A DNA stretch of 64,000 nucleotides from Desulfovibrio sp. JC010 (GTDB lineage: Bacteria; Desulfobacterota; Desulfovibrionia; Desulfovibrionales; Desulfovibrionaceae): assembly GCF_010470675.1 (NCBI RefSeq), contig NZ_VOIQ01000017.1:1-64000 (forward strand). Direction: 5' to 3'. The first letter of the stretch is position 1; each line of letters begins with the position of its first letter. Made by a program: the position numbers and the translations under genes. Under the pieces are notes generated by a model, which was not told the origin of the DNA, did no database searches, and saw only the letters and a list, made by a program, of their open reading frames with translations. Shown in pieces: positions 1 to 64,000 of this stretch.

Positions 1-104
1 TCCCAAGCAACGGTTCGGGTTAGAAGAACAAAGCATGACGACCCAAGCTCCGGCACGGTCTTAAAAAACCAAGGCAAAATCGGTCTGCCATGCAAAATTA
101 CAAC

Positions 105-122
105 TGTTTAATTGGTTAAACA
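105..122. promoter_or_regulatory. Perfect 18-bp palindrome, candidate operator
   Basis: TGTTTAA-TTGG-TTAAACA is a perfect 7-bp inverted repeat with a 4-bp centre, ending 29 bp before the start of the YdcZ-like gene. Its size and symmetry suit a TetR- or MarR-type dimer site. Which regulator binds is not visible; the gene to the left lies outside the window. Confidence 0.45.
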
Positions 123-151
123 ACGTCAATCAAGACGTACTAGGCAATAAA

Positions 152-595
152 ATGCGTTTATTCTTTATAATAATGTCTTTCGTGTTCGGTGCACTTGCGC
201 CTACACAAGCCGGGGTGAACCTTAAGCTTAAGGGCTTTGTGGGTGATCCTGTTCTGGCGGCCATTGTGTCGTTCAGCGTTGGAACGCTGAGCCTGCTGGC
301 TTATGCTTATTTTACCAAGGTTCCGCTTCCGGAAGGGAGTGCTGTGCTTAAAGGGCCGTGGTGGATGTGGACCGGTGGTTTTATGGGCGCGTTTTTCGTG
401 GCTGCTGCGGTGGTTGTGGCTCCGGTGCTGGGTGCGGGAACCATGATGTGCTGGATGGTGGCCGGACAGATGGCGGCATCTCTTGTGCTGGACCACTACG
501 GGATACTGGGGTATGCCGTGCGGGAGGCTTCAGCCGGACGTATTGCCGGGGTTTTAATGGTTGTTGTGGGCGCAGTGCTGGTTGAAAAATTTTAG
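152..595 (+). CDS. YdcZ/DUF606-type DMT family membrane protein
   Basis: A 147-residue integral membrane protein of four to five hydrophobic helices. The N-terminal helix with APTQAGVN, the central GPWWMWTGG and the later PVLGAGTMM stretch match the YdcZ (DUF606) branch of the drug/metabolite transporter superfamily, whose members are half-size, about 140-150 residues, and usually act as dimers. The substrate is unknown. No strong ribosome binding site is seen before the ATG; a second in-frame ATG at 173 is possible. The gene lies 22 bp before the UbiA-type gene and may be cotranscribed with it. A palindrome at 105-122 suggests local repression. Confidence 0.75.
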   Translation: MRLFFIIMSFVFGALAPTQAGVNLKLKGFVGDPVLAAIVSFSVGTLSLLAYAYFTKVPLPEGSAVLKGPWWMWTGGFMGAFFVAAAVVVAPVLGAGTMMCWMVAGQMAASLVLDHYGILGYAVREASAGRIAGVLMVVVGAVLVEKF

Positions 596-617
596 TTTAA
601 ATATCAAGGAGTGGGGT

Positions 618-1502
618 GTGAAAGATATTCTTTGCAAATACATGAAGAAGCTGTGGGAAAATATCGTGCTGGTCTGCCGGATGGTCAAGATTGAGCATTC
701 CATCTTTGCATTGCCGTTTGCTTATATGGGAATTTTTCTGGCCAGCGGAACATGGCCGGAGCCCAAGCCTTTTGCTCTGCTGACCATAGCCATGGTGGCG
801 ATTCGTTCATTCGCCATGGCCGTGAACAGGCTTGTCGATATCAATATTGACAGTGAAAACCCGCGTACCCGGACCCGTCCGCTGGTGACCGGGGAATTGA
901 CCCCGTTTTTTACCTTCTGTTTTATCGTGGCTTGTGCAGTCGTTTTTGTTTTTACCTGTAAATACATGAATGAGCTTTGCTACAAACTTTCGTACTTTGC
1001 GCTGGTCTGGTCGGCCTTTTATTCCCTGACCAAAAGATTCACTTTTCTTTGTCATTTTGCCCTCGGTTCGGTTTTGGGGCTGGCCCCTGTTGCGGGCTGG
1101 CTCTGTGTTGATCCCAATTTTAGCCTGCCCGCGATTCTGTTTTTCTTCGGAGTAATGTTCTGGGTGGCCGGGTTTGATATCCTTTACGCCACGCAGGACC
1201 GCAAGTTCGACCGCAACCGGGGTTTGAATTCAGTTCCCGCAAACCTCGGCATCGAGAAAGCCCTGACCATCTCCACTTTCAGCCATGTGAATACGGTTAT
1301 CTTTTTCGGGCTGGCCGGACTGGCCGCTGGTTTGAACTGGATTTATTTCGCAACTCTTGCCCTTGTGGGCGGAATTCTAATCTGCGAACATCTCGTTATT
1401 TCTGCTGAAGATATGAGCCGGGTCAACATGGCTTTCTTTACTCTGAACGGGGTTATTTCGGTTCTGTTGTTTCTCGGCACTCTTGCAGCGATAATGTTCT
1501 AG
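618..1502 (+). CDS. ubiA: UbiA-family polyprenyltransferase (menaquinone pathway)
   Basis: A multi-pass membrane prenyltransferase, 294 residues, that attaches a polyprenyl chain to an aromatic ring. The two Asp-rich motifs that bind Mg-diphosphate are present: NRLVDINID at about 70-78, and a second around 184-198 with DILYATQD and KFDR. In Desulfovibrio-type bacteria this family (MqnP-like) is expected to serve the futalosine route to menaquinone rather than ubiquinone; that role is inferred. The start is GTG 618 because AAGGAG at 606-611 lies six bases upstream; the longer frame from 561 would overlap the preceding gene. An intrinsic terminator follows at 1582. Confidence 0.88.
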   Translation: MKDILCKYMKKLWENIVLVCRMVKIEHSIFALPFAYMGIFLASGTWPEPKPFALLTIAMVAIRSFAMAVNRLVDINIDSENPRTRTRPLVTGELTPFFTFCFIVACAVVFVFTCKYMNELCYKLSYFALVWSAFYSLTKRFTFLCHFALGSVLGLAPVAGWLCVDPNFSLPAILFFFGVMFWVAGFDILYATQDRKFDRNRGLNSVPANLGIEKALTISTFSHVNTVIFFGLAGLAAGLNWIYFATLALVGGILICEHLVISAEDMSRVNMAFFTLNGVISVLLFLGTLAAIMF

Positions 1503-1866
1503 TTGCTGGGTACATTTTACACTTTGAGTCATGTTACCAAGGTGTCGATAGTGATTGTTCTGTATTAAGGAATGGTTACAGAAGGCCTGCCGTTACGGCG
1601 GGCCTTTTCCGTTTTTTTATCCTGAATTGAACAAGAAAACGGCTAGACAAGCCCTTATAAAGGGTTTAGAAGCGATTTTGCGAGGTTAGTGAAGGTTCGG
1701 TTTTGGAAGGCTGAAAATTCCTGATTCTACCGTTGCTGTGTTACACTGGATTAATATTGTTTCTGTTCTTTTTTGAGGTGGACAGTCCGGACATGGCGTA
1801 TGTGAGAGCGGCTGAAGAGGGGATCGAATAATTTGTGGTTATTCGTTTTTAGCTGGGAGAACTGAA
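1503..1866. other. Intergenic region, terminator and chemoreceptor leader
   Basis: 364 bp between the prenyltransferase and the chemoreceptor. It holds the terminator at 1582-1618. A tiny 11-codon frame (ATG 1794, stop 1828-1830) follows a GAGGTGG, but the spacing is long and it is probably chance. No sigma-54 or operator signal was recognised. Confidence 0.5.
1582..1618 (+). terminator. Intrinsic terminator of the prenyltransferase gene
   Basis: An 11-bp stem (AAGGCCTGCCG / CGGCGGGCCTT, one U-G pair on the plus strand) with a TTA loop, followed by TTTTCCGTTTTTTT. Confidence 0.88.
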
Positions 1867-3444
1867 ATGGAAAATGGAAAGTTTCTGCGTGTAATCGCTG
1901 GAATTTATTTTGGAGTGTTACTTGTCGCAGCAGTATTGTGCGGCGCAATTCTAACTGCCTACAGCAATGAATCATGGGCACTGACCGGGCTGGCTTTCGG
2001 TTTGATTGGGCTGCTGTTTTTGCTGGGAATCTGTCTTTTTACCGTCCTCAAAGCACAGGTCGCCCGACCTGTGGAATGTCTTACAAATTTTGCAAATCTT
2101 GTGATCAAAGGCGAGTACTCCGAAGCTGATAAATGTAACAGCCCGGGGCTTGATGGTTTGCGTGCTGCGATCAGTGAACTGAGCGATGTTTATAAAGAAC
2201 GCCTCGGTTTCAGCAACAGTATTCTTGAAGGTCTGCCTCTTGGCTGCTGTATTGTTGATCTCAAAGAACATATAAATTTCCTGAATAAAGAATGCCTTGA
2301 AATGATCGGCTCTGATGAAAAGCCGGAATCTTATCACGGGCGCATGATTTCCCAGATCTTTTATCACGATGACCGTAAATCACTGATCGGGCACTGTATG
2401 GATGATGATACCCGGGCCATGAACCGGGAAGTTATCTTCAAGCATGTGGACGGCAGTGACATCAACGTGTTGGCCAACCTTTTTCCTCTGCATGATGTGG
2501 TCGGCAATGTTATCGGCGGTTGTTGTTTGTATATCAACACAACCGAACTTAAACAGCGTGAAGCTCATATCCTTCAACAGAACGAAGTGATTGCCAAGGC
2601 TGCTGATCAGGCTGATTCCGTGGTTTATGAACTGAGCAGTGCAGCCGAGCAGCTGCGCGGACTGGTGGGCGAGGCCCGCAAGGGGGCCATGGTTCAGAGT
2701 GAAGAAGCCGGACAGGCCGCCACTGCCATGGAAGAAATGAACGCCACTGTTCTTGAGGTTGCACGCCATGCGCAGGAAGCTGCCAGTGACGCTGATAAAG
2801 CAAGGGCTGATGCGGAAAAAGGTGAAGATACTGTAGCCGGTGTGGTCAGTGCCATTGATGAAGTTTCCGGTCAGGCTAATTCCTTGAAAGCTTCCATGGA
2901 AGATCTGGATGTGAAGGCTGAAGCCATCGGTAATGTACTGGGTGTGATCGAAGATATCGCAGACCAGACCAACCTGCTGGCTTTGAACGCGGCTATCGAA
3001 GCTGCCCGTGCAGGTGAAGCCGGGCGCGGATTCGCGGTTGTTGCCGATGAAGTTCGCAAGCTTGCGGAAAAGACCGTGCAGGCCACAACCGAGGTTCATC
3101 AGGCTGTTTCCAATATTCAGCAGGGTGCCAAGACCAACGTGCAGGCTACGGAAGCGGCTGTTGAGTCCGTTACCCGCAGCACTGCGCTGGCCGGGGAGTC
3201 CGGTGATGCTTTGGCGCGGATCGTATCCATGTCTGAAGAGACTTCCGACCGGATCAGGTCCATTGCCACTGCCGCTGAGCAGCAGGCCGCAGCCAGTGAG
3301 CAGATCAACCGTTCCACTGAAACGGTAAACCGCATTTCAAACGAGACCGAGCAGGCTATGTTGGAATCATCCGAAGCCATTGAAAAGCTGGCCCAGCTGG
3401 CGGATAACCTTTCTGATATTATCCATGGAATGCAGAATCAGTAA
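1867..3444 (+). CDS. Methyl-accepting chemotaxis protein with PAS domain
   Basis: A 525-residue chemoreceptor that controls CheA/CheW signalling. Two hydrophobic helices at about 9-31 and 38-60 have almost no periplasmic loop between them, so sensing is probably cytoplasmic, through the PAS domain at about 115-230. A HAMP-like linker precedes the PAS domain. The long coiled coil carries the conserved hairpin tip around 364-400 ([19 protein letters not shown], then [18 protein letters not shown]). GGGAG at 1855-1859 supports the start. The C-terminus has no receptor tethering pentapeptide. Possible ligands are redox cofactors or small molecules. The gene is monocistronic with a strong terminator. 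Confidence 0.95.
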
Positions 3445-3467
3445 GAGTACAAAATAGACTGAAATAG

Positions 3468-3504
3468 AAGCGGGCAAATCCAACCGGATTTGCCCGCTTT
3501 TTTA
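3468..3504 (+). terminator. Intrinsic terminator of the chemoreceptor gene
   Basis: A 14-bp perfect stem, AAGCGGGCAAATCC pairing with GGATTTGCCCGCTT, then TTTTTTATTT. Confidence 0.92.
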
Positions 3505-3528
3505 TTTAATTAACTGAGTAATACTCGA

Positions 3529-3636
3529 AGCGGCGAAGCCTAATAAAAGTTTTTGAAGAGTCCAGAGAAACTTTTTCCAAAAAGTTTCTTTGGCCGCCGG
3601 AGGCGAAATCTGTCCGTTAAATCGCGCGTAGCGCGC
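3529..3636 (-). repeat. Oriented 3' intergenic element, full copy
   Basis: Read on the minus strand this follows the stop of the deacetylase-like gene. It contains GCGCGCTACGCGCGAT, then TTTCGCCTCCGGCGGCC, a 15-bp hairpin (3562-3593, core AGAAACTTTTT-CC-AAAAAGTTTCT) and a tail AAAACTTTTATTAGGCTTCG ending in CCGC. Related copies, always 3' of a gene and in the same sense, are at 6840, 11602 and 39708. The hairpin may help end transcription. Confidence 0.7.
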
Positions 3637-3674
3637 ACTTATCCCTCAGACCTGAGGAATCTACGTTTCTTTTG

Positions 3675-4994
3675 TCAAAATCCGTAGCGCAGGTAATCTT
3701 TGTCCTTGCGGTTGATGAGCTGGATGTAGCGGTAACGGCTCTTGACCTGAGCTTCTTCGAGCAGGGAGTAGCCCTGATTGCGGCAGGAGTCACAGGCTGC
3801 GGCGGGGATTTCCAGTCCAAAGCCCATGGGACCGCCTTCGCGCTGGGTTTCCACTTTGAGCAGGCCCCGGCAGTTTTCGCAGAGCAGCAGGGATTCGGTC
3901 TGGGATTCAGTGAACCCTTCGGTGTCGTAAAAAATATTGCGATGTCGCACGGACCAGTCTCCGCTGATGACCCCTTCGCTGCTCTCTGTGGGCGGATTGA
4001 AATAGATATCCTTCACGCCTTCGCAGATCTTGGCGATATAATCCATGATCTCATCTGATTCTTTGAGCGTTTCGGGGTTGAAGCCCGGTTCGCGCACGTG
4101 TGAATAATCAATCCCGGCCATGGCCAGACTGATGCCGAGGTTTACGTAAGGCAGCGCGCCCTGAATGGCATAACCGCCTTCTAGCACTGCGATATCCGGC
4201 TTGAGCATGGAATTAAGCGCGGCGTAGCCCTGCGCAGAGAAATTCATGTTGGTGATCGGGTCGGTGAAGTGGTTGTCCTGCCCGGCGGAGTTGATGATCA
4301 GGTCCGGCTTGAAATCATCCAGAATGGGCATGACCGCATTTTTCATGACCATCATGAACCCGGCGTCGGATGTTCCGGGGGGCAGGGGGATGTTCACCGT
4401 GCGTCCGAGGGCCTTGGGACCTCCGGATTCTTTGGGGAAACCTGTGCCGGGATAAAGGGTGCGTCCGTCCTGATGCAGGGAGATGAACAGGGTGTCCGGA
4501 TCATGCCAGTAGACATCCTGTGTGCCGTCCCCGTGGTGGCAGTCGGTGTCTACAATGGCGATGCGTTTGGGACCGTAGTTTTCGCGGATGTATTCGCACA
4601 TGATGGCTTCAATGTTGATGGCGCAGAACCCGCGTGAACCCTGCACTGTCTTCATGGCGTGATGCCCCGGAGGACGCACGAGGGCGAAGGCCCGTTCCCG
4701 TTCGCCGTTCATGACCAGTTCGGCGGCTTTAATGGCTCCGCCTGCGGAAATGCAATGGGAGCGGGTGGCAACGGCCTCGGCTTCGGGAAAGCAGAAGTGG
4801 ACCCGTTCGATATCTTCGCTGGAAGCCACTTCGGGTTTGTATTCACGGATGCCTTCGATGTCGAAAAGACCTTCCTCGCGCAACTGGTCCTGCGTGTAGA
4901 GCAGTCTTTCTTCCCTCTCCGGGTGGGTGGGCGAGATGGCCCAGTCAAAGGCGGGGAAAAAGATGATTCCCAGACTGTTTTCAGCCTTGAGCAT
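3675..4994 (-). CDS. Histone deacetylase-like zinc amidohydrolase with C-terminal zinc-finger tail
   Basis: A 439-residue member of the arginase/deacetylase fold (HDAC, AcuC, acetylpolyamine amidohydrolase). The active-site set is complete: RPPGHH at 107-112, DTDCHHGDGTQ at 149-159 giving zinc ligands D151 and H153, the third ligand D240 in SAGQD, and GGY at 273-275. Bacterial homologues remove acetyl or similar acyl groups from small amines or proteins; the substrate here is unknown. Beyond the usual domain there is a tail with two CxxC pairs (C372/C375 and C401/C404), probably a zinc ribbon. It follows the hydantoinase-like gene by 12 bp with GGAG before the ATG, so the two are one operon. 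Confidence 0.88.
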   Translation of the reverse strand: MLKAENSLGIIFFPAFDWAISPTHPEREERLLYTQDQLREEGLFDIEGIREYKPEVASSEDIERVHFCFPEAEAVATRSHCISAGGAIKAAELVMNGERERAFALVRPPGHHAMKTVQGSRGFCAINIEAIMCEYIRENYGPKRIAIVDTDCHHGDGTQDVYWHDPDTLFISLHQDGRTLYPGTGFPKESGGPKALGRTVNIPLPPGTSDAGFMMVMKNAVMPILDDFKPDLIINSAGQDNHFTDPITNMNFSAQGYAALNSMLKPDIAVLEGGYAIQGALPYVNLGISLAMAGIDYSHVREPGFNPETLKESDEIMDYIAKICEGVKDIYFNPPTESSEGVISGDWSVRHRNIFYDTEGFTESQTESLLLCENCRGLLKVETQREGGPMGFGLEIPAAACDSCRNQGYSLLEEAQVKSRYRYIQLINRKDKDYLRYGF

Positions 4995-5006
4995 TGTTGT
5001 CTCCGT

Positions 5007-6671
5007 TTATGAATATGTCCGGTCCACGCCGGGTTTGATCTGGCATTTGACCCTGATGTTGCGTCCCACGGTGCTGGCTCCATTGACCATATTAAATGAT
5101 GATGAGCTGGTGATCTGGGCATTGGAACCGTCCGAAGCCACGTGCATTTCGCCCAGATGGGCCAGCAGGTGGTTCATGGCATCCTTTTCAGCCTGTTCTA
5201 TATTGTAATTGCGGGGGATGTTCTCGCGGTGTCCCAGCGAGGGGATGAACATGAGTCCGCGTTCAGTATCGGCGAAAAGTTCCAGCTCGGTGGTTGTACG
5301 GGTCAGGGCCGCGCCGATGGCGTTGGCAACATCGTAGTTCTGCGGAACTTCGGTGGAAAGACGGAATTTGCGGAATACATCCATTTTCATGGCCTGTGCA
5401 GGGCCGCCCATGATGTAGATTTTGCGGGGGATGATCTTCCGGTTCTCCAACAGTTCATGGATGGTGTAGACTGGCTGCTGGTTGATTTCATCCACCATTT
5501 CACGGGTGGAATCATGGATTTTATCCACTGCGTACCCGATGGCCTGATCCGCCAGTTCTGCCGGGTCGAGTCCATGCTTGGCGGCAAAGGAAGTGAAGCC
5601 CGCTTTAGATTGTTTTACGTTTCCGCAATCACAGGAATCCTTCCAGATCAGCGCGTCAGTAAGGGTGGGGATTTCGCCGCCGAAGGCAATTGACGGGCCG
5701 AGACGGTTGGGGCCGACACGAACCTGCCCGTCCAGAATTGAAATGGCTGAATCCCCGCCGATGCCGATGGAATGGACCTTCAAGGCCCGTACAAGGGTGG
5801 GGTGGGAGCCGATATGGATGCCTTCCTGCTCGATGAGCGGGCTGCCCCCGGCGAAAATGGCGATGTCGGTGGTGGTGCCGCCGATGTCGTAGATGATGGA
5901 ATCGTGGGTGATGTTGCACAGGGCGATGATGCCCATGACGCTGGCTGCCGGACCGGAAAAAATGGATTGCACCGGAACCTTGCGTGAGAGATCCAGCGGC
6001 ATGGTTCCGCCGTCGGCTTTGAGGATATTTACCCGGATGTCGCCCAGCCCCATCTCATCAAGGGTGTCGGCAATGGCGTCGGCAAATTTGTTGAAGACCC
6101 GCCAGACAGCACAGTTGTAAAATGCGGTGGAAATGCGGCGCGGGAAATTCAGCCGTCCGGTGAGTTGGTGCCCGAGGGTGATGAAGTCGGCGTTATCGCC
6201 TACTGCCAGCTCCATTTCTTTTTCGTGGGCCGGGTTGCGGGGGGAAAATTTGGTCACTGCGGCGTATACTTTGATCCCGGCCTTGCGGCAGGAGACAATG
6301 GCTTCTTCAAGGGAAAGGTTGTCCAGCCGTTTTGTTTCCGAGCCGCGATGGTCCAGTGAACCGGGAATGACATGGAAATCCTTGCAGGTCATGAATGAAT
6401 GGGGATCGAGTCCCGGACCTGCGGAGACTATCACGCCCACGTCTTCGTAGTTCCCTTCCACAATGGAGTTGGTGGAGAGAGTGGTGGAGAGGTTGAGCTG
6501 CTTTATGCGGGCCGGGTCCGTGTGGCGGACGATTTCCCCAAGGCTGTTTCTGATGGAGGCGAGCAGGTTGTCGTGCTGAGTGGCGACTTTAACCTGCGCT
6601 TCCAGACCGTCAGGCCCTATGGCAACGGCGTCCGTGTGGGTTCCGCCGACATCAATTCCGAGAAGGAGCAT
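5007..6671 (-). CDS. Hydantoinase/oxoprolinase family protein (HyuA-like)
   Basis: A 554-residue protein of the hydantoinase/5-oxoprolinase A family, which uses ATP to open cyclic amides. The N-terminal phosphate-binding loop GIDVGGTHTDAV (5-16) and the second actin-like ATPase motif YDIGGTTTDIAIF at about 265-277 are intact. It is shorter than full HyuA (about 650-700 residues), and no HyuB partner is present, so it may act alone. AAGGA precedes the ATG. It is the first gene of an operon with the deacetylase-like hydrolase, which suggests successive steps on one acylated or cyclic amide substrate; this is inference. The cyclic substrate cannot be read from sequence. Confidence 0.85.
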   Translation of the reverse strand: MLLLGIDVGGTHTDAVAIGPDGLEAQVKVATQHDNLLASIRNSLGEIVRHTDPARIKQLNLSTTLSTNSIVEGNYEDVGVIVSAGPGLDPHSFMTCKDFHVIPGSLDHRGSETKRLDNLSLEEAIVSCRKAGIKVYAAVTKFSPRNPAHEKEMELAVGDNADFITLGHQLTGRLNFPRRISTAFYNCAVWRVFNKFADAIADTLDEMGLGDIRVNILKADGGTMPLDLSRKVPVQSIFSGPAASVMGIIALCNITHDSIIYDIGGTTTDIAIFAGGSPLIEQEGIHIGSHPTLVRALKVHSIGIGGDSAISILDGQVRVGPNRLGPSIAFGGEIPTLTDALIWKDSCDCGNVKQSKAGFTSFAAKHGLDPAELADQAIGYAVDKIHDSTREMVDEINQQPVYTIHELLENRKIIPRKIYIMGGPAQAMKMDVFRKFRLSTEVPQNYDVANAIGAALTRTTTELELFADTERGLMFIPSLGHRENIPRNYNIEQAEKDAMNHLLAHLGEMHVASDGSNAQITSSSSFNMVNGASTVGRNIRVKCQIKPGVDRTYS

Positions 6672-6839
6672 CTGGTAATCCTTGAACTGTTCTCCCGGTC
6701 TGTGCGGGAGGCTGGTGAGCTATACTATATAATGATATGATCCACCTGTTTATCTAGCATCCTGTTAATATCGGAGTCCAGAGCTTTTACCGCGAGTGGT
6801 AAGATGCTTTCCGTGAATGGTTGTCTTTATATGATTACA

Positions 6840-6868
6840 AGCGGCGAAACCCTAATAAAAGGTTTTGG
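6840..6868 (-). repeat. Oriented 3' intergenic element, tail only
   Basis: Matches the 28-bp tail of the 3529 copy with few differences (AGCGGCGAA, then CCTAATAAAAGG). On the minus strand it begins seven bases after the stop of the sigma-54 activator gene. The head and hairpin are missing. Confidence 0.6.
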
Positions 6869-6873
6869 TTTTC

Positions 6874-8406
6874 TTAGCCGTTCTTACTGATCCCCAGTTT
6901 CTTCATACGCGAATCAAAAGTAGAGCGGTTCACGTCCGCAGCACGGGCGGCCCGGCTGATGTTCCAGCGGTATTTTTCCAGCAGCTTCATTATATATGAA
7001 TACTCCATTTCCTTCCAGGTCAGGGCACTGAAGTCCTCTTGCGCTGCAGTCTGTTCCTGAATTGCGGGCGGGGTCTGCGGCTGTGCTTTTGGGGGCGGTG
7101 TTGCACCGGGATGGACAATGTGCAGGGGCAGGTCGCTGTCGGTAACGGTGTCGCCGGGAACCATGGCCTGAAACTGCTTGACCATGTTTTCCAGTTCGCG
7201 AATGTTGCCCGGCCAATTGTAATTTTTCATGGCGTCCATGGCTTCTGCGGACATCTGCTTGGGCAGCATGTGGCTGTGGGCTGCTTCGCGGTTCAGGAAA
7301 TGCTCGGTGAGCAGGTGGATATCTTCCTTGCGTTCACGCAGGGCGGGCAGCTTCAGGGGCAGGACATTAAGCCTATAATAAAGGTCTTCCCTGAAGCGTC
7401 CTGAACGCACATCTTCTTCAAGATTGCGGTTGGTGGCCGAAATGATACGGATGTCGATTTTTTTGGTCTGGGTCCCGCCAAGGGGTTTGATCTCGTTCTC
7501 CTGCAGCACGCGCAGCAGCTTGGCCTGCAGGTTGATGTCCATATCGCCGATTTCATCAAGGAATACCGTGCCGCCATCGGCAGCCTCAAAGAGGCCGGAC
7601 TTATTGGTCGTGGCTCCGGTAAAAGCTCCTTTTACGTAACCGAAAAGTTCACTTTCCAGCAGGTTTTCCGGGATAGCGCTGCAGTTCTGGGTCAGGAACG
7701 GTTTCTGGGCCCGTGCACTCTGGGCGTGGATTTCCTCGGCAAAGAGTTCTTTACCAGTCCCGGATTCGCCGTAGAGAAGGACCGGATAGCTGGTGGCTCC
7801 GTAGTTTTCCACCAGTTTCATGGCTTTGTTTACGGACTGGCTCCGGCCCACAATGGTTTTGTTGTTCCTGATGCTGCTCAGGGTTCTGCTGAGCTGGGCA
7901 AATTCAATGCGCTGTTTCTGGAATTCCAGTGAATTGCTGAGCGATATGGAGCCGATATCCACCAGATCCTGCAGCATGGTCAGGTAGGCGGGGTCCTGAT
8001 TGAGTTGTTCGCCGGAAGTGCTTGTGTCGATAACCTGTACGGCACCGTACACCTCCAGTCCCTTGAGGTGCAGGGGGAAGCAGAGGATGAGCTTGCTTTT
8101 TATTTTGAAGTCACGCTCAAAGGAGCTTAGGTGGCGTGAATCCCCTGCTTCGGCAACGGTCATTTTTCCATTCTGGATCACCCAGCCAACGATGCTTTTT
8201 TCCTGCGCTGATATTTTTGCCCCTTTTACATTTTCGCTTTTGTCACCGAGGGCTTCAACGCATTCATACATGCCGTCCCGTTTCAGCCACAGGGATCCGC
8301 GCTCGACATTTTGCAGTTTAAGCAGCAGGGTCAGAATCTGGGTCTGTAGTTTTTCCGGGTCGAGTTCCTGCGAAAGGGCTTTATAGTCATTAATGGATAT
8401 AGTCAT
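6874..8406 (-). CDS. GAF-domain sigma-54-dependent transcriptional activator
   Basis: A 510-residue enhancer-binding protein. A GAF sensor spans about 20-160. The AAA+ domain has Walker A GESGTGKE (213-220), the sigma-54 contact loop GAFTGA (260-265) and Walker B DEIGD (284-288). A Fis-type helix-turn-helix lies at the C-terminus (about 470-508). There is no receiver domain, so activity is set by a ligand on the GAF domain rather than by phosphorylation. A proline/alanine-rich linker joins the AAA+ and DNA-binding parts. The gene diverges from a near-consensus sigma-54 promoter at 8577, which is its most likely target. The likely ligand is not known. Confidence 0.95.
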   Translation of the reverse strand: MTISINDYKALSQELDPEKLQTQILTLLLKLQNVERGSLWLKRDGMYECVEALGDKSENVKGAKISAQEKSIVGWVIQNGKMTVAEAGDSRHLSSFERDFKIKSKLILCFPLHLKGLEVYGAVQVIDTSTSGEQLNQDPAYLTMLQDLVDIGSISLSNSLEFQKQRIEFAQLSRTLSSIRNNKTIVGRSQSVNKAMKLVENYGATSYPVLLYGESGTGKELFAEEIHAQSARAQKPFLTQNCSAIPENLLESELFGYVKGAFTGATTNKSGLFEAADGGTVFLDEIGDMDINLQAKLLRVLQENEIKPLGGTQTKKIDIRIISATNRNLEEDVRSGRFREDLYYRLNVLPLKLPALRERKEDIHLLTEHFLNREAAHSHMLPKQMSAEAMDAMKNYNWPGNIRELENMVKQFQAMVPGDTVTDSDLPLHIVHPGATPPPKAQPQTPPAIQEQTAAQEDFSALTWKEMEYSYIMKLLEKYRWNISRAARAADVNRSTFDSRMKKLGISKNG

Positions 8407-8576
8407 AAAAATCTGCTGTGATCAGGTTGTTTGATGGTATTATTTAGTGCTTTTTATGAAATATCGGTAAAATGGCATTAGGTCAACAGTGATTACAGCA
8501 TAAATAATTTTCGGTGGCTTTTGATTTTGGTCATCAATCCTTTAGTTTAGCATGATCTGAGAGGTTTGAAAAGTTT

Positions 8577-8592
8577 TGGCACGGATGGTGCT
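8577..8592 (+). promoter_or_regulatory. Sigma-54 promoter
   Basis: TGGCACGGATGGTGCT matches the consensus TGGCACG-N4-TTGCW at all key positions, with GG and GC ten bases apart. Transcription would start at about 8603, ahead of the hairpin and the 77-residue reading frame. Confidence 0.85.
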
Positions 8593-8618
8593 GTATGGAG
8601 GGTAGCTTGTTAGTCAAG

Positions 8619-8682
8619 TATGGACCGGAGAGCCCACTCCACCTCCCCGACCCCTCCGGGCTTTCCGGTCCATAACCTTTTT
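8619..8682 (+). ncRNA. Candidate sigma-54-dependent small RNA or attenuated leader
   Basis: Two 17-base arms, 8619-8635 and 8658-8674 (TATGGACCGGAGAGCCC with its complement), pair fully, with one G-U pair that is valid only in plus-strand RNA. The 22-base loop is rich in CCUCC/CCCC, complementary to Shine-Dalgarno sequences. T5 at 8678-8682 makes the structure terminator-like. With a start near 8603 the product would be about 80 nt. It could be a small RNA in its own right or an attenuator in the leader of the next gene. Confidence 0.5.
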
Positions 8683-8729
8683 CAGAAGCAAATCCGACTC
8701 AGTTTTTTCAAATATACGGAGATGGTGTG

Positions 8730-8963
8730 ATGAGCAATATTGAAACTTTAGTATCCATGCATCGCGAAGATATGGCCCTTTTGCGCACTGAAGCAAAGCA
8801 GGCCAGACAGGAAAGGCTGGACTGTGAGCGTGAGATGAATCAGGCGTTTAAGGAGCTGCGCAGTCAGCTGGCTGCTGAAATGCCGGTTAGAAGTTCTTAT
8901 TCTGTAACTCTTCGAGCTCCTATTGCCTTTATGGCCACCCTGATGGGTGTGTTCAGCTTTTAA
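8730..8963 (+). CDS. Small hypothetical protein, probable sigma-54 target
   Basis: A 77-residue protein of no recognised family. Residues about 5-45 are highly charged and helical, suggesting a short coiled coil with many Arg, Glu and Gln. The C-terminus (APIAFMATLMGVFSF) is hydrophobic and could attach to the membrane. GGAG at 8718-8721 lies eight bases before ATG 8730; a GTG directly before it is less likely. It sits behind a sigma-54 promoter and a large hairpin and is followed by a strong terminator, so it is the only protein gene in that transcript. Confidence 0.7.
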   Translation: MSNIETLVSMHREDMALLRTEAKQARQERLDCEREMNQAFKELRSQLAAEMPVRSSYSVTLRAPIAFMATLMGVFSF

Positions 8964-9014
8964 ATTGTTTTGCGTGCGGCTCCTGATCTTATGATGGAGC
9001 TGGATAATCGCCAG

Positions 9015-9058
9015 AAAAAAGATCCGCCCTTCTGTTTGGAAGGGCGGATTCTTTTTTT
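9015..9058. terminator. Bidirectional intrinsic terminator
   Basis: An 11-bp perfect stem (ATCCGCCCTTC / GAAGGGCGGAT) with A6 on the left and T7 on the right. It serves both the 77-residue gene (plus) and znuA (minus, stop at 9057). Confidence 0.9.
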
Positions 9059-9953
9059 AGTGTTTCTTTGCAAGGGCTGCTGCGGTGCGGCGCAGGTTGT
9101 CTGCCCAGTCTTCAGCAAGGGGGTTGGCTACAAGTACAGCCGCCCCTATGGAGTCGGCTATGGTTTGCGCGCTCTTTTTGGAGAACTGGGGTTGGACAAA
9201 AATGGCTTTTGCTGAATTCTTTTTTGCGAGATCGATCAGCTGGGCCAATTCTTTGGGGCTCGGATCTTTACCTTCCATTTCAATGGGAATCTGGGTCAGG
9301 CCGTAGGTGTCGGCAAAATACCCCCACGAGGGGTGGTAGACCATGAATTTGAAGCTGGTTCCTTTTTTGGAGAATATCTCCAGAAGGTCGGAGTCCAGTT
9401 TGTTTATTTCAGCTGCAAATTTCAGGTAGTTGTCGATGTATGTCTGGGAATTTGCCGGGTCGTGTTCGATCAGGGTGTTTCGGACTTTCTGGCAGATGGT
9501 CCGTACCAGCGGCGGGGACAGCCATACGTGCGGGTCTTTGATGTGCGGTTCTTCGTGGTGTTTGGCCTGATGTCCGTGGTGATGTTCCTCGTGTTCATGG
9601 ACATGCGCTTTCATCGCCCTGTGGATGACTGTTTGGCCGAGGTGCACGATCTCAAGTTTTTTGTTGGCGGATTTAAATCTGGGCAGCCACGCTTTTTCAA
9701 AAGGAACGCCGATGGCAAAGTAGATTTCTGATTTGCTTAAGTTCGCCATCTGTTTGGGTTGCGGCTCATAGGTCGCCGGACTGCTTCCCGGTTTGACCAT
9801 GATGTTTACCTTTATGTTGTCTCCGCCGATTTTTTTCACAAAATATTTCATGGGTACGATGGATACCGTGGTCTGCAATTGTCCGGCAGCAGCCATGCTG
9901 CAGCTCAGTATTGTAATTACAGTCATCAGAATGCCTGTCTTTAATATTCTCAT
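9057..9953 (-). CDS. znuA: Zinc ABC transporter substrate-binding protein
   Basis: A 298-residue periplasmic metal-binding protein of the cluster A-1 family. The signal peptide spans about 1-23 with AAA-GQ cleavage. A His-rich loop around 115-135 (repeated HEHEEHHHGH) and a conserved HVWLSP motif are typical of ZnuA/AdcA zinc carriers and set it apart from manganese or iron homologues. GGAG precedes the ATG, and a Fur/Zur-like site lies upstream. No permease or ATPase genes (znuB, znuC) are adjacent: the gene stands alone and must work with transporter parts encoded elsewhere. Confidence 0.9.
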   Translation of the reverse strand: MRILKTGILMTVITILSCSMAAAGQLQTTVSIVPMKYFVKKIGGDNIKVNIMVKPGSSPATYEPQPKQMANLSKSEIYFAIGVPFEKAWLPRFKSANKKLEIVHLGQTVIHRAMKAHVHEHEEHHHGHQAKHHEEPHIKDPHVWLSPPLVRTICQKVRNTLIEHDPANSQTYIDNYLKFAAEINKLDSDLLEIFSKKGTSFKFMVYHPSWGYFADTYGLTQIPIEMEGKDPSPKELAQLIDLAKKNSAKAIFVQPQFSKKSAQTIADSIGAAVLVANPLAEDWADNLRRTAAALAKKH

Positions 9954-9972
9954 GTGTTCTCCGTTTATTTGC

Positions 9973-9990
9973 TGAAAATGATTCTCAATT
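9973..9990 (-). promoter_or_regulatory. Fur/Zur-like operator upstream of znuA
   Basis: TGAAAATGATTCTCAATT is an AT-rich imperfect inverted repeat resembling the GATAATGATAATCATTATC family box. It lies about 20 bp before the znuA start, where a metal-bound repressor would block transcription. Zur is the natural candidate given the gene's role. Confidence 0.5.
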
Positions 9991-10241
9991 AACTTTTGTA
10001 TGAATCATATCTTATATGAAGTCAATCGCGGTTGTCATCATTTTCCCGTTTTGTGTTTTTCCAGCTGGAAATAATTTTGCTGTATTAATGCTTTTGTCGA
10101 ATGGATTTTCACGGTCTCAGCAGGTGGAATGTATTTTATTGTTTAAAAGCTGTGAGAGATGAAATTTTATATGAAGTAAATTTCCAAATATGTTTTTTAG
10201 GTGTAGTTTTATTTGCTTTCCGGGTATTGAATTTCCTGTTT

Positions 10242-10257
10242 TGGCACAAAGCGTGCT
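10242..10257 (+). promoter_or_regulatory. Sigma-54 promoter of amtB-glnB-glnD
   Basis: TGGCACAAAGCGTGCT matches the -24 TGGCAC and -12 TGCT elements with correct 10-base GG-GC spacing. It lies 128 bp before amtB. Sigma-54 control with NtrC-type activators is the classical arrangement for this operon. Confidence 0.85.
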
Positions 10258-10362
10258 AAATAGGTATTGAAAATGCATTTTTGAAGGCTGGTTTTTCTAA
10301 AATTGTAAAAATAGAATCTACAAAAACGATTTTAGAGACATAATTGTAAAAATGACACCTTG

Positions 10363-10380
10363 AATCAACGGGGGTTGATT
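10363..10380 (+). promoter_or_regulatory. Hairpin holding the amtB ribosome binding site in its loop
   Basis: AATCAAC-GGGG-GTTGATT is a perfect 7-bp stem whose G-rich loop is the only Shine-Dalgarno-like sequence before amtB. The ATG starts five bases after the stem. It could lower or gate translation initiation. Confidence 0.5.
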
Positions 10381-10384
10381 AAAA

Positions 10385-11587
10385 ATGAATTCGGCGGATA
10401 CTTCATTTATACTTATTTGTGCAGCTCTGGTTATGTTCATGACTCCGGGGCTGGCTCTCTTCTATGGCGGCATGGTGCGCAGCAAAAACGTTCTGGCTAC
10501 CATCATGCAGAGTTTTATCATGCTCGGACTGGTTTCTATCGTCTGGGCGGTTATCGGTTATTCCCTTTCTTTTGGTAGTGATATCGGCGGTGTAATCGGC
10601 GGGCTGGATTTCTTCGCCCTTAATGGCGTAGGCATGGATACAGTCAATAGCCCTGCGGACAACCTGCCCCACCTTCTTTTCATGGTTTTTCAGTGTATGT
10701 TTGCGGTCATCACCCCCGCACTGATCACCGGAGCCTTTGCCGAGCGCATGAAGTTCGGCGCATTGCTGATTTTCAGCACCCTCTGGGTTATCCTTGTTTA
10801 CGCTCCCATGTGCCACTGGGTCTGGGGCGGCGGATGGATGGGCGACCACGGTGCTCTCGACTTCGCGGGCGGCGCGGTTGTGCACATGAGTTCCGCTGCT
10901 GCGGCTCTGGCCGGTTGCCTGATCATCGGTAAACGTAAAGGATACGGCAAAGAACCTTTTATCCCTCACAATCTGCCCATGACCCTGCTCGGTGCCGGCA
11001 TGCTCTGGTTCGGCTGGTTCGGTTTCAATGCCGGGTCCGCCCTTGCGGCTGACGGCCTTGCTGCCAACGCTTTTGTAACCACCCACCTTGCCGCAGCTGC
11101 AGCAGTTCTCGGCTGGTTGCTGGTTGAAGCCATGCATGGCGGCAAACCCACCACCCTCGGTGCTGCTTCCGGTGCTGTTGCCGGACTGGTCGCCATTACC
11201 CCGGCTGCCGGTTTCGTAACACCCATGGCTTCCATTGTTATCGGTTTCGGTGGCGGCATGGTCTGTTACGGCGGAGTACTCATGAAGTCCAAATTCGGCT
11301 ATGATGATTCTCTTGACGTGGTCGGTATCCACGGTCTCGGCGGAACATACGGCGCAATCGCCACCGGGCTGTTCGCCAGTATCGGTGCTGAAGGCCTCTT
11401 CTACGGCAATGCTTCCCAGTTCTGGATTCAGATTGAGTCCTGCATCGCCACCTGGGGCTACTGCTTTGCGGTCAGCTGGATTCTGTTCAAGGCTATCGAC
11501 AAGTTCTACGGTCTGCGTCCTTCCGAGGAAGAAGAAGTTGCCGGTATGGACGTTTCCGATCACAGCGAAACCGGATACCAGTTGTAA
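10385..11587 (+). CDS. amtB: Ammonium transporter
   Basis: A 400-residue inner-membrane Amt/MEP/Rh channel with about eleven helices. The start reads as an uncleaved or short N-terminus (MNSADTSFILICAALV). The pore is recognisable: FAERM and the aromatic gate region, the first conserved His in VVHMSSAAAAL at about 165 and the second in GIHGLGGTYG at about 313. It brings in ammonium and is blocked by PII when nitrogen is plentiful. glnB and glnD follow directly, the usual coupling of transporter and sensor. A sigma-54 promoter lies upstream, and a 3' repeat element separates it from glnB. Confidence 0.96.
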   Translation: MNSADTSFILICAALVMFMTPGLALFYGGMVRSKNVLATIMQSFIMLGLVSIVWAVIGYSLSFGSDIGGVIGGLDFFALNGVGMDTVNSPADNLPHLLFMVFQCMFAVITPALITGAFAERMKFGALLIFSTLWVILVYAPMCHWVWGGGWMGDHGALDFAGGAVVHMSSAAAALAGCLIIGKRKGYGKEPFIPHNLPMTLLGAGMLWFGWFGFNAGSALAADGLAANAFVTTHLAAAAAVLGWLLVEAMHGGKPTTLGAASGAVAGLVAITPAAGFVTPMASIVIGFGGGMVCYGGVLMKSKFGYDDSLDVVGIHGLGGTYGAIATGLFASIGAEGLFYGNASQFWIQIESCIATWGYCFAVSWILFKAIDKFYGLRPSEEEEVAGMDVSDHSETGYQL

Positions 11588-11601
11588 GACAGGGTATTGA
11601 T

Positions 11602-11670
11602 GCGCTTCGCGCTTTGTTGAATTGATTTCGCCTCCGGCGGGCAAAGGGGATAATCCCCTCTGCACTCCCT
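11602..11670 (+). repeat. Oriented 3' intergenic element after amtB
   Basis: Head GCGCTTCGCGC then ATTTCGCCTCCGGCGG as in the 3529 copy, followed by a different hairpin (GCAAAGGGGA / TCCCCTCTGC, loop TAA) and a short tail ending CTAATAG. It lies in the same sense as amtB, within the amtB-glnB gap. Confidence 0.65.
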
Positions 11671-11694
11671 AATAGTTAAAGCAGGGTAATTAAA

Positions 11695-12033
11695 ATGAGA
11701 AAAATAGAAGTTATTGTCAGGCCTTTCAAGGTCGATGATGTTAAGGACGCCATTGCAGGGCTCGGGCTCAAGGGCATGACTGTTACTGACGTGAAAGGTT
11801 TCGGTCGTCAGGGCGGGCACAAGGAAGTTTACCGCGGTGCCGAGTATCAGGTGGATTTCATCGCCAAAACCAAGATTGAGATTGTGGTCGATGCTGACCG
11901 CGTTCCCGAAGTTATTGACGCAGTCAGTGCGGCCGCCAAGACCGGAAAGGTCGGCGACGGCAAGATATTCGTTATCCCGGTTGAAGAAGTGGTGCGTATC
12001 CGTACCGGCGAGACCGGGCCGGAAGCCATCTAA
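11695..12033 (+). CDS. glnB: Nitrogen regulatory protein PII
   Basis: A 112-residue PII trimer subunit that reports 2-oxoglutarate, ATP and glutamine status. It begins MRKIEVIVRPFK, has a full T-loop around 37-55 with the uridylylation site Y51 in GAEYQVDF, and ends with the standard GKIFVIPVEEVVRIRTGE strand region. It lies between amtB (its membrane target) and glnD (its modifying enzyme), with the glnB stop directly followed by the glnD ATG. Next to amtB it could equally be named glnK; the sequence alone does not separate the two. Confidence 0.95.
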   Translation: MRKIEVIVRPFKVDDVKDAIAGLGLKGMTVTDVKGFGRQGGHKEVYRGAEYQVDFIAKTKIEIVVDADRVPEVIDAVSAAAKTGKVGDGKIFVIPVEEVVRIRTGETGPEAI

Positions 12034-14571
12034 ATGAACGCTGAAAATCCCCCCGGATTGTCCCCGGAATTGTCAGTAGACCGTTTACTGGCGGGACGTG
12101 AAATACTCCTCGCGGCATGCTCAAAGAGCATGCCGCGGGATTTCCCGCAGCAGATGTGCTCGCTTGTGGATGATTATTTCCGGGCGAGAATCAGGGAAGC
12201 CGTATCCGAGGGGATTCTTTCTTCGTATGATGACCTGTCCATTGTCGCGGTGGGCGGTTACGGGCGCGGTCAGCTGGCCCCGTTTTCAGATATTGATGTC
12301 CTGATCATCACTGATCTTTCTGTGCAGGAAGATCTTGAGGATCTGGCTTCCTTTTTCTTTCATCCTCTCTGGGATCTTAAATTTGACGTAGGCCACGGCG
12401 TGCGCACTGTGGAGCAGAACATTAAACTGGCAAAGTCCGATTTCAAGGTGCTGGCTTCGCTTCTGGATCTGCGTTTCATTGCCGGGCGTGAAGAACCGTT
12501 CCGGCAGCTGGTCAATGAGTTCAGGGAGAAGGTGCTGACTGTATCCGGTGATGAGTTCTGCCGTATCCTCTGGGAGAACCGTTCCGAAATCGGGCAGGGC
12601 ATGGATTCTGTGGTTCTGGAGCCGGATTTGAAAAACGGCTGGGGGACCCTGCGTGATGTGCAGTTTATCCGCTGGTGTGCGGACATCAAAGGGGATTACT
12701 CGCCCCTGAATCAGGGCGACCTCCTTGATCTGTGCAGGGATGAGAGTTTGCTTATGCAGGCCCGCTGCGCTGTGCACCTGCTGCGTAAGCGCAAACAGGA
12801 CAAGCTGATCATTGAGATTCTGCCCGACGCGGCTTCCCTTTGCGGTTTCAAAGGGTATGATCCGGCCAAGCGCGGCAACGAGTTGCTTACTTCCATCCAT
12901 CGGGCCATGGTCCGGGTCCGCTCCATGGGGGATGCCCTTTTCAGGGAATCATTTGATGCTGAGTCGAGATCTTTCATTGATCATTGCGGTATTGCCGGGC
13001 TTAAGGCCGGGCTGGAGGTTTTCGGCATTAAATCCCGCACCGGAGCACCGCTGACCCGTGAGGCCCGCCGTGCGGTTTCAGCCATAGATTCCGCTGAAGG
13101 AGTTAAGCTGACCCGCTCCCTGAAGATGCTCATTGATATTTTCAAGGGCGAATTCGGCTGGCGCGCTTCGGTTGAGATGCTCGACAGCGGGGTTTTTAAA
13201 TCATTCCTGCCTGAATTTTCAATGGTTGCGGACCTTGTGCCCTATGACGGCTACCACCAGTATCCTCCGGGACGTCACTCCCTGCTTACCGTGCATAAAT
13301 GCTGTGATATTTTTCGCGATGAATTTTCCGAGGGCGGTAAGTGTATTTCTTCAGCAGACTTTGATGCTTTGATTCTGGGGGCGTTTTTTCACGACATCGG
13401 CAAGGGCAAGCGTAATCACAGTGAGCGCGGGGCCGGTATTGCTGAAGAAATTCTTTCGCGCACTGATTTTCCGTCACGTTTTAAGGAAGATGTGGTTTTT
13501 CTGATTCGTGAACACCTGCTTCTGGTCCGTGCTTCCCGTTCCATAGATCTCAGTTCTGTAGAAGCTTTGCAGAAGATTGCCGGGAAAATCGGTTCATTGC
13601 GCAAGTTGCGGATGCTTTTCATCCTTTCCATGGCCGATTCCATGGCTACCGGGCCGCGGGTCTGGAATTCGTGGAGCGAGTCTTTGTTGCGGGAAATTCA
13701 TGCCGGTTTGGAACTGCTGCTTACCGATGATGCTCTGGTTGATCTGGGACCGGAAACGCAGTTGGCTGAAACCCTGCGTCGGGTCCGTGAACGGGCCAAA
13801 GGATACATTGATCCCGGCATGGCGGAATCCCTTATCGGTTGCATGGACGAACGCTATCTTCTGGTGGAGGACCCGGATGAAATTGTGCAGCACATGCAGC
13901 AGGTGTTTGAATTCAACCGGGTTTATGAACGGGATATGGTCCGCAAACCAGCAGGCAAGGGCGGAAGAGGCCTCAGTCTGGTCCGCGCTTTTGAAACCGA
14001 GGATGAAAGACGGGTCAAGCTGGTTATCACTGCCAAAGATCAGGATTTTCTTTTTGCCGCCCAATCCGGGGTGCTGGCCCTGCACTCAGTGAATATCCTC
14101 TCTGCGGATATATTTTCATGGTCTGACGGAACGGCAGTGAATATTTTTATTGTGGAAGCCCCATCCGAAAACTGCCCGGACGACATCTGGAGCAGGGTGG
14201 AGCGTTCTATCATGTATGCCCTTACCGGGCGGCTGGCCCTTGATTTCCGGCTGCATAAGAAGCGCAATTCCTTCTTGAGCCGCGCTGTTCCCTGCCGGGT
14301 ACCCACCCGGATCAGCATCGATAATGAATCCAGCGAGGAATGTACCCTCATTGAGGTTATCACTCAGGACCGTTCCGGCATCCTTTACGACATGGCCGCG
14401 TTCTTCTCGCGCATGAATATCGATCTGCGCATGGCCCGTATCTCTACCACCGGGCAATCTGTTTTTGATGTTTTTCATGTGGAAGGTCCGGAAGGCGGAA
14501 AGATTGAAGATAAAATCCATTTGAAAGAGCTGGTTGGAGCTCTTGAATACACCCTTACCGGAAACGTCTGA
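12034..14571 (+). CDS. glnD: [Protein-PII] uridylyltransferase / uridylyl-removing enzyme
   Basis: An 845-residue bifunctional sensor that adds UMP to PII when glutamine is low and removes it when high. The nucleotidyltransferase motif GGYGRGQLAPFSDID is at 74-88. The HD hydrolase site HDIGKGKRNHSERG is at about 454. Two ACT domains that bind glutamine lie near 660-730 and 768-840. All three activities look intact. The ATG follows the glnB stop with no gap and only a weak ribosome binding site, so translation is probably coupled to glnB. Confidence 0.96.
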   Translation: MNAENPPGLSPELSVDRLLAGREILLAACSKSMPRDFPQQMCSLVDDYFRARIREAVSEGILSSYDDLSIVAVGGYGRGQLAPFSDIDVLIITDLSVQEDLEDLASFFFHPLWDLKFDVGHGVRTVEQNIKLAKSDFKVLASLLDLRFIAGREEPFRQLVNEFREKVLTVSGDEFCRILWENRSEIGQGMDSVVLEPDLKNGWGTLRDVQFIRWCADIKGDYSPLNQGDLLDLCRDESLLMQARCAVHLLRKRKQDKLIIEILPDAASLCGFKGYDPAKRGNELLTSIHRAMVRVRSMGDALFRESFDAESRSFIDHCGIAGLKAGLEVFGIKSRTGAPLTREARRAVSAIDSAEGVKLTRSLKMLIDIFKGEFGWRASVEMLDSGVFKSFLPEFSMVADLVPYDGYHQYPPGRHSLLTVHKCCDIFRDEFSEGGKCISSADFDALILGAFFHDIGKGKRNHSERGAGIAEEILSRTDFPSRFKEDVVFLIREHLLLVRASRSIDLSSVEALQKIAGKIGSLRKLRMLFILSMADSMATGPRVWNSWSESLLREIHAGLELLLTDDALVDLGPETQLAETLRRVRERAKGYIDPGMAESLIGCMDERYLLVEDPDEIVQHMQQVFEFNRVYERDMVRKPAGKGGRGLSLVRAFETEDERRVKLVITAKDQDFLFAAQSGVLALHSVNILSADIFSWSDGTAVNIFIVEAPSENCPDDIWSRVERSIMYALTGRLALDFRLHKKRNSFLSRAVPCRVPTRISIDNESSEECTLIEVITQDRSGILYDMAAFFSRMNIDLRMARISTTGQSVFDVFHVEGPEGGKIEDKIHLKELVGALEYTLTGNV

Positions 14572-14637
14572 TTCTTTTTCCGGCTTTTGTGGCCGGGTAT
14601 TTCATAATCTGCCCATACCGCTGACAGTCTGGCTCGG

Positions 14638-14973
14638 ATGGTGGATATTTTTACTATAGCCGCAGCTGTGGTCAGTGTTTCCGTTCTTGGTGGACGCGTT
14701 GCTGATCTTGATGATATGATCGGTGTGTTTAAGCTGGTCAGCAACATCAGCGGCCAGTGGCAGAGCTTTGCCGAGGACGGTTTCGCCTGCGGAAAAGACT
14801 GGTCCGGCCGGGAATGGTTCAGTGCAGTGCTTGCGGATCAGACCATGTATGTGTCCGATGTTTATGAAAGTTCCGCCACCGGAGAGAATTGCATTACGGT
14901 TTCCGGTCCATTCTTTGATTCCAAGGGAAAGGTTCTTGGAGTTATTGCCGCCGATGTGAAAGTGAACGGATAA
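14638..14973 (+). CDS. Small PDC/Cache-like sensor domain protein, possibly truncated
   Basis: A 111-residue frame whose second half (DWSGREWFSAVLADQTMYVS, then VSGPFFDSKGKVLGVIAADV) reads like the C-terminal half of a PDC/Cache ligand-binding domain, normally found outside the membrane in chemoreceptors and kinases. No membrane helix, ribosome binding site or output domain is seen. The frame stays open upstream to a stop at 14605 and gives residues ADSLARMVDIF that look like the preceding linker helix, so this may be the remains of a longer sensor. It lies 66 bp after glnD. No promoter was recognised. Confidence 0.45.
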   Translation: MVDIFTIAAAVVSVSVLGGRVADLDDMIGVFKLVSNISGQWQSFAEDGFACGKDWSGREWFSAVLADQTMYVSDVYESSATGENCITVSGPFFDSKGKVLGVIAADVKVNG

Positions 14974-15105
14974 TTATTTCAGGCGTACGCATTTTCTTGC
15001 CAAATCTGCAATATTTATCTAAGTGATGCTTGCTACCAAATTAACAGTTTGGGGACCACTATTACCCACAGGTCACATTAGCTCAATCCCAAGAGGAATT
15101 ATTTC

Positions 15106-16377
15106 ATGAAAATACTTGTTGTAGGTTCAGGCGGGAGAGAACACGCTCTGGCTTGGAAAATCAGCCAGAGTCCCAAGGTTTCTGAAATTTTTATCGCCCC
15201 CGGTAACGGCGGCACCCGGTTGCACGGCACCAACGTGGACATCAAGGATGACGACCTGCCCGGGCTGGTCAACTTTGCCAAAGAAAATAAAATAGACCTC
15301 GTGGTGGCCGGACCGGAGCTGCCCCTTGTGCTGGGCATCAAGGAAGCCCTCTCCAAGGAAGGTATTCCCTGTTTCGGTCCTGGGGCTTACGCCGCCAATC
15401 TTGAAGGCAGTAAAGCTTTCTCCAAGATGACCATGCGTGATTCCGGCGTACCCACTGCTCCTTTTCAGGTCTTTGATGAATATGAGCAGGCCAAAAAGTT
15501 CGTTGAAGAACAGGGCGCGCCCATCGTGGTCAAGGCCGACGGCCTCGCTGCGGGTAAAGGTGTTGTTGTGGCCGGAACCGTCGAAGAGGCTCTTGAAGCC
15601 CTTGACGACATGATGGTCAAAAAAACATTCGGTACTGCCGGGGAACGCGTTGTTGTGGAAGAAGCCCTCAAGGGTGAAGAAGCTTCCTTCCTCGCTTTCT
15701 GTGCCGGTGAAGATTACGCCCTGCTGCCTTCCGCACAGGACCACAAAGCCGTGGGCGAAGGCGATACCGGACCCAACACCGGAGGCATGGGCGCATACAG
15801 CCCGGCCCCCATTCTGCCCCGCGACAAATACGCTGAGACCGCCGAACTGTGCATCAAGCCTATTCTCAAGCTGCTTGCCGAGCGTGGCGAGCCTTTTACC
15901 GGCATCCTTTATGCCGGACTCATGTACACTGAAAACGGTCCTTCCGTTCTTGAATACAATGTTCGTTTCGGCGACCCCGAATGCCAGCCGCTCCTGATGC
16001 GTCTGGATTGTGATCTGGTCGAAATCATGCTGGCCTGCGTTGAGAACCGCCTCCCCGAAGTGGAAGTGAAGCTCAAGGACGAGACCACCCTTTGCGTGGT
16101 CATGGCTGCGGGCGGCTATCCCGGTTCCTACGATAAGGGAGCGGAGATCACCGGTTTCGAGGAAGCTGAAAAGATTGAAGGCGTCAAGGTCTTTCAGGCC
16201 GGGACAAAGTTTGAAGAGGGTAAAACATTAACCAGCGGCGGACGTGTGCTGGGTGTTACCGCTCTGGGGGCGGATCTTGGAGCAGCCCAGAAAAAGGCTT
16301 ACGAAGCAGTTGAAAAGCTCAGCTTTGATAAAGCTTACTTCCGTCGCGACATAGGTGACAAGGGTCTTAAAAAATGA
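15106..16377 (+). CDS. purD: Phosphoribosylamine-glycine ligase
   Basis: A 423-residue ATP-grasp enzyme that joins glycine to phosphoribosylamine, the second step of purine synthesis. It begins with the glycine-rich VVGSGGREHALAWK and has the ATP-grasp lysine region VVKADGLAAGKGVVVA at about 140 and the substrate stretch NTGGMGAYSP at about 225. Length is normal for the family. GAGG before the ATG supports the start. It overlaps purE by four bases (ATGA), so both are translated from one message. The enzyme is cytosolic. Confidence 0.97.
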   Translation: MKILVVGSGGREHALAWKISQSPKVSEIFIAPGNGGTRLHGTNVDIKDDDLPGLVNFAKENKIDLVVAGPELPLVLGIKEALSKEGIPCFGPGAYAANLEGSKAFSKMTMRDSGVPTAPFQVFDEYEQAKKFVEEQGAPIVVKADGLAAGKGVVVAGTVEEALEALDDMMVKKTFGTAGERVVVEEALKGEEASFLAFCAGEDYALLPSAQDHKAVGEGDTGPNTGGMGAYSPAPILPRDKYAETAELCIKPILKLLAERGEPFTGILYAGLMYTENGPSVLEYNVRFGDPECQPLLMRLDCDLVEIMLACVENRLPEVEVKLKDETTLCVVMAAGGYPGSYDKGAEITGFEEAEKIEGVKVFQAGTKFEEGKTLTSGGRVLGVTALGADLGAAQKKAYEAVEKLSFDKAYFRRDIGDKGLKK

Positions 16378-16865
16378 GTGCAAAAGTAGCTATTTTTATG
16401 GGGTCCATTTCGGATAAGGACACAATGCAGCCTTGTTCCGATCTGCTGACCAAACTCGGTATTCCCCACGTTTTCACTGTTTCCTCCGCCCACCGTACTC
16501 CGGAAAGGACTGCGAAGCTGGTTAAGGAACTGGAAGATAACGGTTGTGAAATCTTCATCTGCGCTGCGGGCCTTGCCGCGCACCTTGCCGGTGCTGTCGC
16601 AGCTAAAACCATCCGTCCCGTACTGGGCGTGCCCATCTGCGGTTCCGCTCTCGGCGGAATGGATGCCCTGCTGGCAACCGTGCAGATGCCTCCGGGATTC
16701 CCCGTAGGAACCGTCGCCCTTGATAAGGTCGGCGCAAAGAACTCCGCATGGATGGCCGCCCAGATTCTGGCCCTGCATGACGAAGCTCTTGCAGGAAAGA
16801 TTCGTGAAGCCCGTCAGGGTTTCATTGACTCTGTTGAAAAGGCTGCAGCTGAGCTGGAAGCCTAA
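16374..16865 (+). CDS. purE: N5-carboxyaminoimidazole ribonucleotide mutase
   Basis: A 163-residue class I PurE that moves the carboxyl group of N5-CAIR to carbon 4 in purine synthesis. The signature MGSISDKDTM at about 7-16 and the catalytic SAHRTPERT at about 40 are present, as is the GSALGGMDALLATVQMPPG loop. A homologous PurK is not nearby; CO2-using class II enzymes also exist, but the sequence fits the bacterial mutase type. It overlaps purD by four bases and is closed by the terminator at 16890. Confidence 0.95.
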   Translation: MSAKVAIFMGSISDKDTMQPCSDLLTKLGIPHVFTVSSAHRTPERTAKLVKELEDNGCEIFICAAGLAAHLAGAVAAKTIRPVLGVPICGSALGGMDALLATVQMPPGFPVGTVALDKVGAKNSAWMAAQILALHDEALAGKIREARQGFIDSVEKAAAELEA

Positions 16866-16889
16866 GAGTCACATGTAAATTGATATTAA

Positions 16890-16930
16890 AAGGCCGTGTC
16901 CGATTTTATCGGGCACGGCCTTGTTCTTTT
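16890..16930 (+). terminator. Intrinsic terminator of purD-purE
   Basis: A 15-bp stem (AAGGCCGTGTCCGAT / ATCGGGCACGGCCTT, one U-G pair on the plus strand) followed by a T-rich run. The run borders the ribosome binding site of the next gene. Confidence 0.9.
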
Positions 16931-16944
16931 TGGGAGTTAAATCC

Positions 16945-17571
16945 ATGTCCATTGAATTTTGGGGAGTATACGTACTGACTGTTTTTCTGGCTTCCATCAT
17001 ACCGGGGCCGAGCATGATTCTGGCTTTGACCCATGGAATTAAATACGGGGCCAGACGGGCAGTTGCCACCGCTCTGGGAAACAGTGCCGCTTCTTTTCTG
17101 CAGGCAGTTGTCTCAATTGCCGGACTGGGTGCCCTGCTTGCTGCATCCGAAACAGCTTTTATGCTGGTTAAATATGCCGGGGCCGCCTATCTGGTCTGGC
17201 TTGGTATCGGAGTGCTTATATCCGGGGATTTCAGTTTTGAAGAAGGCGGCGTTGAAGCAGCTGGAAAGACTTCTGCCCGGAAACTGTTTTTACAGGGGTT
17301 CTGGGTCGCGGCAGGGAATCCAAAAGCCATTGTTTTTTTCAGTGCTCTGTTTCCCCAGTTCATCAGCAGCGGACAGGCTTCCCTGCAGCATTTTGCCATG
17401 CTTTTGGGGCTGCTTACCGTCATCGCTTTCGGGTGTATGATGATTTATGCCTGCGGTGGCGAAAAAATTAAGGAAATTATCAAGGGTACTGCGATTTGCA
17501 GGTATATCAATAAAGTGCTGGGGACTGCTTTTGTGGGGCTTGGCGTAAGTCTGGCCTGTTCCAGAAGATAA
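16945..17571 (+). CDS. LysE/RhtB family amino acid exporter
   Basis: A 208-residue inner-membrane protein with five to six hydrophobic helices. It opens with SIEFWGVYVLTVFLASIIPGPSM, where the PGP motif after the first helix is the hallmark of the LysE/RhtB exporters. The substrate, possibly homoserine, threonine or another amino acid, cannot be told. The start is ATG 16945, behind GGGAG at 16932-16936; the longer frame from 16921 begins inside the purE terminator and is rejected. The gene converges with the receiver protein to its right, 17 bp away. Confidence 0.88.
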   Translation: MSIEFWGVYVLTVFLASIIPGPSMILALTHGIKYGARRAVATALGNSAASFLQAVVSIAGLGALLAASETAFMLVKYAGAAYLVWLGIGVLISGDFSFEEGGVEAAGKTSARKLFLQGFWVAAGNPKAIVFFSALFPQFISSGQASLQHFAMLLGLLTVIAFGCMMIYACGGEKIKEIIKGTAICRYINKVLGTAFVGLGVSLACSRR

Positions 17572-17588
17572 TTTCAAGGGCTGGAAGC

Positions 17589-17954
17589 CTAAGCCAGCAT
17601 GGAGCGCACTGTGGTCAGAAAATCGTCCTGAGAAAATGGTTTGACCAGTGCTTCTTTCGCGCCAAGGGCTTTGGCCTGTTTCAGGTATTCCAGCCCGGTG
17701 AATTCACCGCCGCCGGAAATAACCAGAATGCTGGCTTCCGGTTGTTTCTGCTTCATTTCAAGAATGGTCTGGATGCCGTCCATATTGGGCATGAAAATAT
17801 CGATGATGACCAGATCAACGGCTTTGCCGTCAAAAACAGATAAGCCTTCCTCGCCATCCGCAGCGGTGAGTACATTGACCTCTTCTTTTCTGAGGTAATG
17901 CTTGAGAAGTTCAAGCATTTTAGGGTCGTCGTCGACAATCAGGATCGTTTTCAT
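17589..17954 (-). CDS. Single-domain response regulator (CheY-like)
   Basis: A 121-residue receiver with no output domain. The acidic triad is D8/D9/D10 with phosphoacceptor D52 (VIIDIFMP), and the conserved Lys lies in ALVKPF near the C-terminus. It signals by binding a partner when phosphorylated. It follows the Hpt gene by 104 bp on the same strand, so the two probably form part of one phosphorelay, but no kinase is nearby. Confidence 0.92.
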   Translation of the reverse strand: MKTILIVDDDPKMLELLKHYLRKEEVNVLTAADGEEGLSVFDGKAVDLVIIDIFMPNMDGIQTILEMKQKQPEASILVISGGGEFTGLEYLKQAKALGAKEALVKPFSQDDFLTTVRSMLA

Positions 17955-18058
17955 TTTATATTTATATTTAGCAGTTGATGAAACCTGTCTTTGCCTAACT
18001 CATGGTCGGCAAAAATGAAAGCGGTGGGTTTATTAGCTTTTTTATAAGTTTATTTCGA

Positions 18059-18424
18059 TTATTTTGCCATTGTTGCTGTTGATTCCGGCAGATATTCAAT
18101 TGCCTTTGTTATTTCGTTTTCCAGTTCGGGAAGAATCTCCCGGGCAGCGGAGTTGTCTCCATTTCCTGCTGCTTTTTCCATTGTCCAGCTCACGGACTGA
18201 GCTTTCATTGCTCCCACTGCTCCGCATTCTCCTTTAAGCGTATGAGCATAGTTCGAGGCTTCCTTGAGTTCTCCCCGTTCAAGGCTCTTTTTTATTCCTC
18301 CAAGATGTTTAAGTGCTTCCTCCTTGAAAATTGCAATGGCTTCATCCAGCAGTTCATAATCCTGCGCGAACCTTGCCAGGGCACTTTTCAGGTCGAAGTT
18401 CTCCGAAATGCATTTGGGTTCCAT
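18059..18424 (-). CDS. Histidine phosphotransfer (Hpt) protein
   Basis: A 121-residue helical phosphotransfer protein. H61 in AHTLKGECGAVGA is the phosphorylated residue; the flanking LKGE-GAVG pattern is that of Hpt domains. Such proteins pass phosphate between a hybrid kinase and a receiver. It is upstream of, and on the same strand as, the CheY-like protein at 17589, its likely receiver. There is no kinase, receiver fusion or catalytic domain in the same unit. Confidence 0.9.
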   Translation of the reverse strand: MEPKCISENFDLKSALARFAQDYELLDEAIAIFKEEALKHLGGIKKSLERGELKEASNYAHTLKGECGAVGAMKAQSVSWTMEKAAGNGDNSAAREILPELENEITKAIEYLPESTATMAK

Positions 18425-18530
18425 TCTTGTCTCCGTATAGCTGAACTTTTCGGCTCAGTATTTTGGCCGACTAGTTTTATAATATCGTAAGCAGGGGGCA
18501 GCATCAACATCGATTTGAAATATGTTGAAA

Positions 18531-18566
18531 AAAATCCCCGGCGGAAAATTTCCACCGGGGATTTTA
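18531..18566 (-). terminator. Intrinsic terminator of htpG
   Basis: AAAATCCCCGG... pairs with CCGGGGATTTT. The one irregular pair is C-A on the plus strand but G-U on the minus strand, so the RNA structure belongs to htpG. Confidence 0.85.
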
Positions 18567-18588
18567 TGCATTTTTTTATATGAAATGA

Positions 18589-20487
18589 CTAGTCTTTCTT
18601 TTCCAGTTCGGCATACCAGCCGCCGGCTTTGGTCAGCAGGCTCTGGATGCGGCCCACAAGGGCGTGGGGGTCGTTCAGATAGCCTTCCAGCAGCAGGGCG
18701 GATTCAAGGAGCTGGTTGGAGGAAAGGGCGATGAACTCGTCTTCCGGGTTGACCTTGAAGATTTCCAGCATGGAACGCAGCAGCGGGTGGTCGGCGTTCA
18801 CTTCCATGGTCTTGGTGGGGATGGAGCTGTCTTTGTTCATGGCCTTCATGAGTTTTTCCATGGAAGAGGTCATGGCTCCATCCGGGTTGACCAGACGGCA
18901 GGGGGAATCGGAAAGTCTTTCGGAAACCTTCACTTCCGCCACTTGTTCACCGAGGACTTCTTTCATCCTGGCGATGAGCGCGTCCATGTCTTTTTCCTGT
19001 TCTTCGGAAAGAGGTTCCGGCTCATCTTCTTTTTCAGCGGACTCAAATTTGTCCAGCTTTTCAAGGTCGGCGTACTCGGCGGCTACGAAGCTGAAGTCTT
19101 CGTATTCGCGGATGGATTCCATGACGAATTCATCGATAGGCTCGTAAAGGTAGAGTACTTCGATATCCTTGTTACGGAAGATTTCAAGGTGCGGGTTGAG
19201 GTTGGCGGCCTCGCGGCTGGCTACCACTGAGTAGTAGATTTCCTTCTGGTCTTCCTTGGCGCGTTCGATGTAGTCAGCGAAGGAAACAAGGGTTTCACCT
19301 TCAGCTTTGGAAGAATCAAAGCGGAGCAGGTTGGCGAATTTCTCGCGGTTGATAAAATCCATGTGCCCGGCTTTGAAAATTTTGGAGTGGGCTTTCCAAA
19401 ACTTGGCGTACTTTTCGGCGTCATCCTTGGCGAGTTTTTCCAGCTGACCCAGAACCTGTTTGGTCAGGGTTGTGCTGATTTTGCCGATGAGCAGGTTGTC
19501 CTGCAGGGTTTCGCGGGAGATGTTCAGGGGCAGGTCTTCAGTATCGACCACACCCTTGATGAAGCTCAGGTATTCGGGAAGCAGGTTTTTGTTCTGCTTT
19601 TCGATGAGCACGCGGCGCACGTAAAGGTCCAGTCCCCAGTTGTCGCGGTCCATGCCGAAGATATCGAGGTCTTTTTCCGGGATGAAGAGCAGGGAGTTGA
19701 ACTGTACCGGAGCGTCCACGGAAAAATGCAGGGTATCGATGGGAGGCTGCACATCGTAGGTCAGGAATTTGTAGAATTCTTCGTACTGTTCCTGCTTGAT
19801 CTGGAATTTAGGTTCACGCCAGAGGGCGGATACTGTGTTGACCCGCTCACCGCCGATCATGATGGGGAAAGATACGAAGTTTGAGTGGCGTTTGACGATT
19901 TCCTTGAGTTTGTCATCGGAATCGAAACGTTCGGCGTTGTCTTCATTGAGGTGGATTTCAATGATGGTTCCGTGATCCATTTCCGGTTCGATCTCGGTCA
20001 GCTCGTAAGCGTTTTTGCCGTCGGAAACCCACTGGATTGCGGGCTCGTCTTTCTTGTATGACTTAGTGCGAACAACAACGTGATCGGAAACCATGAAGAT
20101 GGAGTAGAAGCCCACACCGAAACGGCCGATGAGGGAATCGAGGCTTTCTTTTGATTCAGCTGCCTGCTTGACGAATTCGGCAGAACCGGAATGGGCGATG
20201 GTCCCGATGTTGGTCATCACTTCTTCGCGGGTCATGCCGATACCGGTATCGGTCACGGTTACGGTCTTTTTCTCTTCGTCATAAGCGATGAGGATTTCAG
20301 GTTCCACTTCATCTTCCAGCTCAGGATTGCTGTTAATGGCGAAGCGCATTTTATCAAGGGCGTCTGATGCGTTGGAAACCAGTTCGCGCAGGAAAATTTC
20401 GCGGTTGGTGTAGAGAGAGTGGACCAGGATGTCCAGCAGCTGGTTTACTTCAGCTTTGAATTCGAATTTTTCTGTCTGGGCAGTCAT
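18589..20487 (-). CDS. htpG: Molecular chaperone HtpG (Hsp90)
   Basis: A 632-residue cytosolic ATP-dependent chaperone that remodels client proteins as a dimer. The GHKL ATPase motifs are complete: NREIFLRELVSNASDALDK at about 28-46, DTGIGM at about 96 and GRFGVGFYS at about 140. Middle and C-terminal dimerisation domains are present at normal length. GGAGG lies seven bases before the ATG. It lies downstream of a MerR-like regulator on the same strand, with a hairpin between them; a regulatory link is possible but unproven. Confidence 0.97.
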   Translation of the reverse strand: MTAQTEKFEFKAEVNQLLDILVHSLYTNREIFLRELVSNASDALDKMRFAINSNPELEDEVEPEILIAYDEEKKTVTVTDTGIGMTREEVMTNIGTIAHSGSAEFVKQAAESKESLDSLIGRFGVGFYSIFMVSDHVVVRTKSYKKDEPAIQWVSDGKNAYELTEIEPEMDHGTIIEIHLNEDNAERFDSDDKLKEIVKRHSNFVSFPIMIGGERVNTVSALWREPKFQIKQEQYEEFYKFLTYDVQPPIDTLHFSVDAPVQFNSLLFIPEKDLDIFGMDRDNWGLDLYVRRVLIEKQNKNLLPEYLSFIKGVVDTEDLPLNISRETLQDNLLIGKISTTLTKQVLGQLEKLAKDDAEKYAKFWKAHSKIFKAGHMDFINREKFANLLRFDSSKAEGETLVSFADYIERAKEDQKEIYYSVVASREAANLNPHLEIFRNKDIEVLYLYEPIDEFVMESIREYEDFSFVAAEYADLEKLDKFESAEKEDEPEPLSEEQEKDMDALIARMKEVLGEQVAEVKVSERLSDSPCRLVNPDGAMTSSMEKLMKAMNKDSSIPTKTMEVNADHPLLRSMLEIFKVNPEDEFIALSSNQLLESALLLEGYLNDPHALVGRIQSLLTKAGGWYAELEKKD

Positions 20488-20513
20488 TTTAATTCCTCCA
20501 TAAACATAAAATT

Positions 20514-20542
20514 CCTTCCGGCTGCGCAGGTCAGCCGGAAGG
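20514..20542 (-). terminator. Hairpin between the MerR-like gene and htpG
   Basis: An 11-bp perfect stem (CCTTCCGGCTG / CAGCCGGAAGG) with a 7-base loop. The minus-strand tail after it is only AATTTTAT, so it is either a weak terminator of the MerR-like gene or a structured htpG leader. Confidence 0.5.
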
Positions 20543-20589
20543 TCTTGTGTGTAATTTTTAGTGTCCGTTTCCGGGGGAAAGGACTAATC

Positions 20590-21234
20590 TTATTTAGTAA
20601 TGGTTTTCAGCTTGTCAAGCAGGTATTTTTCCATTTCGCGGCGGTCTTTGCGCAGTCGGACCAGCTCCGCTTCCATGATGGAGAGCTTTTCTTTGAGTTC
20701 GTTATTCTCGCTTTTCAAGCCTTCAATGCTTTCATTCTGGGCATTCAGGTCCGCGCTGGCTTTATCCATGCAGGCTTTTACGTCTTCGGATATTGTTCCC
20801 TGCGGCATACAGGATAACATGCCTTTCAGTCCTTCATTAATGGACTTGGCTATTTCCGTACCCATGGCTGCGGCCAGCTGGATGGCAGGTTCAAGGTTGG
20901 CCTGTTGCATTTGGGCGGGAGCGGCAGGCGCGGCCGCGCTCACTTCCGGCCCCTGCGGATCAATGGCCACGTTGACCGGATATTTGCGGGAAAGTTCGGC
21001 CATGACATCTTCGGCGGTATGACCCTGTTTGAGCATGGAGGCGATAATTTTAAAAATTTCAACTGCTTCAGATTTAAATCTTTTCTGCCTGTTGCGTCCT
21101 GTGCTGGGCAGGTACTGGGCAAAACGGTTTTTCCAGTAGTGCAGGGTTGATTCAGGGACTTCCAGCAGGCGTGAAATCTCCGCAATGGAGAGAAGTTTTT
21201 TGTCTGGCACGGCATGCTCCGCATTGGGGTTCAT
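20590..21234 (-). CDS. MerR-type HTH regulator with coiled-coil tail
   Basis: A 214-residue protein. The N-terminal winged helix-turn-helix (LLSIAEISRLLEVPESTLHY, then WKNRF) is of the MerR kind. It is followed by a low-complexity Ala/Pro/Gln region and a long C-terminal coiled coil (about 140-205), which is unusual for MerR and suggests oligomers rather than ligand binding. No effector domain or metal-binding Cys is seen. The start is taken at ATG 21234 (MNPNAEHAVPD), because the frame extends upstream only to a TTG with an AT-rich, unlikely leader. Its target could be htpG, 102 bp downstream, or distant genes. Confidence 0.7.
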   Translation of the reverse strand: MNPNAEHAVPDKKLLSIAEISRLLEVPESTLHYWKNRFAQYLPSTGRNRQKRFKSEAVEIFKIIASMLKQGHTAEDVMAELSRKYPVNVAIDPQGPEVSAAAPAAPAQMQQANLEPAIQLAAAMGTEIAKSINEGLKGMLSCMPQGTISEDVKACMDKASADLNAQNESIEGLKSENNELKEKLSIMEAELVRLRKDRREMEKYLLDKLKTITK

Positions 21235-21579
21235 GGAAAATTCAAAATTTTTTGATGATTTATTTTTTTTAATTTTTAATTCAACCCAAGTCAATAAGCT
21301 ATCAAATTATTACAAAAATGTTGCATTTCGAACATTTTTGTGTTCACTTTCGATCAGGAAACCCTATTGATTCCTTCTCCAGAATGGAGTACGCGGTGGT
21401 CCAGACAGGTCTTAAAAGGCTGACTGGAAAGAGAAATCAATTGCGATTTTCGTTTTTCCAACGGTCTTTGAAAACAGACTTAAGGTTGTACCATAATTGT
21501 ACCGCAATCATGTTTTTAGTTTTTGCGGAATATGGTATTAGACTTTGGAGTAAGAATCCAGCAAGCAGCGGAGTCCTCT
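21235..21579. other. AT-rich gap between MerR-like gene and coaX
   Basis: 345 bp of divergent upstream sequence. No hairpin, operator or small gene could be supported. Start-site choice for both flanking genes affects its limits. Confidence 0.4.
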
Positions 21580-22365
21580 TTGAGTTCGGAAACTATTTTA
21601 CTTTTTGATGTGGGGAATACCAATACCAAAATCGGTTTTTCCACCCGTGATAAAATCGGTCCCTCGTTCACCCTGCCTACCGATCCTGGCGGCACTGCTG
21701 ATTCATGGGGGCTGAAGCTGGTTGAAATCTGCCGGGTGGCCGGTTTCTCCAATGAGGACATCATCGGCGGGGCCGTGTCTTCGGTTGTTCCGCCCATGAA
21801 CCCGATCCTTAAGCGGGCCGTGGAAAGGTTTTTCCCCTGCGAACTGCGTTTTGCCCCGAATTCCATCCCGCTGGCCCTGAACAACAAGTACGAAAGGCCG
21901 TGGGAGGTGGGGGCTGACAGGCTGGTTACCGCCTTTGCGGGCCGCCAGCTCAGTGACAGCGAGAACCTCATCGTGGTTGATTTCGGAACCGCCACCACCT
22001 TCGACTGTGTGGTGGGCATGGATTACATGGGCGGGCTGATCTGTCCCGGTGTGCTCTCTTCCACCAAGGCACTGGCATCCGGGACGGCCAAGCTGCCGCA
22101 TATTTCTTTAGAGATCGAGTCCGACACCATCAGACCGGGCAAAAGTACCGCAGACAGCCTCAATCAGGGGCTTATCTTCGGGTTCGCGGCCATGGTTGAA
22201 GGCTTGAGCGAGCGACTGGGCAAGACTCTCGGCGGGGAGGTCGAGCTAATCGCCACCGGAGGTTTTGCCTCCAAAATTGCTGAAGTCTGCCGGGCAATCG
22301 ACCGTGTGGAACCGACCCTTCTTCTGGACGGGTTGCGCATGGCTTGGTTCGGCAGTGAAAAATAG
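21580..22365 (+). CDS. coaX: Type III pantothenate kinase
   Basis: A 261-residue enzyme that phosphorylates pantothenate, the first step of coenzyme A synthesis, without the feedback control of type I kinases. The ASKHA-fold motifs are clear: LLFDVGNTNTKIG, then GADR and VVDFGTATTFD. The start is set at TTG 21580, six bases after GGAG (21570-21573), which places DVGNTNT at the usual distance from the N-terminus; the ATG at 21532 has only a weak ribosome binding site and adds 16 unconserved residues. The gene precedes eno by 82 bp. Confidence 0.88.
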   Translation: MSSETILLFDVGNTNTKIGFSTRDKIGPSFTLPTDPGGTADSWGLKLVEICRVAGFSNEDIIGGAVSSVVPPMNPILKRAVERFFPCELRFAPNSIPLALNNKYERPWEVGADRLVTAFAGRQLSDSENLIVVDFGTATTFDCVVGMDYMGGLICPGVLSSTKALASGTAKLPHISLEIESDTIRPGKSTADSLNQGLIFGFAAMVEGLSERLGKTLGGEVELIATGGFASKIAEVCRAIDRVEPTLLLDGLRMAWFGSEK

Positions 22366-22411
22366 TTTAGTGTAGGTTTTTTGGCCGGGAATGTACCCGG
22401 CAGTTTAGTAA

Positions 22412-23740
<1,329 letters not shown>

Positions 23741-23768
23741 GAACAGCTAGACTGTTTAGTTTATTACA

Positions 23769-23799
23769 GGGCTGCGGGGTTATCTCCGCAGCCCTTTTT
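23769..23799 (+). terminator. Intrinsic terminator of eno
   Basis: A 9-bp GC-rich stem, GGGCTGCGG / CCGCAGCCC, then TTTTT. Confidence 0.92.
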
Positions 23800-23919
23800 G
23801 TGTATATGGTATGTTAGTTTTTATGTTGGCGGGGGAATAGTGTATTGTCTTCTTGCCAGTGGGTGAAAATTACAATATGCCTTTTTCACCCACAGGCCCA
23901 AAACAGCGGAGAAATTTCA

Positions 23920-24780
23920 ATGCAGATTTTGAATGGTAAAGAAACAGCTCTTACTATTCGTGAAGAGCTGAAAGTAGAGATAGACGGACTTAAAGAAAAA
24001 CACGGCCGCGCGCCCGGTCTGGCCGTTATTCTGGTCGGCGAGGACCCGGCATCTCAGGTTTACGTGCGCAACAAGGAAATCGCCTGCGAAAAAGCGGGTA
24101 TTGTTTCCACTGCCCACCGTATTGATGCGTCCGTTTCTCAGGAAGATCTGGAAGCCCTGATCCAGAAGCTCAACGCAGACGAGACCATCGACGGTATTTT
24201 GCTGCAGCTGCCCCTGCCCAAGGGACTGGACAGCCAGCGTTGCCTCGAACTTATCGATCCCGGCAAGGACGTGGACGGTTTCCATCCCATGAACGTAGGC
24301 AAGCTCATGCTCGGCCTGCCCGGTTTCCGTTCATGTACTCCCGCAGGTATCATGACCCTGCTGGAACGTTACAACCTGCCCACCTCCGGCAAGAAAGCCG
24401 TAGTGGTAGGCCGTTCCAACATCGTCGGTAAGCCTCTTGCCATGATGCTTATGCAGTACGGTGATTTCGCAAACGCCACCGTGACTGTCTGTCATTCCCG
24501 CACCGACAACCTCGCCGAGGAAGTCAAAGTCGCAGATTTCGTTTTTGCCGCCATCGGCATTGCCAAGTTCATCAAGAAAGATATGGTCAAAGACGGCGCA
24601 GTCGTTGTTGACGTAGGCATCAACCGCACTGATGAAGGTCTGGTGGGTGACTGTGATTACGCCGCCCTTGAAGACGTGGCATCCGCCATGACTCCCGTTC
24701 CCGGCGGAGTCGGACCCATGACCATTGCCCAGCTTCTGATCAATACCGTACAGGCTTATAAGGAGCATGTGGGGGCGTAG
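23920..24780 (+). CDS. folD: Methylenetetrahydrofolate dehydrogenase / cyclohydrolase
   Basis: A 286-residue bifunctional enzyme that interconverts methylene-, methenyl- and formyl-tetrahydrofolate, feeding purine and one-carbon metabolism. Recognised motifs are the [13 protein letters not shown] active-site region, QLPLPKGLD, and the NADP-binding [12 protein letters not shown] with the final [15 protein letters not shown]. The start is ATG 23920, eight bases after GGAG; the frame is open to 23845 but the extra residues are not conserved. Its own terminator follows. Confidence 0.97.
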
Positions 24781-24810
24781 GGTTTAGCTGGTTGATATAT
24801 TTAGGATTGA

Positions 24811-24846
24811 AAAACTCCCTGTCTCGGTTGAGGCAGGGAGTTTTTT
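24811..24846 (+). terminator. Intrinsic terminator of folD
   Basis: A 13-bp stem (AACTCCCTGTCTC / GAGGCAGGGAGTT, one U-G pair) with A5 before and T6 after. Confidence 0.92.
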
Positions 24847-24859
24847 AGTTTGCTGGAAG

Positions 24860-24887
24860 TTGACAAAGCAAAATATTCTACTAGAAT
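24860..24887 (+). promoter_or_regulatory. Sigma-70-type promoter of the ATPase gene, overlapping a palindrome
   Basis: TTGACA (24860-24865), a 16-bp spacer and TAGAAT (24882-24887, five of six matches to TATAAT). The -10 box is the right half of palindrome copy 1, so a protein bound there would block RNA polymerase. Confidence 0.6.
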
Positions 24888-24924
24888 AATTCCAAGAGAA
24901 TAAAATCAAATGCTCTACTAGAAT
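24875..24924. repeat. Upstream palindrome array (three copies)
   Basis: Three copies of a 13-bp near-palindrome: ATTCTACTAGAAT (24875), ATTCCAAGAGAAT (24889, exactly 14 bp later) and GCTCTACTAGAAT (24912). They lie between the folD terminator and the ATPase start. Three matching copies lie downstream of the gene. Confidence 0.75.
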
Positions 24925-24939
24925 AATTTGGAGTATGTC

Positions 24940-26061
24940 ATGAATAATCCTTTCCGCTTTAACACCTTACGCCCCAGCGATCCTTTCTGTGACCGTGAAA
25001 AAGAACTTGTCGATTTGATCACGCACGGCATGAACGGCGCGAACGTGACTCTTTTTTCTCCTCGTAGATATGGGAAAACCTCTCTAATCAAACGTGCCCA
25101 GAATGAGTTGCATGATCAAGGTGCTTACGTCTTTTATGTTGATTTTTATCGAGTAATGTCGGTGGAAGACCTAGCCTCGCGGCTTGCGCGGGCGGTTTAC
25201 GAAGGACTAAGCGAGTATGTGTCCTTTTTTGAGAAGGGCAAAAAAGCTTTGTTGGAATTTTTCAGGACTTACCGCCCGGTATTTACTCCAACTGAAGATG
25301 GCGGGATCGAAATAGATGTGCGCGCTACTGAGGGCATTTCTGGTTATGATTTGCTTGAATCCTTACTCAAAGAAATAGGGCGGTTTGCCGAAAAAGCGGA
25401 CAGACCCGTGCACATCGCCATGGATGAATTTCAGGATATTGTGGAAGTGGACAAGGGTAAAACCGAAGCCTTGTTGCGGACCCATATCCAGATGCATGGA
25501 GCCGGGTATATCTTTGCGGGCAGCAGGCGGCGTATTCTCAAATCCATGTTTACGGACAGGCACCGTCCATTCTATAACAGCACACTTTTGATGGAGTTGC
25601 CCCCGCTGCCCCATGAAGATCTTGTGGAGTATATCGTCGATCTTTTCAGCAAAGGCGGTAAATCTATTTCACGCGAAGCCGCTGTTTTGGTTTCTTCTCT
25701 CGTTGATCAATATCCGTATTACGCCCAGCTGTTCAGCTACTTGTTGTTTGGAATGGGGACTGACCCAAGCCTTGATGATGTTGATGAATGCTTTGAATCA
25801 TTGTTGGCGAGCGAAAGATATTCTTATCAGGGAATTGTAGATGGTTTGACTCCGGTACAGCTTGCCTTGCTGGTCGGGTTGGCAAAGTTTCCCGGAAGCA
25901 AAGTTACCTCGCAGGTCTTCCTGAAAGAAACAAATCTGTCATCCGGCGGGGTGCAAAAAGCTTTGAAGCATTTGAGTGTGCAAGACTTGATTAGCGATGA
26001 AAAGAACGGCTGGGAACTTGTCGACCCGGTATTCAGGAAGTGGCTGATCAGAACATTTTAA
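24940..26061 (+). CDS. AAA-type (archaeal-like) ATPase with C-terminal winged helix
   Basis: A 373-residue P-loop ATPase of the prokaryotic/archaeal ATPase family (PF01637-like). Walker A is the variant SPRRYGKTSL at 40-49, Walker B AMDEFQD at about 162-168, and a sensor region FAGSRRRIL at about 190. The last 70 residues (PVQLALLVGLA to KWLIRTF) form a winged helix typical of this family, able to bind DNA. Members occur in many copies in archaea and some bacteria; their function is unsettled. GGAG lies six bases before ATG 24940. It is flanked on both sides by palindromes and has its own promoter and terminator, so it looks like a self-contained, inserted unit. Confidence 0.85.
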   Translation: MNNPFRFNTLRPSDPFCDREKELVDLITHGMNGANVTLFSPRRYGKTSLIKRAQNELHDQGAYVFYVDFYRVMSVEDLASRLARAVYEGLSEYVSFFEKGKKALLEFFRTYRPVFTPTEDGGIEIDVRATEGISGYDLLESLLKEIGRFAEKADRPVHIAMDEFQDIVEVDKGKTEALLRTHIQMHGAGYIFAGSRRRILKSMFTDRHRPFYNSTLLMELPPLPHEDLVEYIVDLFSKGGKSISREAAVLVSSLVDQYPYYAQLFSYLLFGMGTDPSLDDVDECFESLLASERYSYQGIVDGLTPVQLALLVGLAKFPGSKVTSQVFLKETNLSSGGVQKALKHLSVQDLISDEKNGWELVDPVFRKWLIRTF

Positions 26062-26106
26062 ATCAAAAACTCCCCCTTCCTCAACAGCCGAGAAAGGGGG
26101 AGTTCC
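26061..26106 (+). terminator. Intrinsic terminator of the ATPase gene
   Basis: An 11-bp stem (AACTCCCCCTT / AAGGGGGAGTT) with a 15-base loop and an A-rich left flank. The T-run is poor. Its arms resemble those of the folD terminator. Confidence 0.7.
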
Positions 26107-26111
26107 ATTTT

Positions 26112-26161
26112 GCTCTACTAGAACACTAAAAATTATTCCAATAGAATTATTCTCCTAGAAT
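26112..26161. repeat. Downstream palindrome array (three copies)
   Basis: Copies GCTCTACTAGAAC (26112), ATTCCAATAGAAT (26135) and ATTCTCCTAGAAT (26149, again 14 bp apart). TGCTCTACTAGAA at 26111 repeats 24911 exactly. Both adjacent genes converge here, so this array cannot be a promoter operator. Confidence 0.75.
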
Positions 26162-26193
26162 AATTTCTTTGATTTTATAAATCAACCCAATCC

Positions 26194-27384
26194 CTACCCC
26201 TCAAAAACCTGCTCAAAAATAGCTACGCACTCTTCTTTGCTCATCTTGTAAGGATCAAGGTCGAAGAGGAAACCCATGGCGGTCATGGCGTTGTCTGCGA
26301 GGGCTTCGCACTGTGATTTTTCGAGTTTGAAGTCCTTGATACTCAGGGAGTCGCAGTCAATGGCTGTGATGAGCTCTTTGAGTGCTTTGACGAAAGCCAT
26401 GGGACGTTCATTTTCAGGCAGGGCGTCCACGTTTACGCCCATTGCTTTTGCCATGGCCGGGAACCGTTCCGGGGCTTTTTCAGCCATGAAGGTGAAGTAA
26501 GGGATGCTGAGTAAGATCAGCCCTGCGCCGTGGGGCACTGCGGGGTCGAATGCGGAGAGGGCGTGTTCCATGGAGTGCTGGGAGATGCAGCAGGATGTGG
26601 ATTCCACCAGACCGGACTGGGTGCTGGCCCATGCTAAGGCGGTGCGGGCTTCGAGGTCGGAACCGTCTTTTACTGCGCGGGGCAGGAATTTATTGATCAG
26701 CTCAATGGAACCAAGGGCGAAATGGTCGCTGGCGGGCTGACTGACAGTGGCAAGGTAGCCTTCGGCTGCGTGGAAGAATGCATCCATGCCCTGATAAGCG
26801 GTCAGATGCGGTGGAATGCTGACCATGAGTTCGGGGTCGACGATGGAAATTACCGGGAAGGTGTCGGGCACGAGACCGAAACCGATTTTTTCCTGGGTTT
26901 CCATGTTGGTGATAACGGTCCACGGGTCGGCTTCGGTTCCGGTTCCGGCGGTGGTGGGGATGGCTACCAGCGGCAGGACCGGTTCGGTAACGGATTTGCC
27001 TTTGCCTGTTCCGGCAGGGATGTAATCCCAGTAGTTGCCGGGGTTGTTGACCATGATGGCGATGGATTTGGCGGAATCAATGGGGCTGCCGCCGCCGAGT
27101 CCGATGATGAAATCGCAGTTGCTGTCACGGGCAACCTGCGCGCCTTCCATGACGTGATCGAGGGTGGGGTTGGGCAGGATTTTGTTGAATACTACGGATT
27201 CAATGCCATGCTCCCTAAGCGCGTCTTTGACCATGTCGAGGTAACCGAATTTGATTACGGATTTACCGGATGTGGTCACGATGAGTGCCTTTTTGCCGGG
27301 CAGTTCCATTGATGCCAGTTCCTTGATGCGACCGGGGCCGAAAACAATATTGGTGGGAATGTAGAAATTGAAAGAAGAATTCAT
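26194..27384 (-). CDS. Iron-containing alcohol dehydrogenase
   Basis: A 396-residue group III (Fe-dependent) alcohol dehydrogenase that oxidises or reduces alcohols with NAD(P). The cofactor loop GGGSPIDSAK is at 97-106. The metal ligands are D201, H205, H270 and H285, with H274 in the position of the catalytic His. Substrates range from ethanol to propanediol in relatives. In a sulfate reducer it could serve ethanol oxidation. The gene is monocistronic, ends opposite the ATPase palindrome array, and diverges from the HD-GYP gene. No motif identifies its substrate. Confidence 0.93.
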   Translation of the reverse strand: MNSSFNFYIPTNIVFGPGRIKELASMELPGKKALIVTTSGKSVIKFGYLDMVKDALREHGIESVVFNKILPNPTLDHVMEGAQVARDSNCDFIIGLGGGSPIDSAKSIAIMVNNPGNYWDYIPAGTGKGKSVTEPVLPLVAIPTTAGTGTEADPWTVITNMETQEKIGFGLVPDTFPVISIVDPELMVSIPPHLTAYQGMDAFFHAAEGYLATVSQPASDHFALGSIELINKFLPRAVKDGSDLEARTALAWASTQSGLVESTSCCISQHSMEHALSAFDPAVPHGAGLILLSIPYFTFMAEKAPERFPAMAKAMGVNVDALPENERPMAFVKALKELITAIDCDSLSIKDFKLEKSQCEALADNAMTAMGFLFDLDPYKMSKEECVAIFEQVFEG

Positions 27385-27584
27385 TATGCTGCTCCTAATT
27401 ATTAAATATTAAAAAAGTTAGTAACCTTTGTTTGTCTTCGTTGAATGCAATATGGCAGAGCGGGCGCAAAATCTGAATACCTGTTTTTGAATAGTTCTTG
27501 CCTGATTCTGCAAACGGCTTGATTCTGATCAGGGTCAATGCCATTTGTTCCGCAGTAACCCCATCTAACAGACTGGACAGCCAC

Positions 27585-28418
27585 ATGAAAGGACTCACCG
27601 AACTCATGACCTGTATTCAGGAAATTTCCGGCGGAAATTATTCCAATGACATTATGCATCTGACTACTGAGGAATATGATCCTTTTGTGCGGGAACTGGC
27701 GGAATCCGTGGGTTTGATGATGGTTCGTATTGAGGCCCGCGAGTTCGCTCTTGAACAGGCCAATGACGATCTTAAGTGTAATATTGTGGCGACCATCAAG
27801 GCTGTGGCGCGCGGACTCAGTTTGCGTGATCCGTATACCCGTGGACATGCGGAACGGGTCGGGCTTTATTGCGAGCGGCTGGCCCGGCGTATGGATTTGC
27901 CTGAAGACGAAATCTGGACCATGCATGTGGCCGGGACTCTGCATGATATCGGCAAGATCGGATTCAGTGACCGCTTGATCCAGAATGTGGATACCAAGGT
28001 GGATGCGGACATGCTGGCTGAGATCAAGCAGCACCCGGAATGGGGATTCAGGATGCTGCGCGGGCTGGAATTTCTCGGTCCGGCTTTGGAATACGTGCGT
28101 TCGCATCATGAACGGCTGGACGGCACCGGTTACCCCAACGGCCTTGCGGGTAATGAAATCAAGACCGGTTCACGTATTTTATCCATTGCCGATGTATTTG
28201 ACGCAGTAACCACCACCCGCACTTATCAGCAGGCCATGGATCTCGGGAAAGCCTTCTCCATCCTGCGCAAGCTGGCCGGACCGTCACTTGACCCGGAACT
28301 GGTGGAGCTTTTCATTGTTGAGATTGAAGAGCATGGTCTTGAAGATGTGGAAGATAATTTCAGCACCTGCACCATGGGAAAATCAGCCCATTCTGACGAA
28401 GCCACAAAAAATAATTAA
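27585..28418 (+). CDS. HD-GYP domain cyclic-di-GMP phosphodiesterase
   Basis: A 277-residue protein whose HD-GYP domain degrades cyclic di-GMP to GMP. H88, the HD pair H120-D121 within HDIGKIG and the GYP motif HHERLDGTGYP at 174-184 are all present, so it is probably active. The N-terminal 65 residues are a helical region without a recognised sensor domain. ATG 27585 (MKGLTEL) is chosen, though no clear ribosome binding site is visible; the frame is open to 27498. It precedes uvrA by 102 bp. Confidence 0.85.
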   Translation: MKGLTELMTCIQEISGGNYSNDIMHLTTEEYDPFVRELAESVGLMMVRIEAREFALEQANDDLKCNIVATIKAVARGLSLRDPYTRGHAERVGLYCERLARRMDLPEDEIWTMHVAGTLHDIGKIGFSDRLIQNVDTKVDADMLAEIKQHPEWGFRMLRGLEFLGPALEYVRSHHERLDGTGYPNGLAGNEIKTGSRILSIADVFDAVTTTRTYQQAMDLGKAFSILRKLAGPSLDPELVELFIVEIEEHGLEDVEDNFSTCTMGKSAHSDEATKNN

Positions 28419-28520
28419 GAACCATTCCTAATTTGCTTGCCTTCTGTGGGGAAATGCTTATTCTCTCCCTTCGTGTTAATTTTTCCTTAACAATCGCTCA
28501 GCACGGCGAAGGCATATTTC

Positions 28521-31268
28521 ATGAAAAAAAATTCCATACATATTGAAGGTGCGCGTCAGCACAACCTTAAAAATTTAGACCTTGATATACCCCGCGACCA
28601 GCTGGTTGTGGTCTGCGGCCCTTCGGGGTCCGGTAAATCCACCTTATCTTTCGACATTGTTTACGCTGAAGGGCAGCGTAGGTATGTGGAATCCCTTTCC
28701 GCCTATGCCCGCCAGTTTCTGCCGCAGCTGGACAAGCCGAAAGTGGATAAGATCGAGGGGCTTTCCCCGGCCATTTCTCTGGAACAGCAATCCACCTCGC
28801 GCAACCCGCGCTCGACAGTGGGTACGGTGACCGAGATTTATGACTTCCTGCGTGTCTTTTTTGCCCGGCTGGGTAAATTCCACTGTCCGGAATGCGGTAT
28901 CCCCATTGAAGCACAGACCTCGGACCAGATTCTGGACCGGATCATGTCCTTTGGTGAAGGCACCAAATTTATGCTCATGGCCCCGCTGGTGGACCACCAG
29001 AAGGGGACTCATAAGGATTTGCTTAAGAAGCTGAAAAAAGAAGGGTTCGTGCGTGTGCGCGTGGACGGTCAGGTCTATACCATTGACGATGTACCGGACC
29101 TTGAGAAGAATAAAAAACATAATATCGATCTGGTGGTGGACCGCCTTGTAATCAAGGGCGACATGAAAAAGCGGCTGGGTGATTCACTGGAACTGGCCCT
29201 GCGCTACGGAGATGAATCCATAGTGGTCTCCATCATCGGCGGCGAGGATGTTTATCTTTCGACCATGTCCACCTGTCCTTCGTGTAAAATCAGCATGCCC
29301 AAGCTTTCCCCGCAGCTGTTCTCGTTCAACAGTCCGCAGGGAGCCTGTTCGCTTTGTTCCGGCATCGGCAGCGTTGAATATTACGAGCCGGAACTGCTGG
29401 CCCCCAACAAGGGCCTTTCGCTGAAAACCGGGGCGGTCATCCCGTGGAAATCCCCGAAAATGTTCGAACGCTACGAACTTGATTTCAAGCAGCTGGGCAA
29501 AAAATACGGCTTTAAAGTGGATACCCCGTTGGCTGAATTTTCCGCAGCCGCGCATAAAGCACTTTTCTATGGTGATAAGGAACTTGGCTGGGAAGGCGTG
29601 GTCGATCTGCTTGAGGTGGGCCATAATCTTGGCCGCATCTGGCGCGATGAACTTTCCCGGTTCCGGCAGTCGCGGCCCTGTCCGGCCTGTGATGGCGCGA
29701 GGCTGCGTCCTGAATCGCTGGCAGTTAAGGTTGAGGGTGTTTCAATTTTCGAATTCTGTTCCATGTCCATCAAACGGGCTCTGGATTGGCTGGAAAATCT
29801 TGAATTTTCCGGTCATGAACTGCTTATTGCCGAACCGCTCCTCAAAGAGTTGACCCATCGTCTCGGTTTTATGGTCAATGTGGGGCTTGATTACCTGAAC
29901 CTCGGCCGGAACATGGCTACTTTGTCCGGCGGTGAGGCCCAGCGCATCAGGCTGGCCGGGCAGCTCGGTTCCGGGCTGGTGGGCGTAACCTACGTGCTGG
30001 ATGAGCCTTCCATCGGCCTTCATCCGCGTGATAATGAGCGGCTGATCGAAACCCTGCGTTCGCTCCAGTCGCGCGGCAATACCGTGCTGGTGGTGGAACA
30101 TGATGAATCCACCATCCGTAATGCCGACCATGTCATTGAAATCGGTCCCGGTTCGGGCATGCTCGGCGGGGAGATTGTTTTTCAGGGCAGCGTTAAAAAA
30201 CTGCTCGGCAAGGCGCAGACCCTGACCGCCAAATACCTGCGCGGTGAGCTGGCTTTGGACAAGCCCGAAGAGCGGCGTATTCCCAAGGACTGGATCAAAA
30301 TGAAAGGGGTTCAGACCAACAACCTGAAGAATCTGGATGTGGATATCCCGCTGGGCGTGCTCTGCTGTTTTACCGGGGTTTCCGGTTCGGGAAAGAGTTC
30401 GCTGGTGGTGGATTCCATGTACAAGCACATCGCTTTGTCGCGCGGGGTGAAGGTGGATCAGCCCGGACGTATTTCCGGCATTGACGGCATTGAGAAGATT
30501 GAAAAGATTATCTCCATTGACCAGTCTCCCATCGGCAGGACCCCGCGTTCCAACCCGGCCACCTACACCAAGATTTTTGATGAGATCCGCAAGATCTTCT
30601 GCGCCACCAAGGAGTCCAAGAAGCGCGGCTACAAGCCCGGGCGTTTCAGTTTCAACGTGCGCGGCGGTCGTTGCGAAGCCTGTCGCGGTGACGGTCAGAT
30701 CAGGGTGGAAATGCATTTCCTGCCCGATGTCTACGTGACCTGCGATGTCTGCAAGGGCAAGCGTTACAACAGCCAGACCCTTGAAGTTGATTACAAGGGC
30801 AAGAATATCGCCGAAGTGCTGGATATGACCGTGCGGCAGTCCAAGGCGTTTTTTGAGAACCACCCCACACTGAAGCGCAGGCTGGAAGTGCTGGAGCAGG
30901 TCGGGCTGGAATATGTGCAGCTGGGGCAGCCGGCCACCACCCTTTCCGGCGGGGAGGCGCAGCGGATCAAGATATCCCGTGAGCTGGGCAAACGCAGCCT
31001 GCCCGGGACACTGTACATTCTTGATGAGCCGACCACCGGGCTGCATATGCACGAGGTGGGCAAGCTGATCAAGGTTCTGCAGCAGTTGGTGGAAAAAGGG
31101 GCCACGGTTATCGTTATTGAACACAATACCGATGTTATCCGTGCTTCTGATTATGTTTTCGACCTCGGACCCGGAGGCGGGGAGTCCGGCGGGCAGATTG
31201 TTGCTCAGGGAACACCTGAGGAGATTATCGCCAACCCGGATTCAGTTACCGGGAAGTTTTTGATTTAA
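28521..31268 (+). CDS. uvrA: Excinuclease ABC subunit A
   Basis: A 915-residue DNA-damage recognition ATPase of nucleotide excision repair, acting with UvrB. There are two ABC cassettes: Walker [11 protein letters not shown] near 34 and [10 protein letters not shown] near 622, each with signature LSGGEAQRI. Zinc modules are visible in the CPSCKIS / CSLCSG pair and in CEACRGDG / CDVCKGKR. It is slightly shorter than the E. coli protein (940). The ribosome binding site is a weak GAAGG. No uvrB is nearby, as is common. Confidence 0.98.
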
Positions 31269-31344
31269 GAATTCCAAATACCATGTTGGCTCCAAACAGG
31301 ATAAAATAGGTGTGCTAAACATCTAACCCTGAAGGAGGACCAAC

Positions 31345-31410
31345 ATGGCAGGTAAGAAAATATCATCAATTGTTAAGTTTGTAAGTAACTCTATGGATAT
31401 GTCCTTTTAA
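31345..31410 (+). CDS. Micro-ORF of 21 residues with perfect ribosome binding site
   Basis: AAGGAGG (31332-31338) lies six bases before ATG 31345, one of the best translation signals in the window. It encodes MAGKKISSIVKFVSNSMDMS plus F, then TAA. The N-terminal half is a basic, amphipathic or weakly hydrophobic helix. A short hairpin (TGTCC / GGACA) covers its stop. It could be a real small peptide, a leader or a remnant of a lost gene; no family is recognised. Confidence 0.5.
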   Translation: MAGKKISSIVKFVSNSMDMSF

Positions 31411-31434
31411 TTGGACACCGTGAATACGATCTCC

Positions 31435-32313
31435 TTAAAACTTATACTTCAAATTAAAAAACGCTCCGAAAGCGGCTTCCTGATCTTCTGCCCCGAACTT
31501 GTTTCCATGCTTGTCGAAAAACTTGGTCTCACGGGAGAATACGTATTCCGGGCCGATAGAAATAGAGCAGTTCTTGACCGGCTGGTAGTCATAATAGACC
31601 CCGACTTTCATGCTGCTGGTCTCTACGTATCCGGCATCGGAAACAGTGCTGTCGTCTTTTAAGCGGTAGGTTTTGCCGTCAAAATTGAAAGCCGCACGCA
31701 GGGTGTTGGCATCGTTGAAAGAATAACCGACCTCTGTAGCGGGCATGCCGAGGTTCATGAAATAGCCGGAACCGTCTTCAGCGTAATCGGTAAAGTTGAT
31801 GCCGAAATATGGCATGGCCGAATAGCGGATGGCGTTTGCAAAACCGCGCACCCCGATAAGTGCTCGCCAGTTGTCATTGAAAACATAGCCGATGTGTCCG
31901 CGCAAGGCTCCACCAAAGGAATCTTCCATTTCCTCTTCAAAAGCGGATGTTCCGGTAATGCCGACCCCGTAGAACCAGTTCTTGTTGATGGCACCGTTAA
32001 AATTATAACCGATGCTCAAGCGATGCAGGGTATTCCACGGATCGTCCTGCCCGTTACCGAAGTTGAGCTGGTCCACATTGTCCCATGAGTAATGCTGTGC
32101 TTCGTAGCTCAGTGAGAATCCCCCGGCTTTCAGACGGGCCTGCCCGCCGATAACAGAGGATGAGCCGTCACTGTCCTTGTAGTCAGCATCGGAAATATAT
32201 TTTCCGGTAGCCCGGATGGATACGGGCTCAAATAGGCTGTGCTCTCCGGCTGCGGCACTGCTTGCACAGCAGACAATCATAAAAGCAAGCAGAATATTGG
32301 TAATTTTGATCAT
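31435..32313 (-). CDS. Outer-membrane beta-barrel protein
   Basis: A 292-residue exported protein. A signal peptide (MIKITNILLAFMIVCCASSA, cleavage near AAAG) is followed by alternating hydrophobic/polar strands and a C-terminal aromatic end (NLKYKF), the pattern that the BAM complex recognises in outer-membrane barrels. About ten to twelve strands fit. The ligand or solute is unknown. ATG 32313 is chosen since GGAGGG lies 11 bases upstream and the frame before it is not signal-like. It is the next gene on the same strand after an OmpR/HK pair, 160 bp away. Confidence 0.75.
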   Translation of the reverse strand: MIKITNILLAFMIVCCASSAAAGEHSLFEPVSIRATGKYISDADYKDSDGSSSVIGGQARLKAGGFSLSYEAQHYSWDNVDQLNFGNGQDDPWNTLHRLSIGYNFNGAINKNWFYGVGITGTSAFEEEMEDSFGGALRGHIGYVFNDNWRALIGVRGFANAIRYSAMPYFGINFTDYAEDGSGYFMNLGMPATEVGYSFNDANTLRAAFNFDGKTYRLKDDSTVSDAGYVETSSMKVGVYYDYQPVKNCSISIGPEYVFSRETKFFDKHGNKFGAEDQEAAFGAFFNLKYKF

Positions 32314-32472
32314 GATGAAATAATCCCTCCAGGGCGAATCATTATTGAATTCAAAACTGAATAATCTCCGCAACGTGAACAGTAAGTAATCAAACTGTGA
32401 AATAATCGTGAAATACTAATTTTCCAACACAAAAAGAACTAAGTCATCTTAAGAAACAATAAGTAGAACTTA

Positions 32473-33780
32473 TTAAGTCTCACCCTTGGTTGAGCTGAAA
32501 TCAATGGAAACAACAGTACCGCCGCCACTGCGGTTGCTGATGTAAAAAATCCAACCAAAACGGTCACAAAGCCTCTGGACGATGGATAATCCGAGTCCGA
32601 AGCCGCTGCTGTTCTCGCCTTTTACATACGGGTTTGAAACATTCTCCAGTATTTCATCCGCAATACCCATCCCGGTATCCCAGACGGTAAGAACGGAACC
32701 TTTCAGGCTGACTCCCACCGAACCATTGGGAGTATAATTGAAAGCATTGGCCAGCAGATTGGAAAGGACAATAGAAAAAGCGCGCTTCGGGGCAGTGTTG
32801 ATATCGTCTCCCTCCAACTCAATCACGAGGTCAATATTCTTACTCTCAGCCAAAGGATGCAGGCTTTGCACTACTCCTTCCACCGCTTCTGAAAGACAGA
32901 ACGTACTGCCCGCAACATCTCCGCTCTCCTCGCGGGCAATCCAGAGCAGGGTTTCGATGATCTCTTCCATGTCCGTGACCGAGCGTTCAATGCGGTCCAG
33001 CGGCTTCTGCATTTCAGGACGCTCTGACTCCGGGTACAGCCGGATCAATTCCATGGCCCCTTTGATCACACTCAGCGGAGTTCGTAACTCATGACTTGCG
33101 TCGCGGGTAAATTCCTGTTCCCTTTTTATGAAACAACGCACTCTTTGAAACGAGTTCTGGATATTTGAGGCAAGAAGACCTACTTCATCCCTCCGTTCGG
33201 ACTCGGAAAAAACTCTATCCAGATCATCCGGAGCGTAGGCCCGCAATTTGCCCGCCAGTGAATCAAGGGGATAAAAAATAATTTTACCTATGAAAAAGAC
33301 CAGCAAGGTTCCCAGCACAGCAGTGAAGACAAAATAAATAACCATTATGCTGGTGGACCCCAAAGAACAGGAATGCTCGGCAATCACGTGGCTGGCATCA
33401 TAAACAAGATACAGCCGTCTATCTCCTTCAGGATAGGTGCGGACCAGTATATTGTGAGAGTCAGGTCCCGGAATCGCAAACGGACCGCTGGTTTCATAAA
33501 CACCGTCCCGCATCATTGGAAGTTTGGCCCTGAACTCCGGAAGGAGCTGTTCGGGATCATTAAACGCACGCATATGGCGCATTTGGGGTAAGCGGGTATC
33601 AGGGTCTGCATCATAGCGGTTGAAATAATCATCGGCCTCATAGCGGAGGATATTATTGAGAACCTCGTCCTCGGTAACCCGGGCGGTGCCGAACTGTGCC
33701 CAGCCGTACAAAGCCAGTAAAATAACCAACGATACACTGTAGAGAACTATCGCCTTGAAGCGCAGACTGTTAAATTTCAT
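32473..33780 (-). CDS. Sensor histidine kinase
   Basis: A 435-residue inner-membrane kinase. Transmembrane helices at about 10-29 and 144-168 enclose a periplasmic sensor domain of roughly 115 residues with no recognised fold. HAMP follows, then the HisKA domain with H230 (DASHELRTPLSV) and a HATPase domain with NLLANAFNYTPNG, DTGMGI and GFGLGLSIV. The start ATG 33780 overlaps the end of the upstream response regulator by 11 bases, so the pair is translationally coupled. The outer-membrane barrel downstream is a plausible target. Confidence 0.94.
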   Translation of the reverse strand: MKFNSLRFKAIVLYSVSLVILLALYGWAQFGTARVTEDEVLNNILRYEADDYFNRYDADPDTRLPQMRHMRAFNDPEQLLPEFRAKLPMMRDGVYETSGPFAIPGPDSHNILVRTYPEGDRRLYLVYDASHVIAEHSCSLGSTSIMVIYFVFTAVLGTLLVFFIGKIIFYPLDSLAGKLRAYAPDDLDRVFSESERRDEVGLLASNIQNSFQRVRCFIKREQEFTRDASHELRTPLSVIKGAMELIRLYPESERPEMQKPLDRIERSVTDMEEIIETLLWIAREESGDVAGSTFCLSEAVEGVVQSLHPLAESKNIDLVIELEGDDINTAPKRAFSIVLSNLLANAFNYTPNGSVGVSLKGSVLTVWDTGMGIADEILENVSNPYVKGENSSGFGLGLSIVQRLCDRFGWIFYISNRSGGGTVVSIDFSSTKGET

Positions 33781-34459
33781 CTTCTGCCGCCAGCCGGAAT
33801 CCCACCCCATGCACGGTCTCAATCATGGGGTAAGCAAAATTCTTATCAACCTTGAGCCGTAATTTGTAGATATGGCTGCGCAGGGCATCGCTGTCCGGCG
33901 GGTCTTCACCCCAGACGGTAAATTCCATTTCACTGCGCGAAAGAACATTTGGGTGAGTTTCCATAAGCTTTTTCAAAATCTGAAAGCAGACCCGGTTCAG
34001 CTTAACCTGCTTTCCGGCCCGGCTCACGGACATGGTTCCGCTGTCCAGAACAAGCTGCCCAACGGTAAGCTTGGGATTGCTGCGCCCCCTGCGGCGCAGG
34101 GTCACGGCATCGAGCCTTGCGCTGAGTTCCTCAAGGGCGAAGGGTTTGACCAGATAATCGTCAGCACCGGAATCAAAGCCGGAAAGTTTGTCCTGCAAAG
34201 TATCAAGAGCGGTAAGCATGAGTATGGCAGGCTGGACTATGGAGGATTCCCGGATGCGGGCGCAGACATTGATTCCGTCCAGACCGGGCATCATGACATC
34301 CAGTACAAGGGCGTCATAATTCCCGGTCACCGCCAGATGCAACCCTACAACTCCATCAGGGGCATAATCAACTACATGCCCCAGTGCTGAAAGATAGTCA
34401 CATATATTTTCGGCTAAATCCTGATGGTCTTCCACGACCAAGACTTTCAACGGCTCCAT
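33770..34459 (-). CDS. OmpR-family response regulator
   Basis: A 229-residue regulator: receiver domain with acidic pocket E10/D11 and phosphoacceptor D54 (LVLDVMMP), then a winged-helix DNA-binding domain (about 130-225). It is the partner of the kinase that overlaps its 3' end. The start is ATG 34459, since GGGAG lies five bases upstream; the frame is open to 34495 but without a ribosome binding site. It is preceded on the same strand by an MFS transporter, 114 bp away. Confidence 0.94.
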   Translation of the reverse strand: MEPLKVLVVEDHQDLAENICDYLSALGHVVDYAPDGVVGLHLAVTGNYDALVLDVMMPGLDGINVCARIRESSIVQPAILMLTALDTLQDKLSGFDSGADDYLVKPFALEELSARLDAVTLRRRGRSNPKLTVGQLVLDSGTMSVSRAGKQVKLNRVCFQILKKLMETHPNVLSRSEMEFTVWGEDPPDSDALRSHIYKLRLKVDKNFAYPMIETVHGVGFRLAAEDEI

Positions 34460-34573
34460 TTCACTCTCCCGGTTCAAAATCGGTATCTTCTTCATACATG
34501 GTCAGCCTGAAAAAGACGAGGCCGTGTATGCAGAGTCACTAGCCGGGAAGATGTGAAATGTTTGTGACCGCGC

Positions 34574-35734
34574 TTACCCGACCTGACTTTTCAAACGCAA
34601 TTCACGATCCACAAACTGGCTGAGTACAAGGGATACCAATGACAGCGCGGCCGCTCCCAAAAAGACGATACGATAGTCCTGCATCCAGGCCAGACCGCCC
34701 AGAGCAGGCACAAAGACCGCCGCAATGTGGTTGATGGTGAAGCTGACCGCCATGGACGGCGCAATATCAGGCTTGTCGGCAATCTTCTGGAAGAAGGTCT
34801 TGATGGCCATGGTGAAATTAAAGAAAATATTGTCCAGAATGTAGAGCAGCGCGCCCACCAGCGGACTGTCCGTGTAGGCGTAGGCGGTAAAAATAAAAAA
34901 CAGGCTGGCGTACTCAAGGGTCAGCATCTTGCGCTCCCCGAACTTATTCACGCACTTGGCGATGATGGGGTTGGCAAAATAGTTGATCACGTTGTTGAGC
35001 ACAAAGAGGATAGCGATGTGCTGCAAGGAAAAACCGAATTTCTTGACCAGCAGAAAGACTGCAAAGGCCACAAAAATCTGCCTGCGCGCCCCGGCCATGA
35101 AGCTGAGGGCATAGAAAAGCCAATATTTGGAGCGCAGGATCATTTTCTTGTGCTGCGGGGGCAGGTCCGGGGACGAAGGGTCACGGGTCAGACAATAAAA
35201 CCCGGCCAGCACCGCAACCATGCCTGCACCGAAAAAAATTTCTTTATAGCCCATGAAACCTGAAATGGAGATGACCACCACCCCCACGCAGATATTTGTC
35301 GCCGCCGCCAGACTGCGCAAACGGCCCATGACCAGCGGGGCCTCGGAATAACCGAAATACTGCAGGGTCAGGGACTGGTTCAGGGTTTCGTAATAGTGAA
35401 AGCCGAAGGACATGAGCAGGGTGGTAAAGGCCAGTCCGGCAAAAGAAGGCATGAATCCGGTTATGCTGATACCCGCGCCCATGACAATTACCGAAAGAGC
35501 GGCCAGACGGTGTTCCTTGATGAACATGAGCACGTAGATTACAAGCAGGGCAAGGAAGCCCGGAATCTCACGAATGGAACCGATCATTCCGAACTGACCG
35601 CCGTCCAGCCCGGCCACTTCCACGGCAAAGTTGTTGAGCAGGGTCCGCCAGCCTTGAAAACCGACAGTGGTGGCAATGGTCAGTACCAGCAGGAATATAT
35701 ACATCTTACGGGAAGTGAAGCTTTTTGTAGACAC
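34574..35734 (-). CDS. Major facilitator superfamily transporter
   Basis: A 386-residue inner-membrane transporter with about eleven to twelve helices and the usual two-fold MFS layout. The short cytoplasmic loop motif between helices 2 and 3 is weakly conserved. The substrate is not evident; no resistance or sugar-specific motif is recognised. It lies upstream of the OmpR/HK pair on the same strand and diverges from the YgjP-like protease gene, so control by that regulator is possible. Confidence 0.85.
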   Translation of the reverse strand: MSTKSFTSRKMYIFLLVLTIATTVGFQGWRTLLNNFAVEVAGLDGGQFGMIGSIREIPGFLALLVIYVLMFIKEHRLAALSVIVMGAGISITGFMPSFAGLAFTTLLMSFGFHYYETLNQSLTLQYFGYSEAPLVMGRLRSLAAATNICVGVVVISISGFMGYKEIFFGAGMVAVLAGFYCLTRDPSSPDLPPQHKKMILRSKYWLFYALSFMAGARRQIFVAFAVFLLVKKFGFSLQHIAILFVLNNVINYFANPIIAKCVNKFGERKMLTLEYASLFFIFTAYAYTDSPLVGALLYILDNIFFNFTMAIKTFFQKIADKPDIAPSMAVSFTINHIAAVFVPALGGLAWMQDYRIVFLGAAALSLVSLVLSQFVDRELRLKSQVG

Positions 35735-35842
35735 GGGTAATCCTTAGAAATGGTGAGATTATGATAAAGAGCTGCATGAGCAGGGACGCCAAAAGTAATC
35801 CCGCACCCAACATAAAACAAGTCAAAACTTAACAGGCAAAAA

Positions 35843-36559
35843 ATGGCAGATTTTCCCCCCCCGTACACGGTGCGGGTCAGCCCGCGGGCAAAAAACGTAA
35901 TCATCAAACTCATTCCGGACAAAGGAATTGAGGTAGTACTGCCCAGAGGCGTAAACCAGCGCGACGTTCCCTATTTTCTGGAAAAGCGGCGGGAATGGAT
36001 TGAACACAACATCCGCAAGCTGGAAGGAAAAGGATTATCCCTGAATCCGCCGGAACTGGTCCTGCCCGATGAAATCTGCTTTGCGGCCAGCGGAAAAGTA
36101 TACATGGTCAGACGGGTCAAAAACCGGAAGCCGGGATTACGCATGCGCCGCAATGTGGACAAGCTGCTCTTAAGCGGTGAGGGCTGGTCGCCGGAAGAAG
36201 AGCTTGAAGTTTTGACCCGTTTTGTACGCAGCGAAGCCCGCGAATTCCTCGTCCCGGAACTTAAAAAACTTTCCACAGAACTGAACCTGCCCTTCAGCAA
36301 AGCCTTTATCCGCGCCCAGCGCAAACGCTGGGGCAGCTGTTCCGCCAAGGGTAATATCAACCTGAACATGAAGCTCATGTTCCTGCCTTACCGCTTAGCC
36401 CGCTACGTGCTTATTCATGAGCTCTGCCACACTGTGCACCTCAACCATTCCGCTAAATACTGGCGGCTGGTCAAGATGGTGGAACCGGACGTGGAAAAGC
36501 TGGAAAAAGAGTTATCAGAGGCTGGTCGTCTGGTTCCGGCATGGATCAATTTACTGTAA
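35843..36559 (+). CDS. YgjP-like zinc metallopeptidase (DUF45)
   Basis: A 238-residue soluble protein of the YgjP family. The zinc site H192-ELC-H196, with H202 completing the HELCH..HLNHSAKYW pattern, is intact, and the family's KRWGSCSAKGNINLN motif precedes it. Relatives are predicted peptidases; substrates are unknown. No signal peptide is visible. It stands alone between divergent and downstream genes, with a weak ribosome binding site. The N-terminal half contains the conserved PPPYTVRVSPRAKN start. Confidence 0.88.
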   Translation: MADFPPPYTVRVSPRAKNVIIKLIPDKGIEVVLPRGVNQRDVPYFLEKRREWIEHNIRKLEGKGLSLNPPELVLPDEICFAASGKVYMVRRVKNRKPGLRMRRNVDKLLLSGEGWSPEEELEVLTRFVRSEAREFLVPELKKLSTELNLPFSKAFIRAQRKRWGSCSAKGNINLNMKLMFLPYRLARYVLIHELCHTVHLNHSAKYWRLVKMVEPDVEKLEKELSEAGRLVPAWINLL

Positions 36560-36669
36560 GGACAAGCTGTAATTCTCTACTTCCCCTTTACAAACCTCCG
36601 CAAATGAATGAAGTTTGTACTTTAATAATAAAAAAAAGAGCACTCACATATATTTTTTAAGGAATTGCA

Positions 36670-37005
36670 ATGGAAATCAACAGCAAAAAGGTCGGCAACG
36701 TACTTATCATGTCCATAAAAGGACGTCTGGACGCCCTTACCTCAACTGAACTCGAAGGCAAAATGTGCAAGCTCATCGAGGACGGTGAAACAAAAATAGT
36801 ATTTGATCTCGGCGAACTTGAATATATTTCCAGTGCCGGATTGCGGGCCATACTTTTCTGCGCCAAGAAACTTAAATCCACTGACGGAACCATTGCTTTT
36901 GCCAATATCACCGGGATGATCAGTGAAGTTTTTGAAATTTCCGGATTCGGAACCATGTTCAACATCTACAATTCCGCCCTGACCGCAGCGGAAAAAATAT
37001 CCTGA
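36670..37005 (+). CDS. STAS-domain anti-sigma factor antagonist
   Basis: A 111-residue STAS protein of the SpoIIAA/RsbV kind, which binds an anti-sigma kinase and frees a partner. The phosphorylatable serine is in the YISSAGLRA motif at about 55-63. AAGGA precedes the ATG. No anti-sigma factor or SpoIIE-type phosphatase is adjacent, though a degenerate SpoIIE-like protein is encoded at 44715. It lies 11 bp before the DsbA-like gene and probably shares a message with it. Confidence 0.9.
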   Translation: MEINSKKVGNVLIMSIKGRLDALTSTELEGKMCKLIEDGETKIVFDLGELEYISSAGLRAILFCAKKLKSTDGTIAFANITGMISEVFEISGFGTMFNIYNSALTAAEKIS

Positions 37006-37016
37006 GAGATTAAAGA

Positions 37017-37787
37017 ATGTTCCGCGCATTGCCTGCCCTACTGCTCAGTGCAATTTTCGTTTTCACCTCTTTCTGCACAGCCTCAGCACAGACGGTGTCC
37101 AAAGCTGAAATACGCAACATCCTGAAAAACAATCCGCAGCTCATCTTTGAAGCCCTTGAAGGGCATGAAGAACAACTTTACGATCTCCTGCAGGTCGGGC
37201 TGGAAAAAAAGAACAAATCCCGCATCAGGCAGGGCCGACTCAAACAGTTGAAGAACCCGAAAGTCCCGGCCCTGCATCCGGACCGCCCGGTCTGGGGTGC
37301 TGCCAACGGAAAAATCAATATCGTGGTCTTTTCCGATTTCCAGAGTGCCAGTTGCGCCAAAGCGGACAAGACAATTCAAAAACTTTTACAAGAATATCCT
37401 GAAATCAGCTTCCGCTACCGCCACAATCCGCTGGGCCTGCACAAGATGTCCCTGCCTGCAGCCCGCTATTACGAAGCTCTCGCCCTGCAGGACCATGGCA
37501 AAGCCAAGAAACTGAGCAGCCTGATTCTGCAGAACAGAATCGCTGTTAAAAAAAGCGGGATAAAAAAACTTGATGAGCTGGCAGAAAAATGCGGCGCGAA
37601 TATGGCACAGCTAAAGCGGACCCTGAATTCACCGCAGGTCAAAGCACGCATCGACGGGGACAGAAAAGAAGCCCGCAAGTTCGGCTTTACCGCCTCTCCG
37701 GTCTTTCTGGTCAACGGAGTAACCGTCACCGGAGCCGCCCCGCTGGATGAATTTGAAGAAGTCCTTCGCATGATCCACGGCAACTAG
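37017..37787 (+). CDS. DsbA-like exported thioredoxin-fold protein with SxxC active site
   Basis: A 256-residue periplasmic protein: signal peptide (about 1-24, cleavage after ASA), a helical linker and a DsbA/thioredoxin-4 domain. The usual CxxC after FSDFQ is replaced by S110-A-S-C113, so the N-terminal nucleophilic Cys is missing and only the second remains. The cis-Pro loop is present (TASP, P228). A normal oxidase could not cycle with one Cys; it may act in glutathione-like or thiol-binding chemistry, or merely hold partners. It sits after the STAS gene. Confidence 0.85.
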   Translation: MFRALPALLLSAIFVFTSFCTASAQTVSKAEIRNILKNNPQLIFEALEGHEEQLYDLLQVGLEKKNKSRIRQGRLKQLKNPKVPALHPDRPVWGAANGKINIVVFSDFQSASCAKADKTIQKLLQEYPEISFRYRHNPLGLHKMSLPAARYYEALALQDHGKAKKLSSLILQNRIAVKKSGIKKLDELAEKCGANMAQLKRTLNSPQVKARIDGDRKEARKFGFTASPVFLVNGVTVTGAAPLDEFEEVLRMIHGN

Positions 37788-37918
37788 GCTTTTTCGAATA
37801 TATTTACCGTATTATTTTTTAAAGCTGCATAACGTAAAACAGCACAATAATACTGGGCATTAACGCAATAGTAATATATTGTTACGGGACAAGCTTAAAG
37901 CTACAACCCACGGACGAA

Positions 37919-38440
37919 ATGAACATAATGCCACAGAAAGATTCCGATATACGCCGCGTTTTCCTGCACACCGGAGATGCATACATTGGCGTAAAACCGA
38001 CCATAGTATCCACTGTACTGGGGTCCTGTGTGGCGATATCCATGTTTTCAGCACGCACCCGGCAAGGCGCAATCTGTCATGCCTTCCTGCCTTCCCGCTC
38101 GGAAATAAAGGACGTTAACGAGCCCTCCCTGCAGATTTGCAGATATGTAGACACGGCTGTGACCCATTTGCTAAAGAGTATGAATCGTCTGGGGGTCAAA
38201 AAGAATGAACTCGAAGTCAAGCTCTTCGGAGGGGCGACCGGACTGACCTATTCGCAGGTACGACCGTCCTGTGCGCTGGGCATCGGCAATAGAAATATTG
38301 ACGCTGCCCTTGAACACCTCAAAGCACAAGGTCTGAAGCCGCGGACCATGGATGTAGGCGGCAATGTGGGCAGAAAACTGCTCTTCTGCACCTACACCGG
38401 AGATGTCTGGATCAAAAGACTCGAAAAAAAAATGTTTTAG
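37919..38440 (+). CDS. cheD: Chemoreceptor glutamine deamidase CheD
   Basis: A 173-residue enzyme that deamidates glutamines on chemoreceptors and can also bind CheC-type phosphatases. The catalytic Cys and His are in LGSCVAIS and ICHAFLP, with the usual Thr/Ser region before. The C-terminal VGGNVGRKL motif is family-typical. It stands without che neighbours here. The start is ATG 37919, with ATG 37928 (MPQKDSD) as an alternative and a weak ribosome binding site for both. It precedes budA by 34 bp. Its likely substrates include the receptor at 1867. Confidence 0.92.
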   Translation: MNIMPQKDSDIRRVFLHTGDAYIGVKPTIVSTVLGSCVAISMFSARTRQGAICHAFLPSRSEIKDVNEPSLQICRYVDTAVTHLLKSMNRLGVKKNELEVKLFGGATGLTYSQVRPSCALGIGNRNIDAALEHLKAQGLKPRTMDVGGNVGRKLLFCTYTGDVWIKRLEKKMF

Positions 38441-38474
38441 GTCCGCATAAACCGGACCAAACCGGATAACGACC

Positions 38475-39272
38475 ATGAACATCACTAACAAGCTTTCTTC
38501 CTCAATTCTGTTTATTGCTCTGGCTCTTTTCTGTCTGCCCGGTTTTTCCGCAGCAGACGGAACCATCTACCAATATTCCATCATCGACTCACTGCTGGTG
38601 GGCAACTATGACGGAGAACTGACCATCGGCGGGCTGAAAAAGCACGGCGACACCGGACTGGGCACCTTCAACCGCCTTGATGGAGAGATGGTTTTCATTG
38701 ACGGTGAAGTCTACAAAATCACCGCCAAAGGCAAAGCCGAAAAAATGGAAGACAAAGCCCGTACCCCTTTTGCCGCCGCAGCCTTCTTAAAAACTGATAA
38801 AATCATCAAGCTTGATTCCGCAAAGTCGCTCAAAGAACTTAACAATAAAATCTCATCCGCCCTTGACTCTGAAAATCTTTTTTACGTGATCCGCATTGAC
38901 GGCAAATTCCAGACAATGAAAACTCGCAGTGTCCCGGCCCAGACCAAGCCCTACGTGCCGCTGGTGGATGTGGTAAAAAAACAATCCATCTTCCGCTTCA
39001 AGAACATTGAAGGTTCACTGGTGGGCATAAAAAGCCCGGCCTATGTCAAAGGTGTCGGCGTGCCCGGATATCACTGGCACTTCATCACCAGGGACCGTAC
39101 TGCCGGGGGCCATGTCCTTGATTGCGTTTTCACCGACCTGGCTGCCAAGGTCGGTTCCTACAACGATTTCTTCCTGCAACTCCCGGAGACCAAAAATTTT
39201 CTGGGAACCGAATTTAACCAAGACAAAGAAAAAGAATTAAAAGCAGTGGAAAAAGATTCCAAGAAGAAGTAA
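38475..39272 (+). CDS. budA: Exported acetolactate decarboxylase
   Basis: A 265-residue enzyme that converts acetolactate to acetoin. Family motifs LGTFNRLDGEMVFIDGEVYK and FKNIEGSLVG are present. The zinc ligands H200, H202 and H213 (GYHWHFITRDRTAGGH) show the spacing of the Brevibacillus enzyme. Unlike the cytosolic forms, it has a signal peptide (about 1-26), so it acts outside the cytoplasm. The last 25 residues are a Lys-rich tail (KAVEKDSKKK). No acetolactate synthase is nearby; the source of its substrate is unknown. Confidence 0.9.
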   Translation: MNITNKLSSSILFIALALFCLPGFSAADGTIYQYSIIDSLLVGNYDGELTIGGLKKHGDTGLGTFNRLDGEMVFIDGEVYKITAKGKAEKMEDKARTPFAAAAFLKTDKIIKLDSAKSLKELNNKISSALDSENLFYVIRIDGKFQTMKTRSVPAQTKPYVPLVDVVKKQSIFRFKNIEGSLVGIKSPAYVKGVGVPGYHWHFITRDRTAGGHVLDCVFTDLAAKVGSYNDFFLQLPETKNFLGTEFNQDKEKELKAVEKDSKKK

Positions 39273-39334
39273 TATTACTCCCAAGCACCTGCATAATCTT
39301 TGTATTTTAACATCTCAGCCGGGAGAATATAGCT

Positions 39335-39649
39335 ATGAGTGAACGTTTTGTTATTCAAGTGGATGAAGATCTGGAAGCCATTATGCCGCGCTATCTGGAA
39401 ATCAGGCAAAAAGAATTAGCGGAACTTGAAGAAGCCGTTGCCGCAAAAAACTTTGAAATAATACGTTTGCTGGGCCACCGCTTGAAAGGGACCGGTTCCT
39501 CATACGGACTTGATGAACTGACCCGGCTGGGCACCCTCATCGAAGACAAAGCAGTAGATGAAGACATGTCCGAAGTCCCGGAACACACCGCCGGAGTCAG
39601 GCATTTTCTTGAGCATCTAGACATAGAATACGTCGAAATGGATGAATAA
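39335..39649 (+). CDS. Histidine phosphotransfer (Hpt) protein
   Basis: A 104-residue Hpt protein. H48 in LLGHRLKGTGSSYGLDEL is the phosphorylation site, with the typical LKGxGxxYG context. Helices flank it on both sides. GGGAG precedes the ATG. It has no kinase or receiver neighbour. It differs from the Hpt protein at 18059, so the two probably serve different relays. A strong terminator closes the gene. Confidence 0.9.
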   Translation: MSERFVIQVDEDLEAIMPRYLEIRQKELAELEEAVAAKNFEIIRLLGHRLKGTGSSYGLDELTRLGTLIEDKAVDEDMSEVPEHTAGVRHFLEHLDIEYVEMDE

Positions 39650-39653
39650 AATT

Positions 39654-39690
39654 AAGGCCGGAAGTCGATAAAACTTCCGGCCTTTAATAT
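39654..39690 (+). terminator. Intrinsic terminator of the Hpt gene
   Basis: A 12-bp perfect stem, AAGGCCGGAAGT / ACTTCCGGCCTT, with a 7-base loop, then TTTAATATTT. Confidence 0.88.
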
Positions 39691-39707
39691 TTCTAACAAC
39701 TTACCAA

Positions 39708-39845
39708 GCAACGTGGCGAAGCCTTAACACAAAGTTTTGGGATTCTTGCATTAGCTCTTAGGCGAGCGGTCTCCCGCGAGAGAGGTAGCGACAGTGGAAC
39801 AAACCCTTTCCCAAAAGGGTTTAAGGTCCCAGGCAGGGTCGCCAA
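39708..39845 (-). repeat. Oriented 3' intergenic element, diverged copy
   Basis: On the minus strand after the aminotransferase stop: a hairpin (AAACCCTTT / AAAGGGTTT, 39801-39822), a GC-rich middle part, then the tail CCCAAAACTTTGTGTTAAGG with CTTCGCC. The tail matches those at 3529 and 6840; the head is not clear. Confidence 0.45.
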
Positions 39846-39852
39846 AGTCATC

Positions 39853-41043
39853 TTACTTAAAACCTGCAATAGCCTTCTTAAAACCCTCACGTGATCTTTC
39901 GATTACTTCAGTGCCGACACAGAAGGCGAGACGGAAGTAACCGGGGCAGCCGAATCCTGTTCCGGGCACGGCGAGGATTTTTTCTTCCTGCAGTGCGGCG
40001 CAGAATTTTACATCGTCGCCGCCGGGGGCTTCGGGGAAGAAGTAGAATGCGCCCTTGGGCATGGTGTAGGAATATCCGGCATCTTTAAGCACGGAATCCA
40101 TGGCATTGCGGCGTTCGAGGTAGATGTTCTTATCCACCTGAGAGCCGAGGGCCTTTTCAAGCAGCTTCTGGCCCACTGCGGGGGCGTTCACAAAACCGAG
40201 GATGCGGTTGGTGAGCACCAGCCCGGCGGTGAGCTGCTCTTTGCCGGGCATTTCCGGGTTGAGCAGGGCGTAGCCGACCCGTTCCCCGGCAAGGGAGAGA
40301 TTCTTGGAAAAAGAGCTTACCACGATGCTGTAGGGGTAGAGCGGCAGGATGGAAGGCACTTCCACATCATCGAAGGCGAGGAAACGGTATGGCTCATCGG
40401 CAACGAGGAAGATGGGACGCTCGCGGCCTTCGTTTGCTTTTTTGAGGATGGCTGCCAGCCCTTCAAGCTCCGCCTTGGTGTAGACAGCCCCGGTGGGGTT
40501 GTTGGGGGAGTTGATGAGCACCACGCGGGTCTTTTCGTTGATGCCCGCTTCAATAGCGTCGAGGTCCAGTTCGAAAGTGAGCGGCTTGGAAGGTACGGTG
40601 ACCAGTTCTCCGCCGGAGTTCTGGGCATAGAAGCCGTATTCCACGAAAAAGGGCGCGGGGCAGAGAATCTGGTCGCCCGGCTCTAAAATGGCCCGGTAGA
40701 GGGCGTTGATGGCTCCGGCTGCACCGCAGGTGATGACCAGATCGGCACCTGCAACTTTAACACCCTGCTCCTCGGAAACTTTTTCGGCCAGTTTTTCACG
40801 CACTGCGGGATAGCCGAAGTTGGGCATGTAGCCGAAAGCAAAGGGCTTGTCCGCTGTCTCGGAAAGTTCCTTAAGGCCTTCCGCAACTGCTGCGGGAGCG
40901 GGAACGTCCGGGTTGCCCAGTGAAAAATCGCAGACAGCGTCTTCACCGTATTTTTTCTTCAGTTCCATACCTGTTTCGAACATCTTGCGAATCCAGGATG
41001 AACGTTCGATGTACCCTTCCACTTGGGTTGAAAGAAGTTTCAT
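39853..41043 (-). CDS. Class I/II PLP-dependent aminotransferase
   Basis: A 396-residue fold-type I aminotransferase. The PLP lysine is in SSFSKNLSLAGERVGY at about 240-255, with NSPNNPTG at about 175 and the DEPY cofactor motif. It is closest in style to aspartate/alanine-type transferases; the amino acid pair is uncertain. It follows the DEAD-box gene by 12 bp on the same strand with GGAG seven bases before the ATG, so they may be cotranscribed, though no functional link is known. Confidence 0.92.
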   Translation of the reverse strand: MKLLSTQVEGYIERSSWIRKMFETGMELKKKYGEDAVCDFSLGNPDVPAPAAVAEGLKELSETADKPFAFGYMPNFGYPAVREKLAEKVSEEQGVKVAGADLVITCGAAGAINALYRAILEPGDQILCPAPFFVEYGFYAQNSGGELVTVPSKPLTFELDLDAIEAGINEKTRVVLINSPNNPTGAVYTKAELEGLAAILKKANEGRERPIFLVADEPYRFLAFDDVEVPSILPLYPYSIVVSSFSKNLSLAGERVGYALLNPEMPGKEQLTAGLVLTNRILGFVNAPAVGQKLLEKALGSQVDKNIYLERRNAMDSVLKDAGYSYTMPKGAFYFFPEAPGGDDVKFCAALQEEKILAVPGTGFGCPGYFRLAFCVGTEVIERSREGFKKAIAGFK

Positions 41044-41055
41044 TTCAATTCTCCG

Positions 41056-42597
41056 TTATCTGCGTTTTTTATTATAGTTCCCGCTGCGGCCCTTATTCTG
41101 GGAGTGGTTGCTCTTGGGCTTGCCACGATAGTTGTTATTACGGGGGCGGGATTTTCTCTGCGGTCTGGGCTTGGGTGCCGGGGGCTGTTCTGCACGGGCG
41201 TGCAGGGATTTCTGGTACAGTTCGTCCAGCAGCATGCCCACGAGAATACACTGCTCGTCATCCTCGGCAAGCTGACGGACAAGGTCTTTATAGCGTCCGA
41301 TGCGTTCCCTTTCAAGGATGGTTCTGGAGCGGAACTGACCTTCAAGGATGGTGGTCAATCTTTCGTTGATGGTTTCCAGCACCTGCTTGTCGTCCGGCAG
41401 TTCGCGGACTTCAAAATTGATGTTGTAGGCGGTGGCGATGCGCTGCAGTTCGATCTTCTGGATGACGTCTACAAGAGAGATTGCCACCCCGGAAGAGCCT
41501 GCGCGTCCGGTACGTCCGGCACGGTGGATGTAAGATTCCTTGTCTTCCGGCGGTTCGTACATGACCACGTGGGAGAGGTCCGGCACGTCGATTCCGCGCG
41601 CGGCAATGTCGGTGGCTACGAGGAAGCGCACATCACCGGAGCGGAGCTGGGCCAGTACCTTTTCACGTCTGGATTGCGAAAGATCCGAGGTAAGGTCTGC
41701 GGCATTGAAGCCGAAGTTGTTGAGCACGGCGGCCACGAATTCCACGTTGGCCTTGGTGTTACAGAAAATGATGGCCGAAGTGGGATTTTCCATTTCAAGG
41801 ATACGCATGAGCTGGCGTTCCTTACCCATGGAAGGCACCTCGTAATAGGCGTGGTCGATCTCGGTTACATGCACCTGCTTGCTGCTCAGGCTGAGCATCT
41901 GCGGCCTGTACATGAATTCTTTGGAGAGACGGATCACGTGCTCCGGGAATGTTGCCGAGAACATGTAGGTGGAAATGGGCCTGCGCGGCAGGTAGGATTT
42001 TACTTCGCGCATATCCGGGTAGAAACCGATGGAGAGCATGCGGTCCGCTTCATCGAAAATCAGGGTTTCCAGATCTTCAAGGTCGAAGGTGCGTTTGAGC
42101 AGATGGTCGAGAATTCTGCCCGGTGTACCCACAACCATGTGCGCGCCTTTTTCCAACTCTTCGCGCTGGTGGCCGTAGCCGACGCCGCCGTAGACGGAGA
42201 GGACCCGCAGCCCGGAGCCTTCGAAAATTCTTTCCGCTTCACGTTCAACCTGCCGGGCAAGTTCGCGGGTGGGGACGAGGATCAACGCCTGGGTGTAGTT
42301 GATATTGGGATCGAGTTTTTCCAGCAGGGGCATTACAAAAGCACCGGTCTTGCCGCTGCCGGTTTTGGCCTGCACCATGAGGTCCCAGTTTCTGAGCTGA
42401 TAGGGGAGAGATTTGGACTGGACCGGGGTCAGTTTTTCCCAGCCTGCTTTGTCGAGGGCGTTCAGTATGGATGGGGGGAGTTCTTCTTTGGTGATTTCCG
42501 GCAGGGAGTCTTCTGGTTCCACTACTTTATCCGGTTCATCGTGAACGCTTTCATTATGCATTTTCTGCGTGTCTTGGTCGTCTTTTGAATTGGTCAT
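41056..42597 (-). CDS. DEAD-box RNA helicase
   Basis: A 513-residue ATP-dependent RNA helicase. Motifs run in order: Q motif with TPVQ, AKTGSGKT (I), PTREL, DEAD (II), SAT (III) and HRAGRTGRAG (VI). The C-terminus has a basic Arg/Lys/Asn-rich tail (about 465-513), like RhlE or CshA-type proteins that bind structured RNA. The acidic N-terminal extension of about 40 residues is variable. ATG 42597 is preferred, with AGGA upstream; the frame is open to 42633. Its roles could be ribosome assembly or mRNA decay. Confidence 0.94.
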   Translation of the reverse strand: MTNSKDDQDTQKMHNESVHDEPDKVVEPEDSLPEITKEELPPSILNALDKAGWEKLTPVQSKSLPYQLRNWDLMVQAKTGSGKTGAFVMPLLEKLDPNINYTQALILVPTRELARQVEREAERIFEGSGLRVLSVYGGVGYGHQREELEKGAHMVVGTPGRILDHLLKRTFDLEDLETLIFDEADRMLSIGFYPDMREVKSYLPRRPISTYMFSATFPEHVIRLSKEFMYRPQMLSLSSKQVHVTEIDHAYYEVPSMGKERQLMRILEMENPTSAIIFCNTKANVEFVAAVLNNFGFNAADLTSDLSQSRREKVLAQLRSGDVRFLVATDIAARGIDVPDLSHVVMYEPPEDKESYIHRAGRTGRAGSSGVAISLVDVIQKIELQRIATAYNINFEVRELPDDKQVLETINERLTTILEGQFRSRTILERERIGRYKDLVRQLAEDDEQCILVGMLLDELYQKSLHARAEQPPAPKPRPQRKSRPRNNNYRGKPKSNHSQNKGRSGNYNKKRR

Positions 42598-42802
42598 AAA
42601 TGTTTTTCCTATTAAAACTTGAAATATCCGCAAAACACTACGCTATAAGTATTGGATTTTGCAAAGGGTATTTTGGCGTGTGATTGGTGGTATTAATAAA
42701 ACAAATAAAAGAGCTGCAAACCGATTAGGTATAACTATTTGATCTTGGAGCAAAACTGTATGTAATTCTAATTTATTAAAACTTTTTTGAACGGGTGTTG
42801 CA

Positions 42803-43273
42803 ATGGTTGATAAATTGATGTCCAAACAGGTTTATTTTCTGATCAGGTGTGTGTTGGCTGCCGTGTTTTTATATGCGGGAGCGGGAAAGCTCACGGATAT
42901 ACAGGGATTCTCCACGGTCATCAGCGGATACGGATTGCTGCCCGGACAATTGAATTACGTAGCGGCACTGGTGCTGCCGCTGGCGGAGATTCTCATTGCT
43001 TTTGGACTGCTCTGGGATGTGAAGGGTTCTCTTTCATCATATTCAGTGTTGCTGCTTGTGTTTATGGCTGTACTTGCCCACGGCATCAATATGGGACTGG
43101 ATGTTGATTGCGGTTGCTTTGCTCCTGATGACCCGGAAGGGGAAGCCTACCACTCCCTGCGTGAGGCCCTGCTGCGTGATGCTTTTCTGCTTTTAGGATG
43201 CGGTTATCTTTATCTGATGCGTCGGATGAAGGGGTACCGTTCGCGTTCTATGTTGACTCTGATTGCCCGTTAG
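42803..43273 (+). CDS. MauE/DoxX-like membrane protein
   Basis: A 156-residue inner-membrane protein with four helices, matching the MauE/DoxX group: FLYAGAGKLTDIQGF near the start, LPLAEILIAFGLL in helix 2 and a cytoplasmic or periplasmic CGCF motif at about 103-106. Relatives act in thiol redox or electron transfer steps. It is followed 25 bp later by a rhodanese lipoprotein, which supports a role in sulfur or thiol redox. A second in-frame start (42818) is possible. Confidence 0.8.
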   Translation: MVDKLMSKQVYFLIRCVLAAVFLYAGAGKLTDIQGFSTVISGYGLLPGQLNYVAALVLPLAEILIAFGLLWDVKGSLSSYSVLLLVFMAVLAHGINMGLDVDCGCFAPDDPEGEAYHSLREALLRDAFLLLGCGYLYLMRRMKGYRSRSMLTLIAR

Positions 43274-43298
43274 AATTCTAAATTTGGAGGATGGTTGA

Positions 43299-43826
43299 AT
43301 GAAGATGGTTAGGAATATTTCTGTAATTGCGGCCCTCTGCGCGCTGATGTTTGCAATGACCGGCTGCCTCGGTTCCGATAAATTCGCTCAGGAAGTGGAA
43401 AAGGAAAAAGGCGCGGTAAAGCTGCTCAAAGAAGTGCAGCGCGGCGGTTATGACATCATCACCACCCCGGAACTGAAAGCTCTGCTGGATAAGAACAAAG
43501 ACGTGATTGTTATCGACACCATGCCGTACGAAGCCAGCTACAAAAAAGAACACGTACCCGGCGCCAAGCAGTTCCTGTTCCCCATTCCCGATATGGTTGA
43601 GTGGGACGTAAAGGAAACCGACGGCAAGACCAAAGAGCAGTTCATTGAAATGCTCGGACCTGACAAAGACGCACCCATCGTAATCTACTGCGGTTTCGTA
43701 AAATGCACCCGCAGCCACAACGGTGCAGCATGGGCCAAGAAGCTCGGCTACACCAACGTTAAGAGATACCCCGGCGGTATCTTCGCATGGAAAGGTGCCA
43801 AATACCCCGTCGGTTCCGTAAAATAA
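43299..43826 (+). CDS. Rhodanese-like lipoprotein
   Basis: A 175-residue exported lipoprotein with lipobox AMTGC (C23). The rhodanese domain carries the active-site Cys131 in IVIYCGFVKCTRSHN, plus a second C136. Rhodaneses move sulfane sulfur between thiols; here it would act at the membrane surface facing the periplasm. GGAGG precedes the ATG. It forms a two-gene unit with the MauE-like protein, which could carry electrons or thiols across the membrane. Confidence 0.88.
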   Translation: MKMVRNISVIAALCALMFAMTGCLGSDKFAQEVEKEKGAVKLLKEVQRGGYDIITTPELKALLDKNKDVIVIDTMPYEASYKKEHVPGAKQFLFPIPDMVEWDVKETDGKTKEQFIEMLGPDKDAPIVIYCGFVKCTRSHNGAAWAKKLGYTNVKRYPGGIFAWKGAKYPVGSVK

Positions 43827-43860
43827 GCCATTAGAACTGTATAAAAACGGTTCTCTCCCT

Positions 43861-43891
43861 GCCCCGGTGCATTGTGTGCCGGGGCTTTTTT
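43861..43891 (+). terminator. Intrinsic terminator of the MauE-rhodanese unit
   Basis: GCCCCGG / CCGGGGC stem with an 11-base loop, then TTTTTT. Confidence 0.9.
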
Positions 43892-44017
43892 GCGTCTTGC
43901 AGCGGATTTTTTTTAGTTGCCACAATTTTTACAGGACAGAGAATTTCATGATAAGGAGACACGAAGTCGGGAAAGTTAAAAGAGAATTAAAGTCTACAAA
44001 TTATGTAAGTTTTGGGG

Positions 44018-44662
44018 ATGCTAGTGCTGCATAAATTTCTACTGACATTAATGTTTTATGCTCTATTGTGCGGTCAGGCGTATGCTGGAGATATTGACCC
44101 AGCCATCTTTCTACCCTCTGCCGCTGAAAACATCATCCTAAAAGCACAAGACGGCAGCACCACAAAACGCCGTTGCAAGTCTGTATCTGATGGAAATTTT
44201 CATATTGAGGAACGTACAAGACTGGCTGCCGGAAAAATTCAAGAAGGTGTTGATTGGTCGCAATATCCTCCAGATATGCAGCAGATTATGAAAGGAGAAA
44301 AAGATATTGTTAATAATTATATCTTGCGGGCTGACGGCCCAAGAATAACCGCTGAAAGTCTGACATTCAAAGGAGAGGGTGACGTTCTTCTTGATTTGCA
44401 AAAAAAGCACTGGATTCAGCATGGAAAGTCAAACGGTAAAAAAATCAGGATTAATTGTAAGATTGTAAAGCGGAGCAAGAAAAAAATTTTAGGTAAGTTG
44501 CGAACATTGCTGCATGTGGAATTAACTTATGTCGCCGATGGAGCTACGTACAAAGAGTTGAAGATAATTGCTTCGGGTTTATGGGTCATTCATCGGAAAA
44601 TTATGTGTCCCGGACCACCCACAGTTTTGATTACGCTTGAAGAAGATTTGAATTTCAAATGA
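44018..44662 (+). CDS. Exported hypothetical protein
   Basis: A 214-residue protein of no recognised family. A signal peptide (MLVLHKFLLTLMFYALLCGQ, cleavage near AYAG) predicts export. The remainder is basic with many Lys and contains four Cys, which could form disulfides. No lipobox or membrane helix follows. ATG 44018 is chosen over the TTG at 44012; the ribosome binding site is poor. The region is AT-rich compared with its neighbours, a mild hint of later acquisition. Confidence 0.6.
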   Translation: MLVLHKFLLTLMFYALLCGQAYAGDIDPAIFLPSAAENIILKAQDGSTTKRRCKSVSDGNFHIEERTRLAAGKIQEGVDWSQYPPDMQQIMKGEKDIVNNYILRADGPRITAESLTFKGEGDVLLDLQKKHWIQHGKSNGKKIRINCKIVKRSKKKILGKLRTLLHVELTYVADGATYKELKIIASGLWVIHRKIMCPGPPTVLITLEEDLNFK

Positions 44663-44665
44663 TTC

Positions 44666-44708
44666 AAGGCCAGCCTTTCCTGGTCCGGGAAGGCTGGCCT
44701 TTCAATTT
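44666..44708 (+). terminator. Intrinsic terminator
   Basis: A 15-bp stem (AAGGCCAGCCTTTCC and its complement, one U-G pair on plus), then TTCAATTT. It may also act on the converging gene. Confidence 0.85.
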
Positions 44709-44714
44709 AATCCT

Positions 44715-45797
44715 TTACCCTTCAACCCCAACCAATATCCCAGCCGTATCAGTTTCTTTTGAAAACTGCTTACCCACGATACGGCAGGTCAATTCCAGAT
44801 CGACTCCGGTATGGCTGCGGCATGCTTCCATCAGTTCGCGGATGCCTTCCCCTTCTTTACTGAATGAGTTCAGCATGGCCGGACTAACCATGAATAAACG
44901 GTCTCTGCTGTTGATCTCGTATGTGGAGCAGGGCGGCAGGCCAAGGCCGAGGCTGCCGAGATTTCCGCTTTGTCTTTCGATAAGGATGTGGGCTTTGTCT
45001 GCGCGCATCAGGATTACGGGGAGCGAACCGGAGTTGACCACGGTCACGGTTCCGTCTTCACGGTCAATGTGAATGTAGCTGGCCGTGAGTCCGCTTTCAC
45101 TGTTTTGGCGGGAAGTCAGGGCGGCTCCTATGTTGCGCACGGTTTCGGAAGGGCTGAAAAGCGGCCCGGTATTTTCTGCCAGCAGGGCTTTTATTTTTTC
45201 CTGCATGATCACCGACCAATCGCCTGTGCTGTTGAGCAGAAAATGGCTTTCACTTTTGTTGTTCAGGACTACGGTTTCATAAATGAATTGCCCAGCTGAC
45301 GGCGGGGATGCCGGGAAAGTACACCTTGCCCCGGCTGGTGGGAAAGCTGTTTCGTTTATGCGTAGCGGGGTATCTTGCAGAGCTGCTCTCTGCATCTGTC
45401 TGGCGCAGGAGTTCAGCTTGAGGTGCAGCTTTATGCGATTGATGACCTCTTTGTATTCAAAGGGTTTGACAATGAAGTCCACGGCCCCGGCGTCATAGCC
45501 GCGTGAGGTGTTGCTCTCGTCATCAAGGGCACTGAGAAAGATGATGGGTATTTCAGATGTTTCCGGTGAAATCCGCAATACTGCCGCGCATTCGAAGCCG
45601 TTTTCATCAGGCATCATGATGTCCAGCAGAATCAGGTCGGGCTGTTCCTGCTCGGCCAGTTCTCTGCCGGTGCGCCCATTACCTGCGGTCAGGATGTTGT
45701 AGCCCTGTTGTTTCAATACAATTTCAAGGAATTCAAGATTGAAGGGCTCATCATCTATAATGAGAATGGTAGGTATATTATTTGGCTGGATGGGCAT
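44715..45797 (-). CDS. Response regulator with degenerate SpoIIE-type phosphatase domain
   Basis: A 360-residue protein. The N-terminal receiver has phosphoacceptor D59 (LILLDIMMP). After a Pro/Ala linker comes a PP2C/SpoIIE-like region (about 170-350) with a GDWS motif in place of GDvsGHG and NSGSLPVILMR in place of the usual AGHxP. The metal-binding YTDG motif is replaced by MVSPAML, so catalysis is doubtful. RsbU-like parents dephosphorylate STAS proteins; this one may only bind. A STAS gene lies at 36670. Confidence 0.75.
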   Translation of the reverse strand: MPIQPNNIPTILIIDDEPFNLEFLEIVLKQQGYNILTAGNGRTGRELAEQEQPDLILLDIMMPDENGFECAAVLRISPETSEIPIIFLSALDDESNTSRGYDAGAVDFIVKPFEYKEVINRIKLHLKLNSCARQMQRAALQDTPLRINETAFPPAGARCTFPASPPSAGQFIYETVVLNNKSESHFLLNSTGDWSVIMQEKIKALLAENTGPLFSPSETVRNIGAALTSRQNSESGLTASYIHIDREDGTVTVVNSGSLPVILMRADKAHILIERQSGNLGSLGLGLPPCSTYEINSRDRLFMVSPAMLNSFSKEGEGIRELMEACRSHTGVDLELTCRIVGKQFSKETDTAGILVGVEG

Positions 45798-45995
45798 TTT
45801 GCTGAATCCTTTGCGTGTCTGGGTGGCTGTTGAGTGTTATGTTTCTGAAAAAAGGATTTAAACAGAAAAATAGTCACGGTCTAATGACGGCCGGTGTATA
45901 TTATTCGTATTTTGCCGTTGCTAAGAAAGTTATAGTTGCGTTAGATTGTTGCATCATTTTAAACTTACAACTTTTTATCAGCAGGAGTTGACGAC

Positions 45996-47102
45996 ATGCT
46001 TATCGGTATCCCTAAAGAAGTTAAAACCATGGAGAACAGGGTTTCCATGACCCCCGGTGCGGTAGAAGCCTTTGTCCGCCGCGGCCATTCAGTGCTGGTG
46101 GAAAAAGGGGCCGGACTCGGTTCCGGGCTTTCCGATCAGGAATATATTGATGCGGGCGCGAAAATGGGGTCCGTGGATGACGCATGGGCTGCGGAAATGG
46201 TCATCAAGGTTAAAGAACCCATTGCTTCCGAATACAAATATCTTCGTGAAGACCTCCTGCTGTTCACCTATCTGCACCTTGCTGCGGACGAGCCTTTGAC
46301 CAAAGCCCTGCTTGAATCCGGTACCACCGGGGTGGCCTATGAAACCGTGCAGCTTCCGGACGGCTCCCTGCCCCTCTTGACCCCCATGAGTGAGGTCGCC
46401 GGACGTCTGGCCGCACAGGAAGGTGCTTTGCACCTTGAAAAAACCAAGGGCGGGCGCGGTGTGCTCATGGGCGGTGTGCCCGGTGTGGCACCGGCTAAAG
46501 TCATGGTCATCGGCGGCGGCGTGGTCGGCACCAACGCAGCCAAGATTGCATCCGGCATGGGCGCGAAAGTTACCATCTTCGACGTGAGCCACGCCCGTCT
46601 GCAGTATCTGGACGATGTTTTCAATGGCCGCATAACTACCATGACCTCCACCGAACCGAACATCCGGGCCGGTGTTGCCGAGGCTGATCTTGTCATCGGC
46701 GCGGTGCTCATTCCCGGTGCCAAGGCTCCGAATCTTGTCACCCGCGGCATGCTCTCCACTATGAAGGAAGGAGCCGTTATTGTCGATGTCGCAGTTGACC
46801 AGGGCGGTTGTGTTGAAACCATCAAGCCCACCACCCACAGTGATCCTACTTATGTTGTGGATGGTGTTGTGCACTACGGTGTTGCCAACATGCCCGGCGC
46901 GGTGCCCAGAACCTCCACTTTCGCGCTGGTCAACCAGACCCTGCCTTACGCCTTGCAGCTTGCAGATAAGGGGCTGGGTGCTCTTCGCGAAAATCCCTGT
47001 CTTAAACTCGGCCTGAATACCATGAAAGGCAAGCTGACCTACGCTGCAGTAGGTGAAGCTTTCGGCATCGATTCAGTGGCTCCTGACGAAGCTCTCGGTT
47101 AA
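45996..47102 (+). CDS. ald: Alanine dehydrogenase
   Basis: A 368-residue NAD-dependent enzyme that interconverts alanine and pyruvate plus ammonia. The N-terminal IGIPKEVKTMENRVSMTP, catalytic Lys and His in VIKVKEP and LHLAADEPLT, and the Rossmann motif VIGGGVVGTNAAKIA at about 170 are intact. CAGGAG lies upstream of the ATG. It can assimilate or release ammonium, linking it to the nitrogen genes at 10 kb. The protein is a cytosolic hexamer and normal in length. Confidence 0.97.
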   Translation: MLIGIPKEVKTMENRVSMTPGAVEAFVRRGHSVLVEKGAGLGSGLSDQEYIDAGAKMGSVDDAWAAEMVIKVKEPIASEYKYLREDLLLFTYLHLAADEPLTKALLESGTTGVAYETVQLPDGSLPLLTPMSEVAGRLAAQEGALHLEKTKGGRGVLMGGVPGVAPAKVMVIGGGVVGTNAAKIASGMGAKVTIFDVSHARLQYLDDVFNGRITTMTSTEPNIRAGVAEADLVIGAVLIPGAKAPNLVTRGMLSTMKEGAVIVDVAVDQGGCVETIKPTTHSDPTYVVDGVVHYGVANMPGAVPRTSTFALVNQTLPYALQLADKGLGALRENPCLKLGLNTMKGKLTYAAVGEAFGIDSVAPDEALG

Positions 47103-47133
47103 TCCGGGTAACGTTATCATTTTCGAATTTACG

Positions 47134-47164
47134 GGGTGGAGGCAGATGTCTCCACCCTTTTTTA
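47134..47164 (+). terminator. Intrinsic terminator of ald
   Basis: GGGTGGAG / CTCCACCC stem with an 8-base loop, then TTTTTTTA. Confidence 0.9.
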
Positions 47165-47272
47165 TGATCTACTCAAGATTCGGCACAAGTCCTACAAATA
47201 TATTTTTCAGGTGATAAAACCTGTTCTTTGGGTTATCATAGACTCCATTCTGAGGTGTATTAAGGAGTTGTT

Positions 47273-47821
47273 ATGTCTGACAACCGAAAGATAATAATGG
47301 AAAATCTGGCTGTTGCAGCGGCCTACTGGATTGTGTCTCATCTGAACTGGGTCGTATTCAGCAGTGTGGGTGTGTTGCCCATGCCTATATGGCCTGCGGC
47401 GGCTGTTGCTATTATTGCTGCGTTATATAGAGGGTGGGCCATCGGTTCGGGCATAGCCCTGGGAACAATTCTGGCCAACCATTTTTCACTGGGCGCGCCG
47501 TGGGCTTTTGCGTGCTGCATTGCGGTTATGAATACGCTGGGTCCGCTTTTAGGGGCCTCGCTGATCAGAAGTAAAAACGGCGGCGGGCTGCATTTCAAGA
47601 CTGCCGGAAATATGGGCTTTGCCGTGTTTGTCGGGGTTTTCCTTGTTCCGCTGCTGACTGCGCTCGGAGGAATCGGCAGTAAATTTATGTTCGGATTTCT
47701 GCCCGCAGGTAAGGTGGTTGTTTCAATTGCCCGTTGGGGTATGGCCCATGCTCTGGGAACGTTTGTTTTTGCGGTTCCCTATTTTGCATGGCTGGAAAGC
47801 AGGGTGAGCCATGAGCGGTAG
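47273..47821 (+). CDS. MASE1-like integral membrane sensor protein
   Basis: A 182-residue membrane protein of about five to six helices. The sequence around WPAAAVAIIAALYRGWAIGS and the later NTLGPLLGASL pattern match the MASE1 sensor domain, normally fused to kinases or cyclases. Here it has no output domain but overlaps the next gene, a histidine kinase, by 11 bases, so the sensor and kinase are probably separate chains of one complex. AAGGAG supports the start. The signal sensed is unknown. Confidence 0.75.
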   Translation: MSDNRKIIMENLAVAAAYWIVSHLNWVVFSSVGVLPMPIWPAAAVAIIAALYRGWAIGSGIALGTILANHFSLGAPWAFACCIAVMNTLGPLLGASLIRSKNGGGLHFKTAGNMGFAVFVGVFLVPLLTALGGIGSKFMFGFLPAGKVVVSIARWGMAHALGTFVFAVPYFAWLESRVSHER

Positions 47822-49619
47822 TAAGAATCCCGGCAGATCCATGCTGCTGACCTTTCTTTTATTTGCCCTTTGCATGTGGTTTGTAGATTCAATTTTTGAA
47901 TTGCTTTGGTTTAATGAAGAGGGGGCGGGGCTGGGTCATCACTTCTTTCCCATAGACGACCCGCATGAAATGTTCATGCGTATCCTGATGGTCAGTTCGA
48001 TACTGCTCAGTGGAGCGGTTGTTTCTTTCATGTATGGGCGAGTGTCACTTTCTGAAGAACGGGCTCGTGAAAGTGAGCAGAAGCTGAAAACCATATTTAA
48101 TTCCATCGGGGATGCGGTGATTGCCACTGATGCACAGGGGCGGGTTACCCGCATGAATCCGGTGGCCGAGCAGCTTACCGGGTGGTCTGTGGGAGCTGCG
48201 ACGGGGCTTGCCCTGCCTGATGTTTTCAAGATCATTAATTCCGTTACCAAGCATCCGTGTGAAAATCCTGTGGATAAGGTTTTGCAGTCGAAGAAAGTGG
48301 TCGGGCTTGCCAATCACACCACACTTATTTCCCATGACGGAGAGGAGTTCCAGATTGCGGATTCCGCAGCTCCTGTGTTTGATAAATATGGCAATATTTC
48401 AGGCACTGTCCTTGTCTTCAGGGATGTTTCGGAAGACTATCGGCAACGGGAGGAGTTGCGAAAACTGCGTAATTACCTTTCCAACATCATTGATTCCATG
48501 CCTTCCATTCTTGTGGGGGTGGATGTGGATGGCAAAGTCACCCAGTGGAACATGACCGCTGAAAAGGCTACCGGGGTTTCCTCCGGCGATGCATACGGTA
48601 AACCTCTTGCTTCTGTTTTTCCGCGTATGGGGGCCGAAATGGATAAGATCAGGGAGAGCATCCGTTCCCGCCAGCCCCGGAATGAGGAACGTAAGTCCCG
48701 TCAGGGTGAGGGCGGGGTTCATTATGAAGATGTGACCATCTTTCCGCTCATCGCCAACGGTGTTGAGGGAGCGGTTATCCAGATTGATGATGTTACCGAG
48801 CGTTGTAATCTGGAACAGATGATGATTCAGACTGAAAAAATGATGTCTGTGGGCGGGCTGGCAGCTGGAATGGCTCATGAAATAAACAACCCTCTTGCAG
48901 CCATCTCCGGTAATACCCAGAATATTCTCAACCGTATTTATAAGGATCTGGACAAGAACCGCAGGGTGGCCGGAGAATGCGAAGTGGAGCTGGATAATCT
49001 GCGGGATTATCTTTCCCGCAGGGATGTTCCCAGAATGTTGAACGGTATTTCCGAGTCCTGCAACCGGGCGGCCACCATTGTCAGCAATATGCTTCGGTTC
49101 AGTCGCAAGAGCAAAAAAGAGTTCACTGGATGTAATCTGGCTGAACTGATGAATAATACAATTGAACTGGCGGCCAACGATTACGACCTCAAACGGGAAT
49201 ATGATTTCAGAAAGATCGAGATAATCAAAGAGTACAGCCCGGATCTTTCAGAAGTCCACTGCGAAGAAAACGAAATTCAGCAGGTTTTCCTCAATCTGCT
49301 GAAAAACGGCGCACAGGCCATGATGGAAAAGGAATATATTGATGACGGACCCTGTTTTATTCTAAGGTTGAAAAAAGAAGGCCGCATGGCTGTTGTGGAA
49401 GTTGAAGATAACGGTCCGGGCATGGACGAAGATGTACGCAAAAGGGTTTTTGAGCCGTTTTTCTCCACAAAGAGTGTCGGACACGGGACCGGGCTGGGAT
49501 TGTCGGTGTCCTATTTTATCATTACGGATCAGCATAACGGATTAATGGAAGTAAATTCGGTTCCGGGCAATTGGACCCGGTTTGGGATTAAGATACCTAT
49601 TTCAGGGCAGGAGGCGTAG
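47811..49619 (+). CDS. PAS-containing sensor histidine kinase
   Basis: A 602-residue kinase. Two membrane helices (about 10-30 and 57-77) precede two PAS domains (about 90-210 and 215-330), a HisKA domain with H356 (AHEINNPLAAI) and a HATPase domain with NLLKNGAQAM, DNGPGMD and GTGLGLSVS. The HisKA type resembles NtrB/AtoS, but the adjacent regulator has no AAA+ domain. It is in one operon with the MASE1-like protein (11-base overlap) and a receiver two bases after its stop. Confidence 0.95.
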   Translation: MSGSKNPGRSMLLTFLLFALCMWFVDSIFELLWFNEEGAGLGHHFFPIDDPHEMFMRILMVSSILLSGAVVSFMYGRVSLSEERARESEQKLKTIFNSIGDAVIATDAQGRVTRMNPVAEQLTGWSVGAATGLALPDVFKIINSVTKHPCENPVDKVLQSKKVVGLANHTTLISHDGEEFQIADSAAPVFDKYGNISGTVLVFRDVSEDYRQREELRKLRNYLSNIIDSMPSILVGVDVDGKVTQWNMTAEKATGVSSGDAYGKPLASVFPRMGAEMDKIRESIRSRQPRNEERKSRQGEGGVHYEDVTIFPLIANGVEGAVIQIDDVTERCNLEQMMIQTEKMMSVGGLAAGMAHEINNPLAAISGNTQNILNRIYKDLDKNRRVAGECEVELDNLRDYLSRRDVPRMLNGISESCNRAATIVSNMLRFSRKSKKEFTGCNLAELMNNTIELAANDYDLKREYDFRKIEIIKEYSPDLSEVHCEENEIQQVFLNLLKNGAQAMMEKEYIDDGPCFILRLKKEGRMAVVEVEDNGPGMDEDVRKRVFEPFFSTKSVGHGTGLGLSVSYFIITDQHNGLMEVNSVPGNWTRFGIKIPISGQEA

Positions 49620-49621
49620 CA

Positions 49622-49990
49622 ATGCCACATTCAATTCTGGTTCTCGACGATGACGTGCATGTCAGGGAAAGTCTTGCGATAAGCCTTGAAGATGAGGATT
49701 TCGATGTCTACGAGGTCGGCAGTTCTGAAGATGCTTTGACTTTTCTGGATGGGCAGAAAGTGGATATGGTGATCGTTGATTTACGGTTGCCCGGAATGAA
49801 CGGTACTGATTTTATTAATGAAGCCCGGTTAAAATGGCCGGCACTGAAATTTATCATTTATACCGGCTCTCCGGAGTTCAGTATACCGGTGGATCTGGCC
49901 GAAGTTTCCAGTGTTTCAAATTCCATATTCCTGAAGCCGTTGCCGACCTGCGAGGTTATGGTCAACGAAATTAGGCGCATGCTGGCTTAG
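49622..49990 (+). CDS. Single-domain response regulator
   Basis: A 122-residue receiver without output domain. The acidic pocket D9-D11 and phosphoacceptor D53 (IVDLRLPG) are present, and the conserved Lys is in IFLKPLP. GGAGG lies eight bases before the ATG. It is the last gene of the MASE1-kinase unit and the likely phosphate acceptor of that kinase; the next step is unknown. Confidence 0.92.
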   Translation: MPHSILVLDDDVHVRESLAISLEDEDFDVYEVGSSEDALTFLDGQKVDMVIVDLRLPGMNGTDFINEARLKWPALKFIIYTGSPEFSIPVDLAEVSSVSNSIFLKPLPTCEVMVNEIRRMLA

Positions 49991-50086
49991 GGTGTCTTTG
50001 TACTTCAGAAACAGTGTGAATTTGCAATAAGAGCGGGTTGCCGTTATCAGGTTGACAGAAGAACGGTTTTCCCGGAGTGAATTTTT

Positions 50087-50839
50087 GTGCCCCCGAAAAA
50101 AGAAGAGATAATATATATAGAAGCGAAAGCACCTGTGGAGCCTCCTCCGGAGGAGGGACTGCCGCCGTGGATGGCCACCTTTGCGGATATGGTTACCCTG
50201 TTGTTGTGCTTTTTTGTTCTGCTGCTTTCTTTTGCCAACCAGGATGTTGCTAACTTTGAGACCCTGAAAGGCTCCATGCGCGATGCTTTCGGGATGCAGA
50301 CTCAGGATAAAACCGGAAAGCATATGGCTTTTTCCAAGAGTCCCAACTCCGCGTCTTCCATGAAAGCTGATGCCAAGAAGAAGATGGAGGCTCTTGAAGT
50401 TGATATCAGGGCTTTTATTTCCGCCGGTAAGCTGCAGAAGCTGATGGCGGTGAATACCGATCAGCAGGGTGTGCTGGTCAGGGTTCCCACCAGAGCCATA
50501 TTCATGCCCGGAACTGCGCAGATTAATCCCAGAGCAACGAAACTGTTGGATAAAGTTGCCGGCATTATGAAGAAAAAGGATTTTAATCTTGTCGTCCGCG
50601 GGCACACGGATGACCGGGCCACGAAGAATAATATTTACAGTTCCAACTGGGAGCTTTCTGCTGCAAGGGCGGCTTCCTGTCTGCGTTATATTCTGAAAAA
50701 GTCCGGGGTCTCTTCCAAAAGGGTAAAAGCCGTGGGTTATGCCGGAACCAAGCCGCTGGTACCTAATACTTCCAACCGCAACAGGGCCATCAACCGCAGG
50801 GTTGAATTCTATTACCAGCCGCCATCTGATAAATTCTGA
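50087..50839 (+). CDS. MotB/OmpA-family membrane-anchored peptidoglycan-binding protein
   Basis: A 250-residue protein: short cytoplasmic N-terminus, one membrane helix with the proton-channel Asp D34 (ATFADMVTLLLCFFVLLLSF), a linker and an OmpA-like peptidoglycan domain (about 130-245, VRGHTDDRATKN). This is a MotB-type stator subunit. A MotA partner is not adjacent, so it pairs with one encoded elsewhere or serves another energy-driven machine. The start is GTG 50087 with GGAG eight bases upstream. Confidence 0.85.
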   Translation: MPPKKEEIIYIEAKAPVEPPPEEGLPPWMATFADMVTLLLCFFVLLLSFANQDVANFETLKGSMRDAFGMQTQDKTGKHMAFSKSPNSASSMKADAKKKMEALEVDIRAFISAGKLQKLMAVNTDQQGVLVRVPTRAIFMPGTAQINPRATKLLDKVAGIMKKKDFNLVVRGHTDDRATKNNIYSSNWELSAARAASCLRYILKKSGVSSKRVKAVGYAGTKPLVPNTSNRNRAINRRVEFYYQPPSDKF

Positions 50840-50854
50840 TAGAAAGTAAAAAAT

Positions 50855-50894
50855 AAAAACCCCGTCATTTCCATGAAGAAATGACGGGGTTTTT
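50855..50894. terminator. Bidirectional intrinsic terminator
   Basis: A 17-bp perfect stem (AAAAACCCCGTCATTTC and complement), A-rich left and T-rich right. It serves the MotB-like gene (plus) and the MucR-like gene (minus). Confidence 0.92.
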
Positions 50895-50910
50895 GGGATG
50901 ATCAAGTTTT

Positions 50911-51306
50911 TTAATTCTTTTTGCGTTTTTCCCAGAGTTTCATCTCTTTCATTTTTTTACGCCGCTCACGCTGCAGGGATTTGCAGACCAGCGGTGTCTT
51001 TTTGGCGTATCCCCATTTTTCGCGGTACTCTTCCGGGGTCAGGCCGTATTTCGCGAGATGACGTTTGGTAAGCACCTTGAAAGATTTTCCTGATTCCAGA
51101 CAGATGATGCTCTTTTCTCTGATGGCTTTTTTGGGATCTACCGGAGGGGTGGGGTCAGGGGAGCCGCTGTCGAGCATGCCTTCGCTGATTTTTTTGATTC
51201 CTGTTGCAAGCTTCTGCACCATGGAAGTTATTTCTTCTTCAGTCATGGTCCTTACGCTGGCTTGGGCTTTTACAATTTCAAGTGCTTCTTTCAGATGATC
51301 TTCCAT
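50911..51306 (-). CDS. Ros/MucR-family transcriptional regulator
   Basis: A 131-residue regulator of the Ros/MucR family, whose members repress or tune many genes through an unusual zinc finger. The conserved LTPEEYREKWGY follows the finger. In this copy the finger reads CLESGKSFKVLTKRHLAKYG: the second Cys is Ser72 and the second His appears to be Tyr87, leaving C69 and H83. Zinc binding may be lost or altered, as in some known zinc-free members. The basic tail (KKMKEMKLWEKRKKN) probably helps DNA contact. GGGAG precedes the ATG. Confidence 0.85.
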   Translation of the reverse strand: MEDHLKEALEIVKAQASVRTMTEEEITSMVQKLATGIKKISEGMLDSGSPDPTPPVDPKKAIREKSIICLESGKSFKVLTKRHLAKYGLTPEEYREKWGYAKKTPLVCKSLQRERRKKMKEMKLWEKRKKN

Positions 51307-51787
51307 ATTATCTCCCTTTATCTGTTTAAAATTATTATTTGTATTGGTTTAAGTTGTATAGCACGGTATAAATTTGTGCTCTTTTTACCTATTATAAATT
51401 TCTAAATCTCTTTGTGTGGCAGTTGTGGCATTGCAGTTTGTGTTATTGATAACCTTTTTTTGCCACTGCCTATTACCAGTAACACTATCTATGGATAAAG
51501 GTGAAGTAGAATATTAAAAAACTCTATTCTTTTTTAGAATGCTGCAGGCCACTGCATGGGAGTCAGTTTGATTTAGTGTAAGTCAGGTTGTGAGTTGAGA
51601 TTGGGGGAGGGGTAAGGTTTTGCTGTGTACCGGATTGTAACACTTTGTCGCAATCAAAGTGAAAGTTTGCGTTACTTTTTCACGCTAGTTGAGGTATAAC
51701 GATGCAGTAGGTCTTTTGTCTGAGGGACGGGAATTGTTCCCGCGTACTATTGAATCAAATCAGATCCTGTAGATAGCGAGGTTTGTT
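51307..51787. other. Long intergenic region between MucR-like gene and glgP
   Basis: 481 AT-rich bases. Near 51656-51684 a GTGAAA...TTTCAC inverted repeat (arms 6 bp) sits before glgP. No sigma-54 promoter, riboswitch or small gene was recognised. Such a long leader may hold control elements for glgP or the MucR-like gene, which is often autoregulated. Confidence 0.4.
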
Positions 51788-54265
51788 ATGCCCAAAGATA
51801 TTAATGAATTTCTAAATGAAATAGGGGGAATGGATGTTGATTCCCTTGTGAATTGCGTCTGCCGCCACCATCTTTCATATCTGGGACGTGATTACAGCCG
51901 TACAGATATCTTCTCTCTCTATCAGGCTTTGGCTTATACTTTGCGGGACCGCCTTGTAGGTAACTGGATCAAAACCCAGCGTTCTTATTACAACCAGCGG
52001 GCCAAGAGTGTCTATTACCTCTCCCTTGAATTTTTGACCGGGAAATCTCTGGCCAGCAACACCTTGAGTCTTGGGGTGGAAAAAGAAGTGACTGAAATTC
52101 TGGATAAATTCGGGGTCACTCTTGATGAGGCCGAAAGTGCGGAAGCCGATGCCGGGCTGGGTAACGGCGGTCTGGGCAGGCTTGCGTCATGCTTTCTTGA
52201 TTCCATGGCCAGTCTGGGGATTCCCGGTTACGGCTACGGGATAAGGTATGAGTACGGTATTTTCAAGCAGGCCATTGAGAACGGGGAGCAGGTCGAGGCC
52301 CCGGATGACTGGCTGCACAGCGGCAACCCGTGGGAATTCAACCGCAAGGGATTCATGTTTACGGTCCGTCTTTACGGGCGTGAAGAGCAGTACACCCACG
52401 AAGACGGATCGGTTCGCCATCGCTGGGCGGACAGTGCCAAAGTAATGGCCGTGCCCGTAGACATGCTCATTCCCGGTTACAAAAACGGCAACGTTATCAA
52501 CATGCGTCTCTGGGAGGCCCAGCCGGCGCGGCGGTTCAATTTCGACCTCTTCAACAGCGGCGACTACATCCGCTCCATGGAAGATGCGGTCCGTTCCCAG
52601 ACCATATCCAAGGTCCTTTACCCCAATGACCGTCTTAGTAAAGGACGGGAATTGCGTCTTGTGCAGCAGTATTTTTTTGTCTCGGCCACTATTCAGGATA
52701 TGATGCGCCGCTTTGAAAAATTGAAACTTGATTTTTCCGAACTGCCCAACCGGGCCGTGGTCCAGCTCAACGAGACCCACCCGGCCATCGCCATCCCGGA
52801 ACTGATGCGCATTCTAATTGACGAGCATATGCTCAACTGGGATGAGGCATGGCGCATCTGCCGCCGGACTTTCGCATACACTAACCACACGGTCATGCCC
52901 GAAGCCCTTGAAAAATGGCCTCTGGACATGATGAAAAAGGTTCTGCCCCGTCATGTTTCCATCATTTTCGAGATCAACCGCCGTTTCATGGAAGATGTGA
53001 AGGCCCGTTTTCCCGGTGATGAAGAGCGTTTGAAGCGCATGTCGATTATTGAGGATTGCGAATTCCCGCAGGTGCGTATGGCCTGGCTGGCCGTGGTGGG
53101 CAGTTTTATTGTGAACGGGGTTTCCGCCCTGCACGGAGAGTTGATCAAAAAGAGCATTTTTCAGGATTTCGTGGAAATGTTTCCCGGCAGGTTCACCTCG
53201 GTGACCAACGGCATTACCCCGCGCAGGTGGCTCAAGCAGTGCAACCAGCCGTTGTCCGACCTGATCAGTGAAAAGATCGGTGATGAGTGGGTGACTGATC
53301 TTGCTCAGCTGAGAAAGCTTGAACCGCTGGCTGACGACCCTGACTTTCAGGACCGCTGGTATGAATGCAAGCTTAAGGAAAAGCAGCGGCTGGTGGATTA
53401 TGCCCGCAATGAATACGGACTCTACCTGCCTGCGGACTGGATGTATGATGTGCATGTTAAACGTATCCATGAATACAAGCGTCAGCTTCTCAATGTGCTG
53501 CATGCCATAACCCTGTACTGCCGTTTGAAAAAGAATCCGGATAGTGTGGCTGTGCCGAGGTTGAAGATTTTTGCCGGGAAAGCCGCTCCCGGATATTTTC
53601 TTGCCAAGCGCATTATCAGACTGATCAATTCCGTAGGCGCGGTGGTCAACTCCGATCCTGCGGTGAACCATAAACTGCGTATCGCCTTCATGCCCAACTA
53701 CCGGGTTTCGCAGGCGGAACGCATTATTCCGGCTACCGACCTTTCAGAACAGATTTCCCTTGCCGGGACTGAAGCCTCCGGTACCGGAAATATGAAGTTC
53801 GCCCTTAACGGTGCCCTGACCATCGGAACTCTTGACGGGGCCAATATCGAGATTATGGAAGAGGTGGGCCGGGAGCACATGTTCATCTTCGGTATGGATG
53901 CGGATGAAGTGGAGGTTCGCCGCTACAACGGATACAACCCTTCTGAAATTGCTTCAGCTGATCAGGAGCTGGGCGAAGTCCTGCATTACATGGGTGACGG
54001 CACATTTTCCGAAGGTGACCGGGAGCTGTTCAAGCCGATCCTTGATGCTCTTTTTGATGGCGGTGACCAGTATATGGTCCTTGCCGATTACAGGGATTAC
54101 GTGGATGCGCAGGACAAGGTTGATGAATTATGGCTGGACCGCAGAAATTGGCTGCGCAGTTCCATTCTTAACACTGCCGGTTCCGGGCATTTTTCCAGTG
54201 ACAGGTCCATCATGGATTACGCCCGCAATATCTGGGGCATTCGTCCCATGGATTTGGAAAAATAG
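51788..54265 (+). CDS. glgP: Glycogen/starch phosphorylase
   Basis: An 825-residue PLP enzyme that releases glucose-1-phosphate from glycogen. The PLP lysine region EASGTGNMKFALNGALTIGT lies at about 661-680, and the N-terminal GNGGLGRLASCFLDSMASL stretch is intact. Length is normal. The ribosome binding site is GCGAGG. No other glycogen genes are next to it. It acts in the cytosol as a dimer. Confidence 0.97.
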   Translation: MPKDINEFLNEIGGMDVDSLVNCVCRHHLSYLGRDYSRTDIFSLYQALAYTLRDRLVGNWIKTQRSYYNQRAKSVYYLSLEFLTGKSLASNTLSLGVEKEVTEILDKFGVTLDEAESAEADAGLGNGGLGRLASCFLDSMASLGIPGYGYGIRYEYGIFKQAIENGEQVEAPDDWLHSGNPWEFNRKGFMFTVRLYGREEQYTHEDGSVRHRWADSAKVMAVPVDMLIPGYKNGNVINMRLWEAQPARRFNFDLFNSGDYIRSMEDAVRSQTISKVLYPNDRLSKGRELRLVQQYFFVSATIQDMMRRFEKLKLDFSELPNRAVVQLNETHPAIAIPELMRILIDEHMLNWDEAWRICRRTFAYTNHTVMPEALEKWPLDMMKKVLPRHVSIIFEINRRFMEDVKARFPGDEERLKRMSIIEDCEFPQVRMAWLAVVGSFIVNGVSALHGELIKKSIFQDFVEMFPGRFTSVTNGITPRRWLKQCNQPLSDLISEKIGDEWVTDLAQLRKLEPLADDPDFQDRWYECKLKEKQRLVDYARNEYGLYLPADWMYDVHVKRIHEYKRQLLNVLHAITLYCRLKKNPDSVAVPRLKIFAGKAAPGYFLAKRIIRLINSVGAVVNSDPAVNHKLRIAFMPNYRVSQAERIIPATDLSEQISLAGTEASGTGNMKFALNGALTIGTLDGANIEIMEEVGREHMFIFGMDADEVEVRRYNGYNPSEIASADQELGEVLHYMGDGTFSEGDRELFKPILDALFDGGDQYMVLADYRDYVDAQDKVDELWLDRRNWLRSSILNTAGSGHFSSDRSIMDYARNIWGIRPMDLEK

Positions 54266-54293
54266 TTTTTAATTATTATAAACTTTAGCATGG

Positions 54294-54328
54294 CCGCCTG
54301 TTTTACCTTTAAAACAGGCGGTTATGTT
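54294..54328 (+). terminator. Intrinsic terminator of glgP
   Basis: A 12-bp perfect stem, CCGCCTGTTTTA / TAAAACAGGCGG, loop CCTT, then TTATGTTTT. Confidence 0.8.
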
Positions 54329-54442
54329 TTGGCTCTTTCTGCTTAGCCCAGACTTTCTGCGGGATCAGCCCGGCTTTGCCAACTCGTTGAAATTTACATA
54401 TATTGACGATCCCAAACCCACCCTAAGAATGGATACCAAATA

Positions 54443-55189
54443 ATGAAAATGAAATTTCGTCCTTTTACTGCTTTGCTGTTAACTCTCCTGCTGTTGGTGG
54501 GAGTTTGCGCAGCAGCTTTTCACATGGGCTTTTTCGATGCTTTTTTTGCTGAAAAAGTGGAAATCGTCCAGCAACAGGAAGGGGAGGGTCCTGTTGTACG
54601 CCGTGAAGTGAGCAAACTGGTTTTACCGCTGGAGTCCGGTCAGCCCGGGGAAGCTGAAGGTCTCAATGAACAGGATCTTGCTGCAGGAAATAATTCCGCA
54701 TCAACTCCTTCTTCAGAAGAACATGAACAGAACGGCCCGGATGCCGGGAATAAAACAGAGCAGGTTGTTGCTGAGAAAAAAATTTCTGAGTCCAAGCCCG
54801 AATCCAAGCCTAAGCCTAAACCGGAACCCAAGCCGAAAGCGAAGTCTGTCAAGCCTCTTTCAGTCAAAGGAGTGCTCAGAGGGATAGATGTTTCCTGTCA
54901 GCCGAAACAGGCTGCACTGGAGATCAGCCTTTCTTCCGCTGCGGGTAGAATAAGCTGGTTCAATCTTGATAAGCCGCGCCGTCTGGTTGTTGATCTGCAC
55001 GGAAAGTGGAAGAACAAGGCTAAATCCGTATACCGGATAAAAGATTGTCCGGTTCAAAAGATTGTGCTTGGCGAACATCCCGGAAAAATTCGTCTGGTCA
55101 TATATCTTGATGAAAAGGCAGCTCCTGCAAAGATAAAACCTGCTGTGCGCAGGGAGGATAAGGGGATTTTCCTGAAACTGGATTTTTAA
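54443..55189 (+). CDS. AMIN-domain membrane-anchored protein
   Basis: A 248-residue envelope protein. A membrane anchor at about 8-28 is followed by a Glu/Ser/Pro-rich linker with KPKPEPKPKAK repeats (about 115-135) that would span the periplasm, and a C-terminal AMIN domain (about 150-245) with RRLVVDLHGKW and GKIRLVIYLD. AMIN domains bind peptidoglycan and localise amidases or secretin parts. No catalytic domain is present. The gene stands alone with its own terminator. Confidence 0.8.
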   Translation: MKMKFRPFTALLLTLLLLVGVCAAAFHMGFFDAFFAEKVEIVQQQEGEGPVVRREVSKLVLPLESGQPGEAEGLNEQDLAAGNNSASTPSSEEHEQNGPDAGNKTEQVVAEKKISESKPESKPKPKPEPKPKAKSVKPLSVKGVLRGIDVSCQPKQAALEISLSSAAGRISWFNLDKPRRLVVDLHGKWKNKAKSVYRIKDCPVQKIVLGEHPGKIRLVIYLDEKAAPAKIKPAVRREDKGIFLKLDF

Positions 55190-55215
55190 ATTTCAGCGGA
55201 AAATATTTTGTTGCG

Positions 55216-55256
55216 AACGGACTGGGGTGCTTTGCTGCCTCAGTCCGTTTTTGTTT
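55216..55256 (+). terminator. Intrinsic terminator of the AMIN-domain gene
   Basis: A 9-bp stem AACGGACTG / CAGTCCGTT with a 16-base loop, then TTTTTGTTT. Confidence 0.8.
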
Positions 55257-55318
55257 CAACTAGTTTGTTTTTTAGCTCTAATGTAATGATATGTTTGGTT
55301 TTGATGTAAAGTGTGGCA

Positions 55319-55336
55319 CGTAACACAAACGTAACA
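55319..55336 (+). promoter_or_regulatory. 11-bp-spaced direct repeat, Pho-box-like
   Basis: CGTAACACAAACGTAACA holds two CGTAACA units 11 bp apart, the spacing of PhoB-type boxes. The sequence match to known Pho boxes is loose. It lies 150 bp before pstB. Confidence 0.35.
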
Positions 55337-55488
55337 GCCGGGTCATTGCCCTGTAACCCGTGCCGGATAGTTAGTTCATGTCAGCTTGAGAAAGCTGGCT
55401 ATTTTTTTACGGTGCGTATCACGTAAGATCAGGGATTCATCGAGCCTGATCCGATTTTATTTTTATATAATATTATGGAGATAGTGTA

Positions 55489-56250
55489 ATGGGGCAAGCT
55501 GTTAAAATCGCTTCCAAAAATCTGGACTTTTACTATGGTGACTTCAAGGCTCTTGAAGATATTTCCATGGATTTTGAAGAAAACAGGGTTACCGCGCTTA
55601 TCGGGCCTTCCGGTTGTGGTAAAAGTACTTTTCTGCGCTGCCTGAACAGGATGAATGACCTTATCCCCGGTACCCGCGTGGATGGTGACCTTACCCTTGA
55701 TGAAGAAGATATTTACGCTCAGGGGCTGGATGTTGTTACCCTCAGAAGGCGTGTGGGCATGGTTTTCCAGAAACCCAACCCCTTTCCCAAGTCCATCTTT
55801 GAGAACGTTGCTTACGGTCTGCGCGTAAACGGCGTTAAAGATAAGGAATTTATCGCCCACAAGGTTGAAGAAAGCCTCAAGGGCGGTGCTCTCTGGGACG
55901 AGGTAAAGGATCGCCTCCATTCTTCCGCACTCGGGCTTTCCGGTGGTCAGCAGCAGAGACTGTGTATTGCCCGCGCTCTCGCGGTTGAGCCTGAAATCCT
56001 GCTTATGGACGAGCCTGCATCCGCTCTCGATCCCATCGCCACCCAGAAGATCGAGGACCTGATCCACGAGCTTAAGAAGAATTTCACCATTATCATCGTG
56101 ACCCACTCCATGCAGCAGGCTGCACGTGTGTCCGACCAGACTGCATTCTTTTACATGGGACGTCTTATTGAGACCGGTAAAACCGAAACCATGTTCACCA
56201 AACCCAAGAACAAGCAGACTGAAGATTACATCACTGGTAGATTCGGTTAG
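55489..56250 (+). CDS. pstB: Phosphate ABC transporter ATP-binding protein
   Basis: A 253-residue ABC ATPase that powers phosphate uptake with PstSCA. Walker [10 protein letters not shown] is at about 41-49, the signature [14 protein letters not shown] at about 150, and Walker [12 protein letters not shown] at about 170. The specific [12 protein letters not shown] and [14 protein letters not shown] stretches identify PstB. phoU follows by 63 bp. The pstS, pstC and pstA genes are not in the window next to it. Confidence 0.96.
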
Positions 56251-56313
56251 AACGCTGCCCTAGTTCATGTATACAGGTCCGGCCTGCCGGACCGCAAGCC
56301 TACGGAGATTCTT

Positions 56314-56979
56314 ATGGAGCAGCGTGCCCACTTTATAAAAAAAATGGACGACCTGAAGGTTCAGGTCCTCAGGATGTCCAGCATGGCGGAAACCGCCCTG
56401 CACAATTCAATAAAAGCTCTCAGTGAATGCAATGCCGAGCTGGCTGAAGATGTCATCATGAACGACATCAAGATCAACGAACTTGAATGCGAGCTTGATG
56501 AATACAATCTCAGTCTGCTGGCCCTTGACCAGCCCATGGCCCGGGACCTGCGTTTCATTGTCGGTTCCATGCGTATTGCGAGCAACCTCGAAAGGATTGG
56601 CGATCAGGCGGTTAATCTCGCCAATCATACGGTCTTTTTGAGCACCCGTCCTCCGCTGCCGTTCAACCAGCAGCTGGACCAGATGAGTGCTATTGCACAG
56701 GACATGGTCGCCAAGGCGGTCAAGGCTTTTGCTGATGAAGACCATGTCCTTGCTGCCGAAGTCTGCGGCATGGATAATGAAGCGGACAGCCTCAATGTCC
56801 GGATTCTTAAAGGCCTTATCGAGAATATGGTCTCCGAGACAAGAATTGTTGAGCGCGGTGTGCATCTGATCATGGCTGCCGCCAACCTTGAGCGTGTTGC
56901 GGATCAGGCCACCAACATTGCCGAGTCAGTTATTTTCATCAGTCAGGGTGTAAACATCAAGCACCAGTGCAAGGGCTAA
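56314..56979 (+). CDS. phoU: Phosphate signalling protein PhoU
   Basis: A 221-residue all-helical protein made of two PhoU repeats, each with the ExxxD metal-binding pattern (for instance INELECELDEYN and RIASNLERIGDQAVNLA). PhoU links the Pst transporter to the PhoR/PhoB kinase system and prevents phosphate toxicity. It is cotranscribed with pstB and closed by the terminator at 57016. Confidence 0.94.
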   Translation: MEQRAHFIKKMDDLKVQVLRMSSMAETALHNSIKALSECNAELAEDVIMNDIKINELECELDEYNLSLLALDQPMARDLRFIVGSMRIASNLERIGDQAVNLANHTVFLSTRPPLPFNQQLDQMSAIAQDMVAKAVKAFADEDHVLAAEVCGMDNEADSLNVRILKGLIENMVSETRIVERGVHLIMAAANLERVADQATNIAESVIFISQGVNIKHQCKG

Positions 56980-57372
56980 ATCCCGCAGTATGTGTTATTA
57001 AGATATGTCTCACAGAAAGAGCCGGATTTGTTCCGGCTCTTTTTTTTGCCTTAAGCATTGAGTGCAAACGATTTCAGGTGCTGGGGGCATGCTGGATGAG
57101 GTTTACATAAGTTCTTTTTTAGGATAGAAGCAGTTCTCTTAATCTCAAGCTGGGAATTTTTATCACCCGCATTGAAAAGTGCAGATGGATGATTATCTTA
57201 ATAGGTTGAGAGTATCCCGTAACGGGCATTAGGGACGAAGTACGGCTTTTTAAGCCAACGGACAATCTGGGCATCGGCTGCCTCGGAACGCGTGAGCAGG
57301 TTGATTCCAATGTACTTATCCCATCATATATGTCGAAATTTTGTCCGAGGACATCGTTGTTGGAGGTAACCC
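56980..57372. other. Terminator and rpsA leader
   Basis: 393 bp. The phoU terminator lies at 57016-57049. The rest leads into rpsA and probably carries its promoter and leader. S1 is autoregulated at translation in other bacteria, but no specific structure was identified here. Confidence 0.45.
57016..57049 (+). terminator. Intrinsic terminator of pstB-phoU
   Basis: AAAGAGCCGG / CCGGCTCTTT stem, loop ATTTGTT, then a run of T. Confidence 0.9.
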
Positions 57373-59127
57373 ATGGAAAACAATGAAAACATGAACGCCG
57401 AAATGGAAATGGATATGGACTTCGAGGCTGCCCTTGAAGATTATCTTAATGCCGATTTCGGAAATCTGGACGAAGGCAGCATCGTTGCCGGTGAAGTAGT
57501 TAAAGTTGATAAAGACTTCGTTCTCATCGACGTTAACTTCAAATCTGAAGGCCAGATTGCAGTATCTGAATTTCTGGATGCTGACGGTGAAGTAACTGTT
57601 GCAGTTGGTGACAAAGTAGACGTTTTTGTTGCAAACAAAAACGAAAACGAAGGCACCATTCACCTTTCTCGCGACAAAGCCAAGCGCATGCAGCTCTTCG
57701 ACAAGCTCGAAGAAGTGCAGGAAAAAGAAGGCGTTGTCGAAGGCAGAATCATTCGCCGTATCAAAGGTGGTTACACCGTTGATCTCGGTGGCGTGGAAGC
57801 ATTCCTGCCCGGTTCTCACGTTGATCTTCGTCCCGTTCCCGATATGGACGCTCTCGTTGATCAGACTTACGAATTCAAGATTCTCAAAATCAACCGTCGC
57901 CGCAGCAACGTTATCGTTTCCCGCCGCGTTCTTCTCGAAGAACAGCGCAACGAAATGCGTTCCCAGCTGCTCGAAACTCTCGAAGAAGAGCAGACCGTTA
58001 AAGGTAAAGTCAAAAACATCACCGAATACGGTGTGTTCATTGACCTCGGCGGTCTCGACGGTCTTCTGCATATCACAGACATGTCCTGGAAGCGCATCAA
58101 GCATCCCAAGGAAATGGTCGCACTCGGTGATGAGCTCGAACTGAAAGTTCTGAACTTCGACAAAGAAGGCCAGAAAGTTTCTCTCGGCCTCAAGCAGCTC
58201 GTTCCCGATCCGTGGGAAGACATCTCCGGCAAATACCCCGAAGGTGCCAAGTACACCGGTAAGGTTACCAACCTCGCCGACTACGGTGCATTCGTTGAGC
58301 TGGAAGCTGGTGTTGAAGGTCTGGTTCACATTTCTGAAATGTCCTGGACCCGCAAGCTCCGTCACCCCTCCCAGATGGTTCGCGTTGGCGATGAAGTCGA
58401 CGTAGTTGTTCTGGGTGTGGATCCCGACAAGAAGCGCATCTCCCTCGGTATGAAGCAGGTTAAGCCGAATCCCTGGGATGTTGTTGCTGAGAAATTCCCC
58501 GAAGGTACTATCCTTGAAGGCCAGATCAAGAACATCACCGAATTCGGTGTGTTCATCGGCATCGAAGACGGCATTGACGGCCTGATTCACGTTTCCGATA
58601 TCTCCTGGACCCGCAAGGTTCGCCATCCTTCAGAAGTATACGCAGTGGGTGACTCCGTTCAGGCGAAAGTCCTCACCGTTGATAAAGAAAACGAGAAGTT
58701 CACCCTCGGTGTTAAACAGCTTTCCGAAGACCCCTGGTCTCAGGTACCCAACAAGTACCCCGTTGGCTGCACCCTTGACGGTCTCGTTACCAACATCACC
58801 GACTTCGGCCTCTTCGTAGAAGTTGAAGAAGGTATTGAAGGTCTCGTTCACGTTTCTGAAATCTCCCACAAGAAGATTAAGAATCCCTCCGAGATGTTCA
58901 AAGAAGGCGTTACCATTCAGGCTAAAGTCATCCACGTATCTGCTGATGAGCGTCGCCTCGGCCTCTCCATCAAGCAGCTCAAGGAAGACACTGAAAAACG
59001 TCAGCCCAAAGAATTCCGTTCCGGTCCTGCCGACAGCGGTAACAACACTCTGGGCGAACTGCTGAAACAGAAACTTGCTGACGCAGCTGATGCAGCTGCA
59101 GCAGAGACTGAGGATGAAGAATCCTAA
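57373..59127 (+). CDS. rpsA: 30S ribosomal protein S1
   Basis: A 584-residue protein with an acidic N-terminus (MENNENMNAEMEMDMDFEAA) and six S1 RNA-binding repeats in the usual order (about 35-100, 115-180, 200-268, 287-355, 372-440 and 459-527), the last four most alike (GVFIDLGG / GLLHITDMSW type). It delivers mRNA to the ribosome. GGAGG lies before the ATG. Codon use is strongly biased. The final bases overlap the sppA start by 14 nt, so sppA is cotranslated. Confidence 0.97.
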   Translation: MENNENMNAEMEMDMDFEAALEDYLNADFGNLDEGSIVAGEVVKVDKDFVLIDVNFKSEGQIAVSEFLDADGEVTVAVGDKVDVFVANKNENEGTIHLSRDKAKRMQLFDKLEEVQEKEGVVEGRIIRRIKGGYTVDLGGVEAFLPGSHVDLRPVPDMDALVDQTYEFKILKINRRRSNVIVSRRVLLEEQRNEMRSQLLETLEEEQTVKGKVKNITEYGVFIDLGGLDGLLHITDMSWKRIKHPKEMVALGDELELKVLNFDKEGQKVSLGLKQLVPDPWEDISGKYPEGAKYTGKVTNLADYGAFVELEAGVEGLVHISEMSWTRKLRHPSQMVRVGDEVDVVVLGVDPDKKRISLGMKQVKPNPWDVVAEKFPEGTILEGQIKNITEFGVFIGIEDGIDGLIHVSDISWTRKVRHPSEVYAVGDSVQAKVLTVDKENEKFTLGVKQLSEDPWSQVPNKYPVGCTLDGLVTNITDFGLFVEVEEGIEGLVHVSEISHKKIKNPSEMFKEGVTIQAKVIHVSADERRLGLSIKQLKEDTEKRQPKEFRSGPADSGNNTLGELLKQKLADAADAAAAETEDEES

Positions 59128-59995
59128 GAACGGTTTCTCTGTCAGACATCCGTTTCTTTTCGGTTTCAGTCTGCTATTAATGGCTGTGGCTCTCCTATGG
59201 GGAGCCGCAGCCTTTTTTCATGGCAAAGTGGACTTCATGACCGGCGGAAAGATCGGGGTGGTTAATGTACAGGGAACCATCATAAATTCATTGCCCACGG
59301 TGAAATTCCTGCGCGAACTGCGCAAGGATGATTCTGTGAAAGGCGTGCTGCTGCGGATCAATTCCCCCGGCGGCACCATAGCTCCTTCGCAGGAACTTTA
59401 TCACGCGGTGAAGCGGTTTGCCGAGGTTAAGCCCATTGTGGCTTCATTCGGCACTGTTGCCGCTTCCGGCGGGTATTACGTTGCGGCCCCGGCCACCCAG
59501 ATCATGGCCAGCTCAGGCTCCATTACCGGTTCTATCGGGGTCAAGGCGGAGTATGCAAATTTCCATCAGCTTATGGAGAAGGTCGGAGTCAAGCCGATCA
59601 TCATCACCAGCGGCAGGATGAAGGCCGCCGGGTCCCCTTTCTCTGAACTGACCCCGGAGCAGCGCGAATACCTGACCAACCTGATTATGGACATGCACAA
59701 CCAGTTTGTCTCCGACGTGGCGTCCGCGCGCAAGCTGGATCGCGAACAGGTGGAGAAGGTTGCCGACGGCCGGGCTATTACCGGGCGCGAGGCCAAAGAA
59801 CTTGGTCTGGTGGACCGCATCGGCGGGTTTGAGGATTCCGTGACCGTGCTCAAGGCTCTCTGCGGTCTTGAAGGCGAGGTAAAGGTCGTTGAAGGTCCGG
59901 AAGAGAAAAAGCCTTTGATCAAAGAGATTCTCGGCTATCTGGGGATTACCCCGGAAGGTGCTGCCATCGGGGACGGGTTGATTTTTTCTTACTAG
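59114..59995 (+). CDS. sppA: Signal peptide peptidase SppA
   Basis: A 293-residue membrane-anchored serine protease that degrades cleaved signal peptides. An N-terminal helix (about 12-34) anchors it. The dyad is S118 (VAASGGYYVAA) and K170 (SGRMKAAGSP), 52 residues apart as in the short SppA of Bacillus subtilis. ATG 59114 overlaps the end of rpsA by 14 bases with GAGG just upstream; the frame before it belongs to rpsA. The TPR protein follows by 23 bp. Confidence 0.93.
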   Translation: MKNPKNGFSVRHPFLFGFSLLLMAVALLWGAAAFFHGKVDFMTGGKIGVVNVQGTIINSLPTVKFLRELRKDDSVKGVLLRINSPGGTIAPSQELYHAVKRFAEVKPIVASFGTVAASGGYYVAAPATQIMASSGSITGSIGVKAEYANFHQLMEKVGVKPIIITSGRMKAAGSPFSELTPEQREYLTNLIMDMHNQFVSDVASARKLDREQVEKVADGRAITGREAKELGLVDRIGGFEDSVTVLKALCGLEGEVKVVEGPEEKKPLIKEILGYLGITPEGAAIGDGLIFSY

Positions 59996-60018
59996 ATTAC
60001 AGTTAAAGTGAGGCTTAT

Positions 60019-61356
60019 GTGGCGACCAGATACGACCAGATAGTACGTGAATTTTATGAAGAACAGACAGGGTTTACTGTCCTGCTCAGTGATGAGCCTT
60101 CATTTTACAAGCTGTTGCGCGGCACATTGCATAAGATTCTGGCCATCCGCCGGGACTGTCTGGCCTATTATCAGGAGCAGGCCCCCTGTCTTAATGAGAT
60201 AAAGGACAAGGTCGGTGCCGGGCAGCCGGTAATGGTTTTTGTTGAAAGGTTGCTCAAGGGCAGGCCCTCTGCTGAATTTATTCTTAACATCCGCAGACTG
60301 TTTCCCGAAATCAAGGTTGTGGCCCTTACTGACGAGATCAGTCAGGAAGAGCTAATTTTCCTGCATGAACTCGGGGTCAACAACATCATTACCAAGCCGG
60401 TTTCAGTGGATAGTCTGGTCCAGAAACTTGCCTTCACCATTAAGCCGCAGGGCAGGTTGGCCCAGTTGGTGGAAGCGGGCAAAAAGCTGCTTCGCAAAGG
60501 TGATTTGGACAAGGTTTTGCTGGTCAGCGACAAGATTCTGGAGATCAAGCCCGGAAGCCCCGCAGGTCTCATGCTTCAGGGGGATGCCCAGTCAGGTATG
60601 GGCCAGCGCGATGAGGCCCTGAAATCATATCTGCAGGCCCATGAGCAGTCCAAGGTGTTCATGGAACCCATTAAGAAACTGGCCGATTTCTATAAGGGGA
60701 ACGATGCCGAGCAGTATCTGCATTACCTGAAAAAACTTGATTCCATCAGTCCCCTTAATACCGAACGCAAATGCGAAATCGGCAAGGTCCATATTGAACG
60801 GGAAGAGCTTGAAGAAGCGGAAACATATTTCGATCAGGCTGTGCGTTGCGCGGTGAAGGAAGCGCACAATTATCTTTCGCAGGTAATGAGCGGCATAGCT
60901 GAATCTCTTTTTGAGGTGGCCCCGGAAAAAGCCGAAAAATATTATACAAAGCTTTTGCAGGTTAAAGCTTCCAGCCTCAGCGCGGATGATCTTGAGACCT
61001 ACAATCGTCTGGGAATAGCTTTGCGTAAGCAGGGCAAGTGGCAGCGGGCCGTGGAAAACTATCAGGCCGCACTCAAGGTGGCCCCCAATGAACCGGGACT
61101 GTTTTATAATATCGGTCTGGCCTACAGTGATGGTAAGGAGTACGCCAGATGTGCCAAGTATTTTAAACGGGCTGTCCGCGCCGAGGGCATGATTCATAAA
61201 TCCGCCCCTTCCGTGGGCCGCAATATCGCCGGTATTTTCATCAAGATGGGCATGACTGAAGAAGCACGGGTGGTTGTTGAGGAAGCCCTTACCGAATTCC
61301 CGGATGATGCCAAGTTAAAAGCACTGCTCAAGAAAAGCGATCCGCAGCAGGTCTAG
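60019..61356 (+). CDS. Receiver-like and TPR-repeat protein
   Basis: A 445-residue protein. The first 150 residues form a receiver-like fold in which the phosphoacceptor position has VERLLKG rather than Asp, with GVNNIITKPVS holding the Lys-Pro motif, so it is a pseudo-receiver. The rest is helical with several TPR repeats (about 165-430) that bind partners. It starts at GTG 60019 with GAGG upstream. It is part of an rpsA-sppA unit and precedes two small membrane proteins; its role may be scaffolding, but this is inference. Confidence 0.8.
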   Translation: MATRYDQIVREFYEEQTGFTVLLSDEPSFYKLLRGTLHKILAIRRDCLAYYQEQAPCLNEIKDKVGAGQPVMVFVERLLKGRPSAEFILNIRRLFPEIKVVALTDEISQEELIFLHELGVNNIITKPVSVDSLVQKLAFTIKPQGRLAQLVEAGKKLLRKGDLDKVLLVSDKILEIKPGSPAGLMLQGDAQSGMGQRDEALKSYLQAHEQSKVFMEPIKKLADFYKGNDAEQYLHYLKKLDSISPLNTERKCEIGKVHIEREELEEAETYFDQAVRCAVKEAHNYLSQVMSGIAESLFEVAPEKAEKYYTKLLQVKASSLSADDLETYNRLGIALRKQGKWQRAVENYQAALKVAPNEPGLFYNIGLAYSDGKEYARCAKYFKRAVRAEGMIHKSAPSVGRNIAGIFIKMGMTEEARVVVEEALTEFPDDAKLKALLKKSDPQQV

Positions 61357-61382
61357 CTTAAATTTTTGTTTCAGGATTTTTT

Positions 61383-61628
61383 ATGTATTTTTTAGTTACT
61401 CTTGTTCTTTGTCTGGTGGTCTTTATGGTTCTTTATGGACGTTATCTGAATATTAGCGGAAGTATCAACCAACGCCGTATGCAGGTTGAAAATCTGCGCG
61501 ATAATGTTGAGTTTAGAGTAAGTAAGCTTAATAAGGGTTCGGCGCAGATAAACCGGGAAATTAACGAGGCTTCTGCCCGTCTTGATCATTTGAGGGGCAG
61601 TTTAAATGATAAAGGGAGCAGCCAATGA
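61383..61628 (+). CDS. Small membrane coiled-coil protein
   Basis: An 81-residue protein of unknown function. One membrane helix at about 3-20 (FLVTLVLCLVVFMVLYG) is followed by a charged coiled coil (about 28-75), a layout like that of FtsB/FtsL-type or similar helper proteins. AGGA precedes the ATG. Its ATGA stop-start overlap with the next gene makes a coupled pair. Confidence 0.7.
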   Translation: MYFLVTLVLCLVVFMVLYGRYLNISGSINQRRMQVENLRDNVEFRVSKLNKGSAQINREINEASARLDHLRGSLNDKGSSQ

Positions 61629-61870
61629 TTCCCATGCTCGTTTTTTCCGGGATTATTCTGGTTGCGGCTCTGGTCATAAACAGAATGCTCAGCGGTTGGC
61701 ATAACCAGTCCCTTAAGGCCTTGAAAAAAGAAGAAATGTCCCTGCGTGTGCGGCTTGATAAGGTCGGCAATGAGCAGAAAAAGGCTTTGGTAAAGTTGCG
61801 CAGGCTGAAAAATCAGGTCGTCACCTATGAACGTATGGTTGATGATCGGCAGATGAAAAACGGCGAGTAG
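61625..61870 (+). CDS. Small membrane coiled-coil protein, partner of the preceding gene
   Basis: An 81-residue protein with the same plan as the one before: membrane helix at about 3-22 (PMLVFSGIILVAALVINRML) then a Lys/Arg/Glu-rich coiled coil. It overlaps the previous gene by four bases. The two probably form a heterodimer through their coiled coils and act with the TPR protein. No family is recognised, and the pair is not clearly related by sequence. Confidence 0.7.
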   Translation: MIPMLVFSGIILVAALVINRMLSGWHNQSLKALKKEEMSLRVRLDKVGNEQKKALVKLRRLKNQVVTYERMVDDRQMKNGE

Positions 61871-61896
61871 GTATTTTTAGAAAATGAAAAGTTGAG

Positions 61897-61932
61897 CGGC
61901 CTGTCTTCGTATGGAAGACAGGCCGTTTTTTT
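61897..61932. terminator. Bidirectional intrinsic terminator
   Basis: A 12-bp perfect stem (CGGCCTGTCTTC / GAAGACAGGCCG), loop GTATG, then T7. It lies between the coiled-coil pair (plus) and the RTX gene (minus, stop at 61931). Confidence 0.9.
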
Positions 61933-64000
61933 ATGAGACTATCAGGTTTGTACCGAGTGTTAATGATACATCGGAATCGAAGTTTGCAATTTCTTGGGCT
62001 GAATGGGTTGTCCCGGTACCATCCGCATCATAATAAAGTTTGTCTGTGTCTTCCGCGTAGATGAAGTAGGCTCCGGTGTCGGTAAAGTCGCTGTAAGTGG
62101 CAACGCTTGTGAACTGGGCCGATGCGGCAAAATCCCCACTGACGGTGGAGAATGTCAGTTTATCCTCGCCTGACTGGAAGTTGGAGATATTGTCACCGTG
62201 AACTCCGCCATCGCTGAGGGAGTAGTATTCAAGATTTGAAGCTTGTCCGGTAATGAGGTTGATATTATCTTCTCCGCCACCGCCTATGATAGTATCGCTG
62301 CCGGCACTGGCTCCGGTGATGTTGTCTGTATAATCTGAGCCGATGAGCCTTTCAAAGTTTTTAAACATATCATTTCCGCCTCCACCGCTGCTCATGCAGC
62401 CAGTGCCGGTGGAGTTGTCGGCGAGGTCGATTGTCACCCCTGTTCCGCCGGATAGACTGGCAAAACTGAGGGTGTCCAAGCCGTCACCACCGTCAAGCAC
62501 ATCATTACCGAGTCCGCCGTCAATGATATCGTTGCCTTTGTTGCCTTCAAATGTATCTGCTCCATCGCTGCCGCTGAAAGAATCATGTTGCTCGGTTCCC
62601 AGAATTTTTTCAAAGGCGGCGAAAGAGTCATTGATGTAAGTTCCGGTATCGCTGTCTTTTGCTGTTCCTGTTCCTGACGCAGTCATGGTGATATTTATGC
62701 CGTAGTCTGAGCCGACTGTTACAAATCCGTAGCTCAGGGAGTCTGTCCCTTCTCCGCCGTCAAGAACGTTAGCTCCTGTTCCGCCCATGATGGAATCGTC
62801 CCCTGTGCCGCCGTAAATTTTGTCGTCGCCATCGCCTCCGTCCAAGGCGTCTTTGTCTTGGTTTCCGTACAAAGTATCATCACCGGAACCGCCTTTAATA
62901 TCATCATTGCCGATTCCGCCCTCGATGTAGTCATCGTTGTCACCACCATCGATTGTGTCATTTCCGCCTTCACCGTAGACTGTATCATTCCCGCAGTTGG
63001 CGTCGATGGAGTCATCTCCTGCGCCGCCTTTGAGTATATTGACTCCGGTATTGCCTGTGATGGAATCTGCTGCTGACGAGCCGATCAGGTTTTCAATGTT
63101 TTCCAATATGACCTTGTTTACGTTTGCATTGGAATCGGCACTGTCTTTGATATAAACATGGTTGCTGCTCAGTTCCGCATATACCCAGTACTGGTTGGTG
63201 AGGGATTCAAATTGCACCCAGTCCTGTTCGATGCCGCTTCCGCCGCTGACGGTTTCATACGTGCCGTCACTGACGAATTCAGCGTTCAGGCCGGGATCAA
63301 AAAAGTTAATATTTTCATCCCCTGTGAGGGTATCCTGATGCCCGGTTCCTATCACGCCTTCAATATTGACCAGCGTATCCTGCCCGTCATCAACCGTGAC
63401 GATTACTTCCTGTGCGTCGTTTTTTACACTCAGATCTACGGTGACCCCGTGATCCTGTCCGTCAAAAGACGCGAAGTCCACTTCTCCAGCTGCGCCAGAA
63501 CCGCCGTCGAGGTAGTTGCTGCCGCCACCGCCTTTGAGCATATCTTCGCCCGCACCGCCGTACAGGGTGTCGTTATCGCATTGGCCGTAGAGTTCATCAT
63601 CACCGGATCCGCCATAGAGGGTGTCGGTTCCTTTATTTCCCTCAAGGGTGTCATCACCGGATTCTCCGTACAGAGTATCATTGCCCAGATCGCCGTAGAT
63701 GGTATCGCTTGAACTGGCCCCGGTAATGGTGTCGTTGTCTTCAGTCCCTTTGATCAACCCGCTGCCGTGGATATCATGGGGGTCGGAGCCGGAGCTTGTG
63801 TCGTTGTTGCTTGAACTCTCTTCCTCTGTGACTTCTCCTGTTCCCGTCAAGAGGTCTGTGATCTCTTCCTTCTCCTTAGGTGTTGGATCCGGCTGCGGTT
63901 CTGGAACAACAGTAATAGGCGGTTCGGGGATCTGTACCTGCGGTGGGTTTGTTGGCTGGGGGAGTTGACCCGGATTTATTCCTCCGCCGTCTATTTCCCC
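61931..64000 (-). CDS. RTX calcium-binding repeat protein (partial, N-terminus off window)
   Basis: At least 690 residues on the minus strand, open to the window edge. A Pro/Glu-rich linker (EPPITVVPEPQPDPTPKEKEE region) leads into many RTX nonapeptides (GGxGxDxLxG; for example GESGDDTLEGNKGTDTLYGG) in several blocks. These bind calcium after secretion by a type I system. The C-terminus is uncharged and ends GTNLIVS, with a preceding DADG region, as in type I substrates. Ligands or enzymatic parts are not visible in this piece. Adhesin or surface roles are typical but not shown. Confidence 0.88.
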   Translation of the reverse strand, partial: GEIDGGGINPGQLPQPTNPPQVQIPEPPITVVPEPQPDPTPKEKEEITDLLTGTGEVTEEESSSNNDTSSGSDPHDIHGSGLIKGTEDNDTITGASSSDTIYGDLGNDTLYGESGDDTLEGNKGTDTLYGGSGDDELYGQCDNDTLYGGAGEDMLKGGGGSNYLDGGSGAAGEVDFASFDGQDHGVTVDLSVKNDAQEVIVTVDDGQDTLVNIEGVIGTGHQDTLTGDENINFFDPGLNAEFVSDGTYETVSGGSGIEQDWVQFESLTNQYWVYAELSSNHVYIKDSADSNANVNKVILENIENLIGSSAADSITGNTGVNILKGGAGDDSIDANCGNDTVYGEGGNDTIDGGDNDDYIEGGIGNDDIKGGSGDDTLYGNQDKDALDGGDGDDKIYGGTGDDSIMGGTGANVLDGGEGTDSLSYGFVTVGSDYGINITMTASGTGTAKDSDTGTYINDSFAAFEKILGTEQHDSFSGSDGADTFEGNKGNDIIDGGLGNDVLDGGDGLDTLSFASLSGGTGVTIDLADNSTGTGCMSSGGGGNDMFKNFERLIGSDYTDNITGASAGSDTIIGGGGEDNINLITGQASNLEYYSLSDGGVHGDNISNFQSGEDKLTFSTVSGDFAASAQFTSVATYSDFTDTGAYFIYAEDTDKLYYDADGTGTTHSAQEIANFDSDVSLTLGTNLIVS

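Follow-up and report, generated by a model that had tools for sequence, protein, structure and literature searches.

Why should arrays of one short near-palindrome stand on both sides of a single gene? In the stretch of Desulfovibrio sp. JC010 DNA that we analyzed (64,000 nucleotides, here called the window), the gene for an AAA+ ATPase with a C-terminal winged helix is placed in this way. A preliminary description of the locus had proposed a self-binding, possibly mobile or selfish, ATPase cassette with its own promoter and terminator. We examined the sites, the protein and their relatives in other genomes.

The six-site array and the gene it flanks

The ATPase gene occupies positions 24940 to 26061 on the forward strand and encodes 373 amino acids, as judged from the reading frame, domain matches and a structure model. 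All three near-palindromes before the gene and all three after it were confirmed in place (none is assigned to a strand). Upstream, U1 (ATTCTACTAGAAT, 24875 to 24887) matches ATTCTANTAGAAT with 0 mismatches; U2 (ATTCCAAGAGAAT, 24889 to 24901) has 2 mismatches and lies 14 bp from U1, and U3 (GCTCTACTAGAAT, 24912 to 24924) has 2 mismatches and lies 23 bp from U2. Downstream are D1 (GCTCTACTAGAAC, 26112 to 26124; 3 mismatches), D2 (ATTCCAATAGAAT, 26135 to 26147; 1 mismatch) and D3 (ATTCTCCTAGAAT, 26149 to 26161; 1 mismatch), the last at 14 bp from D2. Both 14-bp pairs that had been reported (24875/24889 and 26135/26149) are present, and the steps are 14 and 23 upstream, then 23 and 14 downstream. 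The exact repeat reported at 24911 and 26111 proved to be TGCTCTACTAGAA, an odd site that has the same orientation on both sides of the gene.

Single 13-mers with up to 3 mismatches were not enriched in the window (15 versus 20.2 expected). A 14-bp pair pattern with 20 fixed bases and up to 3 mismatches gave four matches in the genome of the window (G000), corresponding to two places read on both strands, all at the ATPase gene; the reversed pattern gave 0 matches at the same settings. A looser pair pattern (up to 2 mismatches) gave 30 matches versus 35 for its reversed control, and all five pair matches with 0 or 1 mismatch in this genome sit at the ATPase gene. We rejected a chance origin of the arrays, since single sites are not enriched, yet pairs are unique to this gene in G000. 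The preliminary description had named a motif widespread away from the gene as an observation that would speak against it, and pairs were found in G000 only at their own gene.

The protein is the Walker-type ATPase with a C-terminal winged helix that had been described. Its Walker A and B residues (R42, R43, G45, K46 and T47; D162 and E163) are invariant in 15 relatives, the Pfam ATPase_2 profile (PF01637) scores 32.6, just below its cut-off of 33.2, and the MarR_2 match of 27.8 is above the cut-off of 27. The AlphaFold model (mean pLDDT of 88.2, pTM of 0.83) places winged-helix helices at residues 325 to 331 and 335 to 347. Domain searches found only AAA+ and winged-helix matches in the protein, with no nuclease or recombinase domain. 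Known defence families were tried and gave weak matches only, and a known RNA at the locus was likewise rejected (no Rfam match in 23700 to 26400).

A promoter-like sequence, TTGACA-16-TAGAAT, overlaps the first site: in the promoter scan, the -35 box TTGACA (24860 to 24865, forward strand) and the -10 box TAGAAT (24882 to 24887, forward strand), which lies inside U1, jointly gave 11 of 12 matches. The gene's own promoter has a candidate, but such matches are as frequent in the region as chance would give (2 found versus 2.0 expected), and this one, taken alone, is a weak candidate. The TTGACA box keeps the same position and distance in both orthologues (L002 and L003), and over the family 26 of 43 regions have a TTGACA-like box at most 30 nt ahead of the paired sites, versus 5 matches of the reversed hexamer. 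As for the terminator that had been assigned to the gene, an inverted-repeat search did find a hairpin 3' of it (26068 to 26104, no strand assigned), but the terminator scan made no call and the T tail is poor. The next gene, adh (26194 to 27384), is convergent, and the downstream array does lie between converging genes, with no promoter between the array and a gene for an operator to act on.

Paired sites across the family and the predicted recognition helix

A paired-site frame, with half-sites of 4 bp, a spacer of 5 or 6 bp and a linker of 1 bp, recurs in fixed form across the family. We compared 102 upstream regions, near-copies excluded, which came from named-genome loci (the best 80 of 469) and from loci of further genome searches. 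A direct period of 14 bp was present in 38 of 95 upstream regions versus 3.75 expected. With the half-site of the paired palindromes set at 4 bp and the spacer at 5, the linker scan found linker 1 in 38 of 102 regions (0.43 expected); within the scanned range of 0 to 12, two other linkers were clearly raised, 10 (which gives the 23-bp step, 8 regions) and 7 (5 regions). The full spacer/linker grid over the 102 regions peaked at spacer 5/linker 1 (38 versus 0.3) and spacer 6/linker 1 (13 versus 0.5); 51 regions carried either strict frame, and about half were without a strict pair. Most other raised cells have the same 14- or 15-bp period and pick up the dyad that lies between sites (3/3, 21; 4/3, 12; 6/0, 8; 3/4, 6). 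Two raised cells of 17-bp period (8/1, 7; 9/0, 5) are unexplained. When one row per 70% identity cluster was kept, the spacer 5 frame was present in 26 of 76 rows and the spacer 6 frame in 11 of 76. Over whole loci, strict placements fell 16 times within the 150 bp before the gene, 3 times within the 150 bp after it, 0 times in the ATPase gene and once elsewhere.

The frame was found again in a hold-out of 29 further loci from 395 genomes of the phylum, 7 of which share 90% identity or more with rows of the discovery set (5 at 100%): spacer 5/linker 1 occurred in 14 of them versus 0.12 expected, and in 10 of the 22 truly new relatives (less than 90% identical to any earlier row). Six of 12 loci on plasmids or phage contigs reached P < 0.05, one of them 130 bp upstream.

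The letters of the sites vary between subfamilies, along with the winged helix. When the 373 protein columns were ranked, Lys or Arg at residue 340 versus C at base 4 of the half-site came first (P = 4.7e-9), and the next column reached 2.2e-4. The Lys340 codon of the window gene (25957 to 25959, forward strand) falls in the predicted recognition helix (residues 335 to 347). For both spacers of the discovery set, Lys or Arg was present at this residue in 17 of 18 genes with C at base 4 versus 0 of 33 others; corresponding counts were 8 of 8 versus 1 of 9 in the 29 further loci and 7 of 7 versus 1 of 4 in the 22 new relatives (P = 0.024). The sets combined gave 25 of 26 versus 1 of 42, and one gene per 70% cluster gave 20 of 21 versus 1 of 29; none of the 12 plasmid or phage-contig relatives was informative on this rule. 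A tree from which the recognition helix was left out requires 8 changes at base 4, and 3 independent pairs fall on its supported branches (8 when the best tree is taken as it stands). On average, 2.2 of the 3 supported pairs go the expected way, 0 go the opposite way and 0.8 show no difference; after this correction, with 3 independent pairs on supported branches, the rule was not significant. The pattern is clean and the count of independent events is thin, and we infer a putative contact between residue 340 and base 4.

A second family member in G000, 47% identical to the first, adjoins hypF. Its array, read by eye, has other letters (ACTATTGnnnnnCAATAAT) and steps of 23, 14, 23 and 14. Over the genus, the paralogue pattern was found at paralogue genes, at hypF ends of G003 and G007 that lack the gene, and once in G005 (3 mismatches), and the reversed control gave 3 matches. 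A regulon reading was rejected because neither motif has a second paired site in G000.

The earlier proposal that the predicted DNA-binding ATPase binds its own sites gains indirect support. Because the paralogue has this geometry with other letters, the winged helix and the sites covary, and G000 has no other paired sites, the ATPase probably recognizes its own arrays. We favor, with a probability of about 0.7, an AAA+/winged-helix ATPase that represses its own gene through paired operators, whose geometry is conserved in the family and whose code can change. The winged helix would read the 4-bp half-sites of the palindromes at its own gene, two palindromes one bp apart would accommodate a pair of dimers, and the 14-bp step (15 bp in some relatives) would be set by how the ATPase domains pack. 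Since the first site overlaps the -10 box, protein bound on U1 and U2 would cover that box and repress its own promoter, and this repression may respond to the nucleotide state of the AAA+ domain. We infer all of these elements (binding, dimers, packing, repression and ATP control); together they suggest a putative switch controlling only itself.

Downstream arrays, arrays without the gene and possible mobility

A downstream array is present in all three folD orthologues (G000, G016 and G009). In G016 it is a direct 56-bp copy, 82% identical, of the upstream array, and its steps, 14 and 23, follow the upstream order; the symmetry that had been described is real in G000, but the mirror is partly accidental. 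By eye, G009 and G003 have a longer array, different parts of which are kept in G000 and G016. Few regions have a downstream pair (5 of 96, three being the folD orthologues). Locus L226 has a copy of promoter and array 3' of its gene, with no second ATPase found behind that copy, and L145 has a strict pair after the gene only. Terminal inverted repeats were rejected: the 63-nt, 71% inverted match in G000 arises because palindromes stand in a periodic array, is a direct copy in G016 and has no downstream partner in most relatives. We read the downstream block as a duplicated operator. It would be an additional set of these sites, descended like the upstream set from one longer array, with at most a possible role as an auxiliary operator or loop anchor.

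The stricter pair pattern, applied to 17 genomes of the genus, found the array in all three genomes with the gene (G000, G016 and G009). It also found an array at folD in G003 with 0 mismatches, yet no ATPase was found there at E 0.001. Elsewhere in the genus there were nine matches in five genomes, with 2 or 3 mismatches, and the reversed control gave 5 in total. The hypF end was readable in 13 of 17 genomes: 4 had gene and array, 2 (G003 and G007) had the array only and 7 had neither. The preliminary description had counted arrays at the same site in strains without the ATPase as evidence against a cassette, and such arrays do exist, at folD in G003 and at hypF in G003 and G007. No significant tblastn match to gene remnants was found beside the orphan arrays of G003 and G007, and we read these arrays as left over after gene loss.

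The alternative closest to the original proposal is a self-mobilizing or selfish one-gene cassette, in which the arrays are the element's ends and the ATPase, by binding them, promotes its own insertion; on balance we think this unlikely. In its favor, the gene is patchy, being present in 18 of 58 relatives and 32 of 297 genomes of the class. The family is present under 17 phylum labels, and several phyla take more than one position on the tree, which fits transfer, although mis-binned contigs and paralogues also give the same pattern. Relatives occur on 70 of 72,556 plasmid records (none more than 60% identical). A link to viruses was rejected: no family member was found on viral contigs, and both matches among 50,697 phage records are faecal contigs. 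The comparison of folD-adh flanks that had been proposed showed folD and adh as neighbors without the ATPase in G015, G013 and G005. At the window locus, no other gene lies between folD and adh, there is no transposase or recombinase beside the ATPase, and no repeats resembling target duplications were seen besides the arrays.

Over the 17 genus genomes (window positions 23740 to 27500; L028 to L045), the stretch 3' of folD varies widely, with adh directly, the ATPase or various other genes, and has the look of an insertion hot spot. About 2 kb past folD, G008 carries the folD 3' end once more (77 residues, with 86% identity to the query; L040 and L045; G008:C4:444168-446761); end duplication at folD thus occurs also without the ATPase.

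In G014, 5 and 6 repeats of a CRISPR array flank the paralogue, as they might an inserted cassette, but within the insert the paralogue is also surrounded by a hairpin and about 300 bp of other DNA. The same CRISPR locus encodes an 874-aa protein (L203, 3591 to 6215) with a YADD motif, which we take to be reverse-transcriptase-like. Direct repeats of at least 30 bp, lying no more than 500 bp away on each side, were found at 11 of 82 loci versus 1 of 230 shifted windows. Two of the 11 are the arrays themselves (L002 and L003) and one is the CRISPR locus (L004); the repeats of the remaining 8 enclose 1.20 to 1.55 kb, as a one-gene unit might, but are uneven, at 39 to 441 bp and 83 to 98% identity. 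One of the 8, L145, holds a GxxExxY-like gene. Another, L154, has a 42-bp near-perfect palindrome on both sides of an Omnitrophica ATPase gene (2772 to 2813 and 4181 to 4222), and this palindrome could represent an independent small repeat element. Among further loci, 3 of 38 had direct repeats: that of L226 is the array copy, the gene of L227 is identical (100%) to that of L084, and L244 is new. Third codon positions account for 62 of the 101 differences in five coding repeats, a pattern that suits copies diverged as working genes in separate lineages and later joined by host recombination at least as well as a target duplication made by transposition.

Genes resembling AAA ATPases with DUF4143 were seen near family members in L084 (1398 to 2780), L157 (4599 to 5303) and L210 (115 to 1322), the domain being annotated in L210 only and assigned by eye in the other two. 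On two Bacteroides plasmids (L210 and L218) the ATPase frame is broken, with matches in two pieces and no gene annotated beneath.

The insert-like character of the unit thus held up as gene-sized insertion, with patchy presence, different neighbors, empty folD-adh junctions, the CRISPR copy and long flanking repeats in its support. Mobility of its own is less well supported: the protein has no nuclease or recombinase domain, no fixed element end was found, the repeat divergence fits host recombination at least as well and most relatives are without a downstream array. A fuller version, also doubtful in our view, would have one-gene selfish units of about 1.2 to 1.5 kb under the 17 phylum labels, in which the ATPase sees only the array at its own gene, copies stay separate because the letters change together with the recognition helix, and array and gene spread without a transposase, leaving arrays behind when the gene is lost.

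Known relatives and meaning for the family

Among solved structures, the ATPase is nearest to the archaeal proteins PABY2304 and SSO1545; Orc2 and other members of the Orc/Cdc6 group come next. SSO1545 (PDB 2fna) and PABY2304 (PDB 2qen) are the best profile matches (E values of 7.8e-11 and 3.4e-6) and take Foldseek ranks 1 and 2 (TM-scores of 0.71 to 0.75), although they are archaeal and 17 to 18% identical. In a literature search with limited access to subscription papers, no report of DNA sites was found for either. Orc1/Cdc6 and Orc2 share the layout of an AAA+ domain followed by a winged helix but are distant (12 to 16% identity, TM-scores of 0.43 to 0.58). These fold matches, the A+T-rich repeats adjoining the gene of their presumed binding protein and the relatives on plasmids could point to an Orc/Cdc6- or iteron-like initiator, with the arrays as the present or former origin of a small replicon. 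However, the arrays have two to five sites and lie over promoter-like sequence, copies in the genus are on large chromosomal contigs next to housekeeping genes, and a replication role is not indicated for the ATPase; we consider an initiator very improbable. That an unrelated host protein binds the arrays, with the ATPase gene merely adjacent, would accommodate the arrays of G003 and G007 that have no neighboring gene, but it is scarcely credible given that the letters of the sites track ATPase subfamily and residue 340 and differ between the two paralogues of a single genome, and that no other gene has paired sites.

The favored reading, a self-repressing ATPase, has partial parallels. MarR-type autoregulated repressors combine the same kind of winged helix with a palindromic site over their own promoter; the window protein differs in its added AAA+ domain and in paired sites, with a one-bp linker, that are kept across the family. 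IniR of mycobacteria is described as a signal-transduction ATPase of 818 aa with a domain predicted to be SSO1545-like, a MalT-like sensor domain and a C-terminal DNA-binding domain, which regulates the iniBAC operon (PMC5760070). It shares with the window ATPase the SSO1545-like ATPase and a DNA-binding end but, on that account, does not act on itself only. Our literature search, in which coverage of subscription papers was slight, found no report of the arrays described here.

For this large ATPase family the literature search found structures but no DNA target, and our comparisons now offer a predicted target and a testable reading rule. If the rule holds, the target sites of relatives would be predictable from their sequence, and the ATPase could be studied on its natural DNA. 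It would also raise the question of why an ATPase that binds DNA only at its own gene is so widely, and so patchily, spread.
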